Under the pieces are notes generated by a model. The model was given only the letters and a program-made list of their open reading frames with translations. It ran no database searches and had not been told where the DNA came from. A DNA stretch of 64,000 nucleotides from Thermosynechococcaceae cyanobacterium Okahandja (GTDB taxonomy: Bacteria > Cyanobacteriota > Cyanobacteriia > Thermosynechococcales > Thermosynechococcaceae): contig CP136945.1 of NCBI GenBank assembly GCA_041530395.1, positions 868,001 through 932,000 of the forward strand, written 5' to 3'. This document shows positions 1 through 64,000 of the stretch, one piece after another. Both the position numbers and the translations under genes were made by a program. The first letter of the stretch is position 1; every line of letters begins with the position of its first letter.

Positions 1-218
1 TAAGCCACAAACCCCAGCAGAGACAGGGGAATACCAAAGACCGTTGCCCAGGGGCTGTTCAGGACAATATCACACCCATCCGTCGGACAGGTCACGTCCT
101 GATTGGTGAGCTTAGCAATCGTTAAGTAGGCGGTAACCGCCATGCCTGCTAGGGCAATGCCACTGATCAACCCGCGCGACCAGCGATGAATCCAAGGAGT
201 TGAGCGACGCCGAACCAT
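1..218 (-). CDS. VKOR family disulfide-forming membrane protein, N-terminal part (cut by window edge)
   Basis: Only the first 72 codons lie in the window. The frame is still open at base 1. The start is the ATG at 218-216 with GGAGG a few bases upstream. The protein begins with a basic stretch, then a membrane segment around residues 16-37, then a loop with C44-P-T-D-G-C49 followed by D-x-V-L-N-S-P-W-A. That loop matches the first cysteine pair of the vitamin K epoxide reductase (VKOR) family. Cyanobacterial members reoxidise a thioredoxin-like partner and pass electrons to quinone, so they promote disulfide formation in the periplasm or lumen. The C-x-x-C redox centre and any fused thioredoxin domain would lie beyond the edge and cannot be checked here. 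The family call is firm; the full architecture is not visible. Confidence 0.85.
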   Translation of the reverse strand, partial: MVRRRSTPWIHRWSRGLISGIALAGMAVTAYLTIAKLTNQDVTCPTDGCDIVLNSPWATVFGIPLSLLGFVA

Positions 219-389
219 ACGTTAACCTCCGGATGAGGATACAAGCACCCTCAGGAATTCGTTCAAATTCGTTCAATTCACGTTCAATTCATTATAGCCT
301 TGGGGTTGCGAGCCTCAGTGCCCACCCAAGACCCATAAAAACAGGCAAAATATATGCAAAATATTAGGATACGTTGCAGGGGTTTGCCT
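219..389. promoter_or_regulatory. Divergent promoter region between the VKOR gene and cofH, with three phased direct repeats
   Basis: The stretch separates two divergent genes. On the minus strand a perfect TATAAT lies at 296-291, suitably placed to start the VKOR transcript; no good -35 box is visible. Three copies of CGTTCAA start at 260, 270 and 281, each followed by an A/T-rich tail, so they are spaced 10 and 11 bases apart and sit on one face of the helix. They lie where the VKOR transcript would begin, which suggests an operator. Towards cofH the stretch at about 344-372 is A/T-rich, but I see no clear -10/-35 pair. Confidence 0.5.
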
Positions 390-1592
390 ATGGCTGCGGC
401 GGCACTCCATTCGCTGTTAGATTTAGCCTTGTCAGAGGACATTCTGCACACCAATGGCTTAACGGCCACAACGGCCCTAGCCCTCCTAGAGACGGCTCTG
501 CCCCTCGCCATGACGGTGCCCGCCACCACCACAGACTTGCCGCCACTGCTCCTTGCCCTGCAAGCCAGTGCGGATCGGCTGCGACAGCAACAGGTAGGCG
601 ACACCGTAACCTATGTGGTTAACCGCAACATTAACTTTACGAATATTTGCGAGCAACACTGCGGCTTTTGCGCCTTTCGCCGCGATCCTACGGCTGGGGA
701 TGCCTACTGGTTGACGCTTGACGAAATCTTGGCCAAAGTAGCAGCGGCTCTCACCCAAGGTGCCACCGAAATTTGTATGCAGGGGGGGCTGAATCCGGCG
801 GCAAAGCTGCGGGGGTCAAGCCTGCGTTACTATCAGCAGTTGGTGCAGCAAATTAAAGCCGCTTTTCCCCAGGTGCACCTCCATGCCTTTTCCCCTCAAG
901 AAGTACAATTTGTTGCCCGCGAAGATGGATGCTCCTACGCTGAGGTGATTGCCACCCTACAAGAAGCGGGGGTGGACTCCATGCCCGGAACTGCCGCAGA
1001 AGTATTAGTCGATCGGGTGCGCGCTAAAATTTGCCCTGAAAAAATTAATACCGCCACATGGCTTGAAATTGTCGGCACGGCGCACCGACTGGGGATGTGG
1101 ACCACCAGTACGCTGCTGTGTGGCCACATTGAAACGCCACGGGATCAACTCACCCATTTGCAGCACCTCGCGCAACTTCAGCGCACGGCGCTCGCAAAGG
1201 ACTATCCTGGCCGGATTAGTGAATTTATTCTGCTGCCCTACGTTGGGGAACACGCCCCTAAGGCCATGCGACAATGGGTAGGGCACGTGCAGCCGCAGTT
1301 ATGGCCAACCTTGGTATTGACGGCAGTAGCACGTCTGTTTTTGGGGCAGTGGATTCCTAACCACCAACCCAGTTGGGTCAAGCTAGGATTGGCCGGAGCG
1401 ACCATGGCTCTGACGTGGGGCTGTAATGACTTAGGGGGCACCCTCATGGAAGAGCACATTACCTCGGTGGCAGGCGCGCGCGGTGGCACGGCCCTGACGG
1501 TGGCTGATCTAGAAGGAGCTATTCGCTCCCTTGGGCGCGTTCCTTGTCAACGCACGACCCTTTACCATTGCCTTGGAGAGGATTCCTTATGA
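390..1592 (+). CDS. cofH: CofH, radical SAM subunit of FO (deazaflavin) synthase
   Basis: CofH is the radical SAM half of 7,8-didemethyl-8-hydroxy-5-deazariboflavin (FO) synthase. It joins a tyrosine-derived fragment to the flavin precursor 5-amino-6-ribitylaminouracil. The product serves as antenna pigment in some photolyases and is the F420 precursor. The sequence shows the radical SAM cluster motif C-x3-C-x2-C ([10 protein letters not shown]) near residue 85, then M-Q-G-G-L-N-P and S-P-Q-E typical of CofH/MqnC-like enzymes. The length of about 400 residues is that of a stand-alone CofH; no cofG lies in the window. I prefer ATG 390, preceded by AGGGG; an in-frame ATG at 354 would add 12 residues. 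The stop codon overlaps the next start (ATGA), so the two genes are probably co-translated. MqnC or MqnE was considered but the sequence fits CofH better. Confidence 0.87.
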
Positions 1593-3184
1593 CAACCCAG
1601 TCTAAACCTTCGCTGTCGCGGTCACGGCGGCCTCGCTTTTGGTTGTGGGGCGGTGTCGCCGTTGTGGTGATTGGGGCGGGGGCGGCAGCCGGTTTCTGGC
1701 TGTGGCAGCAGTGGAGTCGTCGTCCGGTGGCGGCGGGGATGGCGATCGCCCCCCCAGAGGCGCTGTTTACCCTATCGTTACCGACCGATCCCAGCCCATG
1801 GCAGGCGGTAGCTGAAAGTGGCCTGCTGCAACGGCAGCCATGGTTAGCTCAGCCCTATGGACCGGTCTCCCCTGAGGGGGTGGCCCTAGCAGACTACGAC
1901 TACCTGAAAGATGTGCGCCCCTTCATTGGCGACCAAGCCACCCTTGTGGTGTTACCGATGACACCGGAGTCGGTGCGGGAGTTGCCGGAACCCCCGTTTG
2001 CTTGGATTGTGCCCACCCTCAATGTTCCGATGGGGGAGCAACTCCTACAAAACTTTGCGGGTGCTCCCCTCGATGAGGTGAATGGTGTCAAAATTTTTAG
2101 TGCCAAGGGAATTCTACCCACGACGGACCAAGGGGCGATCGCGCTCGTTAAACACGCTGAGCAGTCCTATCTGGTTTGGAGTCGCCACCAGAGCGCCCTT
2201 GAGGCGGTCATTACCACCGCCCAAGTGGATAAGGGCATTGCCGCCAAGCCGCAGTATCAGCGGGCGATGGGCAACCTGCCACCGCAGCGTCCCCTCGCAG
2301 AGCTTTACGTGAATTTGCCCGCCTTTTTGGCCAGTCAGTCGGCGGCTCCCAACGGCACCTTACCGGAGCCTCCCCGCGATATCGAGGGGCTAGTGGTGGC
2401 GGTGAATATGACCCCCCAAGACATTGATCTGCGTGCCGTGACTTGGGTGCCCCAAGAGCGCCCCCCCCTTGTTGCCGAAGGTGAGAGCCGCGAACTCAGT
2501 CGTCTGGTGCCCGATACCACCCTGGTGTTTTATAGTGCTGGCTCGTTTCCCAACCTCTGGCGCAATACCCCCACTGGTGTGCAAGAGGCCATTAACAGCA
2601 CCGTGAAGGATCTAACCGGTCTAGACTGGCAAACTACCTTTGTGCCTTGGATGACGGGGGAATTTGCCGCTGCTTTTGTGCCGGTGCCCTCGCTGCGCAA
2701 CGCCCCTAGTCTTTTATTTTTGAGCCAAACAACAGAGCGTCCCCGCGCTGAAGCGGCATTGCAAGAGTTAGATCAGCAGATTCGCGATCGCCTCAAGTGG
2801 CGCATCCAAGCCACCACCGACCCTCAGCCCCTAACCACCTGGAGTATTCCGCCCGGGCTGCCTGTGGCTCAGCACGGTTGGCTCAGGGATAACATTCTAT
2901 TCTTGGGGTTGGGGCCGTCTCTTGTGGCGGATATTAGCCCCCGTCCGGCTCGCCCCCTTGCCGATAGCCCCCTCTACCGCGCCGTACTGCCTCAACCGCG
3001 GGGGGCGCAATTGTACGTCAACCTGAGCAATCTGAGTCAGCTTGAAAATAATCTCCTGCTACCCCAGTTGGCTCCAGAGGTGGCGCGATCGCTGCAACCC
3101 TTTGCCGCCCTTGGCGTGACCACCCAAGTTCGTGATGCCCAACAGACCCTCTATACTGTCCGAATTCGCTTAAAAGAGCCTTAG
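1589..3184 (+). CDS. DUF3352 membrane-anchored protein of unknown function
   Basis: The 531-residue product starts with a basic stretch (S-R-S-R-R-P-R) and one strongly hydrophobic segment at about residues 18-40, so it is most likely anchored in a membrane with the rest outside the cytoplasm. The remainder resembles the cyanobacterial DUF3352 family, whose function is unknown to me. The start is the ATG at 1589, which overlaps the cofH stop as ATGA and has GGAGAGG just upstream. The frame is open back to 1544, but that lies inside cofH. The tight coupling suggests expression with cofH, though a functional link is not obvious. Confidence 0.75.
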
Positions 3185-3246
3185 CTAGCGTAGTTCTATT
3201 GCCGATATTTGCTCATGCCATTTTAAGGAGGGCAGCAGAGAACACT

Positions 3247-4176
3247 GTGGAGACTGACGTTTTACTCAAACGCTACAACCTTGGCGAGCGCGATTTTAGC
3301 GGCAAAGCCCTGCGCCGCGCCAACCTCAGCCGCTGTATTCTCACCGGCATTGATCTCTCACGCGCTGATCTCACCGATGCGGCACTGCAGGGCACCAACC
3401 TCCAAGGCGCCGATCTGCGGGGTGCCATTCTGAGTGATGTTAACCTGAGCCAAGCGGATTTGCGGGGAGCCGATCTACGGGGGGTCATTTTAATTAGTGC
3501 TGACCTGCGCTGGGTGTCGCTGCGGAAAGCCAATTTAACGGGGGCAGATCTCAGTCGCGCCAACTTGGCCAATGGGGATCTCAGTGAAGCGAACCTGACC
3601 GGCGCCCAACTGAGCGAAGCTATTTTGCGGGATGCCAACTTGACCTTGGCAGACTTGACCCTTGCGGAACTCGAGCGTGCGAACCTCAGCCGCGCTAATT
3701 TGACGGAGGCCTACCTGCGGGGTGCAGATTTGGCGGATGCCGTCCTCCGGGAAAGTCAACTGTTACAGGCAAATTTACGGGGAGCCAACCTGAGCGCCAC
3801 CAACTTGCAGCAAGCCAACCTTGAGCGCGCTGTACTGATTGGTGCCAACCTGCGCCGTGCGCGTCTAGAAGAGGCCAATCTGCGTCAAGTTTCCTTTAAG
3901 GAAGCAAATTTACGCCATGCTTGCCTCGATAAGGCTCATTTAGTTGGCGCTGACCTGCGGGGAGTCAGCCTAGCACGGGCACTGTTGCGGGGAGCAGATT
4001 TGAATTCGGCCATTTTAATTGGTGCCAATTTAATGGGGGCAAACCTGAGCGGTGCAGATCTGCGGGGGGCTAACCTCATTGAAGCGATTTTAACGGGTGC
4101 CAGCCTCAATGGCGTTGACCTCAGTGTAGTGGATATGAGCCAAGCCATTTTGCCGGATGGGGAGCTATCGGCTTAG
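3247..4176 (+). CDS. Pentapeptide-repeat protein
   Basis: Nearly the whole protein is an uninterrupted run of A-[N/D]-L-x-x pentapeptides (for example ANLSR, ADLTD, ANLQG, ADLRG). These fold into a right-handed quadrilateral beta-helix. Cyanobacteria carry many such proteins, in the cytoplasm, lumen or membrane, mostly without known role. No signal peptide or extra domain is visible; the N-terminal 17 residues or so include D-V-L-L-K-R-Y-N-x-G-E-R-D-F, which leads into the repeats. I chose GTG 3247 because AAGGAGGG lies 14 bases upstream; a TTG at 3199 in the same frame is less likely. The gene runs into the convergent neighbour: the two stop codons overlap by three bases. Confidence 0.85.
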   Translation: METDVLLKRYNLGERDFSGKALRRANLSRCILTGIDLSRADLTDAALQGTNLQGADLRGAILSDVNLSQADLRGADLRGVILISADLRWVSLRKANLTGADLSRANLANGDLSEANLTGAQLSEAILRDANLTLADLTLAELERANLSRANLTEAYLRGADLADAVLRESQLLQANLRGANLSATNLQQANLERAVLIGANLRRARLEEANLRQVSFKEANLRHACLDKAHLVGADLRGVSLARALLRGADLNSAILIGANLMGANLSGADLRGANLIEAILTGASLNGVDLSVVDMSQAILPDGELSA

Positions 4177-4982
4177 TAGGTGCGTTCGAGGGCGGGTGTC
4201 CAAGGGGTTTCTGGAATTGTCACCACCGAGAGTAAACTGCCAATCCCCTCCACTTCAACCCGGACGCGATCGCCCACCTGAAGAGGGCCAATCCCCTCTG
4301 GGGTACCGGTTAAAATGACATCCCCGGGCAGCAGCGTCATCACATAGCTAATGAAACTCACCAGCTTGGCGGGGGAAAACACCATCTGATCAATAGTGGT
4401 GGACTGCACGGGTTGGGCAGCATCATTCAGGAAGGTTTGCAGCCGTGCATCACTCGCTACCTGGCGCACAATCCATGGCCCTAGGGGACAAAAGGTATCA
4501 AACCCCTTCGATCGCGTCCACTGCTGCTCCCGTTGTTGCAAATCCCGAGCCGTAACATCGTTGGCAATGGTGTAGCCCCAAATACGATCGGTGGCCTCCG
4601 CTTCGGTACAGGCGCGGGTGCGCTCCCCCACCACTACCGCCAGTTCCCCTTCGTAGTCCAGTTGACCGACTTGGGGTGGATACCAAATGGGGGCACCGGG
4701 AGATTGTACCGTGGTGGGCGGCTTGAGGAAGATCAGGGGTTCTGCGGGAACAGTACTGCCCATTTCAGCGGCGTGCTTAGGGTAGTTGCGGCCTACCGCA
4801 ACAATCTTTGAGGGGGAGCAGGGGGCCAGTAGTTGATAGGCATCGGGGCGCAGCACTTGAGCAGTGGGTTGGCCGTGTAGCCATGGTGCAGCATCCCAAA
4901 CAATGACTTCACGGTTTAATTGCAGCGTGCCGTAGCACACCTGCCCCGCGGTTGTTTGTACGCGCACAAAGCGATCCACCAT
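4173..4982 (-). CDS. Fumarylacetoacetate hydrolase family protein
   Basis: The 269-residue protein carries the FAH fold signatures: Y-E-G-E-L near the middle (metal-binding glutamates), G-Y-T-I-A-N-D-V-T-A-R-D, and near the C-terminus G-D-V-I-L-T-G-T-P-E-G-I-G. Family members hydrolyse or decarboxylate 3-keto acids such as acylpyruvates or oxaloacetate using Mg or Mn. The exact substrate cannot be read from the sequence. An N-terminal segment of about 70 residues precedes the catalytic domain, as is usual in this family. The start at 4982 is supported by AGGAGG nine bases upstream. The frame extends eight codons further to 5006, but the ribosome-binding site would then lie inside the gene. 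Confidence 0.85.
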   Translation of the reverse strand: MVDRFVRVQTTAGQVCYGTLQLNREVIVWDAAPWLHGQPTAQVLRPDAYQLLAPCSPSKIVAVGRNYPKHAAEMGSTVPAEPLIFLKPPTTVQSPGAPIWYPPQVGQLDYEGELAVVVGERTRACTEAEATDRIWGYTIANDVTARDLQQREQQWTRSKGFDTFCPLGPWIVRQVASDARLQTFLNDAAQPVQSTTIDQMVFSPAKLVSFISYVMTLLPGDVILTGTPEGIGPLQVGDRVRVEVEGIGSLLSVVTIPETPWTPALERTY

Positions 4983-5091
4983 CTCCCGCGACCTCCTAAC
5001 TGGCAAAAGGACTGTAAACTGCGGTGCTAGAATTATAAAGCCTTACTTTTTGATGAACATTCAAAAGGTCGTCAGTCCATAAGGAGCTTTC

Positions 5092-5436
5092 ATGATCACT
5101 CGTACTTACGAAACCCTCTACATTATTCGTCCGGATGTTGGCGAGGAGCAACTGGAGCAAACCATCAGCCAGTTTCGCACGCTGCTAGAAGAACAGGGGG
5201 CCACCAAGCTGAAGGTGCAAAATCGCGGTAAGCGGCGCTTTGCCTATCCAATTAAAAAACTACGGGAAGGGTATTACGTGCTCATGACCTATACCGCACC
5301 TGCCACGGCGATCGCCCCGATGGAAAAAGCCATGCGTCTGAATGAAGCCATCCTGCGCTTCATGACAATTACAATTGAGGCAGATACCGCAGAGGATGAG
5401 GCTGAAAGCGACAATCCGGTACTGGCGCGGGCGTAA
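5092..5436 (+). CDS. rpsF: Small-subunit ribosomal protein S6
   Basis: The first residues (T-Y-E-T-L-Y-I-I-R-P-D), the central R-G-K-R-R-F-A-Y-P-I-K-K segment and the T-I-x-I-E-A region near the end are those of S6, which binds 16S rRNA together with S18 in the 30S platform. The 114-residue length is normal; the last 20 residues are acidic. Unlike in many bacteria, neither rpsR nor ssb follows; the only ssb of this window is 55 kb away. AAGGAG lies seven bases upstream of the ATG. A/T-rich elements around 5030-5045 may be the promoter. Confidence 0.95.
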   Translation: MITRTYETLYIIRPDVGEEQLEQTISQFRTLLEEQGATKLKVQNRGKRRFAYPIKKLREGYYVLMTYTAPATAIAPMEKAMRLNEAILRFMTITIEADTAEDEAESDNPVLARA

Positions 5437-5466
5437 ACGTCTGTAAGCATAACAGGGAGGGGTAGG

Positions 5467-7077
5467 ATGGCACAGTCGTCAGGATCATGGATTTGCGATG
5501 GCACCCCCAAAAATGGCCAGAGTTACCCCAATGCCAGTGGTGCCCACCCCCCCTACGAAAACGTTGGCCCTGACTGTGTGGTCTGCGGCCTGCCCCGAGA
5601 GGCCATGAGCGCAGGTACTACTACGGGGACAAGCGGGGGTAAGTTTCCTGTGGGTCTCGTTGTGCTGTTAATTGTTGCGGCGGGCTTAGTGGCGGGAATT
5701 GGCTACTTTGGCTATCGTTTGGTGATCGGAAACGGCACGACCCCCGCGCCATCGCCGGTTTCTAATGGCAATAACCGCCAACTGGTGAGCCAAACCAGCA
5801 GCCGCAACCGTGCCTACATCAGTCAGGGGGAAAAAATCCTCATCAACGAACCCAATCCGCAGCGAGCCGCGCTAAAGCAGGAGGCAGCCCTAGCCTTTGA
5901 TCAGGGGAACTGGCCAGAGGCGATCGCCAAGTACCAAGAACTGGTCAATGCGGATCCCAACGATCCGGAAGCCCGCATTTACCTGAATAATGCCCGCGCC
6001 CGTCAAGCGGGCGTACCCATGACCATGGCCGCCGTTGTTCCCATTGGCAGCAGCCCAGATACCGCCAAGGAAATTTTGCGCGGTGTGGCTCAACACCAAG
6101 AAGCCTTTAATGCCAGTCCCGCGAGTCGCGCCCTAGAAGTGGCCATTGTCAATGAAAATAGCCCCAACGGTGTCACGAGTTTGGCCGAGGATTTAATTAA
6201 GAGTTCGGTGCAAGGGGTACTCGGGCACGGCGCTGATGCCAACAGTCGGGCGGCCTTGCAACAGTACGAACAGGCGGGGATGGCGGCGCTGTCTCCCCTG
6301 ACCACCAGTGTGACCCCCCAAAATGGCGGTACGGTTCAGGTGCAAACCCTCTCCCTAAGTGAAAAGGGACAGCAACTGCTGGAAACGTACCTTGACAATG
6401 CCGCCAATACGCTTGCCGAGGTCACGGCAAAACAGGTGCCCAACGCCAAGGTTGCCCTTTTTTACAACAGCGATAGCCCCTACAGCAACGATCTCAAAAC
6501 CAAGTTGGCGGCGGCGCTGCCTCGCTTTGGTGCGACGGTGGTCCAAGACATTGATGTGGCGGCAGCGGGCTTTAATGCCAACCCAGCCATGACAACGGCA
6601 CGGCAAGCGGGTGCCAATACAGCCATTTTCGCTATGAGTCGCGCCCGCGTGAATGATGCCGTGGCCTTAGCGATCGCCAACCAAACCCAAACCACTCCTG
6701 TGCAACTGTTTGGCAGTGATCAACTCTACACCCCCGATCTTCTAATTAAAGGAGATAGTGCCATCAACGGCATGATCTTAGCGGTGCCTTGGAGTACCAG
6801 CCCCAACGATCCCTTTGCCCAGCAGGCAGCCCAAGCATGGCGGGGTCAAATAAGCTGGCGCACCACCACCGCCTACGATGCCACCCAAGCCCTTGCCCGT
6901 GCCATGGATCAGGGGGGCGATCGCGCCGCCACCCAGCAGTTACTGCGTCAAGGGGTGCAAATCCAAGGGCAAACCGCTAGCCGTAGCTTTGATCACGTCC
7001 CCCTCGTGCAAGCGGTTCCCGGAAGCGGCGGCCCCCGCGGCTCTAACTACCAATTCAACGCCCTAACGGGTATTTAG
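5467..7077 (+). CDS. Membrane-anchored protein: Cys motif, TM helix, TPR-like segment, periplasmic binding protein domain
   Basis: This 536-residue protein combines parts rarely seen together. Residues 1-50 carry three cysteines (W-I-C-D-G-T and D-C-V-V-C-G-L-P) that look like a small zinc-binding or redox motif. A single membrane helix follows at about residues 58-84. A short TPR-like unit (A-L-A-F-D-Q-G-N-W-P-E-A-I-A-K-Y) lies at about 138-178. From about 195 to the end the sequence resembles the type-1 periplasmic binding proteins that accompany amino-acid ABC transporters. The topology implied is N-terminus in the cytoplasm and binding domain outside. No permease or ATPase gene is next to it, so it may be a sensor or scaffold rather than a transport component. 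It follows rpsF by 30 bases, with GGGAGGGG as ribosome-binding site. Confidence 0.7.
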   Translation: MAQSSGSWICDGTPKNGQSYPNASGAHPPYENVGPDCVVCGLPREAMSAGTTTGTSGGKFPVGLVVLLIVAAGLVAGIGYFGYRLVIGNGTTPAPSPVSNGNNRQLVSQTSSRNRAYISQGEKILINEPNPQRAALKQEAALAFDQGNWPEAIAKYQELVNADPNDPEARIYLNNARARQAGVPMTMAAVVPIGSSPDTAKEILRGVAQHQEAFNASPASRALEVAIVNENSPNGVTSLAEDLIKSSVQGVLGHGADANSRAALQQYEQAGMAALSPLTTSVTPQNGGTVQVQTLSLSEKGQQLLETYLDNAANTLAEVTAKQVPNAKVALFYNSDSPYSNDLKTKLAAALPRFGATVVQDIDVAAAGFNANPAMTTARQAGANTAIFAMSRARVNDAVALAIANQTQTTPVQLFGSDQLYTPDLLIKGDSAINGMILAVPWSTSPNDPFAQQAAQAWRGQISWRTTTAYDATQALARAMDQGGDRAATQQLLRQGVQIQGQTASRSFDHVPLVQAVPGSGGPRGSNYQFNALTGI

Positions 7078-7078
7078 C

Positions 7079-7870
7079 TTATTCCTCCCGTCGCCGCACA
7101 AAGTGGCAAATACCGCGCTCGGAAGCACTAATAAAATCACACAACTCCTGAATGAGGGGATGGGGGTTGTGTTCTCGTAGGTGCTGCACCGCTTGGGAGG
7201 TGTTCAGGGACGAACGATAGAGCACATCCAGCGCCTGTTTGAGAACCTGTCGCTCTGGGGCTGAAAACCCAGCCCGCCGTAAGCCGACAACGTTTAAGCC
7301 CATGATGGTGTTGGTGCTGAGGCTGCGGGTCATACAAAAAGGGGGCACGTCTTTTTGGATCGCGGTGCCACCGGACAACATCGCCAGACGGCCAATACGG
7401 GTAAACTGATGCACCAAACAGTTACCGCTAATAAAAGCGCGATCGCCCACATGGGCATAGCCCGCAATCAGGGCATTATTGGCAATGGTGACGTAGTTCC
7501 CCACATTGACATTGTGGGCGAGGTGGCTGTAGGCCATCAGCAGGCAATCGTGCCCCACATGGGTCACTGATTCCGGTTGCGTGCCGCGATGGATCGTCAC
7601 CCCTTCCCGGAGGGTACAGCGATCGCCAATGTGAACATAGCTAATGCCACCGCCATAGGCCACATCCTGCGGCAAGTCACCAATAACCGCCCCACTGTGC
7701 ACCCGGCACTCTGCCCCAAGGCGGGTATGGCCTAACAGCGTCACATGGGGAGCCAAACGGCTGCCGCGGCCAATTTCCACCGTACCCGCAACATAACAAA
7801 AAGGGCCAATCTCCACATCCTCGCCAATCCGCGCACCCGCTTCCACAATGGCGGTTGGATGAATCCCCAT
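7079..7870 (-). CDS. lpxA: Acyl-ACP--UDP-N-acetylglucosamine O-acyltransferase
   Basis: LpxA catalyses the first step of lipid A synthesis, adding a 3-hydroxyacyl chain to UDP-GlcNAc. The 263 residues begin with I-H-P-T-A-I-V and consist of left-handed beta-helix hexapeptide repeats to about residue 190. The H-N-V-N-V-G-N segment holds the expected catalytic histidine. A helical C-terminal region ends in R-R-R-E-E. The start codon is only three bases after the stop of the upstream HisKA-only gene, so the two are probably co-translated. Its stop almost touches that of the convergent gene ending at 7077. The other lipid A genes are not in the window. Confidence 0.93.
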   Translation of the reverse strand: MGIHPTAIVEAGARIGEDVEIGPFCYVAGTVEIGRGSRLAPHVTLLGHTRLGAECRVHSGAVIGDLPQDVAYGGGISYVHIGDRCTLREGVTIHRGTQPESVTHVGHDCLLMAYSHLAHNVNVGNYVTIANNALIAGYAHVGDRAFISGNCLVHQFTRIGRLAMLSGGTAIQKDVPPFCMTRSLSTNTIMGLNVVGLRRAGFSAPERQVLKQALDVLYRSSLNTSQAVQHLREHNPHPLIQELCDFISASERGICHFVRRREE

Positions 7871-7873
7871 CCA

Positions 7874-8215
7874 CTACTCCCCCGACCAATGATTAATCGT
7901 TCGCAGCACCACCTGACCCTGCTCGTACACCGCCGTAAGCTGCGGCATGGGTTGCTCAGCGCGTGTCAGCAATAATTCACAATAGCCCAGAATCACCGTT
8001 AAGGGGGTGCGCAGATCGTGGCGGTAATGATTCAGGTCGTTTCCCCACGGTTGCGCCAACTGGCCGTTGAGCCGTAGCGTTGCCGCTTGGATTTTGGCAA
8101 CTAAGGCCGCCTCTTGCACCGTCCATTCTAGGCTCGGTGCAGATAAAGCCGCGGCGATCGCCCCCAACTGCTGCGCTTGTACCACCAATTCCGCATGAGT
8201 TGAAAATGAATGCAC
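7874..8215 (-). CDS. Small HisKA-domain protein without ATPase domain
   Basis: The 113-residue product has one recognisable motif, Y-R-H66-D-L-R-T-P-L-T-V-I-L-G-Y. This is the phosphoacceptor H-box of histidine kinase dimerisation (HisKA) domains, with the second helix following. The N-terminal 55 residues are predicted mostly helical. There is no HATPase_c domain here or in the next frames, so it cannot phosphorylate itself. It might receive phosphate from another kinase, act as a phosphotransfer protein, or block a kinase by forming heterodimers. It ends three bases before lpxA on the same strand, and is divergent from ubiD with 51 bases between the starts. Confidence 0.7.
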   Translation of the reverse strand: MHSFSTHAELVVQAQQLGAIAAALSAPSLEWTVQEAALVAKIQAATLRLNGQLAQPWGNDLNHYRHDLRTPLTVILGYCELLLTRAEQPMPQLTAVYEQGQVVLRTINHWSGE

Positions 8216-8266
8216 GAAATGTCAAACCTTCTTACCATAAAAGAGATTACGCGATTTTGAGCCTCC

Positions 8267-9775
8267 ATGACTGACGACCTGCGGCAATATCTCAAACGTT
8301 TAGAGGAGCGGCAACAACTGCGGCGCATTACGGTGCCCGTAGACCCCGATCTCGAAATGGCTGAAATTTGCAATCGCCTCCTTGCCGCCGGTGGCCCTGC
8401 CCTACTCTTTGAACAGGTGATTGGCTCCCCCTACCCGGTGGCCATTAACCTACTTGGAACCGTAGAGCGGGTCTGCTGGGCGATGAACATGAACACTCCC
8501 CAAGACCTTGAAGCCCTAGGGCAAAAACTGGCGCTGCTACAGCAACCGAAACCGCCCAAAAGCTTGCCACAGGTCATTGAATTTGGCAAAGTGCTGTTTG
8601 ACGTGGTGCGGGCTAAACCCAGCCGCGATTTGCTACCCCCCTGTCAGCAGGTGGTCATCCACACGCCGGAGCTTGACCTACGCCAACTGCCCCTGATCCG
8701 TCCCTATCCGGGGGATGCAGACAAAATTATTACCCTTGGTCTGGTCATTACCAAAGATTGCGAAACAGGCATCCCCAATGTGGGGGTCTATCGGCTGCAA
8801 CTACAGTCGGCCACCACCATGACCGTCCATTGGCTTTCGGTACGGGGGGGCGCTCGCCACTTGCGCAAGGCCGCGGCAAGGGGGCAAAAGCTTGAGGTGG
8901 CGGTGGCGCTTGGGGTTCACCCCCTGATCATTATGGCGGCAGCAACCCCGATCCCCGTGGATTTATCGGAATGGCTCTTTGCCGGCCTCTATGGGGGTGG
9001 CGGTATTCATCTGGCCAAGTGCAAAACCGTTGATTTAGAAGTTCCGGCCCACTCAGAGTTTGTCCTAGAGGGCACCATTACCCCCGGCGAAGAACTGCCC
9101 GATGGCCCCTGTGGAGATCATATGGGCTATTACGGTGGGGTAGAGGCCTCCCCCGTCATTCACTTCCATTGCCTGACCCATCGCCGCAATCCCATTTACC
9201 TGACGACGTTTAGTGGCCGTCCCCCCAAAGAAGAAGCCATGATTGCTCTGGCTCTCAACCGCATCTACACCCCCATCTTGCGGCAGCAGGTCTCAGAAAT
9301 TGTGGACTTCTTCTTACCCATGGAGGCTCTCAGCTATAAGGCCGCCATTATTTCCATTGACAAAGCGTACCCCGGCCAGGCTCGCCGGGCGGCTCTTGCG
9401 TTTTGGAGCGCCCTGCCCCAGTTTACCTACACCAAATTTGTCATTGTGGTGGATAAAACCATTAACATTCGTGATCCGCGCCAAGTGGTCTGGGCCATTA
9501 GCTCTAAGGTGGATCCCAGCCGTGATGTCTTTATTTTGCCCGATACCCCCTTTGACTCCCTTGATTTTGCCAGTGCCCGCATTGGCTTAGGAGGGCGCAT
9601 GGGCATTGATGCCACCACCAAAATACCGCCGGAAACCGATCACGACTGGGGTGAACCCCTCACCTCTGACCCAGAGATTGCCAAACGGGTGGATCAGCGC
9701 TGGCAGGAGTACGGTTTGGCCGATATTGATTTAGGTGCCGTCAACCCGCAGCTCTTTGGTTATGAATTATCGTGA
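8267..9775 (+). CDS. ubiD: UbiD family (prenylated-FMN dependent) decarboxylase
   Basis: UbiD enzymes decarboxylate aromatic or unsaturated acids with a prenylated flavin made by UbiX. In cyanobacteria this member is taken to act on the 4-hydroxybenzoate-derived head group in plastoquinone synthesis, but that is assigned by family and not proven here. The 502 residues are full length. Recognisable parts are the N-terminal D-L-R-Q-Y-L-K-R-L-E, the P-D-G-P-C-G-D-H-M-G-Y-Y-G-G segment around residue 280, and R-x-P-K-E-E-A. No ubiX is seen in this window. It is divergent from the HisKA/lpxA pair. Confidence 0.9.
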   Translation: MTDDLRQYLKRLEERQQLRRITVPVDPDLEMAEICNRLLAAGGPALLFEQVIGSPYPVAINLLGTVERVCWAMNMNTPQDLEALGQKLALLQQPKPPKSLPQVIEFGKVLFDVVRAKPSRDLLPPCQQVVIHTPELDLRQLPLIRPYPGDADKIITLGLVITKDCETGIPNVGVYRLQLQSATTMTVHWLSVRGGARHLRKAAARGQKLEVAVALGVHPLIIMAAATPIPVDLSEWLFAGLYGGGGIHLAKCKTVDLEVPAHSEFVLEGTITPGEELPDGPCGDHMGYYGGVEASPVIHFHCLTHRRNPIYLTTFSGRPPKEEAMIALALNRIYTPILRQQVSEIVDFFLPMEALSYKAAIISIDKAYPGQARRAALAFWSALPQFTYTKFVIVVDKTINIRDPRQVVWAISSKVDPSRDVFILPDTPFDSLDFASARIGLGGRMGIDATTKIPPETDHDWGEPLTSDPEIAKRVDQRWQEYGLADIDLGAVNPQLFGYELS

Positions 9776-9824
9776 GATGCCTTGCTAGATTATGCTAGAG
9801 AAAATACGTGAGGATGTCTCCCCA

Positions 9825-11486
9825 ATGGCGATCGTAAACACCAACCGCTTGCGGTGGCTTTCGGCAGTTGGCCTAAGCGCCACCCTCTGGGGACAGGTTA
9901 GCGTAGCGGCGGAAAAAATTAGCTTGGTGTATCCGCCCTTTGGCACGTTTAACATTGATGTGAGTGACTTAGCCACCTATGCTAAGACCGGTAATGCCAG
10001 CCCCGAACTCACGTTTCTAATTCGGCTGCTCCCCAGTGATCAGGGGGCAAACCTGCGCGAAGCCTTAACAGAAAGTGTGCAGATTGAAGCAACCAGTGTG
10101 AGCCAGTTTGTGAGTAGCCCCACTGGCCAAGCCTTCCTGCAGCGCATTGGCGAAGTGATTCGTACCGATACCGATCGCAATGGTGGCCAAGCCCTTGGTC
10201 AGGCCCTAAAAACCGCTGCCGCGTCTTCTTCTGGCCTCAATTTTTTGGGGGTGTTGAAGGCATTTCCGGGGCAGAGTGTAAATGTGAATGGCGACTTGGG
10301 CTTACGGGCGGTGGGTGCCTTTACCCGCGCGGTGAATGAGGAGCGGCGGACGCGGGAATTTATCATCCGTTTGGCCGAGCTACAGCGTCCGGTGACCCTG
10401 CCAGCGGGTGGTATTAGCCTGGGTCAGCCCGGCCCGTTGCAGTGGCAACGACAGACAATACAGTTTGTGAATCCTAACCGCTCCCCCAATGGCATTCCGG
10501 CGGATCTCTATGTGCCCAAGGGAACAGCGGCAGCCGCACCGTTAATTGTGATCTCCCATGGCTTAGCCTCGGATCGGCTGACGTTTGCCTATCTGGCACA
10601 GCACCTAGCAACCCATGGCTTTGCGGTTCTGGCGGTGACCCACCCCGGCTCAGATGCCAACAAAATTGGCAGTTTCCTCTCCGGTGCGCCTGTAGATTAT
10701 GAGGATCTGCCGCAGGATTGGGCGCAGCGCCCCTTGGATCTCAAGTACGGTATTGATGCGGTGGCCGCTTTGGTGCAACAAACCCCCGGCTTAACTATCG
10801 ACACCAACAATGTTGGCCTTTTTGGCCAGTCGATGGGGGGGTTTACGGTTTTGGCGGCGGCAGGGGGAACGGTTGATTGGGCTGCGGTGCAGCAGCGTTG
10901 TCAGGCGATCGCCAACGATCTGTTTGTTTTTAATGTTTCAGCGCCCCTCCAATGCCGCAGTATTGCCGCCTCTAGTCAACCCACAAACTATACTGATCCG
11001 CGGGTCAAAGCAGTGATTGCCGTCAATCCGGTGAGTAGTGTACTCATTGGCCCGAGTGGCATGGCTTCGATCAAGGTGCCAACTCTCATCATCTCAGGTA
11101 GCAAAGATGTGTTTGCACCGCCCCTTGTTGAGCAGGTGCAGCCCTTTAGCGAACTGACGGCCTCCCCGAGATACTTGGCGATGCTGGTGCCCGGAACTCA
11201 CTTTTCCACAATTGGCGTGAGTGAAGCGGGGGTACTACCGGTCCCCAATGATTTAATTGGCCCAGATCCCCGCCAAGCCCATCCTTTTGTTAAGGGGATT
11301 AGTGCCGCCTTCTTTGGTGTTTTTAACCAGCAAAATGAACAGTTACGCCCCTTCTTAAGCCAAACGTTTGCAACGCAGCTAACCCAACAGACCCCCTTTC
11401 AGGCCTACTGGGTGGATCGGATTAACCCGCAGCAACTACAAGAGGTGATTGCGGGTCGTATTGGCACTCAACCGGCCCGCAGATAA
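9825..11486 (+). CDS. Exported alpha/beta hydrolase with N-terminal DUF1400-like domain
   Basis: From ATG 9825 the 553-residue product begins with a plausible signal peptide: R-L-R, a hydrophobic stretch, then V-A-A before E30. About 170 residues typical of the cyanobacterial DUF1400 type follow. The catalytic alpha/beta hydrolase part comes next: the oxyanion segment I-S-H-G-L, the nucleophile elbow G-Q-S336-M-G-G, an acid candidate near S-G-S-K-D, and G-T-H-F for the histidine. Cyanobacterial proteins of this kind are often annotated as predicted dienelactone hydrolase or lipase; the substrate is unknown. ATG 9792 is in frame but would bury the signal peptide. The last bases overlap the convergent pgsA gene by 19. 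Confidence 0.82.
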   Translation: MAIVNTNRLRWLSAVGLSATLWGQVSVAAEKISLVYPPFGTFNIDVSDLATYAKTGNASPELTFLIRLLPSDQGANLREALTESVQIEATSVSQFVSSPTGQAFLQRIGEVIRTDTDRNGGQALGQALKTAAASSSGLNFLGVLKAFPGQSVNVNGDLGLRAVGAFTRAVNEERRTREFIIRLAELQRPVTLPAGGISLGQPGPLQWQRQTIQFVNPNRSPNGIPADLYVPKGTAAAAPLIVISHGLASDRLTFAYLAQHLATHGFAVLAVTHPGSDANKIGSFLSGAPVDYEDLPQDWAQRPLDLKYGIDAVAALVQQTPGLTIDTNNVGLFGQSMGGFTVLAAAGGTVDWAAVQQRCQAIANDLFVFNVSAPLQCRSIAASSQPTNYTDPRVKAVIAVNPVSSVLIGPSGMASIKVPTLIISGSKDVFAPPLVEQVQPFSELTASPRYLAMLVPGTHFSTIGVSEAGVLPVPNDLIGPDPRQAHPFVKGISAAFFGVFNQQNEQLRPFLSQTFATQLTQQTPFQAYWVDRINPQQLQEVIAGRIGTQPARR

Positions 11487-11983
11487 GTCCAGCCGGAAAT
11501 TAAGGTAAGGGCGATCGCCCCGCCATAGATGATCATGGTGAGGGTGTGCCATGAGGCAGGCAGCGGTGCCAAAAGGAGGGCAACCGCCACAATTTGACTC
11601 ACCGTTTTGGCCTTGCCCCACAGGTTAGCGCCCTGAATGCGGGGTTGCCGGATCCGCCAACTGGCAATACCCAGTTCTCGCGCCAAAATCAGCGCCACGG
11701 ACCAAGCGGGCACCACGTGCCACTCAATACACAGGAGCAGCGGCACCAAAATCAGCAGCTTATCCACAAGTGGATCTAGGATCTTGCCTAGATCACTCAC
11801 CTGATTCAGGCGACGCGCCACGTAGCCATCCAGCCAGTCGGTGAGAGCCGCCCCTAAAAACAGAGCCACCGCCCACCAGCGCGCGTTCGGCCAAATGCTC
11901 AGCAGAGCAACAATGGCCGGAATCATCAGCAGACGCGCCAAGGTAATCCGGGTTGCGAGGGTGATGGGGAAGGGGGGAGGCAT
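11468..11983 (-). CDS. pgsA: CDP-diacylglycerol--glycerol-3-phosphate 3-phosphatidyltransferase
   Basis: The enzyme makes phosphatidylglycerophosphate, precursor of phosphatidylglycerol, a lipid needed in photosystems. The CDP-alcohol phosphotransferase signature D-G-x2-A-R-x8-G-x3-D-x3-D is complete (L-D-G-Y-V-A-R-R ... G-K-I-L-D-P-L-V-D). The protein has several hydrophobic helices and about 171 residues. The start at 11983 is preceded by AGGGGGG. The frame is open to 12070, but those extra residues are unlike the family. It lies 31 bases downstream of the bisphosphatase gene on the same strand. Confidence 0.9.
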   Translation of the reverse strand: MPPPFPITLATRITLARLLMIPAIVALLSIWPNARWWAVALFLGAALTDWLDGYVARRLNQVSDLGKILDPLVDKLLILVPLLLCIEWHVVPAWSVALILARELGIASWRIRQPRIQGANLWGKAKTVSQIVAVALLLAPLPASWHTLTMIIYGGAIALTLISGWTYLRAG

Positions 11984-12014
11984 TCCCCCCTGCGGGGAAC
12001 GGGTGGTCAAGGGC

Positions 12015-13058
12015 CTAGACGAGTTGCAGCGATCGCGGTTGCTTGTCGAACATGTGAATGGTATCAACAAAGCGGGCGGTTTTCGACTGGGTAGAGATCA
12101 CCAGCGACTGGGTGCGGGCACCGCCATTAAAGAAACGGACACCCTTCATCAGCACGCCCGGCGTAATGCCACAGGCGGCAAACAGGACGGTTTCCCCTGA
12201 AGCCAATTCATGGGCATCATACACTTTATCGGGATCCGTAATCCCCGCTTTTTTGAGTTCTTCCAAGTTACCCTCCTTGGTGCGCCCTGCCCACTCTTTC
12301 GTCATGACCACCGCTGGATCATAAACCAGTTGTCCTTGGAAGTGTCCCCCCAAGGCGCGCATGGCCGCGGCAGAAATCACCCCCTCGGGAGCCGCACCAA
12401 TCCCCATCAGGGCATGGATGTTCGTACCCGAAAAGGCACAGGAGAGCGCCGCCGACACGTCCCCATCGGAAATGAGTTGCACCCGTGCCCCGGCTTCGCG
12501 AATTTCTTTGATCAAGTCATTGTGGCGATCGCGCTTCATGACCACAATCACCAACTCATCAATGGCACGGTCAAGGCACTCAGAGAGAATTTTTAGGTTT
12601 TCGGTGGCTGACTTACGAATATCCACCTTACCTTTGGCTGCTGGAGGGGCCGCCAGCTTTTTCATGTAAAAGTCAGGGGCAGCAAAGAGACCCCCTTTTT
12701 CCGAAATGGCCAGCACCGCCATGGAGCCGGGTTGACCGTAGGCGCACAGGTTGGTGCCTTCGCAGGGATCAACGGCAATATCAATTTCTAATAATTCTTC
12801 CGGATTGCAGTACTGGGCGGCATCTTCGCGGGTGCAAATACCCACTTCCTCACCAATGTATAGCATGGGGGCTTCATCCCGCTCCCCTTCCCCAATGACA
12901 ATCCGGCCCCGCATGTGAATTTGATTCATGCGGTTGCGCATGGCATCTACCGCCACCTGATCCGCCATGTTTTTATCGCCTTTTCCCATCCAGCGTGCTG
13001 AGGCGATCGCCGCTTGCTCCACGACTTCAATAATTTCTAAGCCGATGACATTATCCAC
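12015..13058 (-). CDS. glpX: Bifunctional fructose-1,6-/sedoheptulose-1,7-bisphosphatase (class II, GlpX type)
   Basis: In cyanobacteria this enzyme removes phosphate from both fructose-1,6- and sedoheptulose-1,7-bisphosphate, a control step of the Calvin cycle. The 347 residues show the GlpX signatures: [25 protein letters not shown], and the metal-binding D-P-C-E-G-T-N. TAGGAGAG lies eight bases upstream of the ATG. About 210 bases separate it from apcE upstream, including a likely apcE terminator, so it is expected to have its own promoter in 13059-13200. pgsA follows closely. Confidence 0.93.
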
Positions 13059-13211
13059 GCAACTCTCCTAAATGCACAAATTGATCATTACCCAGTAACC
13101 TGAGGTCTCCTATCCGAGCTTACAGAACTTTGGTTCCCCATAAATATTTTCTTGGTGCAAATTATTTTTCCCCACCAACCGGCCAAGGCTAAGGTACTTC
13201 AGAGAAATCAG

Positions 13212-13241
13212 AGAAAAGGAGGCAGAGGAACCATGCCCTCC
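13212..13241 (-). terminator. Likely intrinsic terminator of apcE
   Basis: Read on the minus strand just after the apcE stop, GGAGG(G)CA pairs with TGCCTCC (one bulged G, loop of nine bases). TTTT followed by a pyrimidine-rich stretch comes directly after. The position, about 30 bases past the stop, fits a terminator separating apcE from the bisphosphatase gene. Confidence 0.5.
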
Positions 13242-13268
13242 ACCCCCTTATTCACGCCAAGGTATCAA

Positions 13269-16730
<3,462 letters not shown>

Positions 16731-16797
16731 TTAGATTAGAACGATTCGGGGATGGCTCAGCATTTTTTTAAGAAATGTATAAATTTGCCGCCACCGA

Positions 16798-16811
16798 GGG
16801 GCGATCGCCCC
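16798..16811. repeat. Palindromic HIP1 site between thiL and apcE
   Basis: A perfect 14-base palindrome is centred on the HIP1 octamer GCGATCGC. It lies in the 158-base gap downstream of thiL and upstream of apcE. Neither direction has a T-run directly after it, so it is not counted as a terminator. HIP1 copies are scattered through the whole window, in genes and gaps alike. Confidence 0.6.
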
Positions 16812-16846
16812 AGCTATTTATGAATTTTTGTAATATTCCTTGACTT

Positions 16847-17863
16847 TTAGGGAGAGGTGGCAGGGCTAAAGTGCTGAAACCGCTGCTGCGGATCGAGGGG
16901 GCGAAGGGTTTGTCCCTGCTCTAGGAAAATGTTACCGGTTGCGGTGATTTCGCCAATCATCGCGGCACCTTGGCCTGCAATGGTGCACAGTTCTGGGGCG
17001 ATCGCCGGCGGTAAACACAAAACGAGCTCAAAATCCTCACCGCCGTAGAGTGCCCATGCGAGAGCCTGCTCTGGCTCTAGGAAGGGGACTTTGGGGATAG
17101 CCTCTGCCCACAGGCGGGCACCGACCCCACTAGCGGCACAAATTTGCAGCACGGCATCCGCCAAGCCATCACTGCTATCCATACCCGCCACCCGCGGCGG
17201 TGGTAACTGCTGCCAGAGCCACTGCACTACATCTAAGCGCGGTCGGGGGTGTTGATGAGCCTTGATCCAAGCCTGCCGTAGGTCTGGAGGTAGGGTGGCC
17301 GCCCATTCCGGTTGCAGCAAACATTCGAGACCCGCTCGCGCTGCCCCGTGCACCCCCGTGGCCACAATCACATCTCCGGGCTGCGCCCCATGGCGATAAA
17401 TAAGGCGCTCTGGCGGCGCCGAACCCAGAATACTAAGGCTAAGGCTAAGGACCGATGAGCGGCAGGTATCCCCCCCAAGAATCCCCGTACCGTAGGTGTG
17501 GCAGCAGGCGGCTAAGCCTTGGTAAATACCTTCTATGACTGCCACTGGGCAGGTACTAGGGGCGGTCACGGCAACCGTCAGACCTAGGGGCATCGCTGCC
17601 ATAGCCGCCAGATCGGAAAGATTGGCTGCCGCGGCTCGCCAACCCACATCGTAGGGAGCCATGGTGACCACCGGACAAGCCATGCCCACACTAAAGTGCA
17701 CCCCATCCACAAGGACATCGGTACTGAAGACAAGGTCTTGATGGGCGGGGGGCTTCAAAACGGCGGCATCATCGCCAATGGCGGCGACAAGGCAGTAGGG
17801 CCGCAGCCGCTCAATCAGATGGTGCTCACCACACTCCCCTAGGGTAAGTTCAGAGTCTGACAT
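16847..17863 (-). CDS. thiL: Thiamine-monophosphate kinase
   Basis: ThiL phosphorylates thiamine monophosphate to the active cofactor thiamine diphosphate. Motifs of the family are present: A-x-I-G-D-D-A-A-V-L near residue 30, F-S-T-D-x-L-V-D-G-V-H-F, L-G-G-D-T, and M-D-S-S-D-G-L-A-D. The length of about 338 residues is normal. ATG 17863 is preferred over the in-frame TTG at 17869; no strong ribosome-binding site is visible. The upstream neighbour on the same strand ends 40 bases before the start. Confidence 0.92.
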   Translation of the reverse strand: MSDSELTLGECGEHHLIERLRPYCLVAAIGDDAAVLKPPAHQDLVFSTDVLVDGVHFSVGMACPVVTMAPYDVGWRAAAANLSDLAAMAAMPLGLTVAVTAPSTCPVAVIEGIYQGLAACCHTYGTGILGGDTCRSSVLSLSLSILGSAPPERLIYRHGAQPGDVIVATGVHGAARAGLECLLQPEWAATLPPDLRQAWIKAHQHPRPRLDVVQWLWQQLPPPRVAGMDSSDGLADAVLQICAASGVGARLWAEAIPKVPFLEPEQALAWALYGGEDFELVLCLPPAIAPELCTIAGQGAAMIGEITATGNIFLEQGQTLRPLDPQQRFQHFSPATSP

Positions 17864-17909
17864 GCCCAACGGTATCCGGTTCTATCTGTCGTGTCTGTTG
17901 TATTGGGGG

Positions 17910-18419
17910 CTAATCAAACATGCGAAAGTAGGGGGGGCGGATGGGGGCACCCGGTTCCTTTTCTAAATCAAAATTAATCACATCCCAGCGTTCATCAGGG
18001 TTAGCCGGTGGGCTAAACTCAACGGGTAGGCCAAACAGCCGCAGCATGTGCGGATCGGTGGCACCGCGCCATGGTGTATTCCGCTCAAGGTAGGCACAAA
18101 AGAGATCACGGTAGCGTTGGGCAATAATCACCTTGGTGGCGCGATACCCTTGGGTGTAGAGGCGATCAAGGGCATCGTGAATTTCAAAGCGAATGCCATC
18201 CGGATGGGTATGTTGGCGATACCACTCCCCTTCCCAGAGGCGCCAAATTCGCCCCGACTGGAGGTGGATCAGTTCTTTGGTTTTGGCATCCGCCTCAAAC
18301 GGCCCATGGCGAGGGCACAGGTAGGTATCCGTCAAGGTCAGGGCTGAAATCACCTGCCGACAGTGGGGACAGCGAATTTCAGGACCAAAGATCGGGTAGT
18401 GAGAGCTGGATGAGATCAT
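17910..18419 (-). CDS. Conserved cyanobacterial protein of the TIGR02652 type
   Basis: The 169-residue protein has a zinc-ribbon-like N-terminus (C-P-H-C near residue 17 and C-P-R-H-G-P-F near residue 35). This is followed by a conserved region rich in aromatic residues (G-R-I-W-R-L-W-E-G-E-W-Y-R-Q-H) and D-R-L-Y-T-Q-G-Y-R-A-T-K-V. I recognise it as a protein found across cyanobacteria and annotated TIGR02652; its function is unknown to me. The paired cysteines suggest metal binding. ATG 18419 is preferred to TTG 18425. It lies upstream of thiL on the same strand. Confidence 0.75.
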   Translation of the reverse strand: MISSSSHYPIFGPEIRCPHCRQVISALTLTDTYLCPRHGPFEADAKTKELIHLQSGRIWRLWEGEWYRQHTHPDGIRFEIHDALDRLYTQGYRATKVIIAQRYRDLFCAYLERNTPWRGATDPHMLRLFGLPVEFSPPANPDERWDVINFDLEKEPGAPIRPPYFRMFD

Positions 18420-18552
18420 GCACAATTACCACACAGCGGCAGCAGTTCCACCGCGATCGCCCTTATTATAACGAGTTGCCTTGAACTCCCCCGCCTTGGC
18501 GACTTCAGTGGGGCAGATCCTTGGGGCGGAATGACGGTTGTCATCTGGTTCC

Positions 18553-18945
18553 TTAGCGTTGGGCATTTTGGCGGCAGTTTTTGCAAAGGCCAAAGAACTC
18601 CAGCGTGTGATAAAAAATTTGAAAATCGTGAGCTTGCTGTAGCTCAACTTCGAGATGCTGCACCGGACAGCAATCAATGGTGACCGATACACCACAGTGC
18701 AAGCAGGTCAGATAGTGCTGATCTTGCTGGACAAGGCTATAGACTAACTCCCCTGAGGCTAAGGGCCGCGCCTGAACAACCCCGTTGACTTTGAGGGCAT
18801 CAAGGGTGCGATACACTGTGGCCAGCCCGAGAGGGGTTTGCCGTTGTCGCAATTCAAGATACAGTTCCTGGGCCGAGAGCGATCGCCCGGTGGCTTTGAG
18901 GGTATCAAGGACAACCGATTGGCTACGGGTGCGGCGTGGCGGCAT
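18553..18945 (-). CDS. Fur-family metal-dependent transcription regulator, possibly Zur
   Basis: The 130-residue protein has the Fur winged-helix domain (L-S-A-Q-E-L-Y-L-E-L-R, then G-L-A-T-V-Y-R-T-L-D-A-L). A dimerisation domain with the structural zinc cysteines follows: C-L-H-C and C-K-N-C. H-x-L-E-V-E-L and the E-F-F-G-L-C-x-x-C end resemble cyanobacterial Zur proteins more than ferric uptake regulators, but Fur or PerR cannot be excluded by eye. ATG 18945 gives a normal N-terminus (P-P-R-R-T-R-S-Q). The frame continues to 19017, but the extra residues do not resemble the family. No metal-transport gene lies beside it. Confidence 0.87.
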   Translation of the reverse strand: MPPRRTRSQSVVLDTLKATGRSLSAQELYLELRQRQTPLGLATVYRTLDALKVNGVVQARPLASGELVYSLVQQDQHYLTCLHCGVSVTIDCCPVQHLEVELQQAHDFQIFYHTLEFFGLCKNCRQNAQR

Positions 18946-19055
18946 AGCAATAGTGAACGTTCCCTTTCGATTGTAGGGGAAACTGAGATGCCTACTAGGG
19001 GGATGAGCGGGCCACACCAGTGCTGGATGCTGCTGCCTTGGCTATCGGTGAATGG

Positions 19056-19400
19056 CTATTGGTGAATCAGGTGAATCACCCCTTGGGGGTCGATATACAC
19101 GGCATTGGCACTGGCAGGAGCCGCCCCCGTGAGAAGCTCTGGTAAGCGCGTGGCGGGAATAGCTACCCGCCCTGATTCATCCACGCGGCTCTCGGGTGTT
19201 GGAAACTCAAGGCGTAGCAATGGACTTTTATACAAAATCTGGTGGGTGTTTGGACGCGCTGCGGGTGTGGCAATAGCCGTCTGTTCTGAAATAGCGCCCT
19301 GTAATGGGGCTTGGCATTGTGCTCGGACACTCCCGCTGAGTACCCCCCAACAGTATCCGCTCAGCAGCAGTCCTGCCACTATTATCAAATAGTGTTTCAT
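19056..19400 (-). CDS. Small exported hypothetical protein
   Basis: From ATG 19400 the 114-residue product has a clear signal peptide (M-K-H-Y, a hydrophobic core, then V-R-A before Q) and a short mature part with no domain I recognise. Its end contains N-A-V-Y-I-D-P-Q-G-V-I-H-L. It lies upstream of the Fur-family gene on the same strand, 110 bases away. It could be a periplasmic or lumenal protein. An earlier ATG at 19427 would add nine residues ahead of the signal peptide. Confidence 0.55.
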   Translation of the reverse strand: MKHYLIIVAGLLLSGYCWGVLSGSVRAQCQAPLQGAISEQTAIATPAARPNTHQILYKSPLLRLEFPTPESRVDESGRVAIPATRLPELLTGAAPASANAVYIDPQGVIHLIHQ

Positions 19401-19427
19401 TGTAGTTCCCCCGCTTGTGCTAATCAC

Positions 19428-19903
19428 AACCGTTCAGTGCTGGGATTGCTAGCGTTTTCTTTGGGCGATCGCCCCTCTGCGGAAAGGACGATTCCTACCG
19501 CTAGGCAAAACCCAAATTTATGTTTTGCAATCAAAAATCAACCTGAACGTTAACTATTTAGCTATGAGAGTTGGCTATTTAGTTAATGACTAGGGCGTGC
19601 TGATAGTCCCCCTAATGAATGAACGCCCTGAGAGCTTCTTATCGTTTTCTATATTTATTATCTGATAACAGTCATTCAGATGAAATAGACTGTTATACAT
19701 TGCAAGAAATTGGTAAATTTTTATCAACTTTCCTTCCTAGGGCAGATCAGCACCCAGAATAGAACTAGGAGGTGCCTTGGTTGCTTTGGCCGTAGCAAGA
19801 ACAGGTACTCATTTGCTTAATAACGTGCTTAATAACGCATGTTAAAAAACAGCATGACCTGTCGGCTAGCCAAAAATGTCATCTGTGCTATTGCGAGGTC
19901 ATT
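19428..19903. promoter_or_regulatory. A/T-rich intergenic region with an inverted repeat
   Basis: This 476-base gap is much richer in A/T than its surroundings and holds no convincing gene. A perfect inverted repeat, ATAACAGTC (19665-19673) and GACTGTTAT (19688-19696), is separated by 14 bases. Two short direct repeats are visible: CTATTTAG around 19553 and 19574, and GCTTAATAACG at about 19815 and 19828. The second pair lies about 80 bases before the small gene at 19904. Either could be a regulator site. No -10/-35 pair can be set with confidence. Confidence 0.35.
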
Positions 19904-20143
19904 ATGGAACGTTACCAGCCTAATCCAACCCCATTGACGGCGGCAGACAAAGTCGAGCTAGAGCGACTCAAAGCAATTCTTGAGCGGGCGATCGCCGATG
20001 GGGTACTCACGGCGGAGGAAATGGCTCAGATCAAGCGTCAAATTAGAGCCGATGGCAAGGTCACGTTTGAAGAGCTAGAACTCTATCGTCAGTTTGTGCA
20101 AGAGAAAGTTCGCCAAGGTTTGTTAGTGCGGGAAATTATTTGA
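19904..20143 (+). CDS. Small helical protein with two ADG-x-x-T-x-E-E units
   Basis: The 79-residue protein contains two related units, A-D-G-V-L-T-A-E-E-M (about 31-40) and A-D-G-K-V-T-F-E-E-L (about 49-58), each followed by a helix. They recall the second half of an EF-hand, but the calcium-binding loop is not complete, so calcium binding is only a guess. The charged composition fits a small soluble all-helical protein. I do not recognise the family. It stands alone between the A/T-rich gap and nagZ, on the same strand as nagZ. Confidence 0.6.
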   Translation: MERYQPNPTPLTAADKVELERLKAILERAIADGVLTAEEMAQIKRQIRADGKVTFEELELYRQFVQEKVRQGLLVREII

Positions 20144-20231
20144 CCTAGGGCAATCCCTAGCGCTGACCCGCAGCTACCGCCAAGGCCCCCCAAACGTTAT
20201 GGTAGGGTGAGGGTGAGTGGGGGGTAGGGTA

Positions 20232-21818
20232 ATGCCTAAATACAACGATGGTGGGTCATTTGGTGGCATGGAAGAGAGTGGCGCGTCCCTCTCCCTTGCC
20301 CAACAGGTTGCCCAAATGGTGGTGGTGCGGGTGAGTGGCTACCGCTACGATCGCCAAATTCAATATCCAGCATGGGAACCGGATGCTGCCACGCTCAAAA
20401 CATGGATTCAGGATTTGGGGGTGGGGGGAGTCATTTTGTTGGGGGGCAGCGCCATTGAGGTGGCTGAACGCTGTCGTCAACTGCAAGCATGGGCCTCTCT
20501 GCCCCTGTTGCTCGCGGCAGATATTGAGGAAGGGGTGGGTCAGCGCTTTAGCGGCGCAACGGAATTTCCACCGCCCGCTGCCCTAGGCGCGATTGCCCAG
20601 CGGGATCTCAACCGTGCCATTGATCTAGCAGCGGCCATGGGAGCCTATACCGCTGCGGAAGCCCTTGCCTTGGGTTTGAATTGGGTTCTAGCACCTGTTG
20701 TGGATGTGAACAATAACCCGGCCAATCCGGTGATTAATGTGCGCGCCTTTGGCGAAACTCCGGCAGTGGTGGGTGCCCTTGCTCAGGCCTTTATTCGCGG
20801 TGCCCGGCAGTACCCGGTACTGACAGCCGCCAAGCATTTTCCGGGGCATGGGGATACGGCGGTTGACTCCCATTTGGAACTGCCCGTGCTGCCCCACGAT
20901 CGCGATCGCCTCGAAGCCATTGAGTGGCCCCCCTTTACCGCCGCCATTGCTGCCGGGGTAGAGAGCGTCATGAGCGCCCATGTGCTGCTGCCCGCCTTGG
21001 ATAACACCTATCCCGCCACCCTCTCCGCCCCCATTTTGACAGGGATTTTACGGGACGCAATGGGATTTGAGGGCTTAATTGTTACCGATGCCCTAGTGAT
21101 GGGAGCGATCGCCAACACCTACGGCACCGCAGAAGCAGCCGTCAAAGCCGTAGAGGCGGGTGCCGATATTTTACTGATGCCCCTAGACCCCCCAGCCGCC
21201 ATTGAGGCAGTGGTTGCTGCCGTCACCTCGGGGCGAATTCCCCCGACCCGAATTGAGGCATCGCTACGGCGAATTCAACGGGCTAAGGCGCGCTTGAGCA
21301 AGCTGACCATTGATTTAGACTACCTGCAAACCACACCGGCGGTGGCGGTTGCTGCCGCCATCCAAAAAGAAAGCCTGCAACGGGCGGGTCAGACCCTGCG
21401 GCCAACAACGGCTGGAATCAACTGTCTGATTGTCGATGATGCGCTGCGAGCGAGCTTCTTGGGGCGTACTTGTCCTGCTTTGACCCTACCCCCCCAGTGG
21501 GGGTTCCACCAGCGATGGGTCGTGGATCAGTTTACCCCCCCGGAAGCGATCGCCGCCCTCCCCCCCCAGCCAACCCTAGTGCAGGTGTTCAGTCGTGGTA
21601 ACCCCTTTCGCGGTAAAGCCGGACTCAGCCCCAGCGCGATCGCCACCCTAGAGCATCTCCAGCAGCAGGGCGCAATTGCCGCCCTTGTGGTCTATGGCAG
21701 CCCCTATGCCTATGCGGACATTGCCGCAACCATGCCCGCCGACCTACCGCGGGTCTTCAGCTATGGCCATGCTCCCGCAGCCCAAGCCATTGCCTTAGAG
21801 GCCCTAGGCAACGGTTAG
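20232..21818 (+). CDS. nagZ: Beta-N-acetylhexosaminidase, glycoside hydrolase family 3 (NagZ-like)
   Basis: The N-terminal 350 residues or so form the GH3 barrel with the diagnostic K-H-F-P-G-H-G-D-T ... S-H segment, whose His/Asp pair is the acid/base in NagZ enzymes, and G-L-I-V-T-D-A-L with the nucleophile aspartate. NagZ removes N-acetylglucosamine from peptidoglycan fragments during recycling. This protein is longer than E. coli NagZ (about 340 residues). The extra C-terminal part, about 180 residues, resembles the second domain of two-domain GH3 enzymes. No export signal is seen, which fits a cytoplasmic role. ATG 20232 is preferred; a GTG at 20217 and an ATG at 20268 are also in frame. 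Confidence 0.86.
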   Translation: MPKYNDGGSFGGMEESGASLSLAQQVAQMVVVRVSGYRYDRQIQYPAWEPDAATLKTWIQDLGVGGVILLGGSAIEVAERCRQLQAWASLPLLLAADIEEGVGQRFSGATEFPPPAALGAIAQRDLNRAIDLAAAMGAYTAAEALALGLNWVLAPVVDVNNNPANPVINVRAFGETPAVVGALAQAFIRGARQYPVLTAAKHFPGHGDTAVDSHLELPVLPHDRDRLEAIEWPPFTAAIAAGVESVMSAHVLLPALDNTYPATLSAPILTGILRDAMGFEGLIVTDALVMGAIANTYGTAEAAVKAVEAGADILLMPLDPPAAIEAVVAAVTSGRIPPTRIEASLRRIQRAKARLSKLTIDLDYLQTTPAVAVAAAIQKESLQRAGQTLRPTTAGINCLIVDDALRASFLGRTCPALTLPPQWGFHQRWVVDQFTPPEAIAALPPQPTLVQVFSRGNPFRGKAGLSPSAIATLEHLQQQGAIAALVVYGSPYAYADIAATMPADLPRVFSYGHAPAAQAIALEALGNG

Positions 21819-21822
21819 ATCA

Positions 21823-22719
21823 TTAGTACTCCGGCTCCTCTTCCTGTTGCCGCTGCTCGAGCTTCATGGGCTGGGGTTCCTCCCACAAATCGGCATCCGG
21901 ATCCGCCTCTGGTAAATCAACCGGAATGGCCTTGGCCGGTGGTTTGACTTTCCGTGGCCGTACTGGTGGCTCGTACTCGTACTCGTCCTCGTAGGTAGCA
22001 TCGTACTCGTCATACTCCGGTTGACGACGGCGGCGACGGGGAGGCTCCTCTCCCCAGTCTTGTTGGTAGTCAGTGCGGCTGCGTTGGGGTGGATAAACCG
22101 GCGATCGCGCCCCGGAGGGTAACTGGTTGCTGGCGGGGGTTACGGGTTGGTAGTATTCGTCCTCGTCGGTTTCCCATGGGGGTGCGCCTAGTCCTACCCG
22201 TTCTAAGAGGCCAACCGTCAACTGTTGGAGACGGGTCTCGGCACCTTCAAACACAATAATGCGATCTGGGCCGGTACTGACAATTTCTTCCACCGGCAGG
22301 TCGTAGGTGCTAATGAGTTGCGATGGAATCCACGGTAGCCCCAAGGAGGCCAAAATTAAGTCGGTGATGGCACCCGTCTCAGGATCAAACTTAAAGCCGC
22401 GCACCTTACCGAGAATTTCGCCCGTTTCGGTCACAATTTCGTTGTCAATGAGGGTGCTGTAGTTATAGGTATTCACCGACTCGATGGCATCGTCATTTTC
22501 AACAAGAATGACATCGCCAATTTGGCCAATGCTATCTAGGTGGACAAACCGTTGCTCGCCGGTAAACAGGGTATTGCGCACGCCCAAGGCGACCACTTGC
22601 CGCTGATCAATATCGACCCAAACTTGGTTAATGACCCCCAGTTTACGACCGGTGTCGCGGGTAATTACCTGTGTACCGATTAAGTCTGCCCGCTGCAGCA
22701 ATTGCCCCGATATGGTCAT
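21823..22719 (-). CDS. Tandem PRC-barrel protein with acidic/arginine-rich tail
   Basis: Two PRC-barrel units are visible: the first begins L-I-G-T-Q-V-I-T-R-D-T-G-R-K-L-G (about 11-70), the second D-N-E-I-V-T-E-T-G-E-I-L-G-K-V (about 90-150). PRC barrels occur in the photosynthetic reaction-centre H subunit and in RimM and mediate protein contacts. From about residue 185 the sequence becomes low-complexity, with R-R-R-R-R, Y-D-E-Y-D, E-Y-E-Y-E and P-P-V-R-P-R-K. This tail is probably unstructured and may bind partners or nucleic acid. The function is unknown. The gene is convergent with nagZ (gap of four bases). Confidence 0.8.
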   Translation of the reverse strand: MTISGQLLQRADLIGTQVITRDTGRKLGVINQVWVDIDQRQVVALGVRNTLFTGEQRFVHLDSIGQIGDVILVENDDAIESVNTYNYSTLIDNEIVTETGEILGKVRGFKFDPETGAITDLILASLGLPWIPSQLISTYDLPVEEIVSTGPDRIIVFEGAETRLQQLTVGLLERVGLGAPPWETDEDEYYQPVTPASNQLPSGARSPVYPPQRSRTDYQQDWGEEPPRRRRRQPEYDEYDATYEDEYEYEPPVRPRKVKPPAKAIPVDLPEADPDADLWEEPQPMKLEQRQQEEEPEY

Positions 22720-22909
22720 GCCCGTGTGTATCCCAACGAATCTCAGTTATTACTATAGCGGCGATCGCCAAGCGAGGTGCTTAAACGTATTGCCCCGCCC
22801 CACGATTTAGCGCTGGTGCTTCTAGGGTAGCGCATTTAGTGGGGATACTCTAAATATAATTAACGGGTCACCCTATAATTAGACGGGTCACCATTGCGGC
22901 ACAACACCT
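22720..22909 (+). promoter_or_regulatory. Promoter region of the RNase II gene with a duplicated TATAAT element
   Basis: Two imperfect tandem copies of about 18-19 bases, TATAATTAACGGGTCACC (22855-22872) and TATAATTAGACGGGTCACC (22874-22892), lie just before the GTG start at 22910. Each begins with a consensus -10 box and differs only by one inserted base near the middle. They could give two start sites 19 bases apart, or form a binding site for a regulator that reads GGGTCACC. No strong ribosome-binding site is seen. Confidence 0.5.
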
Positions 22910-24943
22910 GTGGAGAAAGGCACCCTTATTGAGTTTCGGGTTCAGAATCAGCGGCGGTTGGCGGCCATCGATCGCCCCGAAGGGAAAAAGCTCTGGATTG
23001 CGATTGATCAGCATTTGCAACCCCACACCCTCCACCCGCGCCACATTACGTTTACGGTTCCCCACGAGCGGTTTCGCCCCCAAGATATTCCCGCGTTTTG
23101 GCGGCGGGTAGAACCCCTGCTGGATCCCGAGAGCCTTGAGGTGGCCTGGGAAATTCTGCGGGAAGAGCAGCGCCCCATTACCCCTGAAGGGTTAGCCGAA
23201 CTCCTGTTTTCGGAGACCACTGCCGCCGCCTGCTATGCCGCCTACTACTTACTGAGTGAGGATCGTTTTTACTTCAAGCTCAAGGGGGAAAGCTACGAAC
23301 CGCGCCCCGCGACCCAGGTGGCGGAACTCAAGCACCAAAGTGAGAAGGAAGCCCAGCGCTTGGCCGACGAAGCCGCCTTTGCCGAGCATTTAGCCCAAGC
23401 CCTTGCGGGGGAGTTCGTGGCGTGGACACCCAGCGATCGCAAGCGCCTTGAGCAGTTAGAACGTTATGCTATAGCCATTGAACCCAGTACCCAACACCAA
23501 GGTGCCATTGAGTTGCTCCGCCAGCTGAAGCGACCCACCCAACCTCTTGGGGCGTTTCAACTCTTGGTGGATTTGGGGTTGTGGTCAGTTCACGAGAATC
23601 TGTTTCTGCGCCGCAGTCAGATTCAGGTTGAATTTCCTGCCAAGGTGCTTGATGTGGCCAAGAATCGCCTAAACTCCCCCCCCCTTGATGTGGATGCTGA
23701 TCTGCGCCGCGATCTCACCCATCTGAAGGTCTATACCATTGACGACGAAAGCACCCAAGAAATTGACGATGGGTTAAGTATTGAGCCCCTTGGCGATCGC
23801 CAAAAGTTGTGGATCCATATTGCCGATCCCAGCCGCTGGGTGGAGGTGGATGATGTCCTCGACCATGAAGCCCGCCGCCGTGCCACAACGGTCTATTTAC
23901 CCACCGGCATTATTCCCATGTTTCCCTCGGAGTTGGCCACCGGTCCGATGAGTTTGGTGGAGGGTCGCGTTTGCTGCGCCCTGAGTTTCGGCATTGTCTT
24001 AGCCGACACGGGCGAGGTGCTGGAGTACGAAATTTGTCCGAGCCGGATTCGCCCCACCTACCGCCTGAGCTACGATGATGTGGATATGATCCTCGAGCAG
24101 GCGGTGCCCGCCGAAGCGGATCTGTTGGCGATCGCCCAGTGGGGTAGCCGCCGCAGCCAGTGGCGACAACAGCGGGGGGCCATCCGCATTGATATTCCCG
24201 AACCCAGTATTAAGGTAGCGGGGGAAGAGGTGGAAATTTCCCCCCTGCACGACTCGCCAGCCCGCCAACTGGTGGCCGAAATGATGATTTTAGCCGGGGA
24301 AGTGGCGGCTCACTACGGCTCTCGCGAGGGGATTCCCTTACCCTTTCGGGGTCAACCACCGCCGGAGTTACCCCCAGAAGACGAGTTGCGCCAACTGCCC
24401 GCGGGTATGGTCCGGGACTGTGCCATTCGCCGCTGTATGCCCCGCAGTGAAATGAGCACCCAACCGAACCCCCATGCCAGTTTGGGTCTTGATGCCTACT
24501 GCCAAGTCACCTCTCCGATCCGGCGCTACACGGATCTGCTGGCGCACCGCCAAATTAAAGCCCACCTGCGCGGCGAAACACCGCCCCTCACGCCCGAGCA
24601 ACTCAACGAACTGTTGTTGCAGTTAGTCTCATCCATTCAGGAATCCTCCTTGGTAGAGCGGCAAACCAACCGTTACTGGTGCCTCGAGTACCTGCGTCGC
24701 CATCGGGATGAAGTGTGGCGGGGAATCCTCCTGCGCTGGCTGCGCCCCGAAGAGAACCTAGGTTTAGTACTCCTTGAAGATTTGGGGGTGGAGCTGGCGA
24801 TGCGATTGCAGCGGCAACCAAAGTTAGGGGAGTCCCTCTTGGTGCAGGTCAAACGGGTGGATCCGCGCACCGATCAAATTTGGCTGGAGGAAGTTGCCGC
24901 CGATGCCGTTGCTGCCTCGTCTTCAGAAACGGTTGCCCTATAA
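22910..24943 (+). CDS. RNase II/RNase R family 3'-5' exoribonuclease
   Basis: The 677-residue protein carries the RNB catalytic domain. The metal-binding segment I-D-D-E-S-T-Q-E-I-D-D-G-L-S holds the aspartates that bind Mg. T-S-P-I-R-R-Y-T-D-L-L-A-H-R near residue 535 includes the conserved arginines. These enzymes degrade single-stranded RNA from the 3' end. The N-terminal 200 residues replace the usual cold-shock domains with a region partly like winged-helix domains. The C-terminal S1 domain is short or diverged. It may correspond to the cyanobacterial Zam/RNase II group; which one is not decided. The GTG start at 22910 is the first in frame. Confidence 0.88.
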   Translation: MEKGTLIEFRVQNQRRLAAIDRPEGKKLWIAIDQHLQPHTLHPRHITFTVPHERFRPQDIPAFWRRVEPLLDPESLEVAWEILREEQRPITPEGLAELLFSETTAAACYAAYYLLSEDRFYFKLKGESYEPRPATQVAELKHQSEKEAQRLADEAAFAEHLAQALAGEFVAWTPSDRKRLEQLERYAIAIEPSTQHQGAIELLRQLKRPTQPLGAFQLLVDLGLWSVHENLFLRRSQIQVEFPAKVLDVAKNRLNSPPLDVDADLRRDLTHLKVYTIDDESTQEIDDGLSIEPLGDRQKLWIHIADPSRWVEVDDVLDHEARRRATTVYLPTGIIPMFPSELATGPMSLVEGRVCCALSFGIVLADTGEVLEYEICPSRIRPTYRLSYDDVDMILEQAVPAEADLLAIAQWGSRRSQWRQQRGAIRIDIPEPSIKVAGEEVEISPLHDSPARQLVAEMMILAGEVAAHYGSREGIPLPFRGQPPPELPPEDELRQLPAGMVRDCAIRRCMPRSEMSTQPNPHASLGLDAYCQVTSPIRRYTDLLAHRQIKAHLRGETPPLTPEQLNELLLQLVSSIQESSLVERQTNRYWCLEYLRRHRDEVWRGILLRWLRPEENLGLVLLEDLGVELAMRLQRQPKLGESLLVQVKRVDPRTDQIWLEEVAADAVAASSSETVAL

Positions 24944-24967
24944 TGCCGGTAGCGGAGGAGAGTCACG

Positions 24968-25786
24968 ATGGGAGTCGAAAAACTCACTGCCTTGCGCAGC
25001 CTCATTGCTGAATTTGACCAAGCCCTCATTGCCTATTCCGGCGGCATCGACAGTACCCTTGTGGCCAAGGTGGCGCAGGATGTGCTGGGCGATCGCGCCG
25101 TGGCGGTGACGGCCGTATCCCCTTCCCTATTTCCGGCAGACCTAGAAGATGCCCGCATTCAGGCGGCGGCCATTGGCATTCGCCACGAACTGATCGAAAC
25201 CCACGAACTTGAAAACCCGAACTACGCCACCAATCCGGTGAACCGCTGCTATTTTTGCAAAAGTGAACTGCACGATCGCCTGCGGCACCTCGCCGAGGAG
25301 TGGGGCTACGACTACATTGTGGATGGGGTTAATGCCGATGACCTGCAAGACTACCGCCCGGGGATTGCCGCGGCCAAGGAACGGGGGGTGCGATCGCCCC
25401 TTGCGGAAGTGGGGATCAGTAAGCTTGAGGTACGCGAAATTGCCAAATCCTTGGGCTTGCCCTGGTGGAATAAACCCGCCCAACCCTGCCTGAGTTCGCG
25501 GTTTCCCTACGGTGAGGCCATTACCCTCGAAAAATTGCAGCGGGTGGGACAGGCGGAGTACTATTTGCGGCAACAGGGCTGGGAACTCTGCCGTGTGCGT
25601 AGCCATGGGGATACGGCGCGGATTGAAGTCCCCTGCGAGCAAATTCGCGACTTTATTGCCATGACGGATCTCGAAAAACTGGTGCGCCACTTTCAGGGGG
25701 TGGGCTTTACCTACGTCACTCTGGATTTAGAAGGCTTTCGCAGCGGCAAACTCAATGGGACGATAGCAGCAGGGCGCGATCGCTAA
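24968..25786 (+). CDS. larE: LarE-type ATP-dependent sacrificial sulfur transferase
   Basis: LarE activates the pyridinium cofactor precursor with ATP and donates sulfur, in the best-known case from its own cysteine, to make the nickel-pincer nucleotide of lactate racemase and related enzymes. The 272-residue protein has the PP-loop S24-G-G-I-D-S29 for ATP, C94-Y-F-C97, and P-C174-L-S-S-R. C174 corresponds to the sacrificial cysteine of the Lactiplantibacillus enzyme. No larB, larC or larA is next to it, so its client enzyme in this organism is unknown. GGAG precedes the ATG. The gene overlaps the end of the convergent DinG-like gene by 35 bases. Confidence 0.9.
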   Translation: MGVEKLTALRSLIAEFDQALIAYSGGIDSTLVAKVAQDVLGDRAVAVTAVSPSLFPADLEDARIQAAAIGIRHELIETHELENPNYATNPVNRCYFCKSELHDRLRHLAEEWGYDYIVDGVNADDLQDYRPGIAAAKERGVRSPLAEVGISKLEVREIAKSLGLPWWNKPAQPCLSSRFPYGEAITLEKLQRVGQAEYYLRQQGWELCRVRSHGDTARIEVPCEQIRDFIAMTDLEKLVRHFQGVGFTYVTLDLEGFRSGKLNGTIAAGRDR

Positions 25787-27272
25787 CCCGATTGTAGGGG
25801 CTCAAACTCTGGAGAATCTCGCGGCCATAGGTGCGCTCCGTCAGCCGTCGATCCAGAATGGCGACCCATGGGTCACCGTGGCGCAGCGGGGCGATTAGGC
25901 GATCCAGCAGGGTGAGGCACTCTGGCAGTAAGTAATGGCGAAACCAGTCCTGACGCTGCTGCTTGTGCCAGTGGATGCGGGCGCTCACGCGGGCTTTTTC
26001 GGGGGACGGTAGCGGCAAGGTGGTCAGCACAAACAGGGCAGGGTGAGGGAACTGGGCGGCAGCGTGCAACCAAAAGGTGGGGCTGCTCACCAGAATTGGA
26101 CAGTGTCCGGCGGCAAGGCTATCCACCTGCACCCGCGAGCCGTAAAGGGCCGCTAACTGGGTGGCCAACTGCTCCCGCAGGGGCACATCCGGCACCAAGA
26201 CCACCACGGGCTGCTGGCCAACGCGGCCAATGAGGTCGTACAACCGCCGCAGGGTGGCAGGGGCAAACTCCGGCGTATTGGGGAGGGGTAAATCTTCGGC
26301 AATGTAGAGGGTAATGGCTTCGCTGTGGCGATCGCTGCTGAACTGAATCGTGGTTTGGGGTGGAATGGCCAATTGCTGCTGAAGATAGGCGAGGGGTGGC
26401 TCGGCATCAGGGCCGCTGCCAATGAGTACAAAGGGGGCTGCCGTCCAAATCGGCTGCCAATAGGGGCGCAGGTCAAGGGGATGGCTATGGAGGCTAAAGT
26501 AGCCTGCCGTAGGGTGACGACGGCTCCAGAGCACGGTATCGGGTTTGCCTAAATAGGCGTGTAGTTGTTGCCACTGGGGGGGCAATGCATCGGCACACTG
26601 GTGCAGTAGGCTGTGCAGCAGGTGTTGCTCCGGCGGCTCCAGTAAATAGTCGCCGTAGGGATTACTGGGGCGTTGGAACACGTGGTGGGCCAACTGGGCG
26701 TAGGTGTGACGAATGTGCTCTAGGGCAACCGGCGCAGCCAGTTTCAGATGCTCCCAGTCGGCGGCGGCAATCTCGCAGGTGAGGTGCTGTTGCGTCAGCG
26801 TGGGCAGGTGTTCAAGGCCGTCAATGATGGTCACCATCCCCTTAGGACAGCTTAAGGGTCGATGGCCTAGCTGCGCGGCTACCCACACCTCCAGACTCAT
26901 GACGAGAACCCCCTGAAACCCCTCGGGCCAGCGATCGCCCCGCTGGACGGATTTGGTCACGGCAAGGAAGGAGAGGAGTTCAGGAATTTCTTGGTGCAGA
27001 AGGATGGCTAGCCGTTGCTCGGGCACCACCACAAGGGCAGGCTCGGGATAGAGCAAGGCGGGCAGTAAATAGCTGAGGCCATAGCAGTGCTGCCACGCTG
27101 CCCGTGCCGTCACTTGCAGCAAACAGCCCCGCTGTACCCGCAAGGCTCGTGCCACCAAGCGGGCCAACGTGAGATGGTGCGGCCATGGGCGATCGCCACT
27201 GTGGCGCAAAAACGCCCGTAACTGGCGGTGAACCTCAGCCTCAATCACAGCCTGCTCGCGATGCCACAACAA
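25752..27272 (-). CDS. DinG-like protein with degraded helicase motifs
   Basis: The 506-residue protein aligns by order of features with XPD/DinG-type superfamily 2 helicases. In the N-terminal part Y-L-L-P-A-L-L follows where the P-loop should be, and V-V-V-P and S-L-E-V follow it. The C-terminal part has L-D-R-R-L-x-x-R-T-Y-G-R-E-I-L-Q-S-L-S-P, as in DinG (L-D-R-R ... Y-G ... S-L-P). Key residues are missing. No G-x-G-K-[ST] loop is seen, the expected DEAH box reads I-D-G-L-E-H, and the Q-x-x-G-R-x-x-R motif VI is replaced. It is probably not an active ATPase, and may be a structural or regulatory relative. The start is uncertain: TTG 27272 follows AGGGG; a GTG at 27248 is an alternative. 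It sits between larE and murE. Confidence 0.65.
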   Translation of the reverse strand: MLWHREQAVIEAEVHRQLRAFLRHSGDRPWPHHLTLARLVARALRVQRGCLLQVTARAAWQHCYGLSYLLPALLYPEPALVVVPEQRLAILLHQEIPELLSFLAVTKSVQRGDRWPEGFQGVLVMSLEVWVAAQLGHRPLSCPKGMVTIIDGLEHLPTLTQQHLTCEIAAADWEHLKLAAPVALEHIRHTYAQLAHHVFQRPSNPYGDYLLEPPEQHLLHSLLHQCADALPPQWQQLHAYLGKPDTVLWSRRHPTAGYFSLHSHPLDLRPYWQPIWTAAPFVLIGSGPDAEPPLAYLQQQLAIPPQTTIQFSSDRHSEAITLYIAEDLPLPNTPEFAPATLRRLYDLIGRVGQQPVVVLVPDVPLREQLATQLAALYGSRVQVDSLAAGHCPILVSSPTFWLHAAAQFPHPALFVLTTLPLPSPEKARVSARIHWHKQQRQDWFRHYLLPECLTLLDRLIAPLRHGDPWVAILDRRLTERTYGREILQSLSPYNRVSDRALLLSSH

Positions 27273-27289
27273 TCCCCTATTGTGGCACG

Positions 27290-28771
27290 TTAGCTTTGAC
27301 TTCGGCGCTGCTGTAGTACCGCTCGTGCCTCTTCGCGATCGTCAAAGTGTACTTTTTCGGTGCCCAAAATCTGATAGTCTTCATGGCCTTTGCCAGCAAT
27401 GACCACCCCATCCCCCGGCTTGGCGCTGAGGATGGCGGTAGTAATCGCGGTGCGGCGATCCACTTCCACGATCACGGGCGTTTGGGGTGGAATGCCCGCC
27501 AGAATATCGTCGAGGATGCGTTGGGGGTCTTCGGTGCGCGGATTATCGGAGGTGACTACCACCTGATCCGCAAGCCGCGCGGCAATGGCTCCCATCTGGG
27601 GTCGCTTGCTGCGATCGCGATCGCCGCCACAGCCAAACACACAGATTAACTGCCCCGGGATAAAGGGACGCGCCGCCCGCAAGAGGTTATCGAGGCTGTC
27701 GGGGGTATGGGCGTAGTCCACCAAGACAGTAATCTCCTGCTCTGGGTCTAGGCGCACTTGCTCCATGCGGCCGGGTACGCCGCCAAAGTTTTGTAGGGCC
27801 TTTAGCATGGACTCTAGGGGCAGCCCCACCACCGCACCCATGGCGATCGCCGCTAGGACATTGGCCACATTAAACTGCCCCACCAACGGCGAGTTGAGGG
27901 TGCCGCTGCCAAGGGGGGTATGTAGCGTGCCGGTGACACCGTTAACGCGGTAGGTCAAATCCACCGCCGTAAAGTCAGCGCCTGCCCCAAGGCCGTAGGT
28001 CCAGACCTGATCTGCTGGCAACTGCTGCGCCAACCGTTGACCGTAGGGATCATCCCCGTTAATGATGGCCTTGCCCTGCAAATAATCGGGGGTAAATAGC
28101 TTCGCCTTGGCGGCAAAGTAATCCTCTAGGTCGCGGTGATAATCCAGATGATCCTGGGTGAGGTTGGTAAAGGCGGCGGCCTCAAACTGGCACCCCCAGA
28201 CCCGATGTTGGGCGAGGGCATGGGAACTCACTTCCATTACACCAAAGCGGCAGCCAGCGGCGGCAGCGGCAGCCAACTGCTCCTGCAACGTCACCGCAAA
28301 GGGGGTGGTATGACTTGCCACTTCGTAGTGCCCCGGCCAGCGACTGTAGAGGGTGCCCAACAGCGCCGTGGGGTAGCCAACCGTACTCAACAGATGCTCA
28401 ATTAGGTGGGTGGTAGTGGTTTTGCCATTGGTGCCCGTGACCCCCAGCAGGCTCAGGCGTTGGGCTGGCCAGTTGTAGAAAGCAGCCGCCAAGGCACCAC
28501 AGGCGCGCTCAATATCTGCGACCACCAGAACGCAGCCACTGCCATCATTCGCTTTGGCACCGGGCGAGACGATCGCCGCGATCGCCCCCGCTGCTAGAGC
28601 ACTGGGCCAAAAGTTGCCACCATCCACCCGCGTACCGGGCATACCGATAAATAGGGTACCGCTTTGGCACTCCCAAGAGTTGGTGCTGAGGTGCTTTACC
28701 TCTTCCTCAAGGGCAGGATGCTCAACAGTCGTAGGGATCTGAGCAGCATTAAGGAGTTCCCGTAGCTTCAT
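27290..28771 (-). CDS. murE: UDP-N-acetylmuramoyl-L-alanyl-D-glutamate--2,6-diaminopimelate ligase
   Basis: MurE adds meso-diaminopimelate to the growing peptidoglycan stem peptide. The 493 residues include the ATP loop G-V-T-G-T-N-G-K-T-T-T near residue 115 and the D-N-P-R motif near residue 405, which selects diaminopimelate rather than lysine. G-K-G-H-E-D-Y-Q lies near the end. Length and order of domains are typical. It begins 69 bases from the S9 peptidase stop and lies upstream of the DinG-like gene on the same strand. Confidence 0.95.
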   Translation of the reverse strand: MKLRELLNAAQIPTTVEHPALEEEVKHLSTNSWECQSGTLFIGMPGTRVDGGNFWPSALAAGAIAAIVSPGAKANDGSGCVLVVADIERACGALAAAFYNWPAQRLSLLGVTGTNGKTTTTHLIEHLLSTVGYPTALLGTLYSRWPGHYEVASHTTPFAVTLQEQLAAAAAAGCRFGVMEVSSHALAQHRVWGCQFEAAAFTNLTQDHLDYHRDLEDYFAAKAKLFTPDYLQGKAIINGDDPYGQRLAQQLPADQVWTYGLGAGADFTAVDLTYRVNGVTGTLHTPLGSGTLNSPLVGQFNVANVLAAIAMGAVVGLPLESMLKALQNFGGVPGRMEQVRLDPEQEITVLVDYAHTPDSLDNLLRAARPFIPGQLICVFGCGGDRDRSKRPQMGAIAARLADQVVVTSDNPRTEDPQRILDDILAGIPPQTPVIVEVDRRTAITTAILSAKPGDGVVIAGKGHEDYQILGTEKVHFDDREEARAVLQQRRSQS

Positions 28772-28840
28772 CGATGCGTCACCTCAACGTTAGGGGCAAC
28801 TGCCCCCTCTTGCGAGCGATTCTAGCCGATCATTCACCAC

Positions 28841-30688
28841 TCACAGTAAAAAGCGGCAGTAAAATGCCAACTCTGCGTCTAGGGTTGTTTGAATGGTGCT
28901 GGCCTGACGGAAACCATGGCCTTCGTTGGCAAAGGTGAGGTACGCCACAGGCACTCCCTTCTTTTGCAGCGCTGCCACCATTTGTTCTGCTTGATTGGGG
29001 GGCACCACCGCATCCTTTAATCCCTGAAAAAAGATCACCGGACACCGGAGGCGATCGGCGTGGTACAGGGGCGATCGCTGGCGATAGAGGTCTGCCCCTT
29101 CAGGGTACGGGGCAACGAGAATATCAAAATAGTGGGCTTCAAAGGCATGGGTCTGCTGCACCAGCGCCAGCAGATCCGCCACCCCATAGTAGCTGGCTCC
29201 CACCCGAAACCTATCTGTAAACGTGAGGGCGCACAGGGTGGTAAAGCCCCCCGCGCTACTACCGCGAATGGCAAGGCGCTGCCCATCCACCCGCCCCTGA
29301 GCCACTAAAAACGCTGCGCCGGCCACGCAATCCGCCACATCGGCAACCCCCCACTGCCCCCGCAGCGCATCCCGATAGGCACGGCCATAGCCCGTACTGC
29401 CGCGATAGTTCACATCCAAAACCGCAAACCCTCGACTGGTCCAAAACTGGGTGCGCAGATCCAGTCCCGTGCCACTGGCTGCTGTAGGCCCCCCATGACT
29501 TTTGACAATGAGGGGCGGCAGTGTACCCGCCGGCGCGGCATAGTTGGGGTTACAGGGGGGATAAAAAAAACCGTAGGCGGTGGCTCCCCCACTAGTGGGG
29601 AACTCAATCACCTCCGGTTGGGACAGCCACTCCTTGGGGATGGGTGGCTCAGGAAGTTGGATTCGGGGCTGTTGCAGCTTTACCCTGACCACTTGTGCTG
29701 GGGTGGTGGGGCTACTGCCAATAAAGGCCACCTCGTCCCCCGTGCGGCTGACCAAGGAGTGAATCTCGGTGTAGGGGCACGCCAAGGGCTGCCACTGGCC
29801 ATCGATCAGGGAGACAACCCCTAAGCGCCAGAGGCCGCGATCGCTATAGGTGAAGACCGCCGTTTCTGAGTTCACCAGTGCGTAGGTGGACTGGCCAAAG
29901 ACCCACAGGGGCACCCCCGCATCGTAGGTAGCCTGCCAAACAGGTTCGTGAGCGCCGTTGCGATAGCGGTAGAGGTTCCACCAGCCACTGCGATCGCTGA
30001 CGTAGTAGAGGGTGTCCCCTTGCCACTGGGGTTGTTGCACGGCTTCGCTGGCACCACCGGCAATGGGGTACGGAGTCCCAAGGCTGCCATCGGCGTTGAA
30101 GGTCGCTCCCCACAGTTCGCAGCGATCCCACGGCATATAAGGAGGTGACCACTGCAACCAAACAAGGGTTTGGCCATCGGGGCTAAAGCGCGGTGCCCCG
30201 TAAAAACCCGCCCCTTGCACCAGCGGTCTTCCCTCGCCCGTGGGACGAATCACCACTAATTGCTGTTGGCTGCCACCCTCCGGCGGGTGCTGCTCCTGCA
30301 CGCAGATGAGATCCTGAGTCACCGGATGAATACAGCCATCGGCCAAGCGGCTATGGGGGTCTTGATAGAGCCGTTTGGGGCTGGGCTGATCCACAGCGAT
30401 CTGATAAATCCCCTGATCCGCGTCGTTCACAAAATAAAGATCGTCCCCATGGCACCAGTAGGCACCGCCGCCGTACTCATTCACCCGCGAGCGGGCACTG
30501 TAGGGGGGCGGCAATAGATCCTGGCCCTCCTTGACAAGTACCACCCGCCCCTGCTCTTGGGGACGGCGCTCTAACCAGAGGAGACCGCTAGGGGTGGCTC
30601 GCAATTCGCTAATAGATGTAGCGGCAGCACTCACTCGTGCCGCTGTTAGCAGGGATGACCATTTACCGTAGGGTGCGGTCTCTAGCAT
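28841..30688 (-). CDS. S9 family prolyl oligopeptidase-like serine peptidase
   Basis: The N-terminal part (about 1-350) looks like a beta-propeller, with repeats ending in W or Y-R. The C-terminal part (about 370-615) is the alpha/beta hydrolase domain: nucleophile R-G-S-S-A-G-G, acid L-K-D-A-V-V-P-P, and histidine N-E-G-H-G-F. Such enzymes cut short peptides, often after proline or with acyl-aminoacyl specificity. No signal peptide is seen, so it is probably cytoplasmic. Its ATG overlaps the purF stop by one base (TAATG), so it is probably the last gene of the purL-purF transcript, although its function is unrelated. Confidence 0.9.
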   Translation of the reverse strand: MLETAPYGKWSSLLTAARVSAAATSISELRATPSGLLWLERRPQEQGRVVLVKEGQDLLPPPYSARSRVNEYGGGAYWCHGDDLYFVNDADQGIYQIAVDQPSPKRLYQDPHSRLADGCIHPVTQDLICVQEQHPPEGGSQQQLVVIRPTGEGRPLVQGAGFYGAPRFSPDGQTLVWLQWSPPYMPWDRCELWGATFNADGSLGTPYPIAGGASEAVQQPQWQGDTLYYVSDRSGWWNLYRYRNGAHEPVWQATYDAGVPLWVFGQSTYALVNSETAVFTYSDRGLWRLGVVSLIDGQWQPLACPYTEIHSLVSRTGDEVAFIGSSPTTPAQVVRVKLQQPRIQLPEPPIPKEWLSQPEVIEFPTSGGATAYGFFYPPCNPNYAAPAGTLPPLIVKSHGGPTAASGTGLDLRTQFWTSRGFAVLDVNYRGSTGYGRAYRDALRGQWGVADVADCVAGAAFLVAQGRVDGQRLAIRGSSAGGFTTLCALTFTDRFRVGASYYGVADLLALVQQTHAFEAHYFDILVAPYPEGADLYRQRSPLYHADRLRCPVIFFQGLKDAVVPPNQAEQMVAALQKKGVPVAYLTFANEGHGFRQASTIQTTLDAELAFYCRFLL

Positions 30689-32139
30689 TAGGGGATATGC
30701 TCAAGCACCAGTTTTTGGCGTTTGACGGGATCGGGAATGGCAATGGGGTACTGCCCCGTAAAACAGGCAGAACAGAAGCGATCGCCACTATCGTAGGTAG
30801 CGCTAATCATCCCCTGCCAGCTTAAGTAACTGAGGGAGTCAACACCAATTTGGGCGGCAATTTCGGCCACGGACTTAGTGGCGGCAATGAGTTGATCCTG
30901 CGTGTCGGTATCAATGCCGTAGAAACAGGGATGGGTCACCGGCGGCGAGGAAATGCGCATATGGACTTCAACGGCCCCCGCATCCCGCAGCGCCTTGACA
31001 ATTTTGCGACTGGTGGTGCCCCGCACAATCGAGTCATCCACAATCACGACCCGCTGCCCCATCAGCACATCCCGCAGGGGGTTCAGCTTCATGCGAATGC
31101 CAGACTCCCGCATCGACTGGGTGGGCTGAATAAACGTGCGCCCCACGTAGCGGTTCTTAATTAGCCCCTCGGCGTAGGGAATCCCGGTGGCTTGGGAAAA
31201 GCCGATGGCGGCGGGAACGCCGGAGTCGGGGACGGCAATGACCACATCGGCAGCGGCAGGAGCTTCCCGCCCCAACTGTTGGCCCAAGCGTTGACGATAG
31301 CTGTAGAGGCTCTCGCTTTGCATGACACTATCGGGGCGGGCAAAATAAATCATTTCAAAAATACAGAGCTTGCGCTGCGACTCGGCCCAGTGATAGCTAC
31401 GAATGGTGCTATCGCTAATGTGAACCAGTTCACCGGGCTCAACGTCACGGATGTACTCCGCACCAATAATATCGAGGGCGCAGGTTTCCGAGGCCAGCAC
31501 GTAGTGGGGAGCCGCCGTTGGCGCTGTCAGTAGGCGGCCAATGACAAGAGGGCGAATACCATTGGGATCCCGCACGCCAAATAACCCGCCCGGGGTGCCA
31601 ATCACCAAACTATAGGCACCTTGGCACTGCTGCACCGCAGCAATAATCCCCTCGTGCCACGACTGCCCCGTTTCCACCGCTTGGGCGATCGCCCAGGCAA
31701 TCAGTTCCGAATCGGTGGTACTGGCCAGCACTGCGGTGGGTTCATGACAGGCCAGCACTTGCTCCCGCAGGGCATAGGTATTCACCAAGTTGCCGTTGTG
31801 GGCAAGGGCAAGGGATCCCAAGCGAGTCTGTACCAGCACGGGTTGAGCATTGACAACACGGCTCGACCCGGTAGTGGAGTAGCGATTATGGCCTACGGCA
31901 ATTTCGCCGGGCAGGGTATTGAGGATGGCTTCATCAAAGACTTGGGAGACTAACCCCATATCTTTGTGGCAGTGCACCGTCTCCCCCGCAAAGGTGGCGA
32001 TCCCCGCTGACTCCTGACCGCGATGCTGTAGGGCGTAAAGGCCAAAGTAGGCAAGGCGGGCAACTTCGGCATGGGGGGCATAGACCCCAAAAACGCCACA
32101 GGCTTCTTCCGGCTTATCGGTCAATGTTACGTCTGTCAT
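30688..32139 (-). CDS. purF: Amidophosphoribosyltransferase
   Basis: PurF makes phosphoribosylamine from PRPP and glutamine, the first committed step of purine synthesis. After a short propeptide, the N-terminal nucleophile C14-G-V-F-G is expected to be exposed by processing. The phosphoribosyl-binding loop V-I-V-D-D-S-I-V-R-G-T-T is present near residue 355. Cysteines later in the chain (C-x-S-A-C-F near the end) resemble those that hold an iron-sulfur cluster in the Bacillus-type enzyme. The ATG follows the purL stop directly (TAGATG), so the two genes are translationally coupled. Confidence 0.96.
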   Translation of the reverse strand: MTDVTLTDKPEEACGVFGVYAPHAEVARLAYFGLYALQHRGQESAGIATFAGETVHCHKDMGLVSQVFDEAILNTLPGEIAVGHNRYSTTGSSRVVNAQPVLVQTRLGSLALAHNGNLVNTYALREQVLACHEPTAVLASTTDSELIAWAIAQAVETGQSWHEGIIAAVQQCQGAYSLVIGTPGGLFGVRDPNGIRPLVIGRLLTAPTAAPHYVLASETCALDIIGAEYIRDVEPGELVHISDSTIRSYHWAESQRKLCIFEMIYFARPDSVMQSESLYSYRQRLGQQLGREAPAAADVVIAVPDSGVPAAIGFSQATGIPYAEGLIKNRYVGRTFIQPTQSMRESGIRMKLNPLRDVLMGQRVVIVDDSIVRGTTSRKIVKALRDAGAVEVHMRISSPPVTHPCFYGIDTDTQDQLIAATKSVAEIAAQIGVDSLSYLSWQGMISATYDSGDRFCSACFTGQYPIAIPDPVKRQKLVLEHIP

Positions 32140-34425
32140 CTAGTCTAAGTAGGTTGGCAGGGGCGATCGCCATGCGCTGGCGAACTCCTCCATCGTACCC
32201 TTGATAAGTGTGGAATTGTCACAGGTGTCAATACACAATTCTGTATTCTCGCCATTCACGACCCCCAAGTACGTCCAGTAGGCTGGCAAGTGCTGGCGCA
32301 AATAGGCTTCCCACTGCCCCTGATCCGCTGGCCGCACAGACACCAGAATCCGCGCCCCCCCCTCACCAAAAAGAACCGCATCCCAGCGGGGATAATTCCC
32401 TTGGGGCAGTTGAATCGTGGCACCCCGCTGACCACTGAGGCAACACTCCACCAGTGCCACCGCCAAGCCCCCTTCACTCAGATCGTGGGCACTGGCTACC
32501 CAGCCGTGGTGAATGCCGTACCGACACGCCGCCTGCACCTGCTGCTCAAGATCCAGATCAATCTGGGGTGGGCGGCCCGCTACACAGCCATGGATTTGGG
32601 CTAAATATTCCGTGCCGCCGAGGGTGACCCGCGGATCGCTGAGGGGGGTACTCAGGGGTAAGCCCAGCAGGTAAATCCTATCGCCCCCTTTTTGCCAGCC
32701 TTGACCCACAACCCGCGTCAGGTCTGGTATCAAGCCCACCATGCCCACCACGGGAGTGGGATAAATTGGCTGCGGTTGGCCGGCACTGTCAATGGTTTCG
32801 TTGTAGAGGGACACATTGCCGCCCGTGACGGGGGTTTGCAAGTGGCGACAGGCTTCGGCAAGGCCACGGCAGGCTTCCGCCAACTGCCAGTAACCCACGG
32901 GGGTTTCAGGGCTGCCAAAATTCAGGTTATCGGTCACCGCAAGGGGTTCTGCGCCCACACAACTCAGGTTGCGGGCGGCTTCGGCAACGGCAGCTTTGCC
33001 CCCTTCGTAGGGATCCAAATAGACGTAGCGACTGGGGCAGTCCACGGTGGCGGCAATGCCCTTGCGAGTGCCCCGCAGGCGAATGACGGCGGCATCGGCA
33101 TCCCCCGGAAACACAAGGGTATTGTTTTGTACTTCATGGTCGTACTGGCGATAGACCCACGCTTTGCTAGCAATACTGGGCGTGCTCAGCAGCGTCAGCA
33201 ACACTTCCGACCAAGACTGACCGGGCAAGGGTAACTGCTCAGGCGACCATTGCCGTGCCTGCTGGACGTAGGCTGGCGGCTCTGTCAGGCACTCGCGCTC
33301 GTAGAGGGGGGTATCTTCGGCTAGGGCGCGGGCGGGCACTTCTGCGGCCACCTCCCCGCGATAGAGAACCCGCACGACCGGCTCGGCAATCACTTGCCCC
33401 ACCACCACGCCCTGAAGACCCCAACGGTGGAAAATAGCCAGCAACTCGTCTTCGCGCCCCTTAGCGGCCACAAAGAGCATCCGTTCCTGTGATTCTGAGA
33501 GCAAAAACTCGTAGGGCACCATGCCCGGCTCGCGTACCGGTACCTTGTCAAGGTCAAGCTCAATGCCCACCCCACCTTTAGCGGCCATCTCGGCGGTGGA
33601 ACAGGTCAACCCCGCTGCCCCCATATCCTGAGCGGCCACGACCGCGCCCGTTTGAAAGGCTTCGAGGCAGGCTTCAATCAGGCACTTTTCTAGGAAGGGA
33701 TCACCCACTTGGACGGCGGGGCGATCGCCCATCGACGCATCCGTTAGCTCAGCGCTGGCAAAACTTGCGCCCCCCATGCCATCCCGCCCCGTCGTCGAAC
33801 CGACGTAGAGCACCGGATTACCCACACCACTGGCACCCGATTTCACAATTTCGGGGGTTTCCATCAGCCCTAGGGCCATGGCATTCACCAGTGGGTTCCC
33901 CCCATAGCTGGGGTCAAAATAGACCTCGCCGCCGACGGTGGGCACCCCCACACAATTGCCGTAGTGGGCAATGCCGGCCACCACCCCCTTCACCAGTTGC
34001 TGGGTTTTTGGCTCCTTCAGGTCGCCAAAGCGCAGGGCATTGAGCAAGGCAATGGGTCGCGCCCCCATCGTAAAAATATCCCGCAAAATTCCGCCAACCC
34101 CGGTCGCCGCCCCTTGAAACGGTTCAATGGCTGAAGGATGGTTGTGGGACTCAATCTTAAACGCCAAGCGCAGGCCATCCCCCAGATCCACCACGCCAGC
34201 ATTCTCGCCGGGACCGACCAGTACCCGCGCCCCTTGGGTGGGAAACTGCTTCAGCAGGGGGCGGGAGTTTTTGTAGCAGCAGTGCTCTGACCACATCACG
34301 CCAAACATACCCAATTCGGCACGGTTGGGATGGCGGCCTAAGCGGCGTACTATCTCGCTGTACTCGTGGGGCTTTAGTCCTTCCGCGGCAATCTCAGTAT
34401 CCGTAACAAGGGGGGAGTGGCTCAT
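32140..34425 (-). CDS. purL: Phosphoribosylformylglycinamidine synthase subunit PurL
   Basis: PurL is the large subunit of the PurL-PurS-PurQ enzyme that turns formylglycinamide ribotide into the amidine. The 761 residues are the small (PurSQ-dependent) form. [10 protein letters not shown] near residue 45 and [12 protein letters not shown] are typical. purS and purQ are not in the window. It leads the purL-purF run and is divergent from the small gene before the Argonaute, with a shared 212-base gap. Confidence 0.96.
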
Positions 34426-34637
34426 CAGAGGTCTCAGAGGCTACGTTTCGATTGTGCCATGGGGCGTGGGACAGTACTTCAGAGCATGGCTGAGGATTTT
34501 TTAGGCACTGTCGCATTTTTTTACATTAATTCATGTGGATTCGCTAATTTTAATTGCATCTTGCCCAGATTACCGCCGCATTTTGAGGGAGAGGCGTAAA
34601 GTGGAAATTATAAAGAAAACCTTAAAGGAGAGTGATC
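34426..34637. promoter_or_regulatory. Divergent promoter region between purL and the Argonaute-side genes
   Basis: The gap has A/T-rich stretches near 34500-34560. Just before the small gene, AATTATAAAG at about 34606-34615 is a plausible -10 region. AAAGGAG (34624-34630) is a good ribosome-binding site seven bases ahead of ATG 34638. Towards purL no clear promoter element was found, and no purine riboswitch-like structure was recognised. Confidence 0.35.
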
Positions 34638-34850
34638 ATGACCCCCTCTCTACTCCGGCAGTTTTGGTCGTTTGTCGAGCAGACTCAGGTGGGGATTTTG
34701 CTCAGCCTCGATGATGGTGCCTTGCAGGGGTGGCTTTTGAGCCATTTTAGCGATACCTATCCCCTTGAACAGAGTCAGCGGTCTCATCTGGAAACCTACA
34801 TTGCCTCGCGATTGATGCTGATCCGCGAAGTGGTGAGCGATCGCCACTGA
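34638..34850 (+). CDS. Small conserved-looking hypothetical protein upstream of the Argonaute gene
   Basis: The 70-residue product (start M-T-P-S-L-L-R-Q-F-W) looks helical, with a hydrophobic centre (V-G-I-L-L-S-L-D-D-G) and L-S-H-F; it has no membrane segment. I do not recognise a family with certainty, although similar short proteins probably occur in other cyanobacteria. The ATG at 34638 has AAAGGAG at ideal spacing; a GTG two codons earlier is less likely. It ends 58 bases before the Argonaute start on the same strand, so the two may share a transcript. Whether it is a functional partner cannot be told from one genome. Confidence 0.6.
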   Translation: MTPSLLRQFWSFVEQTQVGILLSLDDGALQGWLLSHFSDTYPLEQSQRSHLETYIASRLMLIREVVSDRH

Positions 34851-34908
34851 GTCACCCTCCACACAGCTAAGCGATGATAGATAACGTCCACCTTGCAATC
34901 CTTTCCCT

Positions 34909-37107
34909 GTGACGGCGACTTCTCATCCGGTCTTTTTGAACCAGTTCCTTGTCAAAACCCTTGCACCAGAAGAGGCACGAACTGTTCAGCGCTATGCCTG
35001 CCGCTGGCAGCGCAACCCTGATGAGGGAACAGCAGACTACGCCCTCAATCGGGTGTGCTACCAGTTAAGGGTGCCTGCCGCCCGTTGGCGCACCCATATT
35101 GTGACGTTCCAGCCCCCCGAGTGCTTGGAATCGGAGGAGTGGCAGCTTACCGAACTTGAGCCTGTGGTGTTAGATTGCGGTGATCCTGAGCAGCGGGAGG
35201 CTCTAGCGACCCTCCACCGTCAGAGACTACGGCAATCTCTTCAGCAGGATCAGAGTAACTACGAAGTGGAAAGAGGCAGCGACAATAGCATCCGTATTTG
35301 GCAAAAACAGCCCAAAAAGTCCGAGAACACCCCAGAGGGCTGGGAGGCCCGCAAGGGCTATTGCCTTGATCTGAGAATTGATACGGCTGCCCACCTCTAC
35401 CTCGATATTGATTGTGCCTACCGCCTCTGGACACCCTGGACCTTGCATGACTGGTTAGAGCACTACCCAGACAGCTTGCCCTTGATTAAGTGGGTGCGCA
35501 ATACCTACCTAAAAAATAATCAGTATCGGTGCTGGCAGTTGCTCCACCTTAGCCAAGAGCGGCCTGAAGACGTTCGCTTGCCGGGATTGAACATTACCCT
35601 TGCGGAGTACCACCGTAACGAAAGGGCAACAGACGCAGAAATTGAGCGCTCGCGGGTGGTGTACGTCAAAGATGCCCGCATTCAGCAAGGTGGGCGCATT
35701 CCCCATCTTTCGCAGCGGTTAACCCCCAGCGTGACCCTAGAACTGCTCTCAGAACTGGGAAAGCAGCCCCAACTGCGGGCAAAGGTGGACGCAGTGTTTA
35801 AGAGCCTTCGTATTAACACAAATACTCGCTTTCAAGACGCGCAAAGATTTGCCAGATGGCTAAGCGCAAAGTACTATGGCGGCACTGATCGCGATCTCCC
35901 TCCCCTTACAAAGACGGGCTATCAACTCCCCCCTGCGGTGCTATTGGCCAAAACTAAACAGGTCAAGCAGGTGGCTCAGGTGCGCCAAGCGGGCTGCGTG
36001 GCCGTCGGTGAAACAAAATTTGGTTTGCTAAACTTAGCCAGCCCAGAGCGTGCCTATCCGCCAGAAATTTATGAATGCTTGGAGGATATTGGCCGCTGTA
36101 ATCAAGTGACACTCGATCTAGACTCCTATCGGACGGCGGCTGATTTGGGCAATACCGATCTGGCTCGGCAGCGATTCTGGCGGGAATGGGCTGAGGAGGG
36201 GGTGCGCACCATCCTAGTGGTGATGCTCTACTCTAGCGATAAACAGCGCATTCGCAATGAGGCGTTGCGGGCGGGTATTACCACCCAGTTTGTGGTTCCC
36301 CAGAACATTGATGCCTACAAGGCGATAAATGTGGTGCTCGGTCTGCTGTGTAAGGCAAAATGGCAGCCGGTGCATCTACAGCTCAGTGACACTGCCGAGG
36401 CCGCCGAACTGATTATTGGCTTTGACACCGGCACGAACCGCGACCTCTACTTTGGTACCCCTGCCTTTGCGGTGCTAGCGAATGGTCAGTCCCTCGGCTG
36501 GGAACTGCCAACGGTGCAGCGGGGCGAGAAGCTGAGCGGTCAGACGGTGTGGCAAACGGTTCTCAAGCTGATGGATAAGTTCTATACCCTCTGCAAGCGC
36601 TACCCCCGCAAGGTGTTGTTGATGCGGGATGGCCTTGCCCGTCTGGATGAGTTTGAGCGCACAATTCAAGAGCTTGAACAGGAGAACATCGCGGTTGATC
36701 TGCTCAGCGTGCGCAAGAGTGGGGCGGGACGCATGGCCTACAGCAGAGAGCCTAGGAACAGAGCGCCGGATTCCAACCAACAGCCAAATTATCGCTCGGT
36801 ACCAAAGGGGACGGTAGTTTACGATGAGCAGGAGCGATCTTTTTTGCTGGTGACGAGTCAGGCAATTCGTCAAGAGTTGGGCAGTCCGCGACCGCTGCGT
36901 GTTGTCCACAGTTATGGCACCACGTCGCTACAAATGCTGGCGTTGCAAACCTACCACTTAGCCCAGTTGCATCCCGGGAGTGGGTTTAGCCATGCCCGCC
37001 TACCGTGGGTACTGCACCTTGCCCACAAAAGTAGCCAAGAGTTTTCCCGCATTCAGCCGTTGAGTGTGCTGGAGGGGCTAGACCGCGACAAGTTGATTGC
37101 TGTTTAG
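34909..37107 (+). CDS. Prokaryotic Argonaute (long form, catalytic set intact)
   Basis: A 732-residue protein with the layout of a long pAgo: N-terminal and linker regions, a PAZ-like region (about 180-300), MID (about 385-495) and PIWI (about 500-732). The MID pocket for the guide 5' end is recognisable: Y441-x3-K445, Q460 in T-T-Q-F-V, and K484 in C-K-A-K-W-Q-P-V. The PIWI catalytic residues are all present: D506 (G-F-D-T-G), E540 (Q-R-G-E), D574 (M-R-D-G) and H706 (L-H-L-A-H-K). This gives a DEDH set like that of the Pyrococcus enzyme. Family knowledge predicts a guide-directed nuclease, possibly active against invading DNA or in replication. It starts at GTG 34909 without a strong ribosome-binding site. 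No partner nuclease, helicase or Sir2/TIR gene is adjacent; recO follows by 54 bases. Confidence 0.93.
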   Translation: MTATSHPVFLNQFLVKTLAPEEARTVQRYACRWQRNPDEGTADYALNRVCYQLRVPAARWRTHIVTFQPPECLESEEWQLTELEPVVLDCGDPEQREALATLHRQRLRQSLQQDQSNYEVERGSDNSIRIWQKQPKKSENTPEGWEARKGYCLDLRIDTAAHLYLDIDCAYRLWTPWTLHDWLEHYPDSLPLIKWVRNTYLKNNQYRCWQLLHLSQERPEDVRLPGLNITLAEYHRNERATDAEIERSRVVYVKDARIQQGGRIPHLSQRLTPSVTLELLSELGKQPQLRAKVDAVFKSLRINTNTRFQDAQRFARWLSAKYYGGTDRDLPPLTKTGYQLPPAVLLAKTKQVKQVAQVRQAGCVAVGETKFGLLNLASPERAYPPEIYECLEDIGRCNQVTLDLDSYRTAADLGNTDLARQRFWREWAEEGVRTILVVMLYSSDKQRIRNEALRAGITTQFVVPQNIDAYKAINVVLGLLCKAKWQPVHLQLSDTAEAAELIIGFDTGTNRDLYFGTPAFAVLANGQSLGWELPTVQRGEKLSGQTVWQTVLKLMDKFYTLCKRYPRKVLLMRDGLARLDEFERTIQELEQENIAVDLLSVRKSGAGRMAYSREPRNRAPDSNQQPNYRSVPKGTVVYDEQERSFLLVTSQAIRQELGSPRPLRVVHSYGTTSLQMLALQTYHLAQLHPGSGFSHARLPWVLHLAHKSSQEFSRIQPLSVLEGLDRDKLIAV

Positions 37108-37161
37108 GGAACCTGCCGCGATAGGCTAAAGAAAGACACTTGTTCTGCCGTTTTTTTGGCA

Positions 37162-37962
37162 ATGAGCCGCACCTACACCACTGTCGGCATTAACCTCAAA
37201 GCGATGCCCTTGGGGGAAACCGATCGCCTTCTGAGTGTGCTGAGTCGCGATCGCGGCCTGCTGAAATTGGTAGCCCCCCACTGCCGTGGCTCCCGTTCCA
37301 AGCTGGGGGGACGGGTTGATTTATTCGTTGTCAATCAGTTGTTTATTAGCAAGGGGCGCAGTTTAGACCGCATCCTTCAGGCGGAAACCGTCATGACCTA
37401 CCATGGCCTGACGGCTCAACTGGCTCGGATTACGGCGGCTCAGTACCTTGGTGAAGTGGTGCTTTACCAGTCCAACCATCCCCAGCCGCAACCGGAACTC
37501 TTTGACCTGCTGTGCGCCACCCTAGACCATTTGCAGCAGGTGGCCAGTCGGGATGCCCTTGCAGTATTGTTGCGCAGTCTTTACCAGCTTCTGGAGCTGG
37601 GTGGGATTGCCCCCCAATGGCACCACTGTAGTGATGGCGGCGGCGAGCTACAGGTTCCCAGTGCCGATAGCGATTGGCGGCTGGGCTTTAGCTTTGCGGC
37701 AGGGGGGCTGTTGGCAACTGGCAGGGGCGATCGCCTCCTCACCGCCCATGAAGTCCGGTTAGGCCAGTGGTTGGCCGCACCCCCAACCCACGCCCTAGGG
37801 CTGAGAGAGTTTTTAGAGGCCTCTCGCGCCTATCCCCTGAGTGTTTGGCTCTCCTTAGAGCGGGTAGTGCGGCAGTACGTGCAGTTTCATTTGGATAAAG
37901 TCCTGCGGGTGCCACCGCTCCTTGATGCCTGTTTTTCGCCACTAACGGTACCACAGCCATGA
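37162..37962 (+). CDS. recO: DNA repair protein RecO
   Basis: RecO works with RecR to load RecA on single-stranded DNA coated with SSB. The 266 residues show the N-terminal OB fold (V-G-I-N-L-K-A-M-P-L-G-E-T-D-R-L-L-S), the R-G-S-R-S-K-L-G-G motif and the helical C-terminal part with L-Y-Q-L-L-E-L-G-G-I-A-P. The zinc-finger cysteines of some RecO proteins are mostly missing here (W-H-H-C only). ATG 37162 is preferred over TTG 37156. The stop overlaps the start of the transporter gene (ATGA). Confidence 0.92.
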   Translation: MSRTYTTVGINLKAMPLGETDRLLSVLSRDRGLLKLVAPHCRGSRSKLGGRVDLFVVNQLFISKGRSLDRILQAETVMTYHGLTAQLARITAAQYLGEVVLYQSNHPQPQPELFDLLCATLDHLQQVASRDALAVLLRSLYQLLELGGIAPQWHHCSDGGGELQVPSADSDWRLGFSFAAGGLLATGRGDRLLTAHEVRLGQWLAAPPTHALGLREFLEASRAYPLSVWLSLERVVRQYVQFHLDKVLRVPPLLDACFSPLTVPQP

Positions 37963-39251
37963 CCGTTGAGACCGAACCTCGCCTCAGCCCCCCACCGCTG
38001 CCCGTTCCGCCCCTGTGGCAGAATCGCAACTTCCTAGCCCTGTGGCTTGCTCAGGTATGCTCCCAAGTCGCGGACAAAATTTATCTTGTTTTTGTGATTG
38101 CCCTCACCACCGAGTTCTTTCAGCCACCGCATCAGAGCGTGAGTGGTTGGGTATCGGCCATTATGGTGGCGTTTACGATCCCGGCCATTTTGCTGGGATC
38201 GGTGGCGGGCGTTTTTGTGGATCGCTGGTCGAAAAAACATGTTCTGGTGGTTACAAATCTTTACCGGGCGCTTTTAGTGCTGGCGGTTCCCTCCACAACG
38301 CTGATGGCCGCAGGGCACTTCAGTGGCTTTATAGCGCTGCTATTGCTGACGTTTGCCATTTCCGGCCTGACCCAATTTTTTGCACCGGCTGAACAGGCGG
38401 CGATTCCCCTGCTAGTGGATAAGTCCCAGTTGATTTCGGCGAACTCCCTCTACACCTTTACGATGATGGCGGCACTTGTACTGGGGTTTGCGGCGGGGGA
38501 ACCCCTCCTCACCTTGGCCAATCGCTGGCAACCGCAGTGGGGCAGTGCCATCTTCATTAGTCTGTGCTATGGCGGTGCGGCGGCGCTGTTGTTGCTGCTG
38601 CGTCCTCCCGATCAGTGTCATCTCCCTCCCGGTCGTTACCGCCGTGTGTGGCAGGAACTGCGTCAAGGACTGGCGCTTTTGGGGCAATACAGTGCCCTGC
38701 GGTTTGCCCTGTTGCAGCTCATTCTGTTGTTTTCGGTGGTGGCAGCAATGTCGGTGCTCGTTGTCCGCTTGGCGGAGGTGATGCCTGCCCTTGATACGGA
38801 TCAGTTTGGTTTTTTGCTGGCTGCCGCTGCCGTTGGCTTGGGGGTGGGGGCGCTGCTGCTGAATGTGGGAACCCCATGGCTCTCCTACCGCCTCTGGAGT
38901 GTGCTGGGGTGCTGGGGCATGGGGGGAATGCTATTGGGGCTGGCCTTCTCCCTTGAATCCCTGTGGTTGAGTGGAGCCTGTATTATTGGCTTTGGCTTTT
39001 TTGCCGCCTGGGTGGCGATCCCGATGCAAACCACCATTCAGGTGATGACCCCCCCCGAGCAGCGGGGCACGATTTTTGGGGTGCAAAACAATCTGGTGAA
39101 CATTGCCCTCAGCCTGCCTCTGGCGCTGGCCGGGGTGGCAGAGACGTGGTGGGGACTGGTTCCGGTTTTGGCGGTCTTGGCGGTGGCGATCGCCCTCGGC
39201 GGGTCTATCATTGCCATCCTTCATCCCGCTAGTCCGCAAGCGCGCCTATAA
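37959..39251 (+). CDS. MFS family transporter
   Basis: The 430-residue protein has about twelve hydrophobic segments and the short loop G-V-F-V-D-R-W-S-K-K-H-V between helices 2 and 3, typical of the major facilitator superfamily. It resembles the small-molecule exporter branch (enterobactin exporter or macrolide-efflux-like), but the substrate is unknown. The start overlaps the recO stop by four bases, so the genes are co-translated although not obviously related in function. An intrinsic terminator follows at once. Confidence 0.85.
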   Translation: MTVETEPRLSPPPLPVPPLWQNRNFLALWLAQVCSQVADKIYLVFVIALTTEFFQPPHQSVSGWVSAIMVAFTIPAILLGSVAGVFVDRWSKKHVLVVTNLYRALLVLAVPSTTLMAAGHFSGFIALLLLTFAISGLTQFFAPAEQAAIPLLVDKSQLISANSLYTFTMMAALVLGFAAGEPLLTLANRWQPQWGSAIFISLCYGGAAALLLLLRPPDQCHLPPGRYRRVWQELRQGLALLGQYSALRFALLQLILLFSVVAAMSVLVVRLAEVMPALDTDQFGFLLAAAAVGLGVGALLLNVGTPWLSYRLWSVLGCWGMGGMLLGLAFSLESLWLSGACIIGFGFFAAWVAIPMQTTIQVMTPPEQRGTIFGVQNNLVNIALSLPLALAGVAETWWGLVPVLAVLAVAIALGGSIIAILHPASPQARL

Positions 39252-39258
39252 AAAATCT

Positions 39259-39284
39259 AAACGTCTTTCGTCTTGACGTTTTTT
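39259..39284 (+). terminator. Intrinsic terminator after the recO-transporter run
   Basis: AAACGTC (39259-39265) pairs with GACGTTT (39275-39281) across a nine-base loop, and the T-run continues to 39284. It starts eight bases after the transporter stop. It would close the transcript that begins with the small gene or the Argonaute. Confidence 0.6.
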
Positions 39285-39331
39285 GCGCTACGCTGTACAG
39301 TCATCTGGCGCTTTTGCCGTGCTGGCTCTCC

Positions 39332-40720
39332 ATGTTACCCGCTTCTCTGCCGACCTCTATGACCTCTTCTAGTCCTGTAATCGCCCTCAAAGAGATGGTG
39401 TCGCGGTTACAGCGTGAAAATAGCAAGATTCAGGAGCTTTTAGCCTCCCTGAGCTTTGCCCTGCGCAGTTTTAATAACCTCAACCAGTTTTTTGAACTGA
39501 TCCCCCTCATTAGTTGTCGGGTGACTGAGGCGGACGCGGCGGCTCTGGTGCTCTTTCGCGCTGATGGCCAAGCGCGTCTTGAGCAACTGCACTGTCATGC
39601 CAGCGATCAGTGTCCCAATATCCGCGCTGCCCTAGAAACGGCTACCCGTACCCTCGCGAACAGTGTGGGGATTGTGCGCCCTGAAACCCAAGGCGATCGC
39701 CCCCGCTTGGAGCATGTCCTCGATCAGCAACTGCAAGCGCGCCTTCCCGAGGGGATTCGCTTTTACGGCACAACGATTCTGGTGAAGGATGCTAACCTCT
39801 CGGAGCGGGGACGGCTCTACATCTTTAGCCAACATCCCCAGTACGAGTGGACGGAAACCCGCCAGCAACTGTTGCAGGTGATTGCCGATCAAACGGCAGT
39901 GGCCATTGCCAACGATGAAATGGCTCTGAAGCTGCGCGATCGCCAGCGGCTTGATCGCGAACTCGAAATTGGTGCCGAAATCCAGCGCCGCCTCCTACCG
40001 CGCCACTGCCCCAACATTCAAGGACTGGAATTGGCCGCCGCCTGTCGCACCGCCAGTTGGGTGGGGGGGGACTACTACGACTTTATTCCCATTACCTACG
40101 GCCTTGGGGATAGTCAAGACCTGAGTCAGGGGCGTTGGGGCATTGCCATTGGCGACGTGATGGGCAAAGGCGTTCCCGCTGGCCTGATCATGACCATGAC
40201 CCGGGGAATGCTACGGGCGGAAGCCCTCAACGGCCATCGCCCCAGCCGCATTTTGCAGCACCTCAACCGTGCCATGCAGGCAGACCTCGAAAGTTCCCAC
40301 CGCTTTGTCACCCTTTTTTATTCCGAGTACAACCCCCAAACCCGTGTCCTTGCCTTTAGCAATGCCGCCCACCTGCCGCCCCTGCTCTGGCGTGCTGAAA
40401 CCGCCACCGTCCAGCGCCTAGACACCTACGGTATGCTCATTGGCCTAGATCCCCGCACCCAATATCAACAGGTTGAGGTACGACTGCAACCGGCAGACAC
40501 CATTGTCTTTTACACCGATGGCATTACCGAAGCCGACAACCCCAAGGGCGATCGCTTTGAGGAAGCCCGACTCGCCGCTGTGATTGAGGAAGGCTGTGCC
40601 AAGCACCTAGAAGCACAAGCCCTGCTCGATTACATCTTTGCTGCGGTCGGCAACTTTATGGGCAGCGAGGGCCGCATTAACGACGATATGACCCTCATTG
40701 TCTTGCGAGTCATGGATTGA
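39332..40720 (+). CDS. GAF domain plus PP2C-type (SpoIIE/RsbU) protein phosphatase
   Basis: After a coiled-coil-like stretch (V-S-R-L-Q-R-E-N-S-K-I-Q-E-L-L) comes a GAF-like sensory domain (about 40-200). The phosphatase domain follows: G-A-E-I-Q-R-R-L-L-P, V-G-G-D-Y-Y-D-F, G-D-V-M-G-K-G-V-P-A and T-D-G-I-T-E-A. The aspartates that bind Mn or Mg are present. Such proteins dephosphorylate anti-sigma-factor antagonists in partner-switching pathways. No anti-sigma or STAS gene is next to it. ATG 39332 is taken; ATG 39359 nine codons later is equally possible. Its end overlaps the convergent alkyltransferase-like gene by 114 bases. Confidence 0.87.
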   Translation: MLPASLPTSMTSSSPVIALKEMVSRLQRENSKIQELLASLSFALRSFNNLNQFFELIPLISCRVTEADAAALVLFRADGQARLEQLHCHASDQCPNIRAALETATRTLANSVGIVRPETQGDRPRLEHVLDQQLQARLPEGIRFYGTTILVKDANLSERGRLYIFSQHPQYEWTETRQQLLQVIADQTAVAIANDEMALKLRDRQRLDRELEIGAEIQRRLLPRHCPNIQGLELAAACRTASWVGGDYYDFIPITYGLGDSQDLSQGRWGIAIGDVMGKGVPAGLIMTMTRGMLRAEALNGHRPSRILQHLNRAMQADLESSHRFVTLFYSEYNPQTRVLAFSNAAHLPPLLWRAETATVQRLDTYGMLIGLDPRTQYQQVEVRLQPADTIVFYTDGITEADNPKGDRFEEARLAAVIEEGCAKHLEAQALLDYIFAAVGNFMGSEGRINDDMTLIVLRVMD

Positions 40721-41053
40721 CCCAAGGGCGGGCTGCCAGCCGTAGTGACCTAGATTAATGCGACCATTGGCACTAAAGACCACCCCCTCCGCCATCAACC
40801 GCCAGCGTTGGAGTTCATCAGAGCCGCCACGCCGGAGTGAAACAGAGACCTTGCCTTGGGCATTCACCACCCGATGCCATGGAATATCGGAATCCGGTGC
40901 CACTTGGTAGAGGGCATAGCCGACAAAGCGGGCATGGCGTGGCCGACCACACAGCACCGCCACTTGGCCGTAGGTGGCCACCCGGCCAGCGGGAATCTGG
41001 CGCACCAACTGGTAAATGCGCTCCTGAAACCGCTCGCAAGAACGCTGCCCCAT
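40607..41053 (-). CDS. Alkyltransferase-like (ATL) DNA-binding protein
   Basis: The first 105 residues or so match the DNA-binding domain of O6-alkylguanine-DNA alkyltransferases: G-R-V-A-T-Y-G-Q-V-A, then F-V-G-Y-A-L. The reactive P-C-H-R is changed to I-P-W-H-R-V-V. Lack of the cysteine marks ATL proteins, which bind alkylated guanine and recruit nucleotide excision repair instead of repairing it. The homology ends near residue 110 (I-N-L-G-H-Y-G-W-Q-P). The remaining 38 residues lie antisense to the phosphatase gene and look unconserved, so the reading frame simply runs on into its neighbour. CGAC... no good ribosome-binding site was found before ATG 41053. Confidence 0.85.
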   Translation of the reverse strand: MGQRSCERFQERIYQLVRQIPAGRVATYGQVAVLCGRPRHARFVGYALYQVAPDSDIPWHRVVNAQGKVSVSLRRGGSDELQRWRLMAEGVVFSANGRINLGHYGWQPALGSIHDSQDNEGHIVVNAALAAHKVADRSKDVIEQGLCF

Positions 41054-41509
41054 CGTCGCTCACCACTGCTTTACAAGAATTTACCTTGTGCCGTTCATAA
41101 AAGAACCTGAATCCGTATTAACACGGACGAAATCCAAGTGGCAAAGCCACTAGATTAAGCCTAGAGCGTTTTGGCTGGAGATTTAAGTTTAAAGATTCGA
41201 GGTGCGGTGTTGGGGGATCACCGCTGCCCCGTAGGGCTTGGCTGCTCTCCCTGTTTGAAACCTGCTTGAAATAGATCGTAACAAATTCAATACATTCGAT
41301 GAAGAATTAATGCACCCTTTCCTGTTGATGCGTCATGATTAATAGATAGGCAACCGTTAAGATAAAAATCTTAACCCTTATTTTTGTGGCCTTAATTTTA
41401 TGGCAATTCTAGCCCTTTACCTCTAACGTTGTCGCGTTAATTATTGGCAGTTTCTGAGCACCTTTAGAGAGTCCTTTATTCCTCTTCGCTATCTTTAGGG
41501 AGTCCCTCT
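41054..41509 (+). promoter_or_regulatory. Leader/promoter region before the photosystem II assembly-type operon
   Basis: This 456-base gap has no convincing gene. It contains a TCCGT/ACGGA inverted repeat around 41112-41127, a perfect hairpin AGTGGC-AAA-GCCACT at 41137-41151, an A/T-rich hairpin at 41356-41375 followed by a T-run, and two near-identical 13-base direct repeats CTTTAG[AG]GAGTCC at 41462 and 41493. The second of these includes the ribosome-binding site for ATG 41510. The region could hold the operon promoter, an attenuated leader or a small RNA. Confidence 0.45.
41356..41385 (+). terminator. Terminator-like hairpin in the operon leader
   Basis: GTTAAGAT (41356-41363) pairs perfectly with ATCTTAAC (41368-41375) over an AAAA loop; CCTTATTTTT follows. 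The stem is A/T-rich, so it would be a weak terminator. No gene on this strand ends just upstream, so it either ends a small RNA or acts as a leader attenuator for the operon at 41510. Confidence 0.4.
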
Positions 41510-42247
41510 ATGACAATGACACGTTCTCGCCCCCCTGCGGCTGCCGGTAGTCACTTTCAGGCTGACCACCTGCTGCGGAAAAAGTACCCGAAACGGCATC
41601 ACCACTACGCCTTCTGGGACTTCTTTCAATTTGATGGCGATCGCGGCACCTACACCGATTGGAACAATGCCCGCAACCTCTTGGTCACCGAAGACTTTAT
41701 CATTGGCCTCATTGAGGGGCTAGAAGAAGAGGTAGGGCCCGCCTCCAGCGTTGTCATGTACAAAATTGGTGAAGAATGGGGTCGCCAAGATGCCCGTTTT
41801 TTCCAAGAGTGGTTTCCCCAGGAGTACGGCTACGAACAGGGGATCAAGCAAATGCGTCTCCCCTATGTCCTAGAGGCATGGTGGTGGCCCTGTACCACCC
41901 AAGGCTGGGGCAACTGGGAAGTAGATCTCAGTGAACAGAAGCACGGCTTTATGTTCATCAATATTTTTGACTCGGTTGTGGCCCGTACCCTTGGGGATGT
42001 AGGTCGCCCGGTGTGCCATCTCTACGCCGGGTTATTTGCCGGTTTCTTTAGCGGCCTGATTCAAAAGGATCTGAGCTGCATTGAAATCCAGTGCTACGCC
42101 ATGGGTGAAACCTACTGCAAGTTCCTCTTGGGCAAAAAAGAGCGCATTGATGCCGCCGCCTTTTGGCAAAACGAAGGAGCATCGGCGCGGGATATTGAAA
42201 AACGGCTCCGCAGTGGGGAACTCGTCTATGAAAAAGCTAAGCGGTAA
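41510..42247 (+). CDS. V4R-domain protein, homologue of Synechocystis Slr0144
   Basis: The 245-residue protein opens the operon. Its C-terminal half carries the V4R (4-vinyl reductase-like) signature, L-S-C-x3-Q-C-Y-A-M-G-E-T-Y-C-K-F. The cysteines in this family can hold zinc, and the domain can bind small hydrophobic molecules. In Synechocystis the equivalent gene is the first of slr0144-slr0152, an operon linked to photosystem II assembly. A role in chlorophyll or bilin handling is therefore possible, but inferred. AGGGAG lies nine bases before the ATG. The end overlaps the next gene by 20 bases. Confidence 0.85.
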   Translation: MTMTRSRPPAAAGSHFQADHLLRKKYPKRHHHYAFWDFFQFDGDRGTYTDWNNARNLLVTEDFIIGLIEGLEEEVGPASSVVMYKIGEEWGRQDARFFQEWFPQEYGYEQGIKQMRLPYVLEAWWWPCTTQGWGNWEVDLSEQKHGFMFINIFDSVVARTLGDVGRPVCHLYAGLFAGFFSGLIQKDLSCIEIQCYAMGETYCKFLLGKKERIDAAAFWQNEGASARDIEKRLRSGELVYEKAKR

Positions 42248-42794
42248 CTGGCAACAGGATCCCGTTGCCGAATTTTTTGAGCACCTCAACTGGCTAGGGA
42301 TAATGCCAGCCGATACCCCCGTGTTAGAGCCAATGGTGATCAACTGGCAAGCCTTAAAGGTCAGTGATTTTTGGCAGCGGGTGAACTGGCTCGGCATTGT
42401 AACCACGGCTCCCCCTGCCCCCACCAGTCCGGCTCAGTGGCGGCAGTACCACGTCAAAGATTTCTTTGGCCGCATGAACTGGCAGGGGATTGGGGTCATG
42501 CTCCCTGTGGGTGAAGCCTCTACAGCAGCGGCAGCCTCAGAGGCACCGCCTACGGCATGGCCCGCCTGGTCTGTGGATACCTTCTTTAGTCAACTGAACT
42601 GGGAGGGTCGCCCCGACCAAGCCGTGGCTCTTGAACCCGGGGTATCCCTGTGGCGACTATCGGTGAGTGACTTTTGCGCTGGCATTGCCTGGACCGGCCA
42701 ACCGGTGATTGCTCACGTCAGGACGCCGGAGGCACCCCCCCCGCCCCCTGCGGAACCCGAGTTTACCCTATCTGACCTGTCTAGCTTGTTCTAG
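42228..42794 (+). CDS. Short-repeat protein (five V-x-D-F-F-x-x-x-N-W-x-G units), Slr0145 position
   Basis: The 188-residue protein holds five copies of a short motif, at about residues 13-24, 45-56, 76-87, 115-126 and 145-156: for example V-A-E-F-F-E-H-L-N-W-L-G and V-K-D-F-F-G-R-M-N-W-Q-G. They are joined by variable linkers rich in P, A and T; a proline run precedes the end. The aromatic units look like amphipathic helices that could bind a partner or a membrane surface. No known domain is recognised. By position it corresponds to slr0145 of the Synechocystis operon, but I cannot confirm homology by eye. ATG 42228 fits the overlap with the upstream gene; the frame is open further back. Confidence 0.75.
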   Translation: MKKLSGNWQQDPVAEFFEHLNWLGIMPADTPVLEPMVINWQALKVSDFWQRVNWLGIVTTAPPAPTSPAQWRQYHVKDFFGRMNWQGIGVMLPVGEASTAAAASEAPPTAWPAWSVDTFFSQLNWEGRPDQAVALEPGVSLWRLSVSDFCAGIAWTGQPVIAHVRTPEAPPPPPAEPEFTLSDLSSLF

Positions 42795-42826
42795 CGCCTC
42801 GTTTGACTCGTTTTTAGGAGAACGCT

Positions 42827-43312
42827 ATGCACACCGAATTAATGAACCTCTATTACAAAGCTGAAGAAAACTACCTCAGTAATGTTGACATCAAAGTGCT
42901 GCGGCATCACGTTGAATCGTTGCAACAGCGGCTCCACACCTACGAGTTTTTGCGGGATCACGAGGTAGAAATTTTCCAACCCGTTGCCGACAAACTGCAA
43001 AAGAACTATCCCACCGAAAATCCGCGTACCCTTGAGCAGGTGCTACGGCAATCCATTGCCCTGTTGCGCTATGGGGCCATGGCCATGTTGCTCAACAATC
43101 CTGAGTTTTTACAGCATCGCCTGCTCGAGTGGCTCACGGAAGTGGTCAGTGCCCATCAAACCCAAGCCCTGTGGACGAGTTGCCATGAACTGCTCAAGGC
43201 GCGGCTCAAGGAAATGCTCACGGAGCCTGAGCAGGATTTAATCTTACCCCTGTTGGATCATGCCCAAGCCACCCTTGTGGGCGTACCGGCAGTGGTGAGT
43301 GTCCAGTCCTAG
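42827..43312 (+). CDS. Helical protein, Slr0146 position in the photosystem II assembly-type operon
   Basis: The 161-residue protein is predicted to be almost all helical, with no membrane segment and no motif I know. It has E-N-Y-L near the start and a long amphipathic helix (V-E-S-L-Q-Q-R-L-H-T-Y-E-F-L). Its place between the repeat protein and the second V4R protein matches Synechocystis slr0146, which is reported as part of the photosystem II assembly operon with unknown biochemical role. TTAGGAGAA lies before the ATG. The neighbours are 32 and 36 bases away. Confidence 0.75.
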   Translation: MHTELMNLYYKAEENYLSNVDIKVLRHHVESLQQRLHTYEFLRDHEVEIFQPVADKLQKNYPTENPRTLEQVLRQSIALLRYGAMAMLLNNPEFLQHRLLEWLTEVVSAHQTQALWTSCHELLKARLKEMLTEPEQDLILPLLDHAQATLVGVPAVVSVQS

Positions 43313-43348
43313 GTTGGTGATTAGAAGCGTTACTGCAGAGGATGTTCT

Positions 43349-44020
43349 ATGATTTCCGTTGCTGATTTGGTAAAAGACCCGGTCTTACCCGGTAACTATT
43401 TTGCCGCCGATGCCTATGTTCAGGGAGATTTTGAAACCGGGCTGATTGAAAATCGCAAAGGTGCCCGCTTAATTGCCCTACCGGATGTGCTGTTGCAAGC
43501 CATCTATACCGGACTCGATCACGAAGTGGGGCAGGCCACGGGTGTAGTGTTGTTTAATTGCGGGCGCTGGTGGGGGAAAAATTTCTACCGCCGCTTTGTG
43601 GAGGATGTGAGCGAATACTACGGCCGTCCCCTTGCGGAGATGGAAATGATTGAGTTTTTGCAGTGCCTGAAGGAGTGCTGGAAAACCCATGGCTGGGGCA
43701 CGCTTGACTTGGATGTGAGCTTTTACCAGCAGGGGTTTTTGGTGGTGAACACGTGGGACTCTGCCTTTGCGGCGGCGGCTCCTAAAGGCAGCGGTCAACC
43801 CCAGTGCTTTGCTGAAGCGGGGATTCTGGAGGCCTTTTTTAGCCAACTGACGGGTCGCGACCTGCACTGCGTCCAAACGGCCTGCGAAACCCTTGGTGCG
43901 AGCCATAACTCCTTTGTCCTCGGCCTGCGGGAGCGGGTTGAGCCAGCCAAGGCATGGCTGCAGGAGGGGCAAGATCACAGCACCATCATGGAGCGACTCT
44001 GCCGCGCCCAGACAGCTTAA
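43349..44020 (+). CDS. V4R-domain protein, homologue of Slr0147
   Basis: The second V4R protein of the operon (223 residues) shares with the first the W-G-x-x-F-[YF] region and a W-x-x-x-G-W-G-x-x-D segment. The V4R cysteine motif is partly kept (L-H-C-V-Q-T-A-C-E-T-L-G-A), but the third cysteine is replaced (S-H-N-S-F). It may therefore bind metal differently from the first copy or not at all. The pair may form a heterodimer; that is a guess. AGAGGATG precedes the ATG. Confidence 0.83.
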   Translation: MISVADLVKDPVLPGNYFAADAYVQGDFETGLIENRKGARLIALPDVLLQAIYTGLDHEVGQATGVVLFNCGRWWGKNFYRRFVEDVSEYYGRPLAEMEMIEFLQCLKECWKTHGWGTLDLDVSFYQQGFLVVNTWDSAFAAAAPKGSGQPQCFAEAGILEAFFSQLTGRDLHCVQTACETLGASHNSFVLGLRERVEPAKAWLQEGQDHSTIMERLCRAQTA

Positions 44021-44075
44021 AGCTATCATGGCTAAATAATATAGATACCGATTAACCTTGAGGAGCATTAGCGCA

Positions 44076-44558
44076 GTGGCAAAAGTTGTCAAACTTGAAC
44101 CGATTTCGCGGGAAACCACCATTAACACCAACGATAATTTGCTATCTGCCTTGTTGGATTCTGAACTCCACGTCCTCAAGGAGTGTGGTGGGCGGGGGAT
44201 GTGCGCCACCTGTCACGTTTATATCAAGGAGGGGATGGAGAGTCTCTCGCCGATTAATAAGCGGGAGCAGCGCACGTTAGAGGTCATTACGACTGCCAAT
44301 GCCTCCTCCCGTTTGGCCTGTCAAGCGCGTGTACTCGGGCCGGGGGTGGTGGTGGAGTTGCCCTCGGGGATGTATGTGAATGCGGTGGAGGATATTGAAG
44401 CCCTGATTGGCCGCCGGGCAGAGCAGGATATTCTGCATCCCTTGGATGGTCGCATTTTGGTGGAGGCGGGTAAGCTGATTACCCGAACCATGATTACGCA
44501 GTTAAAAGATACCCAAGTGCAAGTGGGGCAATTTCTGGCTAATACGTCGGATGCCTAG
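44076..44558 (+). CDS. 2Fe-2S ferredoxin (adrenodoxin-type spacing), Slr0148-like
   Basis: From GTG 44076 the 160-residue protein has cysteines C37-x5-C43-x2-C46 and C82. This is the spacing of adrenodoxin-type 2Fe-2S ferredoxins; photosynthetic plant-type ferredoxins have C-x4-C-x2-C. A C-terminal extension of about 65 residues follows the cluster domain. It corresponds to Slr0148 of the Synechocystis operon, whose role in photosystem II assembly or repair is not settled. AGGAG lies ten bases upstream of this GTG, which decides the start; a TTG at 44058 is also in frame. Confidence 0.88.
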   Translation: MAKVVKLEPISRETTINTNDNLLSALLDSELHVLKECGGRGMCATCHVYIKEGMESLSPINKREQRTLEVITTANASSRLACQARVLGPGVVVELPSGMYVNAVEDIEALIGRRAEQDILHPLDGRILVEAGKLITRTMITQLKDTQVQVGQFLANTSDA

Positions 44559-44597
44559 GGAGAACCCGCTGTTTACTAAATGTATAGGGAGTTAACG

Positions 44598-45395
44598 ATG
44601 CAAGACCTTAACACAAACTCAACGTCGCCCCCAGCAACGGGGTTTGCTCCCTTAGAGTGGGGGGCAACGGGCTTGACGGTTGTTCTGTCGATTGGGGCAG
44701 CGGCCACGGAGCAGGTACTGTTGGCGGCGATCGCCCCGCTACCACTTTCTGTTGCCGTGGGCTTAAACCTAGTTAGCCGCCAAAAGCTGAATATCAATCT
44801 AGCGCGATTGGCCGAGCAACAGCAGGCACAAATCGGTCAACTGATCGAGTCCCAAGGCACACAACAGTCGAACTTGGCTAACCTGACCCTTGCCCTAAGC
44901 CAAGTGCGCGATCGCCTTGAGGATGTGCAGCAGCAGGTGCAAGTCCTCAATCAAGGCACCCGCGATCTGCACGATTACACCCGCATTCTGGATACCGAGC
45001 AAAAGCAAATTGAAGAGGTGATCGATTGTCTGCGGGAAATTGAGAAGAATACCCAAGTCATTCAAACGGATCCCAGTCATGCCAAGGCCTACTACAACCG
45101 GGGCTTGACGCACCAACGGCTTGGGGATGCGGAAGCCGCCGTGGTGGACTACTCTGAGGCCATTCGCATCAATGATGCTTATGCCAAGGCCTACCACAAT
45201 CGCGGGGTTGCCCGCTCCACCTTGGGCGATCGCAAGGGGGCGGTGGAAGATTTACGGACAGCGGCCAAACTGTTCTTTGAAAATGGCGATATTGACAGCT
45301 ACCAGCGGGCACGGGATTTGGCAAAACGCATCCACGAAGTGGGAAGTGTTGAGCAGGAATCCAAGGAAGTTCCCCTCGAACTCCTGTTCTCCTAG
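44598..45395 (+). CDS. Membrane-anchored TPR protein, Slr0151-like
   Basis: The 265-residue product has two neighbouring hydrophobic segments near residues 20-65, a coiled-coil-like stretch (Q-A-Q-I-G-Q-L-I-E-S onward to about residue 145), and two tetratricopeptide units (Y-Y-N-R-G-L-T-H-Q-R-L-G-D and Y-H-N-R-G-V-A-R-S-T-L-G-D). TPR proteins hold partners together. The Synechocystis counterpart Slr0151 has been linked to photosystem II repair in the thylakoid system. It follows the ferredoxin gene directly; the small gene and the petF-like gene present at this point in Synechocystis are missing. GGGAG precedes ATG 44598. Confidence 0.85.
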   Translation: MQDLNTNSTSPPATGFAPLEWGATGLTVVLSIGAAATEQVLLAAIAPLPLSVAVGLNLVSRQKLNINLARLAEQQQAQIGQLIESQGTQQSNLANLTLALSQVRDRLEDVQQQVQVLNQGTRDLHDYTRILDTEQKQIEEVIDCLREIEKNTQVIQTDPSHAKAYYNRGLTHQRLGDAEAAVVDYSEAIRINDAYAKAYHNRGVARSTLGDRKGAVEDLRTAAKLFFENGDIDSYQRARDLAKRIHEVGSVEQESKEVPLELLFS

Positions 45396-45515
45396 GCAGC
45401 CGCACTATTACGCTCCAAGGCTGCTACATTAGATCCTTATCGATCTGTATTTTCCCAAACGCACCAGCGAATAAAGGGTTAGTTCTTTGTCTTTGGCACC
45501 TGTTGTTGAGGCCCC

Positions 45516-47300
45516 TTGCTACTGGCTCATGCTGCCCAAACCTCTCGTTACCGGCTACTCGACGTAGCCGGCCAAGGCCAGTATGGCCAAGTTTACATTG
45601 GTGTGAACCGTGACTCGGGGGAACTGGTTGCCATTAAGGTGTTGAACGAGCGGCACCTGCTCACCCGTGGCTTTTTACGGGAACTGAATTTTTTGCTGAC
45701 GCTGCAACATCCCCACGTGGTTGGTTGTCAGGCCATTGACTATATTCGTTCCCGCCACCAAGCGCAGACCCAGTACCGCAGCCTAGTGATGGACTACTGC
45801 GTTGGCGGCACGCTGCGATCGCTACTGGAGCAGGAGCAAAGCTTACCCTTGACAACCGCGCTACGGATTAGTCTCGATGTGTTGTCTGCCCTTAGCTATG
45901 CCCACCATCGGGGTATCCTACACTGTGATCTCAAGCCCGAAAATATCCTCCTTGAGGTAACCCCAACCGGTTGGCGCGCCAAAGTCTCGGATTTTGGTGT
46001 GGCGCGGCTCATTGACGATGCAGCAGGCACCGGCCAGACCGGGTCGCCGGCCTATATGGCACCAGAGCGCTTTTACGGCCAAGCGGTGCTGGCCTCGGAT
46101 CTCTATGCAGTGGGGATTATCCTCTACGAAATGGTGGTGGGCGATCGCCCCTTCCATGGCACCCCCGCAGAGCTCATAGCCGCCCACCTCAGCCGTCCCT
46201 ATTCCCTGCCGGAAACACTGCCCTTTTTGGTGCGCACCCTGATTACCAAGGCCCTCGACAAGCTGCCGCAGCGCCGCTATAAAACTGCCGCTGAAATGGC
46301 GCTAGCAGTTGAATTAACCTTAGAGGTAACGGCAGCGGAACAGCCGCAACACCCCCTCCTCTTCTCGAGATCGCCAGCGGCACACATCTTGGCTCCACCA
46401 GCGGGGTACCGTCTAACGACCCTACCCCTGCAATTCCTGAGTACGGCAGCCGCCGTCTATGGTTTGGTGGGGGATCACCTAATAGAATGGTCTGCGGTCA
46501 ATGGGGAACCCGCACAGCAGCAGCAATGGAGCGTGATCCCCACCGCCGCCCAACTAGTAACCAGTCAGTCCAGTTGCTGGTTGCGCTTGAACCTGTCGCC
46601 CCCCCAACTACTGTGGGTTCAGGAGACAATAATTCCCGTGCCCTGCCCGCTGACCAGTGGCGCTCATGCCTTCACCATTGATGCCAGCGGCTACTGGTGT
46701 GCTGAAACAACCCTCCGTGAGCAGCACCTCCTGTTGCAACTCCAGCCCCTGAATGGCGGACAGCCGCAAACCCTCATCCGCGACTGGCACGGTGGCCAGT
46801 GGTTGGGCACCTTCCTGCTCAATCGTCGCTACGGTTTAGTGGTCAGTCGCTATCGGTGTCCTGAGACGGAACAGGTTCATACCCAGTTTGATCTCTTTCA
46901 GCGGCGCGGCCATTGGCTACTGCACACCCAACTGCCCACTCACCTTAGCCTTCTGACGCTGGGGCAGCAGCCGTGGCAACTGGCCGCCTTTGAGGATCAT
47001 CCTCAGCAACCCCTGTTGGTGCTGCTCAACCTGCGACCGTGGCAGGTGCTGCGCTTGGGGCTGCGCTTTCGTCCCCGCTTTCTTTGCCCAACCCCTTGGG
47101 GCTATGTGGTGGCAGGTCGCCGCAGTCTGAACCTTGTTAGCCATAGGGGCGAAATTGTTGGCACCGCCGAAAGTGAGGTAGATATTTGTGGCGTTGGCTT
47201 TACGGGCGATCGCCAGTTGTGGCTAATTCGTCGCCACGATCCCGCCTATGTGCTAGAAACTTGGGATGTTACCACTTGGGATATAGATTTAATTCTCTAG
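45516..47300 (+). CDS. Serine/threonine protein kinase, SpkG/Slr0152-like
   Basis: The kinase domain covers about residues 12-275: glycine loop G-Q-G-Q-Y-G-Q-V-Y, lysine K41 in A-I-K-V, catalytic loop H136-C-D138-L-K-P-E-N, D159-F-G, and A-P-E-R. The usual H-R-D is H-C-D, so it is a non-RD kinase, not expected to need activation-loop phosphorylation in the usual way. The 315-residue C-terminal part is rich in W and L with repeated beta-strand-like segments, perhaps a propeller; no membrane helix is clear. It ends the photosystem II assembly-type operon, as slr0152 (spkG) does in Synechocystis. The start codon (TTG 45516) is uncertain. Confidence 0.87.
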   Translation: MLLAHAAQTSRYRLLDVAGQGQYGQVYIGVNRDSGELVAIKVLNERHLLTRGFLRELNFLLTLQHPHVVGCQAIDYIRSRHQAQTQYRSLVMDYCVGGTLRSLLEQEQSLPLTTALRISLDVLSALSYAHHRGILHCDLKPENILLEVTPTGWRAKVSDFGVARLIDDAAGTGQTGSPAYMAPERFYGQAVLASDLYAVGIILYEMVVGDRPFHGTPAELIAAHLSRPYSLPETLPFLVRTLITKALDKLPQRRYKTAAEMALAVELTLEVTAAEQPQHPLLFSRSPAAHILAPPAGYRLTTLPLQFLSTAAAVYGLVGDHLIEWSAVNGEPAQQQQWSVIPTAAQLVTSQSSCWLRLNLSPPQLLWVQETIIPVPCPLTSGAHAFTIDASGYWCAETTLREQHLLLQLQPLNGGQPQTLIRDWHGGQWLGTFLLNRRYGLVVSRYRCPETEQVHTQFDLFQRRGHWLLHTQLPTHLSLLTLGQQPWQLAAFEDHPQQPLLVLLNLRPWQVLRLGLRFRPRFLCPTPWGYVVAGRRSLNLVSHRGEIVGTAESEVDICGVGFTGDRQLWLIRRHDPAYVLETWDVTTWDIDLIL

Positions 47301-47605
47301 ATGCCCCAGGAAAATTGCTGGCATCGCCTGAGAAATTATATTAAAATAGATTACACTTATTAAACTTTGAATAACCTTTCTCCAAAAAGTGCTTTTGTCG
47401 AACATTTTATGGCAGGGAAATGGCTCAAGCGGCGATCGCCCGCATGAGTGATAAACTACACAAATCAGAACCTTGATACATTACAAATAAAATTGTCTTT
47501 ATAAATTCAAATTTTTGTTTTAGGTTATGCGTAGGTATGAGCAACGCTATGTCCGAAATACCCTATTCGTGTTAATCAATTGATCTTTCTCTAGGTTACT
47601 CCTTT
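47301..47605. other. A/T-rich intergenic gap before the NYN-domain gene
   Basis: The 305-base gap is A/T-rich and holds no gene I can support. A weak inverted repeat (GATGCC/GGCATC, 47301-47326) lies right after the kinase stop but has no T-run. One HIP1-like site lies near 47432. The promoter of the following gene probably lies in 47460-47580, but no clear consensus was found. Confidence 0.4.
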
Positions 47606-48133
47606 ATGCTTCCCCATCAGGAACGTCTTTCTATTTTTATCGATGGGAATAACATGTTTTATGCCCAGCAAAAGAACGGCTGGTTTTTTGATCCCCGCCG
47701 CGTGCTGGAATTTTTTACCCGTGACCCGAATATTATCCTTGTGAACGCCTTTTGGTACACCGGCCTCAAAGACAGCCAAGACCAGCGTTCCTTTCGCGAT
47801 GCCCTGATTAATTTAGGTTATACCGTGCGCACAAAACTCCTCAAGGAGTACTACGATGACAACGCCGGAAAATACTCTCAAAAAGCCAACTTAGATATTG
47901 AGATTGTCATTGACATGTTTAACACCGTTGGCCAGTACGATCGGGTGGTACTTTTTAGTGGCGATGGGGACTTTGAGCGGGCGATCGAGCTTCTGCGCTC
48001 CAAAAATACCCACATTACCGTTGTCTCCACGGAAGGCATGATTGCGCGGGAACTGCGCAACGCCACCGATCGCTACATTGACCTCAACGAAATTCGCCCC
48101 TTTATTGAAAAGATCGATATTCACTCTTCCTGA
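47606..48133 (+). CDS. NYN-domain (LabA/DUF88 type) protein
   Basis: The 175-residue protein shows the PIN-like NYN fold: F-I-D-G-N-N-M-F near the start, L-D-I-E-I-V-I-D-M-F-N in the middle, and V-L-F-S-G-D-G-D-F. The aspartates would form a metal site for RNA cleavage. LabA proteins of cyanobacteria modulate circadian output in Synechococcus. This one belongs to the same broad family, but whether it is the LabA orthologue cannot be decided here. It stands alone between the kinase and pyk. Confidence 0.87.
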   Translation: MLPHQERLSIFIDGNNMFYAQQKNGWFFDPRRVLEFFTRDPNIILVNAFWYTGLKDSQDQRSFRDALINLGYTVRTKLLKEYYDDNAGKYSQKANLDIEIVIDMFNTVGQYDRVVLFSGDGDFERAIELLRSKNTHITVVSTEGMIARELRNATDRYIDLNEIRPFIEKIDIHSS

Positions 48134-48255
48134 ACTCTGGCAGGCACAAGGGGGGATCACCGAATTGTTAATCAAATAGGGCAGTGCAATCCCCATTACA
48201 TCGCGGCGATGAACTGCCCCCTATAGTGTAGAGTGACCCATTGGCACTCACGAGC

Positions 48256-49692
48256 ATGGCATTTCCCTTTCGTCGTACTAAAATTGTTGCTACCATCGGC
48301 CCCGCCAGTCGCTCCCGCACCGTCATGGCTCAACTGTTGGCAGCGGGCATGAACGTTGCGCGGCTGAACTTTTCCCACGGCGATTACCGCGATCATGCGG
48401 AAACCATTGCCCTGCTGCGGCAAGTTGCCAACGAGCAGGCCACCCCCCTCACCCTCCTGCAAGACTTGCAGGGACCCAAAATTCGTGTTGGCCAGTTACC
48501 CAGCGGCCAGCTTGAACTGGTGGAGGGCACCACGGTTGAGTTACTGCCCCTAGAGGTGGCGGCCAGCACCCCCAACAGCATTGGCATTGACTACCCCTAC
48601 TTAGCGGAAGAAGCCCAGCCCGGGATGCAGGTGCTCCTCGACGATGGGTTGCTAGAACTGCGGGTGGCGGCAGTTGCAGGACGCAGCGTCACCTGTTGTG
48701 TGGTGCAGGGGGGCACCCTCAAAAGCCGCAAAGGGGTGAATTTGCCCGACTTAAATCTGCGGTTGCCCTCCTTGACCGAAAAAGATAAGCAAGATATTCA
48801 GTTTGGCATTGCCCAAGGGGTGGATATTATCTCCCTTAGTTTTGTGCGCCGCGCCGAAGATCTGTGGGAGTTGCGGGAATTCCTGGCGGCCAATGGAGCC
48901 AGTGATATGCCGGTGTTAGCCAAAATTGAGAAGCCGCAAGCAGTAGAAAACCTCACGGCCATTTTGGGGGTGGCGGATGCCATTATGGTGGCGCGCGGCG
49001 ATTTGGGGGTGGAAATGCGGGTGGAAAAGGTGCCGCTGTTGCAAAAGCAGATTATCCGCGAGTGTAACTATCGCTGTATTCCGGTGATTACGGCCACCCA
49101 AATGCTAGAAAGCATGATTCATAACCCCCGCCCGACCCGTGCCGAAACCAGTGATGTGGCCAATGCCATTTTGGATGGCACCGATGCGGTGATGCTCTCG
49201 GGGGAGTCGGCGGTGGGGGCGTTCCCGGTGCGAGCGGTGGAAATGCTGGCGCGGATTGCGGCGGATGTAGAACCTCATCTCACGTTTGAAAATATGCCCG
49301 CCTACCGCAATGATGAAACCCACGCCCTTGGGGAGGCGCTCTCCACGATTGACAATATCTTGGAGTTGCAGGCGATCGTCTGCTTTACCGAAACGGGATA
49401 CACCGCCACCATTGCCTCTGGCGAGCGGGTGAAGCCAATGATTGTGGCCTTTACGGATCGGCCACGGGTCTATCACTGGATGAACTTGCTGTGGGGGGTG
49501 AAGCCAATTTTGCTCGACACCTTACCCCTGACGTTTGAGGGCATGATTGCCACTGCCGAAACCCAGCTTCTTGAGCGGGGGGTGGCCACCGCGGGGGACA
49601 AAATTTTAATCATGGCCGGCCTACCGGCTCAAACCCCCCAAGGTACAAACTTTCTCAAAATTCATACGGTGGGTAGCGCCAATCATCCGTAA
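48256..49692 (+). CDS. pyk: Pyruvate kinase
   Basis: The enzyme converts phosphoenolpyruvate and ADP to pyruvate and ATP. Characteristic parts are [15 protein letters not shown] near the start, [17 protein letters not shown], and [11 protein letters not shown] in the catalytic barrel. [12 protein letters not shown] completes it. About 478 residues is normal. ATG 48256 is preferred over TTG 48241. The gene has about 120 bases of upstream space, so it is probably a single-gene transcript. Confidence 0.95.
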
Positions 49693-49805
49693 CATCCTTG
49701 AAGTGGGTAGAGACGTTCGGCAAGAGCGGGCAACTGCAGCGGGAACATTCCGCCCGCGTGGTATGGTCTTGAGATGAGTTCGTCGTTAATGACCGATAGG
49801 CTGCT

Positions 49806-50495
49806 GTGAAGACCCACCCAATCTATACCCTTAGCGTGAGTACCCTACTTGCGGCACTCTTTGCCATACCGGCCATGGCTCAAGAGGCACTGCGCACCCT
49901 CACGGTGACTGGACGTGGTACCGAGGCGGTGACCGCCACCCTTGCCCAAGTGACCCTAGGGGTAGAGGTACGGGGGCGTACGGCCCAAGAGGTACAGCAG
50001 GAGGTAGCTCGCAGGGCTAATGCCGTGCTGGCGGTCTTACGGGGGCGCGAGGTGAGTCAACTGCAAACGGCGGGCCTGAGCCTGACCCCGGACTATCAGT
50101 TCACGGATAATCAGCGTCGCCTAGTGGGCTACATTGGCCGTAATACCGTTAGCTTTCGTCTGCCGAGCGATCGCGTCGGTTCGCTTTTAGATGCGGCGGT
50201 GCAAGCGGGTGCCACCACGATCGACAGTATTAACTTTACCGCGCCAGATACAACCCTTGCGGCGGCTCAGCGCACGGCTCTTCAGCGCGCCACCCAAGAT
50301 GCCCAGTCCCAAGCTCAGGCGGTCTTGAGTGCTCTGAACCTGCAACCGCGCCAAGTGGTGAGTATTCAGGTCAACCAAGCCACGCCCCCCCCTAGCCCTG
50401 TTCGTCTTGCGGCGCCAGCCATGGCTGATAGCACCCCAGTGGTCGCTGGCGAATTAGAAGTGGCCGCAATGGTGACCCTGCAAATTAGCTACTAA
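49806..50495 (+). CDS. SIMPL (DUF541) domain exported protein
   Basis: After a signal peptide (residues 1-25, ending P-A-M-A before Q) the protein matches the SIMPL/DUF541 family: R-T-L-T-V-T-G-R-G-T-E at the start of the domain, then V-E-V-R-G-R-T-A-Q-E-V-Q-Q and a C-terminal repeat with E-L-E-V-A-A-M-V. Family members are periplasmic or outer-membrane proteins of unclear function. The start is GTG 49806. The gene is followed by another exported-protein gene 33 bases later. Confidence 0.85.
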   Translation: MKTHPIYTLSVSTLLAALFAIPAMAQEALRTLTVTGRGTEAVTATLAQVTLGVEVRGRTAQEVQQEVARRANAVLAVLRGREVSQLQTAGLSLTPDYQFTDNQRRLVGYIGRNTVSFRLPSDRVGSLLDAAVQAGATTIDSINFTAPDTTLAAAQRTALQRATQDAQSQAQAVLSALNLQPRQVVSIQVNQATPPPSPVRLAAPAMADSTPVVAGELEVAAMVTLQISY

Positions 50496-50528
50496 TCTTG
50501 ATCATCTTGAATCTCTTAAATCTTTTGA

Positions 50529-51878
50529 ATGTCTGTGAATTTACGCCTGGTTGGCAGTAGCCTTGCCCTATTTCTGTGGACGACACCAATGGTGGCGCAG
50601 TCTGCCGCAACCCTTGAGCAGCCACAGCAGGTATTGCCGCTGCCCGGCGGTCTAGATCAGGTGCCGGTCTTTAATAGCAACAGCCCGGAAGTGGTGCAGC
50701 GGGAGGGGATTCTTCTGTCCACATTCCCTCCCACAGGTAAGGCGACCCCCGCAGCTCACCTTAATTATGCGTTTCGCGGTCGCTTTGATATTTTTGCCCA
50801 CCACATTGCCAAACCCCTTGATCCGGCGGATTTAAGGACGCTCTATCTGGGCATTGTTGCCTACAACCCGGGCGCTACGCCGGTTACCCTTGACCTGTTA
50901 CAGGCGGCCAGCTACCTGAGTCAGCCGGATGCGCCTTTTGTGCCCTTACCGGCGCAGCAGGCGAACGATTTGGGGCAGATTTTTGCCGGTCCGGGCGATC
51001 GCGTCATGCTGGATATTTTGCGCCAACGCCGTCAAGCGGGCTGGCCCGCTCAAATCGTGATTCCACCACGCTCCTACGGTCTCATTGCCAATTTGCCCAT
51101 TCCGGTCAAGGGCTTAGACCCACCCCTGAATGGCCGCTCGCTGCTGATTCGAGGCCGCAGTAGTGGGCATCTTTACTTGGCCAGCTTGGCGCGCTTTAGT
51201 GGGGATCAGCCCCCCACCCTTCGCCAATGGCAGGACACCCTACAGCAAGGGGTGCTGGTGACCCCCCGCGATCGCGCCCCCACCCCTCCCAACCAACCCG
51301 GAAATGTCATTTATGGCCGGGTGGCCGGCGTTGCCCTTGGCTCGCGCTGGCACAATCCGCAGCAAACCGCCATTGCCATTCCAGCAGCAGGTGCCGCCTT
51401 TTCTTATCCCCTCAGTTCCTTGGTGGCGGGTCGCTTGGGCACTGAACAAATTCAAACGGCTCCCTTGGTGGTGCGCTACCCCGATACAGCCTACGCCGCC
51501 CATGGCAACTACGCCATTGAGTACGATTTATTTTTACCCCTGTACAACGGTAGCGATCGCCCCCAAACCATCCGCCTAGCCCTGCAAACCCCCATTAAAT
51601 TTGATGCCCCTGCACCTGCACTGCGATTTTTTGCCGAGCCACCCAATCGCATTTTTTTCCGTGGCAGTGTTCGCCTGCGCTACCGCGATGATCAGGGCAC
51701 ACCCCAAAGCCGGATCATTCATCTGGTGCAACGCCAAGGCCAGCCGGGGGGAGATCTGGTGCGGCTGACCCTGAAACCCAAGGAAACCCGCTTTGTTCAA
51801 TTCACGATGCTGTATCCTCCCGATGCCACGCCGCCGCAAGTGCTCACCATCGAAACCTTGCAGAACACCAGCCCCTAG
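50529..51878 (+). CDS. DUF3370 family exported protein
   Basis: The 449-residue product starts with a signal peptide (about 1-25, hydrophobic then V-A-Q-S). It continues with a region I associate with the cyanobacterial DUF3370 family, including P-L-P-G-G-L-D-Q-V-P-V-F-N-S-N-S-P-E near residue 50. No catalytic motif is visible; it may be a cell-envelope protein. It follows the SIMPL gene by 33 bases and its stop overlaps the convergent permease gene by four bases. Confidence 0.75.
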   Translation: MSVNLRLVGSSLALFLWTTPMVAQSAATLEQPQQVLPLPGGLDQVPVFNSNSPEVVQREGILLSTFPPTGKATPAAHLNYAFRGRFDIFAHHIAKPLDPADLRTLYLGIVAYNPGATPVTLDLLQAASYLSQPDAPFVPLPAQQANDLGQIFAGPGDRVMLDILRQRRQAGWPAQIVIPPRSYGLIANLPIPVKGLDPPLNGRSLLIRGRSSGHLYLASLARFSGDQPPTLRQWQDTLQQGVLVTPRDRAPTPPNQPGNVIYGRVAGVALGSRWHNPQQTAIAIPAAGAAFSYPLSSLVAGRLGTEQIQTAPLVVRYPDTAYAAHGNYAIEYDLFLPLYNGSDRPQTIRLALQTPIKFDAPAPALRFFAEPPNRIFFRGSVRLRYRDDQGTPQSRIIHLVQRQGQPGGDLVRLTLKPKETRFVQFTMLYPPDATPPQVLTIETLQNTSP

Positions 51879-52942
51879 CCCACCGATGGCGGCTCTTGGG
51901 TCTGCCAACGGTCGAGAATATCCTTGAGGACAATTTCATCAAACCAAATTTGTCCCACAATCACTAAGGGCAAGGCCAACAGCAACCCCAGAAAGCCAAA
52001 AAACACCGCAAAGACAATTTGTGAGACCAGCGTGACCGCGGGCAATAGGTCCACCTGCTTGGCCATCACGACTGGCACCAGTAGGTACTGCTCCAGTTGC
52101 TGAATCACAATGTAGGCCACCAGGACAGCAACCGCCCGCCATGGCTCATCAATGAAGGCAATAATCATCGGTGGAATGACACTCAATGCCGGTCCAATGT
52201 TGGGAATGGCCTCTAGCAAGCCCGCCAAAAAGGCATTTGCCAGCACTAAGCGCACCCCCAGTAGAGCCAGTACCAAACCACTGACAACCCCAATCACCAG
52301 CATATTGACCCCGGTGCCCGCCAGCCACGCCAATAGGGCCTGCTCACTCTGGGTGAGAATGGTATCAATCCGACGGCGGTAAAAGGCGGGAAAGAGGCGC
52401 ACAAAGCCGCGCCGATAGGGCTGGGGGTTCAGTACCAGCATCACCGTCAGCACCAGCACCAGCAAGGTATTGAGTAAGACCGCCAAGGTATTTGAAAACA
52501 GGGCAAAGAAATTATTAAAAATGCGCTCAAGAAACGGCTCCGCTTGGGTAATCAGACGATCCAGCAGCGGCGCATCATCGACCCCTACCGTCGGGAATAC
52601 TTGCCCCATCTCTGCGAGCCATTGCTCAAGCCGCCCCAACCCTTTGGGAATGAGAACCCCAAGCTGCTGGGCTTCCTGTAAAAAGGGCGGAATAATAATC
52701 AGAAAAAAGACCGCCACCAAAAGAAAACTGAGGCCAATACTGAGGGCGATCGCCCGTCCCCGCCGCAAGCCCCAGCGTTGCAGCCGCAATTGCAGCCAGT
52801 TGAGTGCTGTAGCCAACACCGTGGCCAAAAAGACCAGCAAGAGTACTTGGCGAATCTGCCAGAGGATGTAGAGACACACCCCCAAAACCAGTAAGCCAAT
52901 CCATTGGCCAAATGTCACAGCCGTGCATCCTAACGGGGTCAA
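51875..52942 (-). CDS. AI-2E family permease-like membrane protein
   Basis: The protein (up to 355 residues) has about eight hydrophobic segments, with one pair near the N-terminus and a cluster in the second half. The segment V-A-Y-I-V-I-Q-Q-L-E-Q-Y-L-L-V-P near residue 290 is typical of the AI-2E (TqsA/YdiK) family. Members include quorum-signal exporters and Na/H antiporters, so the substrate cannot be named. The start is uncertain: TTG 52942 or GTG 52918. Confidence 0.85.
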   Translation of the reverse strand: MTPLGCTAVTFGQWIGLLVLGVCLYILWQIRQVLLLVFLATVLATALNWLQLRLQRWGLRRGRAIALSIGLSFLLVAVFFLIIIPPFLQEAQQLGVLIPKGLGRLEQWLAEMGQVFPTVGVDDAPLLDRLITQAEPFLERIFNNFFALFSNTLAVLLNTLLVLVLTVMLVLNPQPYRRGFVRLFPAFYRRRIDTILTQSEQALLAWLAGTGVNMLVIGVVSGLVLALLGVRLVLANAFLAGLLEAIPNIGPALSVIPPMIIAFIDEPWRAVAVLVAYIVIQQLEQYLLVPVVMAKQVDLLPAVTLVSQIVFAVFFGFLGLLLALPLVIVGQIWFDEIVLKDILDRWQTQEPPSVG

Positions 52943-52986
52943 CCCCTTATTACAGCAGTTTTTTGCGCCCTTGTGCCGTCCTTGGG

Positions 52987-54843
52987 CTATGCCGCCACAG
53001 GGGTTTTCACTTGGCCGAGCAGTTCGTGGAGTTCCGCCCCTTCCACCACCTCTTTTTCCAGCAGCACTTTCGCAATGCGTTCGAGCAAGTCACGGTTGGC
53101 GTTTAAGATTTCGAGGGCTTGCTGGTGCGCCGTTTCTACAATTTCCTTCACTTCTTGATCAATTGCCCGAGCCGTTTCTTCGCTGACGCTGCGGAGCATG
53201 GCACCATCGCCAATAAAACTGCTCCGTTTTTCTTCAAAGGCCAACGGCCCCAAGACTTTACTCATGCCATAGGTGCGCACCATCCGCTCAGCCAAATCCG
53301 TCGCCCGCTGCAGATCATTGGCTGCCCCTGTGGTCACGCTGCCAAAGATAATTTCCTCCGCTGAGCGCCCCCCCAAGAGGGTCGCAATTTGACCGCGCAG
53401 TTCTTTCTCATCGAGCAAAAAGCGGTCTTCGGTCGGCAGTTGTAGAGTATAACCCAAGGCGGCCATCCCCCGCGGCACAATGGAGATTTTTTCGACCCGG
53501 CCACTGCCCGGCAAGGCATAGCCCACTAAGGCGTGCCCCACCTCGTGGTAAGCAACAATTTCTTTCTCCTTTTCGCTGAGGACGCGACTTTTTTTCTCAA
53601 GACCCGCCACAATCCGCTCAATGGCTTCGGCAAAGTCCTGCTGCTCCACCACATCCCGCTGCTTGCGTGCTGCCAGTAGCGCCGCCTCATTGACAAGGTT
53701 AGCCAAATCCGCTCCGGCAAACCCCGGCGTGCGCACCGCAATGGCATGGAGATCCACACTGGGGGATAGCTTCACCTTCTTGGCATGGATTTTGAGAATG
53801 GCTTCGCGACCACTGAGATCGGGGCGATCGACGAGCACCTGCCGATCAAAACGTCCGGGCCGCAACAGGGCAGGATCCAAACTCTCAGGACGGTTGGTGG
53901 CCGCCAGCACGATCACGGTAGCTCCTGCGGCATCAAAGCCATCCATTTCCGTGAGTAACTGGTTCAGGGTTTGCTCCCGCTCGTCATTACCGCCATAGAA
54001 GCCGCCACTCGAACGAGACTTACCAATGGCATCCAGTTCATCAATAAAGACAATACAGGGGGCTTGTTTTTTGGCCTGCTCAAACAAATCTCGTACCCGA
54101 GCCGAGCCAACCCCGACAAACAGCTCGACAAATTCGGATCCCGAGATCGAGAAAAAGGGCACATTCGCTTCCCCCGCAACCGCTTTGGCTAAGAGGGTTT
54201 TCCCGGTTCCCGGCGGGCCTACCAACAGTACCCCCTTGGGAATGCGTGCGCCAATTTGGAGATAGCGCTGGGGGTTTTTGAGGAAATCCACAATTTCCAC
54301 CAGCTCCGCCTTGGCTTCCTCAACGCCCGCCACATCCTCAAAACGCACGTTAATGTTGTCACCTTCCACATAGACCTTGGCCCGACTTTTGCTAATCGAG
54401 AGTACTCCTTGAGGCCCTCCCCCTGCTTGGCGATTGGCAAAGAACTGAAAAATCAGCACAAAGACAATCGGTGGAATCACCCAACCCAAGATATTCAAAA
54501 TCCAGTTATTTCTGGGGGGTGGGGCGGCAGCAAATTCAACCCCTTGGGACTCCAGTAACTTGGGCAACTCTAGGTCAAAGATGGGGGTGGTGGCCAATAC
54601 TTGGGGTGGTTTATCGCCTTCTGGCTTTAACTGGTAGAGAATTTCATTTTGACCCACGTAGGCACGCTGCACTTCCCCCTCTTGCACTTGGTGGATAAAC
54701 ATGCTGTAGGGCACTTGAGGCGGGCGCGGCGAAAAAAGTTGCGGGAAGAACAGGTTAATGAGCAAAAACCCTAGCCCCACTAGGAGGAGGATATTACCAA
54801 TCCAACGATTACGGGGTGCTTCGGGGGAATTTTTGATGGCCAT
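52987..54843 (-). CDS. ftsH: ATP-dependent zinc metalloprotease FtsH
   Basis: FtsH removes damaged membrane proteins; in cyanobacteria certain copies replace photodamaged D1 in photosystem II. The 618 residues show two N-terminal membrane helices (about 15-35 and 112-130), Walker A G-P-P-G-T-G-K-T, Walker [10 protein letters not shown], and the zinc site H-E-V-G-H. Which of the four cyanobacterial FtsH types this is cannot be told from the sequence alone. It is divergent from the small exported-protein gene, with 225 bases between the starts and no striking element in them. Confidence 0.96.
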
Positions 54844-55068
54844 AGGATGCCTCTGCCACGGGTTCCACTACCGATCATGGTGACACTGTTGGAGGACAAA
54901 GGGCAAGAGTAGTGGCAATTTGTTGGTTTTCCCTGACGGTTCTAGGGGGATCAATCACGCCGTTTGCGCTGAGAGGATCACGCTGGCTGCGTGCGCAGTA
55001 TCACCGCTGCGGTTAGGAACTGACCCTACGCTAAAGAAAGATAAGCAAACACCCACGGAGCACTCCCC

Positions 55069-55539
55069 ATGAAACGCTTCTTCCGCCAACAGTTGATTCT
55101 CGGTTGTACTGCGCTTGTTGCCTTCACCGGACTTGGGGTGGTGTTGACCCCCCGCTCGGCTCGTGCCGATAGTGCCGCTGCTTTTGGTGTAGGGCTAGGT
55201 CTGGGTGCCCTCGGTGGTGCCTTGGGTGCCTCTGCCGCACGCCGTCCTCGCAATACCGTGATTGTGGTTCCCCAACAGCAGCCAACGGTGGTGACATCTC
55301 CTGTCGTATATCCTCACCCGGTACCTGTCGCACCCGTGCCCGTCTATCCAGCGGGTGCACCCATCTATAACGTCATGGCAACCCATGGGCTTGTTCCTAG
55401 TGCCTGTATGCCCGGCACGGTGATGATTCAAGTGCCCTACCAAGCCCCGGTGTGCGCCTATCCTACGGCTTACTTTCCGGCGGGTTCTTACTACTACAAC
55501 CCCCAGTATATGCGGATTACCCCCGTCGGCTACTTCTAA
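55069..55539 (+). CDS. Small exported protein rich in P, V, Y and G
   Basis: The 156-residue product has a signal peptide (M-K-R-F-F-R, hydrophobic core, A-R-A before D), then a glycine-rich stretch (G-V-G-L-G-L-G-A-L-G-G-A-L-G), then proline- and tyrosine-rich segments (P-V-P-V-A-P-V-P-V-Y). Two cysteines remain near the C-terminus. I do not recognise a family. It may be a surface or outer-membrane associated protein. CACGGAGCA precedes the ATG. Confidence 0.55.
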   Translation: MKRFFRQQLILGCTALVAFTGLGVVLTPRSARADSAAAFGVGLGLGALGGALGASAARRPRNTVIVVPQQQPTVVTSPVVYPHPVPVAPVPVYPAGAPIYNVMATHGLVPSACMPGTVMIQVPYQAPVCAYPTAYFPAGSYYYNPQYMRITPVGYF

Positions 55540-56657
55540 ATTCCTTGCCACAGCCGTGGTCGCGATTCCCCTTGCAACCGTTCATGGGTTTGCCGCACCA
55601 GCCTCGGAATATCCAGCCCCCACGGACAGCGTGGCAAGCACTCGCCACACTCGGTACAGCCATCTGCCGGTTGCCCTGGAAACCAATGCCCTGCCCGACC
55701 AAACATGCCGTAGCGATATTTGCCAAACGCCTCCATGCCGTAGGCAAGGGTTAGATTGCGCAGTCGCAACACTTCGGGAATGTGAATGTCTTCAGGGCAG
55801 GGTAAGCAGCCGTAGCACTGACGGCAAAGCTCGGTGCCCAGCGTGTTCTCTAGGGCGGCGGCTAGGCGATCGCCCACGGCTAATTCCGCCGCACTCAGGG
55901 GTTCCACCTGATCGGCAACCGCTAAAGGAAACGCCAGTTCGGCGACTGTGGCAGGGCCAACACTCAGGGTGGTGATACTGGGTTGACTCAGGAGCCAGCG
56001 ATAGCTCCAGTGCAGGGGGTGAAAGGGGGCACACAGGGCCTCTAAAGTGGGTGATGGTTCGTAGAGACGCCCCCCCTTATCGGCGGGTGAAATAATAAAT
56101 ACCCCCATATCCAACGCCGCCGCCCGTGCCACCGCCGGTGCGTTCCGTTGCTGAAAGTAGGTGTAGTGCAAATTCACAAAGTCAAAGTGCCCTGTTTCCA
56201 TCGCCGCCAAGATTAAGGGCAATGGCCCATGACTCGAAAATCCGAGGGCACCAATGATGCCGTTGGCTTGGTACTGTTGCAGCCGAGCCATGCCTTCGGT
56301 CTCTAGCCATGCCAAATGATGGGGGGTATTTACGCCATGGAGCGCAACACCGTCGAGCCGATCCACCCCCAAACGCTGAAGCGATTGCTCAATCTGCTGC
56401 TGCACATGGGTGGCATCCCCGGTGGGCAAAATTTTGGTGGTAATCCACAGGTCAGGATAGCCCAAGGCGCGCAGGGCATGGCCAATATAGACTTCACTGG
56501 CACCGTAGGCTGCCGCTGTTTCAATGTGGTTAATCCCGTGGGCGATCGCCCCTTCCACCACTGCTTGTAACGTTGCCGCATCCGCCAAGCAACGCATTGT
56601 CCCCAAGGAAAACACCGAAAGATTCAGATTGGTGCGGCCAAAGCGACGGTAGCGCAT
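55536..56657 (-). CDS. Aldo/keto reductase with C-terminal iron-sulfur motifs
   Basis: The first 270 residues or so form an aldo/keto reductase barrel: E-T-A-A-A-Y-G-A-S-E (the region of the catalytic tyrosine), I-T-T-K-I-L, and G-A-L-G-F-S-S-H-G. The C-terminal 90 residues add cysteine motifs C-R-Q-C-Y-G-C-L-P-C-P and C-T-E-C-G-E-C-L-P-R-C-P, typical of a ferredoxin-like domain that can bind 4Fe-4S clusters. The pair suggests a redox enzyme coupled to iron-sulfur electron transfer; the substrate is unknown. Its end overlaps the convergent exported-protein gene by four bases. Confidence 0.85.
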   Translation of the reverse strand: MRYRRFGRTNLNLSVFSLGTMRCLADAATLQAVVEGAIAHGINHIETAAAYGASEVYIGHALRALGYPDLWITTKILPTGDATHVQQQIEQSLQRLGVDRLDGVALHGVNTPHHLAWLETEGMARLQQYQANGIIGALGFSSHGPLPLILAAMETGHFDFVNLHYTYFQQRNAPAVARAAALDMGVFIISPADKGGRLYEPSPTLEALCAPFHPLHWSYRWLLSQPSITTLSVGPATVAELAFPLAVADQVEPLSAAELAVGDRLAAALENTLGTELCRQCYGCLPCPEDIHIPEVLRLRNLTLAYGMEAFGKYRYGMFGRAGHWFPGQPADGCTECGECLPRCPWGLDIPRLVRQTHERLQGESRPRLWQGI

Positions 56658-56666
56658 GGCAGGGCA

Positions 56667-57179
56667 CTAACTGGCGGAGGAATCCTCAATGCCGCGTCCC
56701 TGCTGACTAAAATCCTCGGGACGAATGGAATCGAGAAACTGGCGAAAGGCCAGCCGCTCCTCTTCGTCGGCATCCCGATCCACCGGAATCGACGCATCCG
56801 CCACCACGGCCTCCATGACCCAGATAGGGCTGTCGCAGCGCAGGGCAAGGGCAATGGCATCACTAGGCCGGGCATCAATTTCTTTGCGCAAGTCGCCTTG
56901 GCGTACCGTTAAGATGGCGTAGTAGGTGTTGTCCTCTAGGGAGTGGATCACCACCCGCTCAAGGGTCATCTCCCATGCCGCCAAGAGATTAGCCATCAGA
57001 TCATGGGTCATGGGTCGAGGGGCACGTTGCTGCTCCAACGCCATGAGAATGGCTCGCGCCTCATTATCCCCAATCCAAATGGGTAAGGCACGCCGCCCAG
57101 AACCGTCTTTTAACAACACAATTGGGGTGCGACGGTTAGTGGCATCAAGGGCAATCCCAGCAACAGTCATTTCAATCAT
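56667..57179 (-). CDS. DUF151 (bifunctional nuclease) family protein
   Basis: The 170-residue protein matches the DUF151 family: I-V-L-L-K-D, R-A-L-P-I-W-I-G-D-N-E-A near residue 30, and D-A-R-P-S-D-A-I-A-L-A-L-R. Plant and Arabidopsis members have been described as bifunctional nucleases; the bacterial function is not established. ATG 57179 or GTG 57185 may be the start. It is ten bases upstream of the aldo/keto reductase gene on the same strand, so the two may be co-transcribed. Confidence 0.87.
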   Translation of the reverse strand: MIEMTVAGIALDATNRRTPIVLLKDGSGRRALPIWIGDNEARAILMALEQQRAPRPMTHDLMANLLAAWEMTLERVVIHSLEDNTYYAILTVRQGDLRKEIDARPSDAIALALRCDSPIWVMEAVVADASIPVDRDADEEERLAFRQFLDSIRPEDFSQQGRGIEDSSAS

Positions 57180-57265
57180 GGCCACCTCAATGGGCGCAAT
57201 GGCGGTATATCCCTATCTATTATTAAGCATAGCCGCGACGGCATTGCGACAGGATAGCATCGGGT

Positions 57266-58381
57266 TTAAATGGCACAGGTGACTTCATCGCGGCAAAGGG
57301 TGGGATCAACGTAGGGCAGCATGGGCTTGTCGCCAACGTAAATACCAAGTCCCTGCGCGGTACGGATTAAAAAGCTATCGGGATCCACATAGCGGGGACA
57401 TTTGCTGACCACATCCGCAATGGGCACAGTAACCACCTGTCCGCCTTGCCATGCCACCATGCGGTCAAAGGTGCCTTGAGCCGCTAAATCAACTGCCGTA
57501 TTCCCCATGCCTGCCGCCAAGAGGCGATCCATGGCCATGGGAGCACCGCCCCGCTGAATATGTCCTAGAACCGAGACCCGCAACTCAAGGGGAATTGGGC
57601 TTTGCTGCGCCACTTGATCGGCAATGTACTGGCCAATGCTGTGGTGGGGCGGATAGGGTTGGGACGGGTCATGACCAATTTCGTGGGCACCTTCAGCCAC
57701 AACAATCAGGGCAAATTTGCGCCCCCACCGCTGCCGTAACTTTTGCAGGTGCTGGCAAATCCCTTCAATGGAGTAGGGAATTTCTGGAATCAAAATCACA
57801 TCTGCCCCCCCGGCAATGCCGGAGTAGAGGGCTAAGTGCCCGGCGGTGCGCCCCATTACTTCTACGACAAAAACGCGGTCATGGCTGGCGGCTGTGGAGG
57901 TGATGCGACTGAGGGCATCGACAACGATGTTCACGGAGGTGTCAAAGCCTATGGCGCGATCGGTGAGGGCAACGTCGTTGTCAATGGTTTTGGGAATTGC
58001 CAAAAAATTCCAGTTTCCCTTTTGCGCCAATTGATGGAGAATCTTGAGGCTGCCATCACCGCAAATGGCAATGAGGGCATCTAACCCCAACTCGTAGTAG
58101 CCGGCAATGACTTCATCGGCTTGGGCAAGGGTATCCCCCTTGTTAATGGCACCGAGAATGGTGCCTCCCATGTTCAACAGTACGTCCATGCCCCCTAAGC
58201 CTTCCGCATTGAGGGGGATGGCTTTGCGCTCAAGGAGTCCTTGGGTGGCATGTAGAATACCGAGCACGTCCCAACCATAGCTGAGGGTTGCGTGGGCCAC
58301 AATGGCGCGAATGGCTGTATTCAATCCTGGACAGTCGCCACCACTGGTAAAAACGCCAAGTCGCTTACGGCTGGTGCTCAT
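57266..58381 (-). CDS. pfkA: 6-phosphofructokinase
   Basis: The enzyme phosphorylates fructose 6-phosphate. The 371 residues show G-G-D-C-P-G-L-N-T-A-I-R near the start, C-G-D-G-S for the phosphoryl donor, and P-K-T-I-D-N-D for catalysis. G after the donor aspartate is the ATP-type signature, whereas K in P-K-T-I-D-N-D is typical of pyrophosphate-type enzymes, so the phosphoryl donor is not settled by sequence. AGGAG lies before the ATG. No neighbouring gene is in the same pathway, except that pyk is 8 kb away. Confidence 0.93.
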   Translation of the reverse strand: MSTSRKRLGVFTSGGDCPGLNTAIRAIVAHATLSYGWDVLGILHATQGLLERKAIPLNAEGLGGMDVLLNMGGTILGAINKGDTLAQADEVIAGYYELGLDALIAICGDGSLKILHQLAQKGNWNFLAIPKTIDNDVALTDRAIGFDTSVNIVVDALSRITSTAASHDRVFVVEVMGRTAGHLALYSGIAGGADVILIPEIPYSIEGICQHLQKLRQRWGRKFALIVVAEGAHEIGHDPSQPYPPHHSIGQYIADQVAQQSPIPLELRVSVLGHIQRGGAPMAMDRLLAAGMGNTAVDLAAQGTFDRMVAWQGGQVVTVPIADVVSKCPRYVDPDSFLIRTAQGLGIYVGDKPMLPYVDPTLCRDEVTCAI

Positions 58382-58475
58382 AGGGTCTAATTCTCCTTGG
58401 GGTTGGACGGCCTACCGTGAATATCGTAACGAAGGGAGTGGGGAGCTGACTCTCTCGGTAAAGAAGTTGCAACAC

Positions 58476-60710
58476 TCAGGGCAACACTTGTCCCATGTAG
58501 TCGCCCCAGAGGGCCGCCGCAAGACCACTACTGCCTTGGGTGGGGCTATTGTCATCGTTGCCAAGCCAAATCCCGGTCAGGACATCGGCGGTGGGCACGT
58601 AGCCAATAAACCACAGATCGCGGCCATCGTTGGTAGTGCCGGTTTTGCCTGCAACCGGCTGACTCAGTGCCGCTGCTCGACCGGTGCCGCGATTCACGGC
58701 GGCTGTCAGTAGATCGGTCATCTGCTGGGCGATCGCCGCGGCCAGAACGGGCTGAGGGGACTCTTTGCTCGCTTGATAGATGGGGCGGCAGGTTTGCCAG
58801 TTGCTGGGGGTGGTGCAGTCTCCGGCATCGCGCACCTCAAGGATGGCGTGGGGGCGAAGGTGTTTGCCGCCGTTGGCAAGTACCGCAAAGGCACCACTCA
58901 TCTGTAGCAGGGTGGTTTCGCTTTGCCCGAGCACTAAACCCGGGACGGCCTGTAGGGGGGTGTCCAGCCCCATCTTGCGGGCCAGTTGAATCGTGGGTTG
59001 CAGCCCTACTTCTTGAGCCAGACGCAGGGCAATGGGGTTTTCTGAGAGGGCCAGCCCCGTGGCCAAATCCATGGCACCACCGCCGCGGCGACAGCCTTCA
59101 AACCGTTGTCCCTGCCAAAAGAGGGGGTCGCAGGAGAGCATCTCGCCGGGCGATCGCCCCTGCCGCAGGGCTTCGGTAAAGACAAAAATTTTGAACGTAG
59201 AACCGGGTTGGCGCATAGCTAGGGTGGCACGGTTAAATTGGCTCTGTTGGTAATCGACCCCACCCACCAAGGCACGGATCAGGCCGGTGCTGGGTTCGAG
59301 GGTGAGGATGGCCCCTTGGCTGACCCCGTAGCTGGCCGCAACTTGGCTGATGAAGGTTTTCAGGCTGGCTTCGGCAGTGGCTTGCCACATTGGGTCTAGC
59401 CCGGTTTGGACAATTAAATTCCCCTCCTGCGCTAAATCTTCCCCCAAGAGGCGGTCTAGTTCGCCATAGACGTGATCGGTGTAGTAGGGGGCACGCTGGG
59501 CAGCAAACACCTCCTTCGCTTTGGGGCTGAGTTCAATGCGCGATCGCCGGGCGCGATCGGCCTCTTCTTTACTGACCCGCCCCTGCTGTACCATTCGCAG
59601 CAGCACCCGATTGCGATAGTCCACCGCCGCGTCGTAGTCCCGCACCGGGTTAAAGCGGTTTGGCGCGGGCAAAATACCCACCAGTGTGGCGGCTTCGTTG
59701 AGGGTGAGGTCTTTGGCCGACTTGTCAAAAAAGAATTGGGCGGCATCTTCAAAGCCCGTGTTCCCCACCCCCAAATACACCCGGTTGAGGTAGGCTAGCA
59801 GCAGGTCATCCTTGCTGTAAAACGTCTCTAACTTGAGGGCAACGACCATTTCGCGCCACTTGCGACCAAGGGAGTCATCGGTGCCCACATAGCGGCGAAA
59901 GAGGGTACGGGCCAACTGCTGCGAGAGGGTACTGGCACCTTCGCGCAATTCACCGCCGCGCACATTGGTAAGGATGGCGCGCACCAGTCCCAACGGATCA
60001 ACACCCATATGCCAGTAATAGCGCGAATCTTCCGAGGCAAGTACCCCATGGATTAGATAGGGGGAAAAGTCCTCTAGGCGGCGTAGCTCTTGGTGGGGCC
60101 GACTATCGATGGGGTTGATCGGCTGCCCCTCGCGATCGAGAAGAATAATGGGGCCTTGCTCAATAGCCGGAATGGGATGCACAGACACCTTGGCCGCTTC
60201 GGCAGTGAGGATGCCCCCCCCCAATAGGCTCAACCCGAGCAGGCCGTACAATCCGTAACGTAGCCCCTGTACCCAGCGGGGGGGTGGGTTCACAAACCGC
60301 AGCGTTACCCCATGCTTAAGTTCGGGTGGACCAAGGGTGAGCACATCCCCATTGTGGAGCACATCCACCAGCATTTGCTCGCGGCGACGGTACAACCCAT
60401 TGGTGGAGTTGAGGTCGCGGATTTCAAAAACGCCCGTGGGGGTCAGCCGACGCAGTTCTGCATGGCGACCACTGACAATCTCGCTGTCAATGACAATATC
60501 GGCTTTGGTGCGGCTGCGCCCGAGAATGTAGCGATCGCCCAAAAGGGGATAAACGTATCGCTGACCGGCCACCTCGACCCAGAGTTCCGTTTTGCGGCTA
60601 GTCTCTTGAACGGGCACCTGACTCCAATCAAAGCGTGCCTGGACGGTCTGTACCGCTTGGGTTACGGTTTGGGTCATGGAGCGCCACAGGTTACGGGGAG
60701 AATCACTCAT
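58476..60710 (-). CDS. Class A penicillin-binding protein with N-terminal FHA domain
   Basis: Residues 45-140 form a forkhead-associated domain that should bind phosphothreonine: G-R-S66, S80-G-R-H and N101-S-T-N-G. A membrane helix follows at about 152-172. The glycosyltransferase family 51 domain comes next (E-D-S-R-Y-Y-W-H-M-G-V-D-P), and the transpeptidase domain has P-G-S-T-F-K, S-E-N and G-K-T-G-T-T. It polymerises and cross-links peptidoglycan. The cytoplasmic FHA domain suggests control by a Ser/Thr kinase; candidate kinases include the one at 45516, but the link is unproven. It is downstream of ssb on the same strand. Confidence 0.92.
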   Translation of the reverse strand: MSDSPRNLWRSMTQTVTQAVQTVQARFDWSQVPVQETSRKTELWVEVAGQRYVYPLLGDRYILGRSRTKADIVIDSEIVSGRHAELRRLTPTGVFEIRDLNSTNGLYRRREQMLVDVLHNGDVLTLGPPELKHGVTLRFVNPPPRWVQGLRYGLYGLLGLSLLGGGILTAEAAKVSVHPIPAIEQGPIILLDREGQPINPIDSRPHQELRRLEDFSPYLIHGVLASEDSRYYWHMGVDPLGLVRAILTNVRGGELREGASTLSQQLARTLFRRYVGTDDSLGRKWREMVVALKLETFYSKDDLLLAYLNRVYLGVGNTGFEDAAQFFFDKSAKDLTLNEAATLVGILPAPNRFNPVRDYDAAVDYRNRVLLRMVQQGRVSKEEADRARRSRIELSPKAKEVFAAQRAPYYTDHVYGELDRLLGEDLAQEGNLIVQTGLDPMWQATAEASLKTFISQVAASYGVSQGAILTLEPSTGLIRALVGGVDYQQSQFNRATLAMRQPGSTFKIFVFTEALRQGRSPGEMLSCDPLFWQGQRFEGCRRGGGAMDLATGLALSENPIALRLAQEVGLQPTIQLARKMGLDTPLQAVPGLVLGQSETTLLQMSGAFAVLANGGKHLRPHAILEVRDAGDCTTPSNWQTCRPIYQASKESPQPVLAAAIAQQMTDLLTAAVNRGTGRAAALSQPVAGKTGTTNDGRDLWFIGYVPTADVLTGIWLGNDDNSPTQGSSGLAAALWGDYMGQVLP

Positions 60711-60764
60711 GGGTGTTGTTGGTTACGAAAAGAAAAACAGCAGTCCCCCCGATCACCAGAGCCT

Positions 60765-61127
60765 TTAGCGATCGGGGGTGTACCCCGACGGCACGGCACT
60801 TGGATCGCTATCCCGCTTAGAACTCAGCAGATCCATGCGATCCACCAAAATAACGGGGCTAGAGCGCTCAGCACCCGTATTCCGGTCTTGCCAGCGATCA
60901 AACTTCAGGGTGCCTTTCACCCCCAAGAGGGTACCTTTGCGGACGTAATCGGCAGCCACTTGTGCCGTTTTACCCCAAATTTCTAGGTTAAACCAGTCCG
61001 GTTGATCATCCTTGCTGGGGCGATTCACCGCCAGTGTCAGGCGACACTTCACACTGCCGGATTCAAAGTAGCGCACATCCGGATCGCCACCAACGCGACC
61101 CACCAGATGGACAACGTTTAGACCCAT
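60765..61127 (-). CDS. ssb: Single-stranded DNA-binding protein
   Basis: The 120-residue protein has the OB-fold of SSB: N-V-V-H-L-V-G-R-V-G-G-D-P-D-V-R-Y, W-F-N-L-E-I-W-G-K-T-A-Q-V and K-G-T-L-L-G-V-K-G-T-L. The C-terminal tail is short and lacks the acidic D-D-D-I-P-F tip that recruits partners in E. coli. It may be a specialised or secondary SSB. RecO, which acts on SSB-coated DNA, is elsewhere in the window. Confidence 0.88.
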   Translation of the reverse strand: MGLNVVHLVGRVGGDPDVRYFESGSVKCRLTLAVNRPSKDDQPDWFNLEIWGKTAQVAADYVRKGTLLGVKGTLKFDRWQDRNTGAERSSPVILVDRMDLLSSKRDSDPSAVPSGYTPDR

Positions 61128-61214
61128 GGCTTAGCCTCCGCGCAATTTGCCCTAACAATTTATTGTAAGGGTTTATTGTAAGGGGATTAGTCTTGCATTG
61201 ATGTGGGGAGTACG

Positions 61215-64000
61215 TCACTGTAGAGGGATTGTAGAGGGTGCCGTCTGTACCCACTGGATTAACTCTGGGTAGGGCATCGGTCGAGCCAGAATAAAGCCCT
61301 GAATCAGATCACACCCGAGGGTCGTCAGTTGCTGTAGTTGGGCGATTGTTTCTACCCCTTCCGCCACGACGGGCAACCCTAGCCCCTTGGCCAGATCAAT
61401 AATGGCTTTGGCAATCGCTTGATCTTGGGGATCACAGACAATATCTTCCACAAACGAGCGATCAATCTTCAGACCCGTAATCGGAAACTGTTTGAGATAG
61501 GTCAGGGACGCATACCCCGTGCCAAAATCATCGAGGGTAATGCCCACCCCAAGGGCGCGCAAATGACTGAGAATTTCTTGGGTAAGGCTCACACTGTGAA
61601 TGGCCGTGGATTCGGTAATTTCTAGGGTGAGGAGGTGCGGCGGCAACTGTGACTGGGCAAGGGATTCCTGAATTTCTTGGAGCAGGTTGGGGTGCAAAAA
61701 TTGGCGTGAGGACAGATTTACGGCAACGCCTACCCCCGCCAATCCCTGTTGTTGCCATGCTTGGCAGTCCTGACAGGCACGGCGGAGTACCCAGTCGCCA
61801 ATGGGCAAAATCAGGCCGTTTTCTTCTGCCATATCAATAAACCGCCCCGGATCGAGTAACCCTTGATGCGGATGCTGCCAACGCACTAGGGCTTCGATGT
61901 GGTGGATCTGCTGCCGCTCTAGGTCAAGCTGGGGTTGGTAGTACAGGCGCAGTTCCTCAAGGCTTAGGGCGCTATGCAGCTCATTTTCTAGGCGGAGGAG
62001 GGCATGGGACTCGGAGTTAAGGCTGTTGGTGTAAAACTGGTAGGTATTGCGCCCAGTTTCCTTGGCGCGGTAGAGGGCGGTATCGGCATTCCGCAGCAGC
62101 ACATCCGGGGAATCGCCATGGTCGGGATACACGGCAATGCCAATGCTGGTGGTTACGTGCAGGTGATGGCCATCTAAAATAAATTCGGGCTTGAGGGCGT
62201 GCAAAATCCGCTCGGCCACGATGGCCAGATCATCGGTGTGGTGCACCATTGGCAACAGAAGGGTAAATTCATCTCCCCCCCAGCGTGCCACGGTATCGGT
62301 CTCCCGCAGGCAGTGAACCAAGCGCTCGGCCACCTGTTGCAACAGTTGATCGCCAATGGCATGACCTAGGGTATCGTTAATTACTTTGAAGCGGTCTAAG
62401 TCGAGAAACATGACTCCCACCCGCTGTTGCAGTCGCCGTGACTCGGCCAAAGCCAAGGGGAGGCGATCGTCAAAAAGGGCACGGTTGGGCAGGCCGGTCA
62501 GCAGATCGTGAAAGGCTTGGTAGTGGATGGTGCTCTCTGAGAGTTTGCGCTCGGTAATATCTACCACGGTGCCTTCAAAGTAGGCAAGGCGACCGCTCTC
62601 GTCGTAAACGGCGCGGGCGTTTTCCGAAATCCAAATAATTTGGCCGTCCTTACGATAGACCTGAGATTCAAAGTCGGTGACAACACCGTTGTTAACAAGC
62701 TGCTGCACAAATTCTTCGCGCCGTCCCGTATCCACGTAGAGTTGATGGGCAATATCGGTGATGTGGGCTTGTAGATCGGCGGGGGAGTCAAAGCCATAGA
62801 TGCGCGCCAAGGCAGGATTGACTGCTAGATAGCGACCATCCGGGGTGGACTGAAACATCCCTTCGGTGGCGTTTTCAAAAATACTGCGGTATTTGGCTTC
62901 GGCACGGCGGAGTTCTGCTTCGACCCGGATGCGATCGCTAATGTTGCGGACAAAGGCCACGACTTCATCAGCGTGGAAGGGCAGCAGGCGGGCTTCAAAA
63001 AATTGCTCCCCTTGGGGGTAGGGGAGAGAATAGGTGAGGGTGACGAGGGTGCGCTCCTGTAGCACTTGGAGAATGGCCGCCTGAAACTGCTGCGCTACCG
63101 AGGTGGGCAAAAAGGCAAACATCGATCGCCCCAGCAATTCTGATGCAGGCACGTAGAGTTCGGCTTGGGTACCGCCCTTGTAGTCCAAGATGGTGGTGTC
63201 CGCCGCAACCCGAAAGTAGAGGTCGGGATAGACCGCAAAAATGGCTTCTAGCTCTGCGGTGGTTTGCTCAAGCTGAGCCGCCGCCAGTTTGCTTTGGGTA
63301 ATGTCTTCAACGGTGCCTTCGTAGTAGGCAACCCGTCCTGTTGCGTCGCAGACTGCGCGGGCGTGCTCGGAGATCCAAATAATCGAACCATCTTTGCGAT
63401 AGACTTGGGACTCAAAGTTGCTCAGGGTGGCCTGCTGCTCAAGGGCGGCCACAAAGTCACGGCGGCGCTGCGGATCCACATAAATTTGGGTGGCAATCTG
63501 ATTGATGCTCTTGATTAACTCTGCGGCTGACTCGTAGCCATAGATGCGCGCCAAGGCAGGATTGACTGCTAGATAGCGACCATCCGGGGTGGACTGAAAC
63601 ATCCCCTCTACGGCATTTTCAAAGATGCTGCGGTACTTCTCCTCGGCTGCCCGCAGCGATCGCTCCGTTTCCTGTCGCTCCAGCACATTGGTAAAGGTGG
63701 CCGCCATCACTTGCATCAGCGGCAACAGCGCCTCTAACTCTTGGCGCGATCGCTCCGCTTGGACAAAATCCAGCCCCAAAAAGCCCATGACCTCAGCACC
63801 GCGACAGAGTGCCACCACGATCAACGAGCGAATTCCTTGCGCTTCTAGCCCGGCGCGATCGGGGAGATCGAGGGGCAGATGTTTCACCTGCGGCCATAGC
63901 ACCTGCCGGTGGCGGTAAAGCTCCTGAAAAAAGAGGGGAAAGTCGGTAGTGGAAACGCCTTGCAGTGTTTCCTGTTGGGGGTCAATGCCTGCGGCACACC
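61215..64000 (-). CDS. GAF-PAS-PAS-PAS-GGDEF-EAL signalling protein (5' end beyond window)
   Basis: The frame is open to the window edge at 64000, so the internal GTG at 63902 is not the true start. Visible order is the end of a GAF-like domain, a PAS domain (E-K-Y-R-S-I-F-E-N-A-V), a second PAS, a third PAS nearly identical to the first, then a GGDEF domain and an EAL domain. The GGDEF site W-G-G-D-E-F is intact, and R-x-x-D five residues before it forms an inhibitory I-site. The EAL motif and the D-D-F-G-T-G-Y loop are intact too. It should therefore make and also degrade cyclic di-GMP, with the balance set by the sensors. No sensor chromophore can be assigned. Confidence 0.93.
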   Translation of the reverse strand, partial: CAAGIDPQQETLQGVSTTDFPLFFQELYRHRQVLWPQVKHLPLDLPDRAGLEAQGIRSLIVVALCRGAEVMGFLGLDFVQAERSRQELEALLPLMQVMAATFTNVLERQETERSLRAAEEKYRSIFENAVEGMFQSTPDGRYLAVNPALARIYGYESAAELIKSINQIATQIYVDPQRRRDFVAALEQQATLSNFESQVYRKDGSIIWISEHARAVCDATGRVAYYEGTVEDITQSKLAAAQLEQTTAELEAIFAVYPDLYFRVAADTTILDYKGGTQAELYVPASELLGRSMFAFLPTSVAQQFQAAILQVLQERTLVTLTYSLPYPQGEQFFEARLLPFHADEVVAFVRNISDRIRVEAELRRAEAKYRSIFENATEGMFQSTPDGRYLAVNPALARIYGFDSPADLQAHITDIAHQLYVDTGRREEFVQQLVNNGVVTDFESQVYRKDGQIIWISENARAVYDESGRLAYFEGTVVDITERKLSESTIHYQAFHDLLTGLPNRALFDDRLPLALAESRRLQQRVGVMFLDLDRFKVINDTLGHAIGDQLLQQVAERLVHCLRETDTVARWGGDEFTLLLPMVHHTDDLAIVAERILHALKPEFILDGHHLHVTTSIGIAVYPDHGDSPDVLLRNADTALYRAKETGRNTYQFYTNSLNSESHALLRLENELHSALSLEELRLYYQPQLDLERQQIHHIEALVRWQHPHQGLLDPGRFIDMAEENGLILPIGDWVLRRACQDCQAWQQQGLAGVGVAVNLSSRQFLHPNLLQEIQESLAQSQLPPHLLTLEITESTAIHSVSLTQEILSHLRALGVGITLDDFGTGYASLTYLKQFPITGLKIDRSFVEDIVCDPQDQAIAKAIIDLAKGLGLPVVAEGVETIAQLQQLTTLGCDLIQGFILARPMPYPELIQWVQTAPSTIPLQ
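62792..62861 (-). repeat. 70-base perfect direct repeat, copy 1 (third PAS domain)
   Basis: This segment of the PAS/GGDEF/EAL gene is identical, base for base, to 63536-63605. The offset is 744 bases (248 codons), so the reading frame is kept. The surrounding PAS sequences are similar but not identical. Confidence 0.9.
63536..63605 (-). repeat. 70-base perfect direct repeat, copy 2 (first PAS domain)
   Basis: It is the partner of 62792-62861, encoding the same part of the first PAS domain. A perfect match over 70 bases, including silent positions, points to recent duplication or gene conversion. Confidence 0.9.

What the first reader, a model, noticed from the sequence alone, without database searches (positions are those of the whole stretch)
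34909..37107. Intact long prokaryotic Argonaute with a DEDH catalytic set in a probable thermophilic cyanobacterium
Seen: D506, E540, D574 and H706 fit the four catalytic positions, and Y441, K445, Q460 and K484 fit the guide 5'-phosphate pocket. Known: cyanobacterial long pAgos such as that of Synechococcus elongatus are DNA-guided nucleases, and thermophilic pAgos are active at high temperature. Inferred: this protein should be an active, heat-stable guide-directed nuclease. No canonical partner gene is adjacent. I cannot tell whether this exact protein has been studied.
Basis: partly seen in the sequence, partly recalled or inferred. Interest (0 to 1): 0.8.

Follow-up and report, generated by a model that had tools for sequence, protein, structure and literature searches.

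The report
TtAgo-like Argonaute with DEDH site
A heat-loving cyanobacterium carries an intact DNA-guided nuclease (Argonaute) of the Thermus type whose active site has swapped one acid for a histidine, and close relatives of this gene travel between hot-spring cyanobacteria as integron gene cassettes, which I found described in no paper I could search.

Summary
The 732-aa ORF (34909-37107, +) is real and intact: a long-A prokaryotic Argonaute of a Thermosynechococcus species. Its nearest solved relative is T. thermophilus TtAgo (full length, E=2e-63), and a predicted model agrees. D506/E540/D574/H706 sit on TtAgo D478/E512/D546/D660, so the DEDH tetrad is confirmed. DEDH occurs only in four Thermosynechococcus proteins that form one clade (support 100/100), with a shortened MID loop. 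All other close cyanobacterial relatives that can be read there are DEDD. The gene sits between purL and recO with no partner gene. Activity and heat stability are inferred, not shown. Thermosynechococcus DEDX pAgos were already reported in 2023, so this is a new member of a known kind. The main surprise lies in the DEDD sister copies: in three genomes from different lineages ago is an exact single-gene integron cassette (attC after the stop codon, 10-nt R'' box complementary to the cassette's own 5' boundary). Another four genomes have an attC match just after the ago stop. One pair from different families is 98% identical in DNA.

The parts
34909..37107 (+). ago CDS, 732 aa, GTG start, TAG stop: long-A (TtAgo-like) Argonaute
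35449..35727 (+). PAZ domain (residues 181-273, Pfam PAZ_3)
   Evidence: E=5.3e-25
36241..36243 (+). K445, first residue of MID 5'-phosphate pocket (= TtAgo R418); invariant
36253..36255 (+). R449, second pocket residue (= TtAgo K422); invariant within the close family
36286..36288 (+). Q460, third pocket residue (= TtAgo Q433)
36352..36354 (+). K482, fourth pocket residue (= TtAgo K457)
36424..36426 (+). D506, catalytic (= TtAgo D478)
36526..36528 (+). E540, catalytic glutamate finger (= TtAgo E512)
36628..36630 (+). D574, catalytic (= TtAgo D546)
37024..37026 (+). H706, fourth catalytic position (= TtAgo D660); H only in the four-member DEDH clade
37156..37962 (+). recO, directly downstream; ago-recO order shared with genome G019
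32140..34425 (-). purL, divergent upstream neighbour; in G019 it keeps a scrap of the ago 5' end

Best explanation
A complete, single-copy, chromosomal long-A Argonaute. It most likely loads short 5'-phosphorylated DNA guides in its MID pocket (K445/R449/Q460/K482 plus a metal and the C-terminal carboxylate, as in TtAgo) and holds the guide 3' end in PAZ. It would then cut complementary DNA with a two-metal RNase H-type site made of D506, E540, D574 and H706. In the cell it would act on multicopy or invading DNA such as plasmids and transforming DNA, and perhaps at replication termini, as reported for SeAgo and TtAgo. It belongs to a Thermosynechococcus-only subclade in which the fourth catalytic acid became histidine and the MID loop before the pocket lost two residues. 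Shown here: the intact gene, domain content, tetrad and pocket register, the clade and the synteny. Inferred: guide and target type, catalysis, heat stability and the role in the cell.
For: Full-length match to TtAgo. TtAgo complexes are the top structural hits of the predicted model (pLDDT 83; Foldseek E about 1e-57). PAZ domain. Tetrad and pocket columns invariant apart from the fourth catalytic position. DEDH clade monophyletic at 100/100. Purifying selection between the two recO-linked copies: dN 0.25, dS about 2.1, near saturation; the gene evolves faster than purL or recO. DEDX with X = D, H or K is accepted as catalytic (PMC6299218). Related cyanobacterial SeAgo reduces transformation and RSF1010 plasmid maintenance (PMC10653904), and SeAgo is a TtAgo relative that uses DNA guides (PMC10269773).
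Against: No biochemical data for any DEDH member of this clade. The KR pocket reverses TtAgo's RK order and guide preference could differ. The GTG start has no clear ribosome site, so expression is unproven.
Confidence: 0.85

Rival explanations
1. The D-to-H switch and the shortened MID loop mark a functional change: an enzyme with altered guide 5'-end or target preference (for example RNA targets, or a different guide first base) rather than a plain TtAgo-like DNA-guided DNA nuclease.
For: Both changes are fixed together in one clade and the D-to-H change occurs in no other close relative; the loop change (W-S-P-N/H to Y-S) lies just before the pocket residue K445 and could touch the first guide base.
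Against: The rest of the tetrad and pocket is conserved; D and H both occur at this position among Argonautes held to be catalytic (PMC6299218). One DEDD-side relative (L047, cut short) also has the short loop.
Confidence: 0.2
2. The protein is a guide-binding but non-cutting Argonaute because the H706 substitution within a DEDD background impairs catalysis.
For: All other close family members that can be read there use D at this position.
Against: H is an accepted fourth residue in active Argonautes (PMC6299218); the clade keeps the other three residues in four diverged species and dN/dS is well under 1.
Confidence: 0.08
3. The gene is a transient mobile insert without a stable cellular role.
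For: Sister DEDD copies are carried as integron cassettes and have moved between families.
Against: The window copy has no attC or repeats nearby; ago-recO linkage is shared with G019 and the purL side keeps an ago scrap there, so it has been resident since before the two species split.
Confidence: 0.07

Closest known systems
TtAgo (Thermus thermophilus Argonaute; PDB 3DLB, 3DLH, 4NCB)
   Same: Same domain order over the full length, three of four catalytic residues, Q and second K of the pocket, thermophilic host; best sequence and fold match
   Different: About 30% identical; D660 is H706 here; pocket R418/K422 is K445/R449; chromosomal between purL and recO, whereas the Thermus copies found lie on plasmids (which searched plasmids only)
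SeAgo (Synechococcus elongatus Argonaute)
   Same: Cyanobacterial long-A pAgo of the TtAgo branch (PMC10653904, PMC10269773); PAZ_3 also rings in the S. elongatus control genome
   Different: Sequence not held here, so identity, tetrad and pocket were not compared; mesophilic host
DEDD-clade pAgos of Thermosynechococcus and other cyanobacteria
   Same: 44-50% identical full-length relatives with the same KR pocket
   Different: Fourth catalytic residue D, MID loop two residues longer; sit beside carboxysome genes in six Thermosynechococcus species or inside integron cassettes

Membership tests
Long-A prokaryotic Argonaute | N, PAZ, MID and PIWI domains all present | tested here: met
   Full-length TtAgo alignment and fold, PAZ_3 hit
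Long-A prokaryotic Argonaute | DEDX catalytic tetrad (X = D, H, K) | tested here: met
   D506/E540/D574/H706 on TtAgo D478/E512/D546/D660
Long-A prokaryotic Argonaute | MID 5'-phosphate pocket in a recognised form (YK, RK, HK, KR...) | tested here: met
   K445/R449/Q460/K482; KR is listed among long-A variants in PMC6299218
Long-A prokaryotic Argonaute | Guide-dependent endonuclease activity | not testable with these tools
   Needs purified protein
TtAgo/SeAgo branch | Clusters with TtAgo and cyanobacterial active pAgos | tested here: met
   Tree: window with cyanobacterial KR pAgos, TtAgo next to them, far pAgos outside; SeAgo itself not included and TtAgo is on a long branch
TtAgo/SeAgo branch | DEDD tetrad as in TtAgo (a TtAgo feature, not a requirement of the branch, for which DEDX is given in PMC10653904) | tested here: not met
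   H706 at the fourth position; DEDH confined to four Thermosynechococcus proteins
Integron gene cassette (considered for the window copy) | attC directly after the stop codon, paired with a 5' boundary | tested here: not met
   No attC model hit in the window, no flanking repeats, no R'' box in the 48 bases to recO
Integron gene cassette (DEDD sister copies L018, L055, L052) | attC after the stop codon, R'' box complementary to the cassette's own 5' boundary, L'/L'' hairpin | tested here: met
   TAGAGATAAC versus GTTATCTCTA exact over 10 nt in all three; L''/L' pairs with compensatory changes; attC scores 86-105 bits
Integron gene cassette (DEDD sister copies L018, L055, L052) | Excision and integration by an IntI integrase | not testable with these tools
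   Of the seven genomes tested, a full-length intI is found only in UBA999; broken or partial in G000, G113, G409, G204; none in G019 or G023

The most novel reading that the evidence does not exclude
The TtAgo-like Argonaute of hot-spring cyanobacteria is a defence gene spread between unrelated lineages as single-gene integron cassettes. The window's copy is a settled chromosomal branch of the same family that changed its catalytic tetrad from DEDD to DEDH and shortened its guide-reading loop. The cassette state of the sister copies is shown by sequence; that the window's branch itself once was a cassette is not shown.
Probability: 0.6. Interest if true: 0.65.

Novelty: new member of a known kind. 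Interest (0 to 1): 0.42.

Why it matters
It gives a natural pair (DEDD and DEDH Argonautes of one family, both present in genome G019) for testing what the fourth catalytic residue does, in an enzyme from a moderately thermophilic host. The sister copies add integrons to the ways that Argonaute defence moves between bacteria. This would help explain the patchy, cross-family spread of active pAgos in cyanobacteria that PMC10653904 put down to horizontal transfer.

Tried and rejected
Pfam Piwi search of the genome found nothing; this is a blind spot of that model, since PADLOC, the PDB search and the fold search all recognise the protein. Sequence-only search for related loci with the single protein failed; the alignment query worked. 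A viral-contig scan found no relative. A plasmid scan found Thermus and haloarchaeal pAgos but no close relative. A partner gene was sought among the neighbours and none found; a Cas4-like gene (2.618 Mb) and partial RecB-type hits (1.84 Mb) lie elsewhere in the genome. The 70-aa upstream ORF (34638-34850) was considered as a partner and rejected: in G019 it stays with purL while the intact ago lies elsewhere, and it has no Pfam match. That the window copy is itself an integron cassette was tested and rejected. SeAgo and PfAgo could not be aligned because their sequences were not in reach.

Full report
The gene. The ORF at 34909-37107 (+) is open for 732 codons with a GTG start. It matches T. 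thermophilus Argonaute over residues 7-730 (E=2.2e-63) and other pAgos (CpAgo, CbAgo, KmAgo) only in the MID-PIWI half. PADLOC calls it pAgo at 847 bits; Pfam sees only the PAZ domain. A predicted model (19-sequence alignment, mean pLDDT 83, pTM 0.81) has TtAgo complexes as its top structural matches (E about 1e-57, TM 0.6-0.7). The modest TM-score over the whole chain probably reflects domain movement.

Active site. D506, E540, D574 and H706 align with TtAgo D478, E512, D546 and D660.

Guide pocket. TtAgo R418, K422, Q433, K457 align with K445, R449, Q460, K482. All four of the latter are invariant across the 14-member alignment, whereas Y441 is W or M in other members and K484 is often G. 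In the predicted model K445 begins helix 445-454 with R449 one turn later, and K482 ends helix 469-482. The spacing R449-Q460 (11) equals TtAgo K422-Q433. 'KR' is a listed variant of long-A MID pockets (PMC6299218), so this is a corrected register and not a new pocket.

Family and the DEDH switch. All 11 genomes of the genus examined hold at least one relative; record titles identify the genus as Thermosynechococcus. About 33 cyanobacterial relatives were aligned. All close ones that can be read at that position are DEDD except four from Thermosynechococcus (window, G019 copy a, M46_R2017_013 and a partial from an uncultured bin), which are DEDH. These four also lack two residues in the loop before K445 and carry Y where most others have W. 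They form one clade with 100/100 support. Genome G019 has both kinds. Between window and G019a the protein is 66% identical (dN 0.25, dS near saturation), against 92% for PurL and 84% for RecO: a fast-evolving but constrained gene, as usual for defence genes.

Neighbourhood. The window order is purL (-), ago (+), recO (+). G019 keeps ago-recO, but a rearrangement has moved purL elsewhere. Beside that purL lies a 161-bp, 97% identical copy of the ago 5' end. So the purL-ago-recO order predates the split of the two species. In the other genomes neither recO nor purL has this neighbour. Six other species keep a DEDD ago next to the carboxysome genes ccmK-ccmK-ccmL-ccmM. No partner gene is adjacent in the window. 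A Cas4-like gene and partial RecB-type hits exist elsewhere in the genome.

Integron cassettes in the sister lineage. The DEDD ago of G019 (L018) lies between roughly 85-bp repeats that have the layout of integron attC sites. Seventeen sites align; the L''/L' arm shows compensatory changes (AU to GC in 4, CG to UA in 3 sequences), and one site folds far better than shuffles (z -4.2) while three others do not stand out. A model built from them finds sites directly after the ago stop codon in G019, G113 (another family), Gloeomargaritales VI4D9, UBA999, M98_K2018_005 and Oscillatoriaceae M7585, and weakly in Chlorogloea CCALA 695. Several of these sites were among those the model was built from, so their scores are not independent; the Chlorogloea site was not. 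The cassette hallmark, which does not depend on the model, holds exactly in three genomes: the R'' box of the ago attC (TAGAGATAAC) is the reverse complement of the sequence at the end of the preceding attC (GTTATCTCTA). The same 5' boundary is seen in UBA999 and M98 copy 1, without an obvious attC before it, as would follow from insertion outside an array. The G019 and G113 ago genes are 98.0% identical in DNA although the hosts belong to different families, which shows recent transfer. The VI4D9 copy is interrupted by an IS5-type element. A full-length integrase was found only in UBA999; the window's own genome has a broken intI and attC sites elsewhere. No held paper was found to join Argonaute to an integron cassette (judged from titles and abstracts); subscription papers are not held, so this is not proof of novelty.

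The window copy is not a cassette. No attC, repeat or box lies near it. Whether its branch ever was one cannot be said.

Function. By membership the protein should be a 5'-phosphate, DNA-guided DNA endonuclease acting in defence against plasmids and transforming DNA, as reported for SeAgo (PMC10653904), with a possible role at replication termini, as for TtAgo and SeAgo (PMC10269773). None of this was tested here. Heat stability is inferred only from the host genus.

Novelty. Predicted active pAgos of Thermosynechococcus in the TtAgo branch are already on record (PMC10653904). The DEDH subclade is a modest addition. The cassette state of its sisters is the more surprising result.

Noticed in passing
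L018:7240-9702, L055:1323-3782, L052:3970-7675; also L039, L032/L033, L054, L035: DEDD-clade ago genes are integron gene cassettes: attC 10-26 bp after the stop codon, with an exact complementary 5' boundary in three genomes; the G019 and G113 copies are 98% identical in DNA although the hosts are of different families.
   Followed up: yes
own genome G000:C1:1355057-1355858 and C1:1737274-1742182 (outside the window): Broken integron integrase gene (stop codon and gap) and a cluster of attC sites with a second intI scrap nearby: a decayed chromosomal integron in the window's genome.
   Followed up: partly
L019, L020, L021, L025, L026, L028: In six Thermosynechococcus species the DEDD ago sits directly upstream of the carboxysome genes ccmK-ccmK-ccmL-ccmM at a conserved locus.
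   Followed up: partly
L031:6560-6720 (G019:C1 near 499600): A 161-bp, 97% identical copy of the ago 5' end lies beside purL in G019, a scar of a rearrangement that separated purL from ago-recO.
   Followed up: yes
L032/L033 (Thermosynechococcus sp. M98_K2018_005): Two ago copies 13.7 kb apart are identical over all 2145 bases, one with a full attC and one with a truncated attC.
   Followed up: partly
L052:4752-5993: The ago cassette of Gloeomargaritales VI4D9 is interrupted by a 1.24-kb element with an IS5-type transposase ORF (named by eye from its sequence).
   Followed up: partly
window 34638-34850 (+): 70-codon ORF with a good ribosome site between purL and ago, conserved next to purL in G019, no Pfam match; probably a real small gene unrelated to ago.
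   Followed up: partly
L018:336-11587: The same G019 region holds an Eco57I/TaqI-type restriction-methylase protein, a NYN/LOTUS-domain protein and an MgtC-type protein around the ago cassette: it looks like a small defence island.
   Followed up: no
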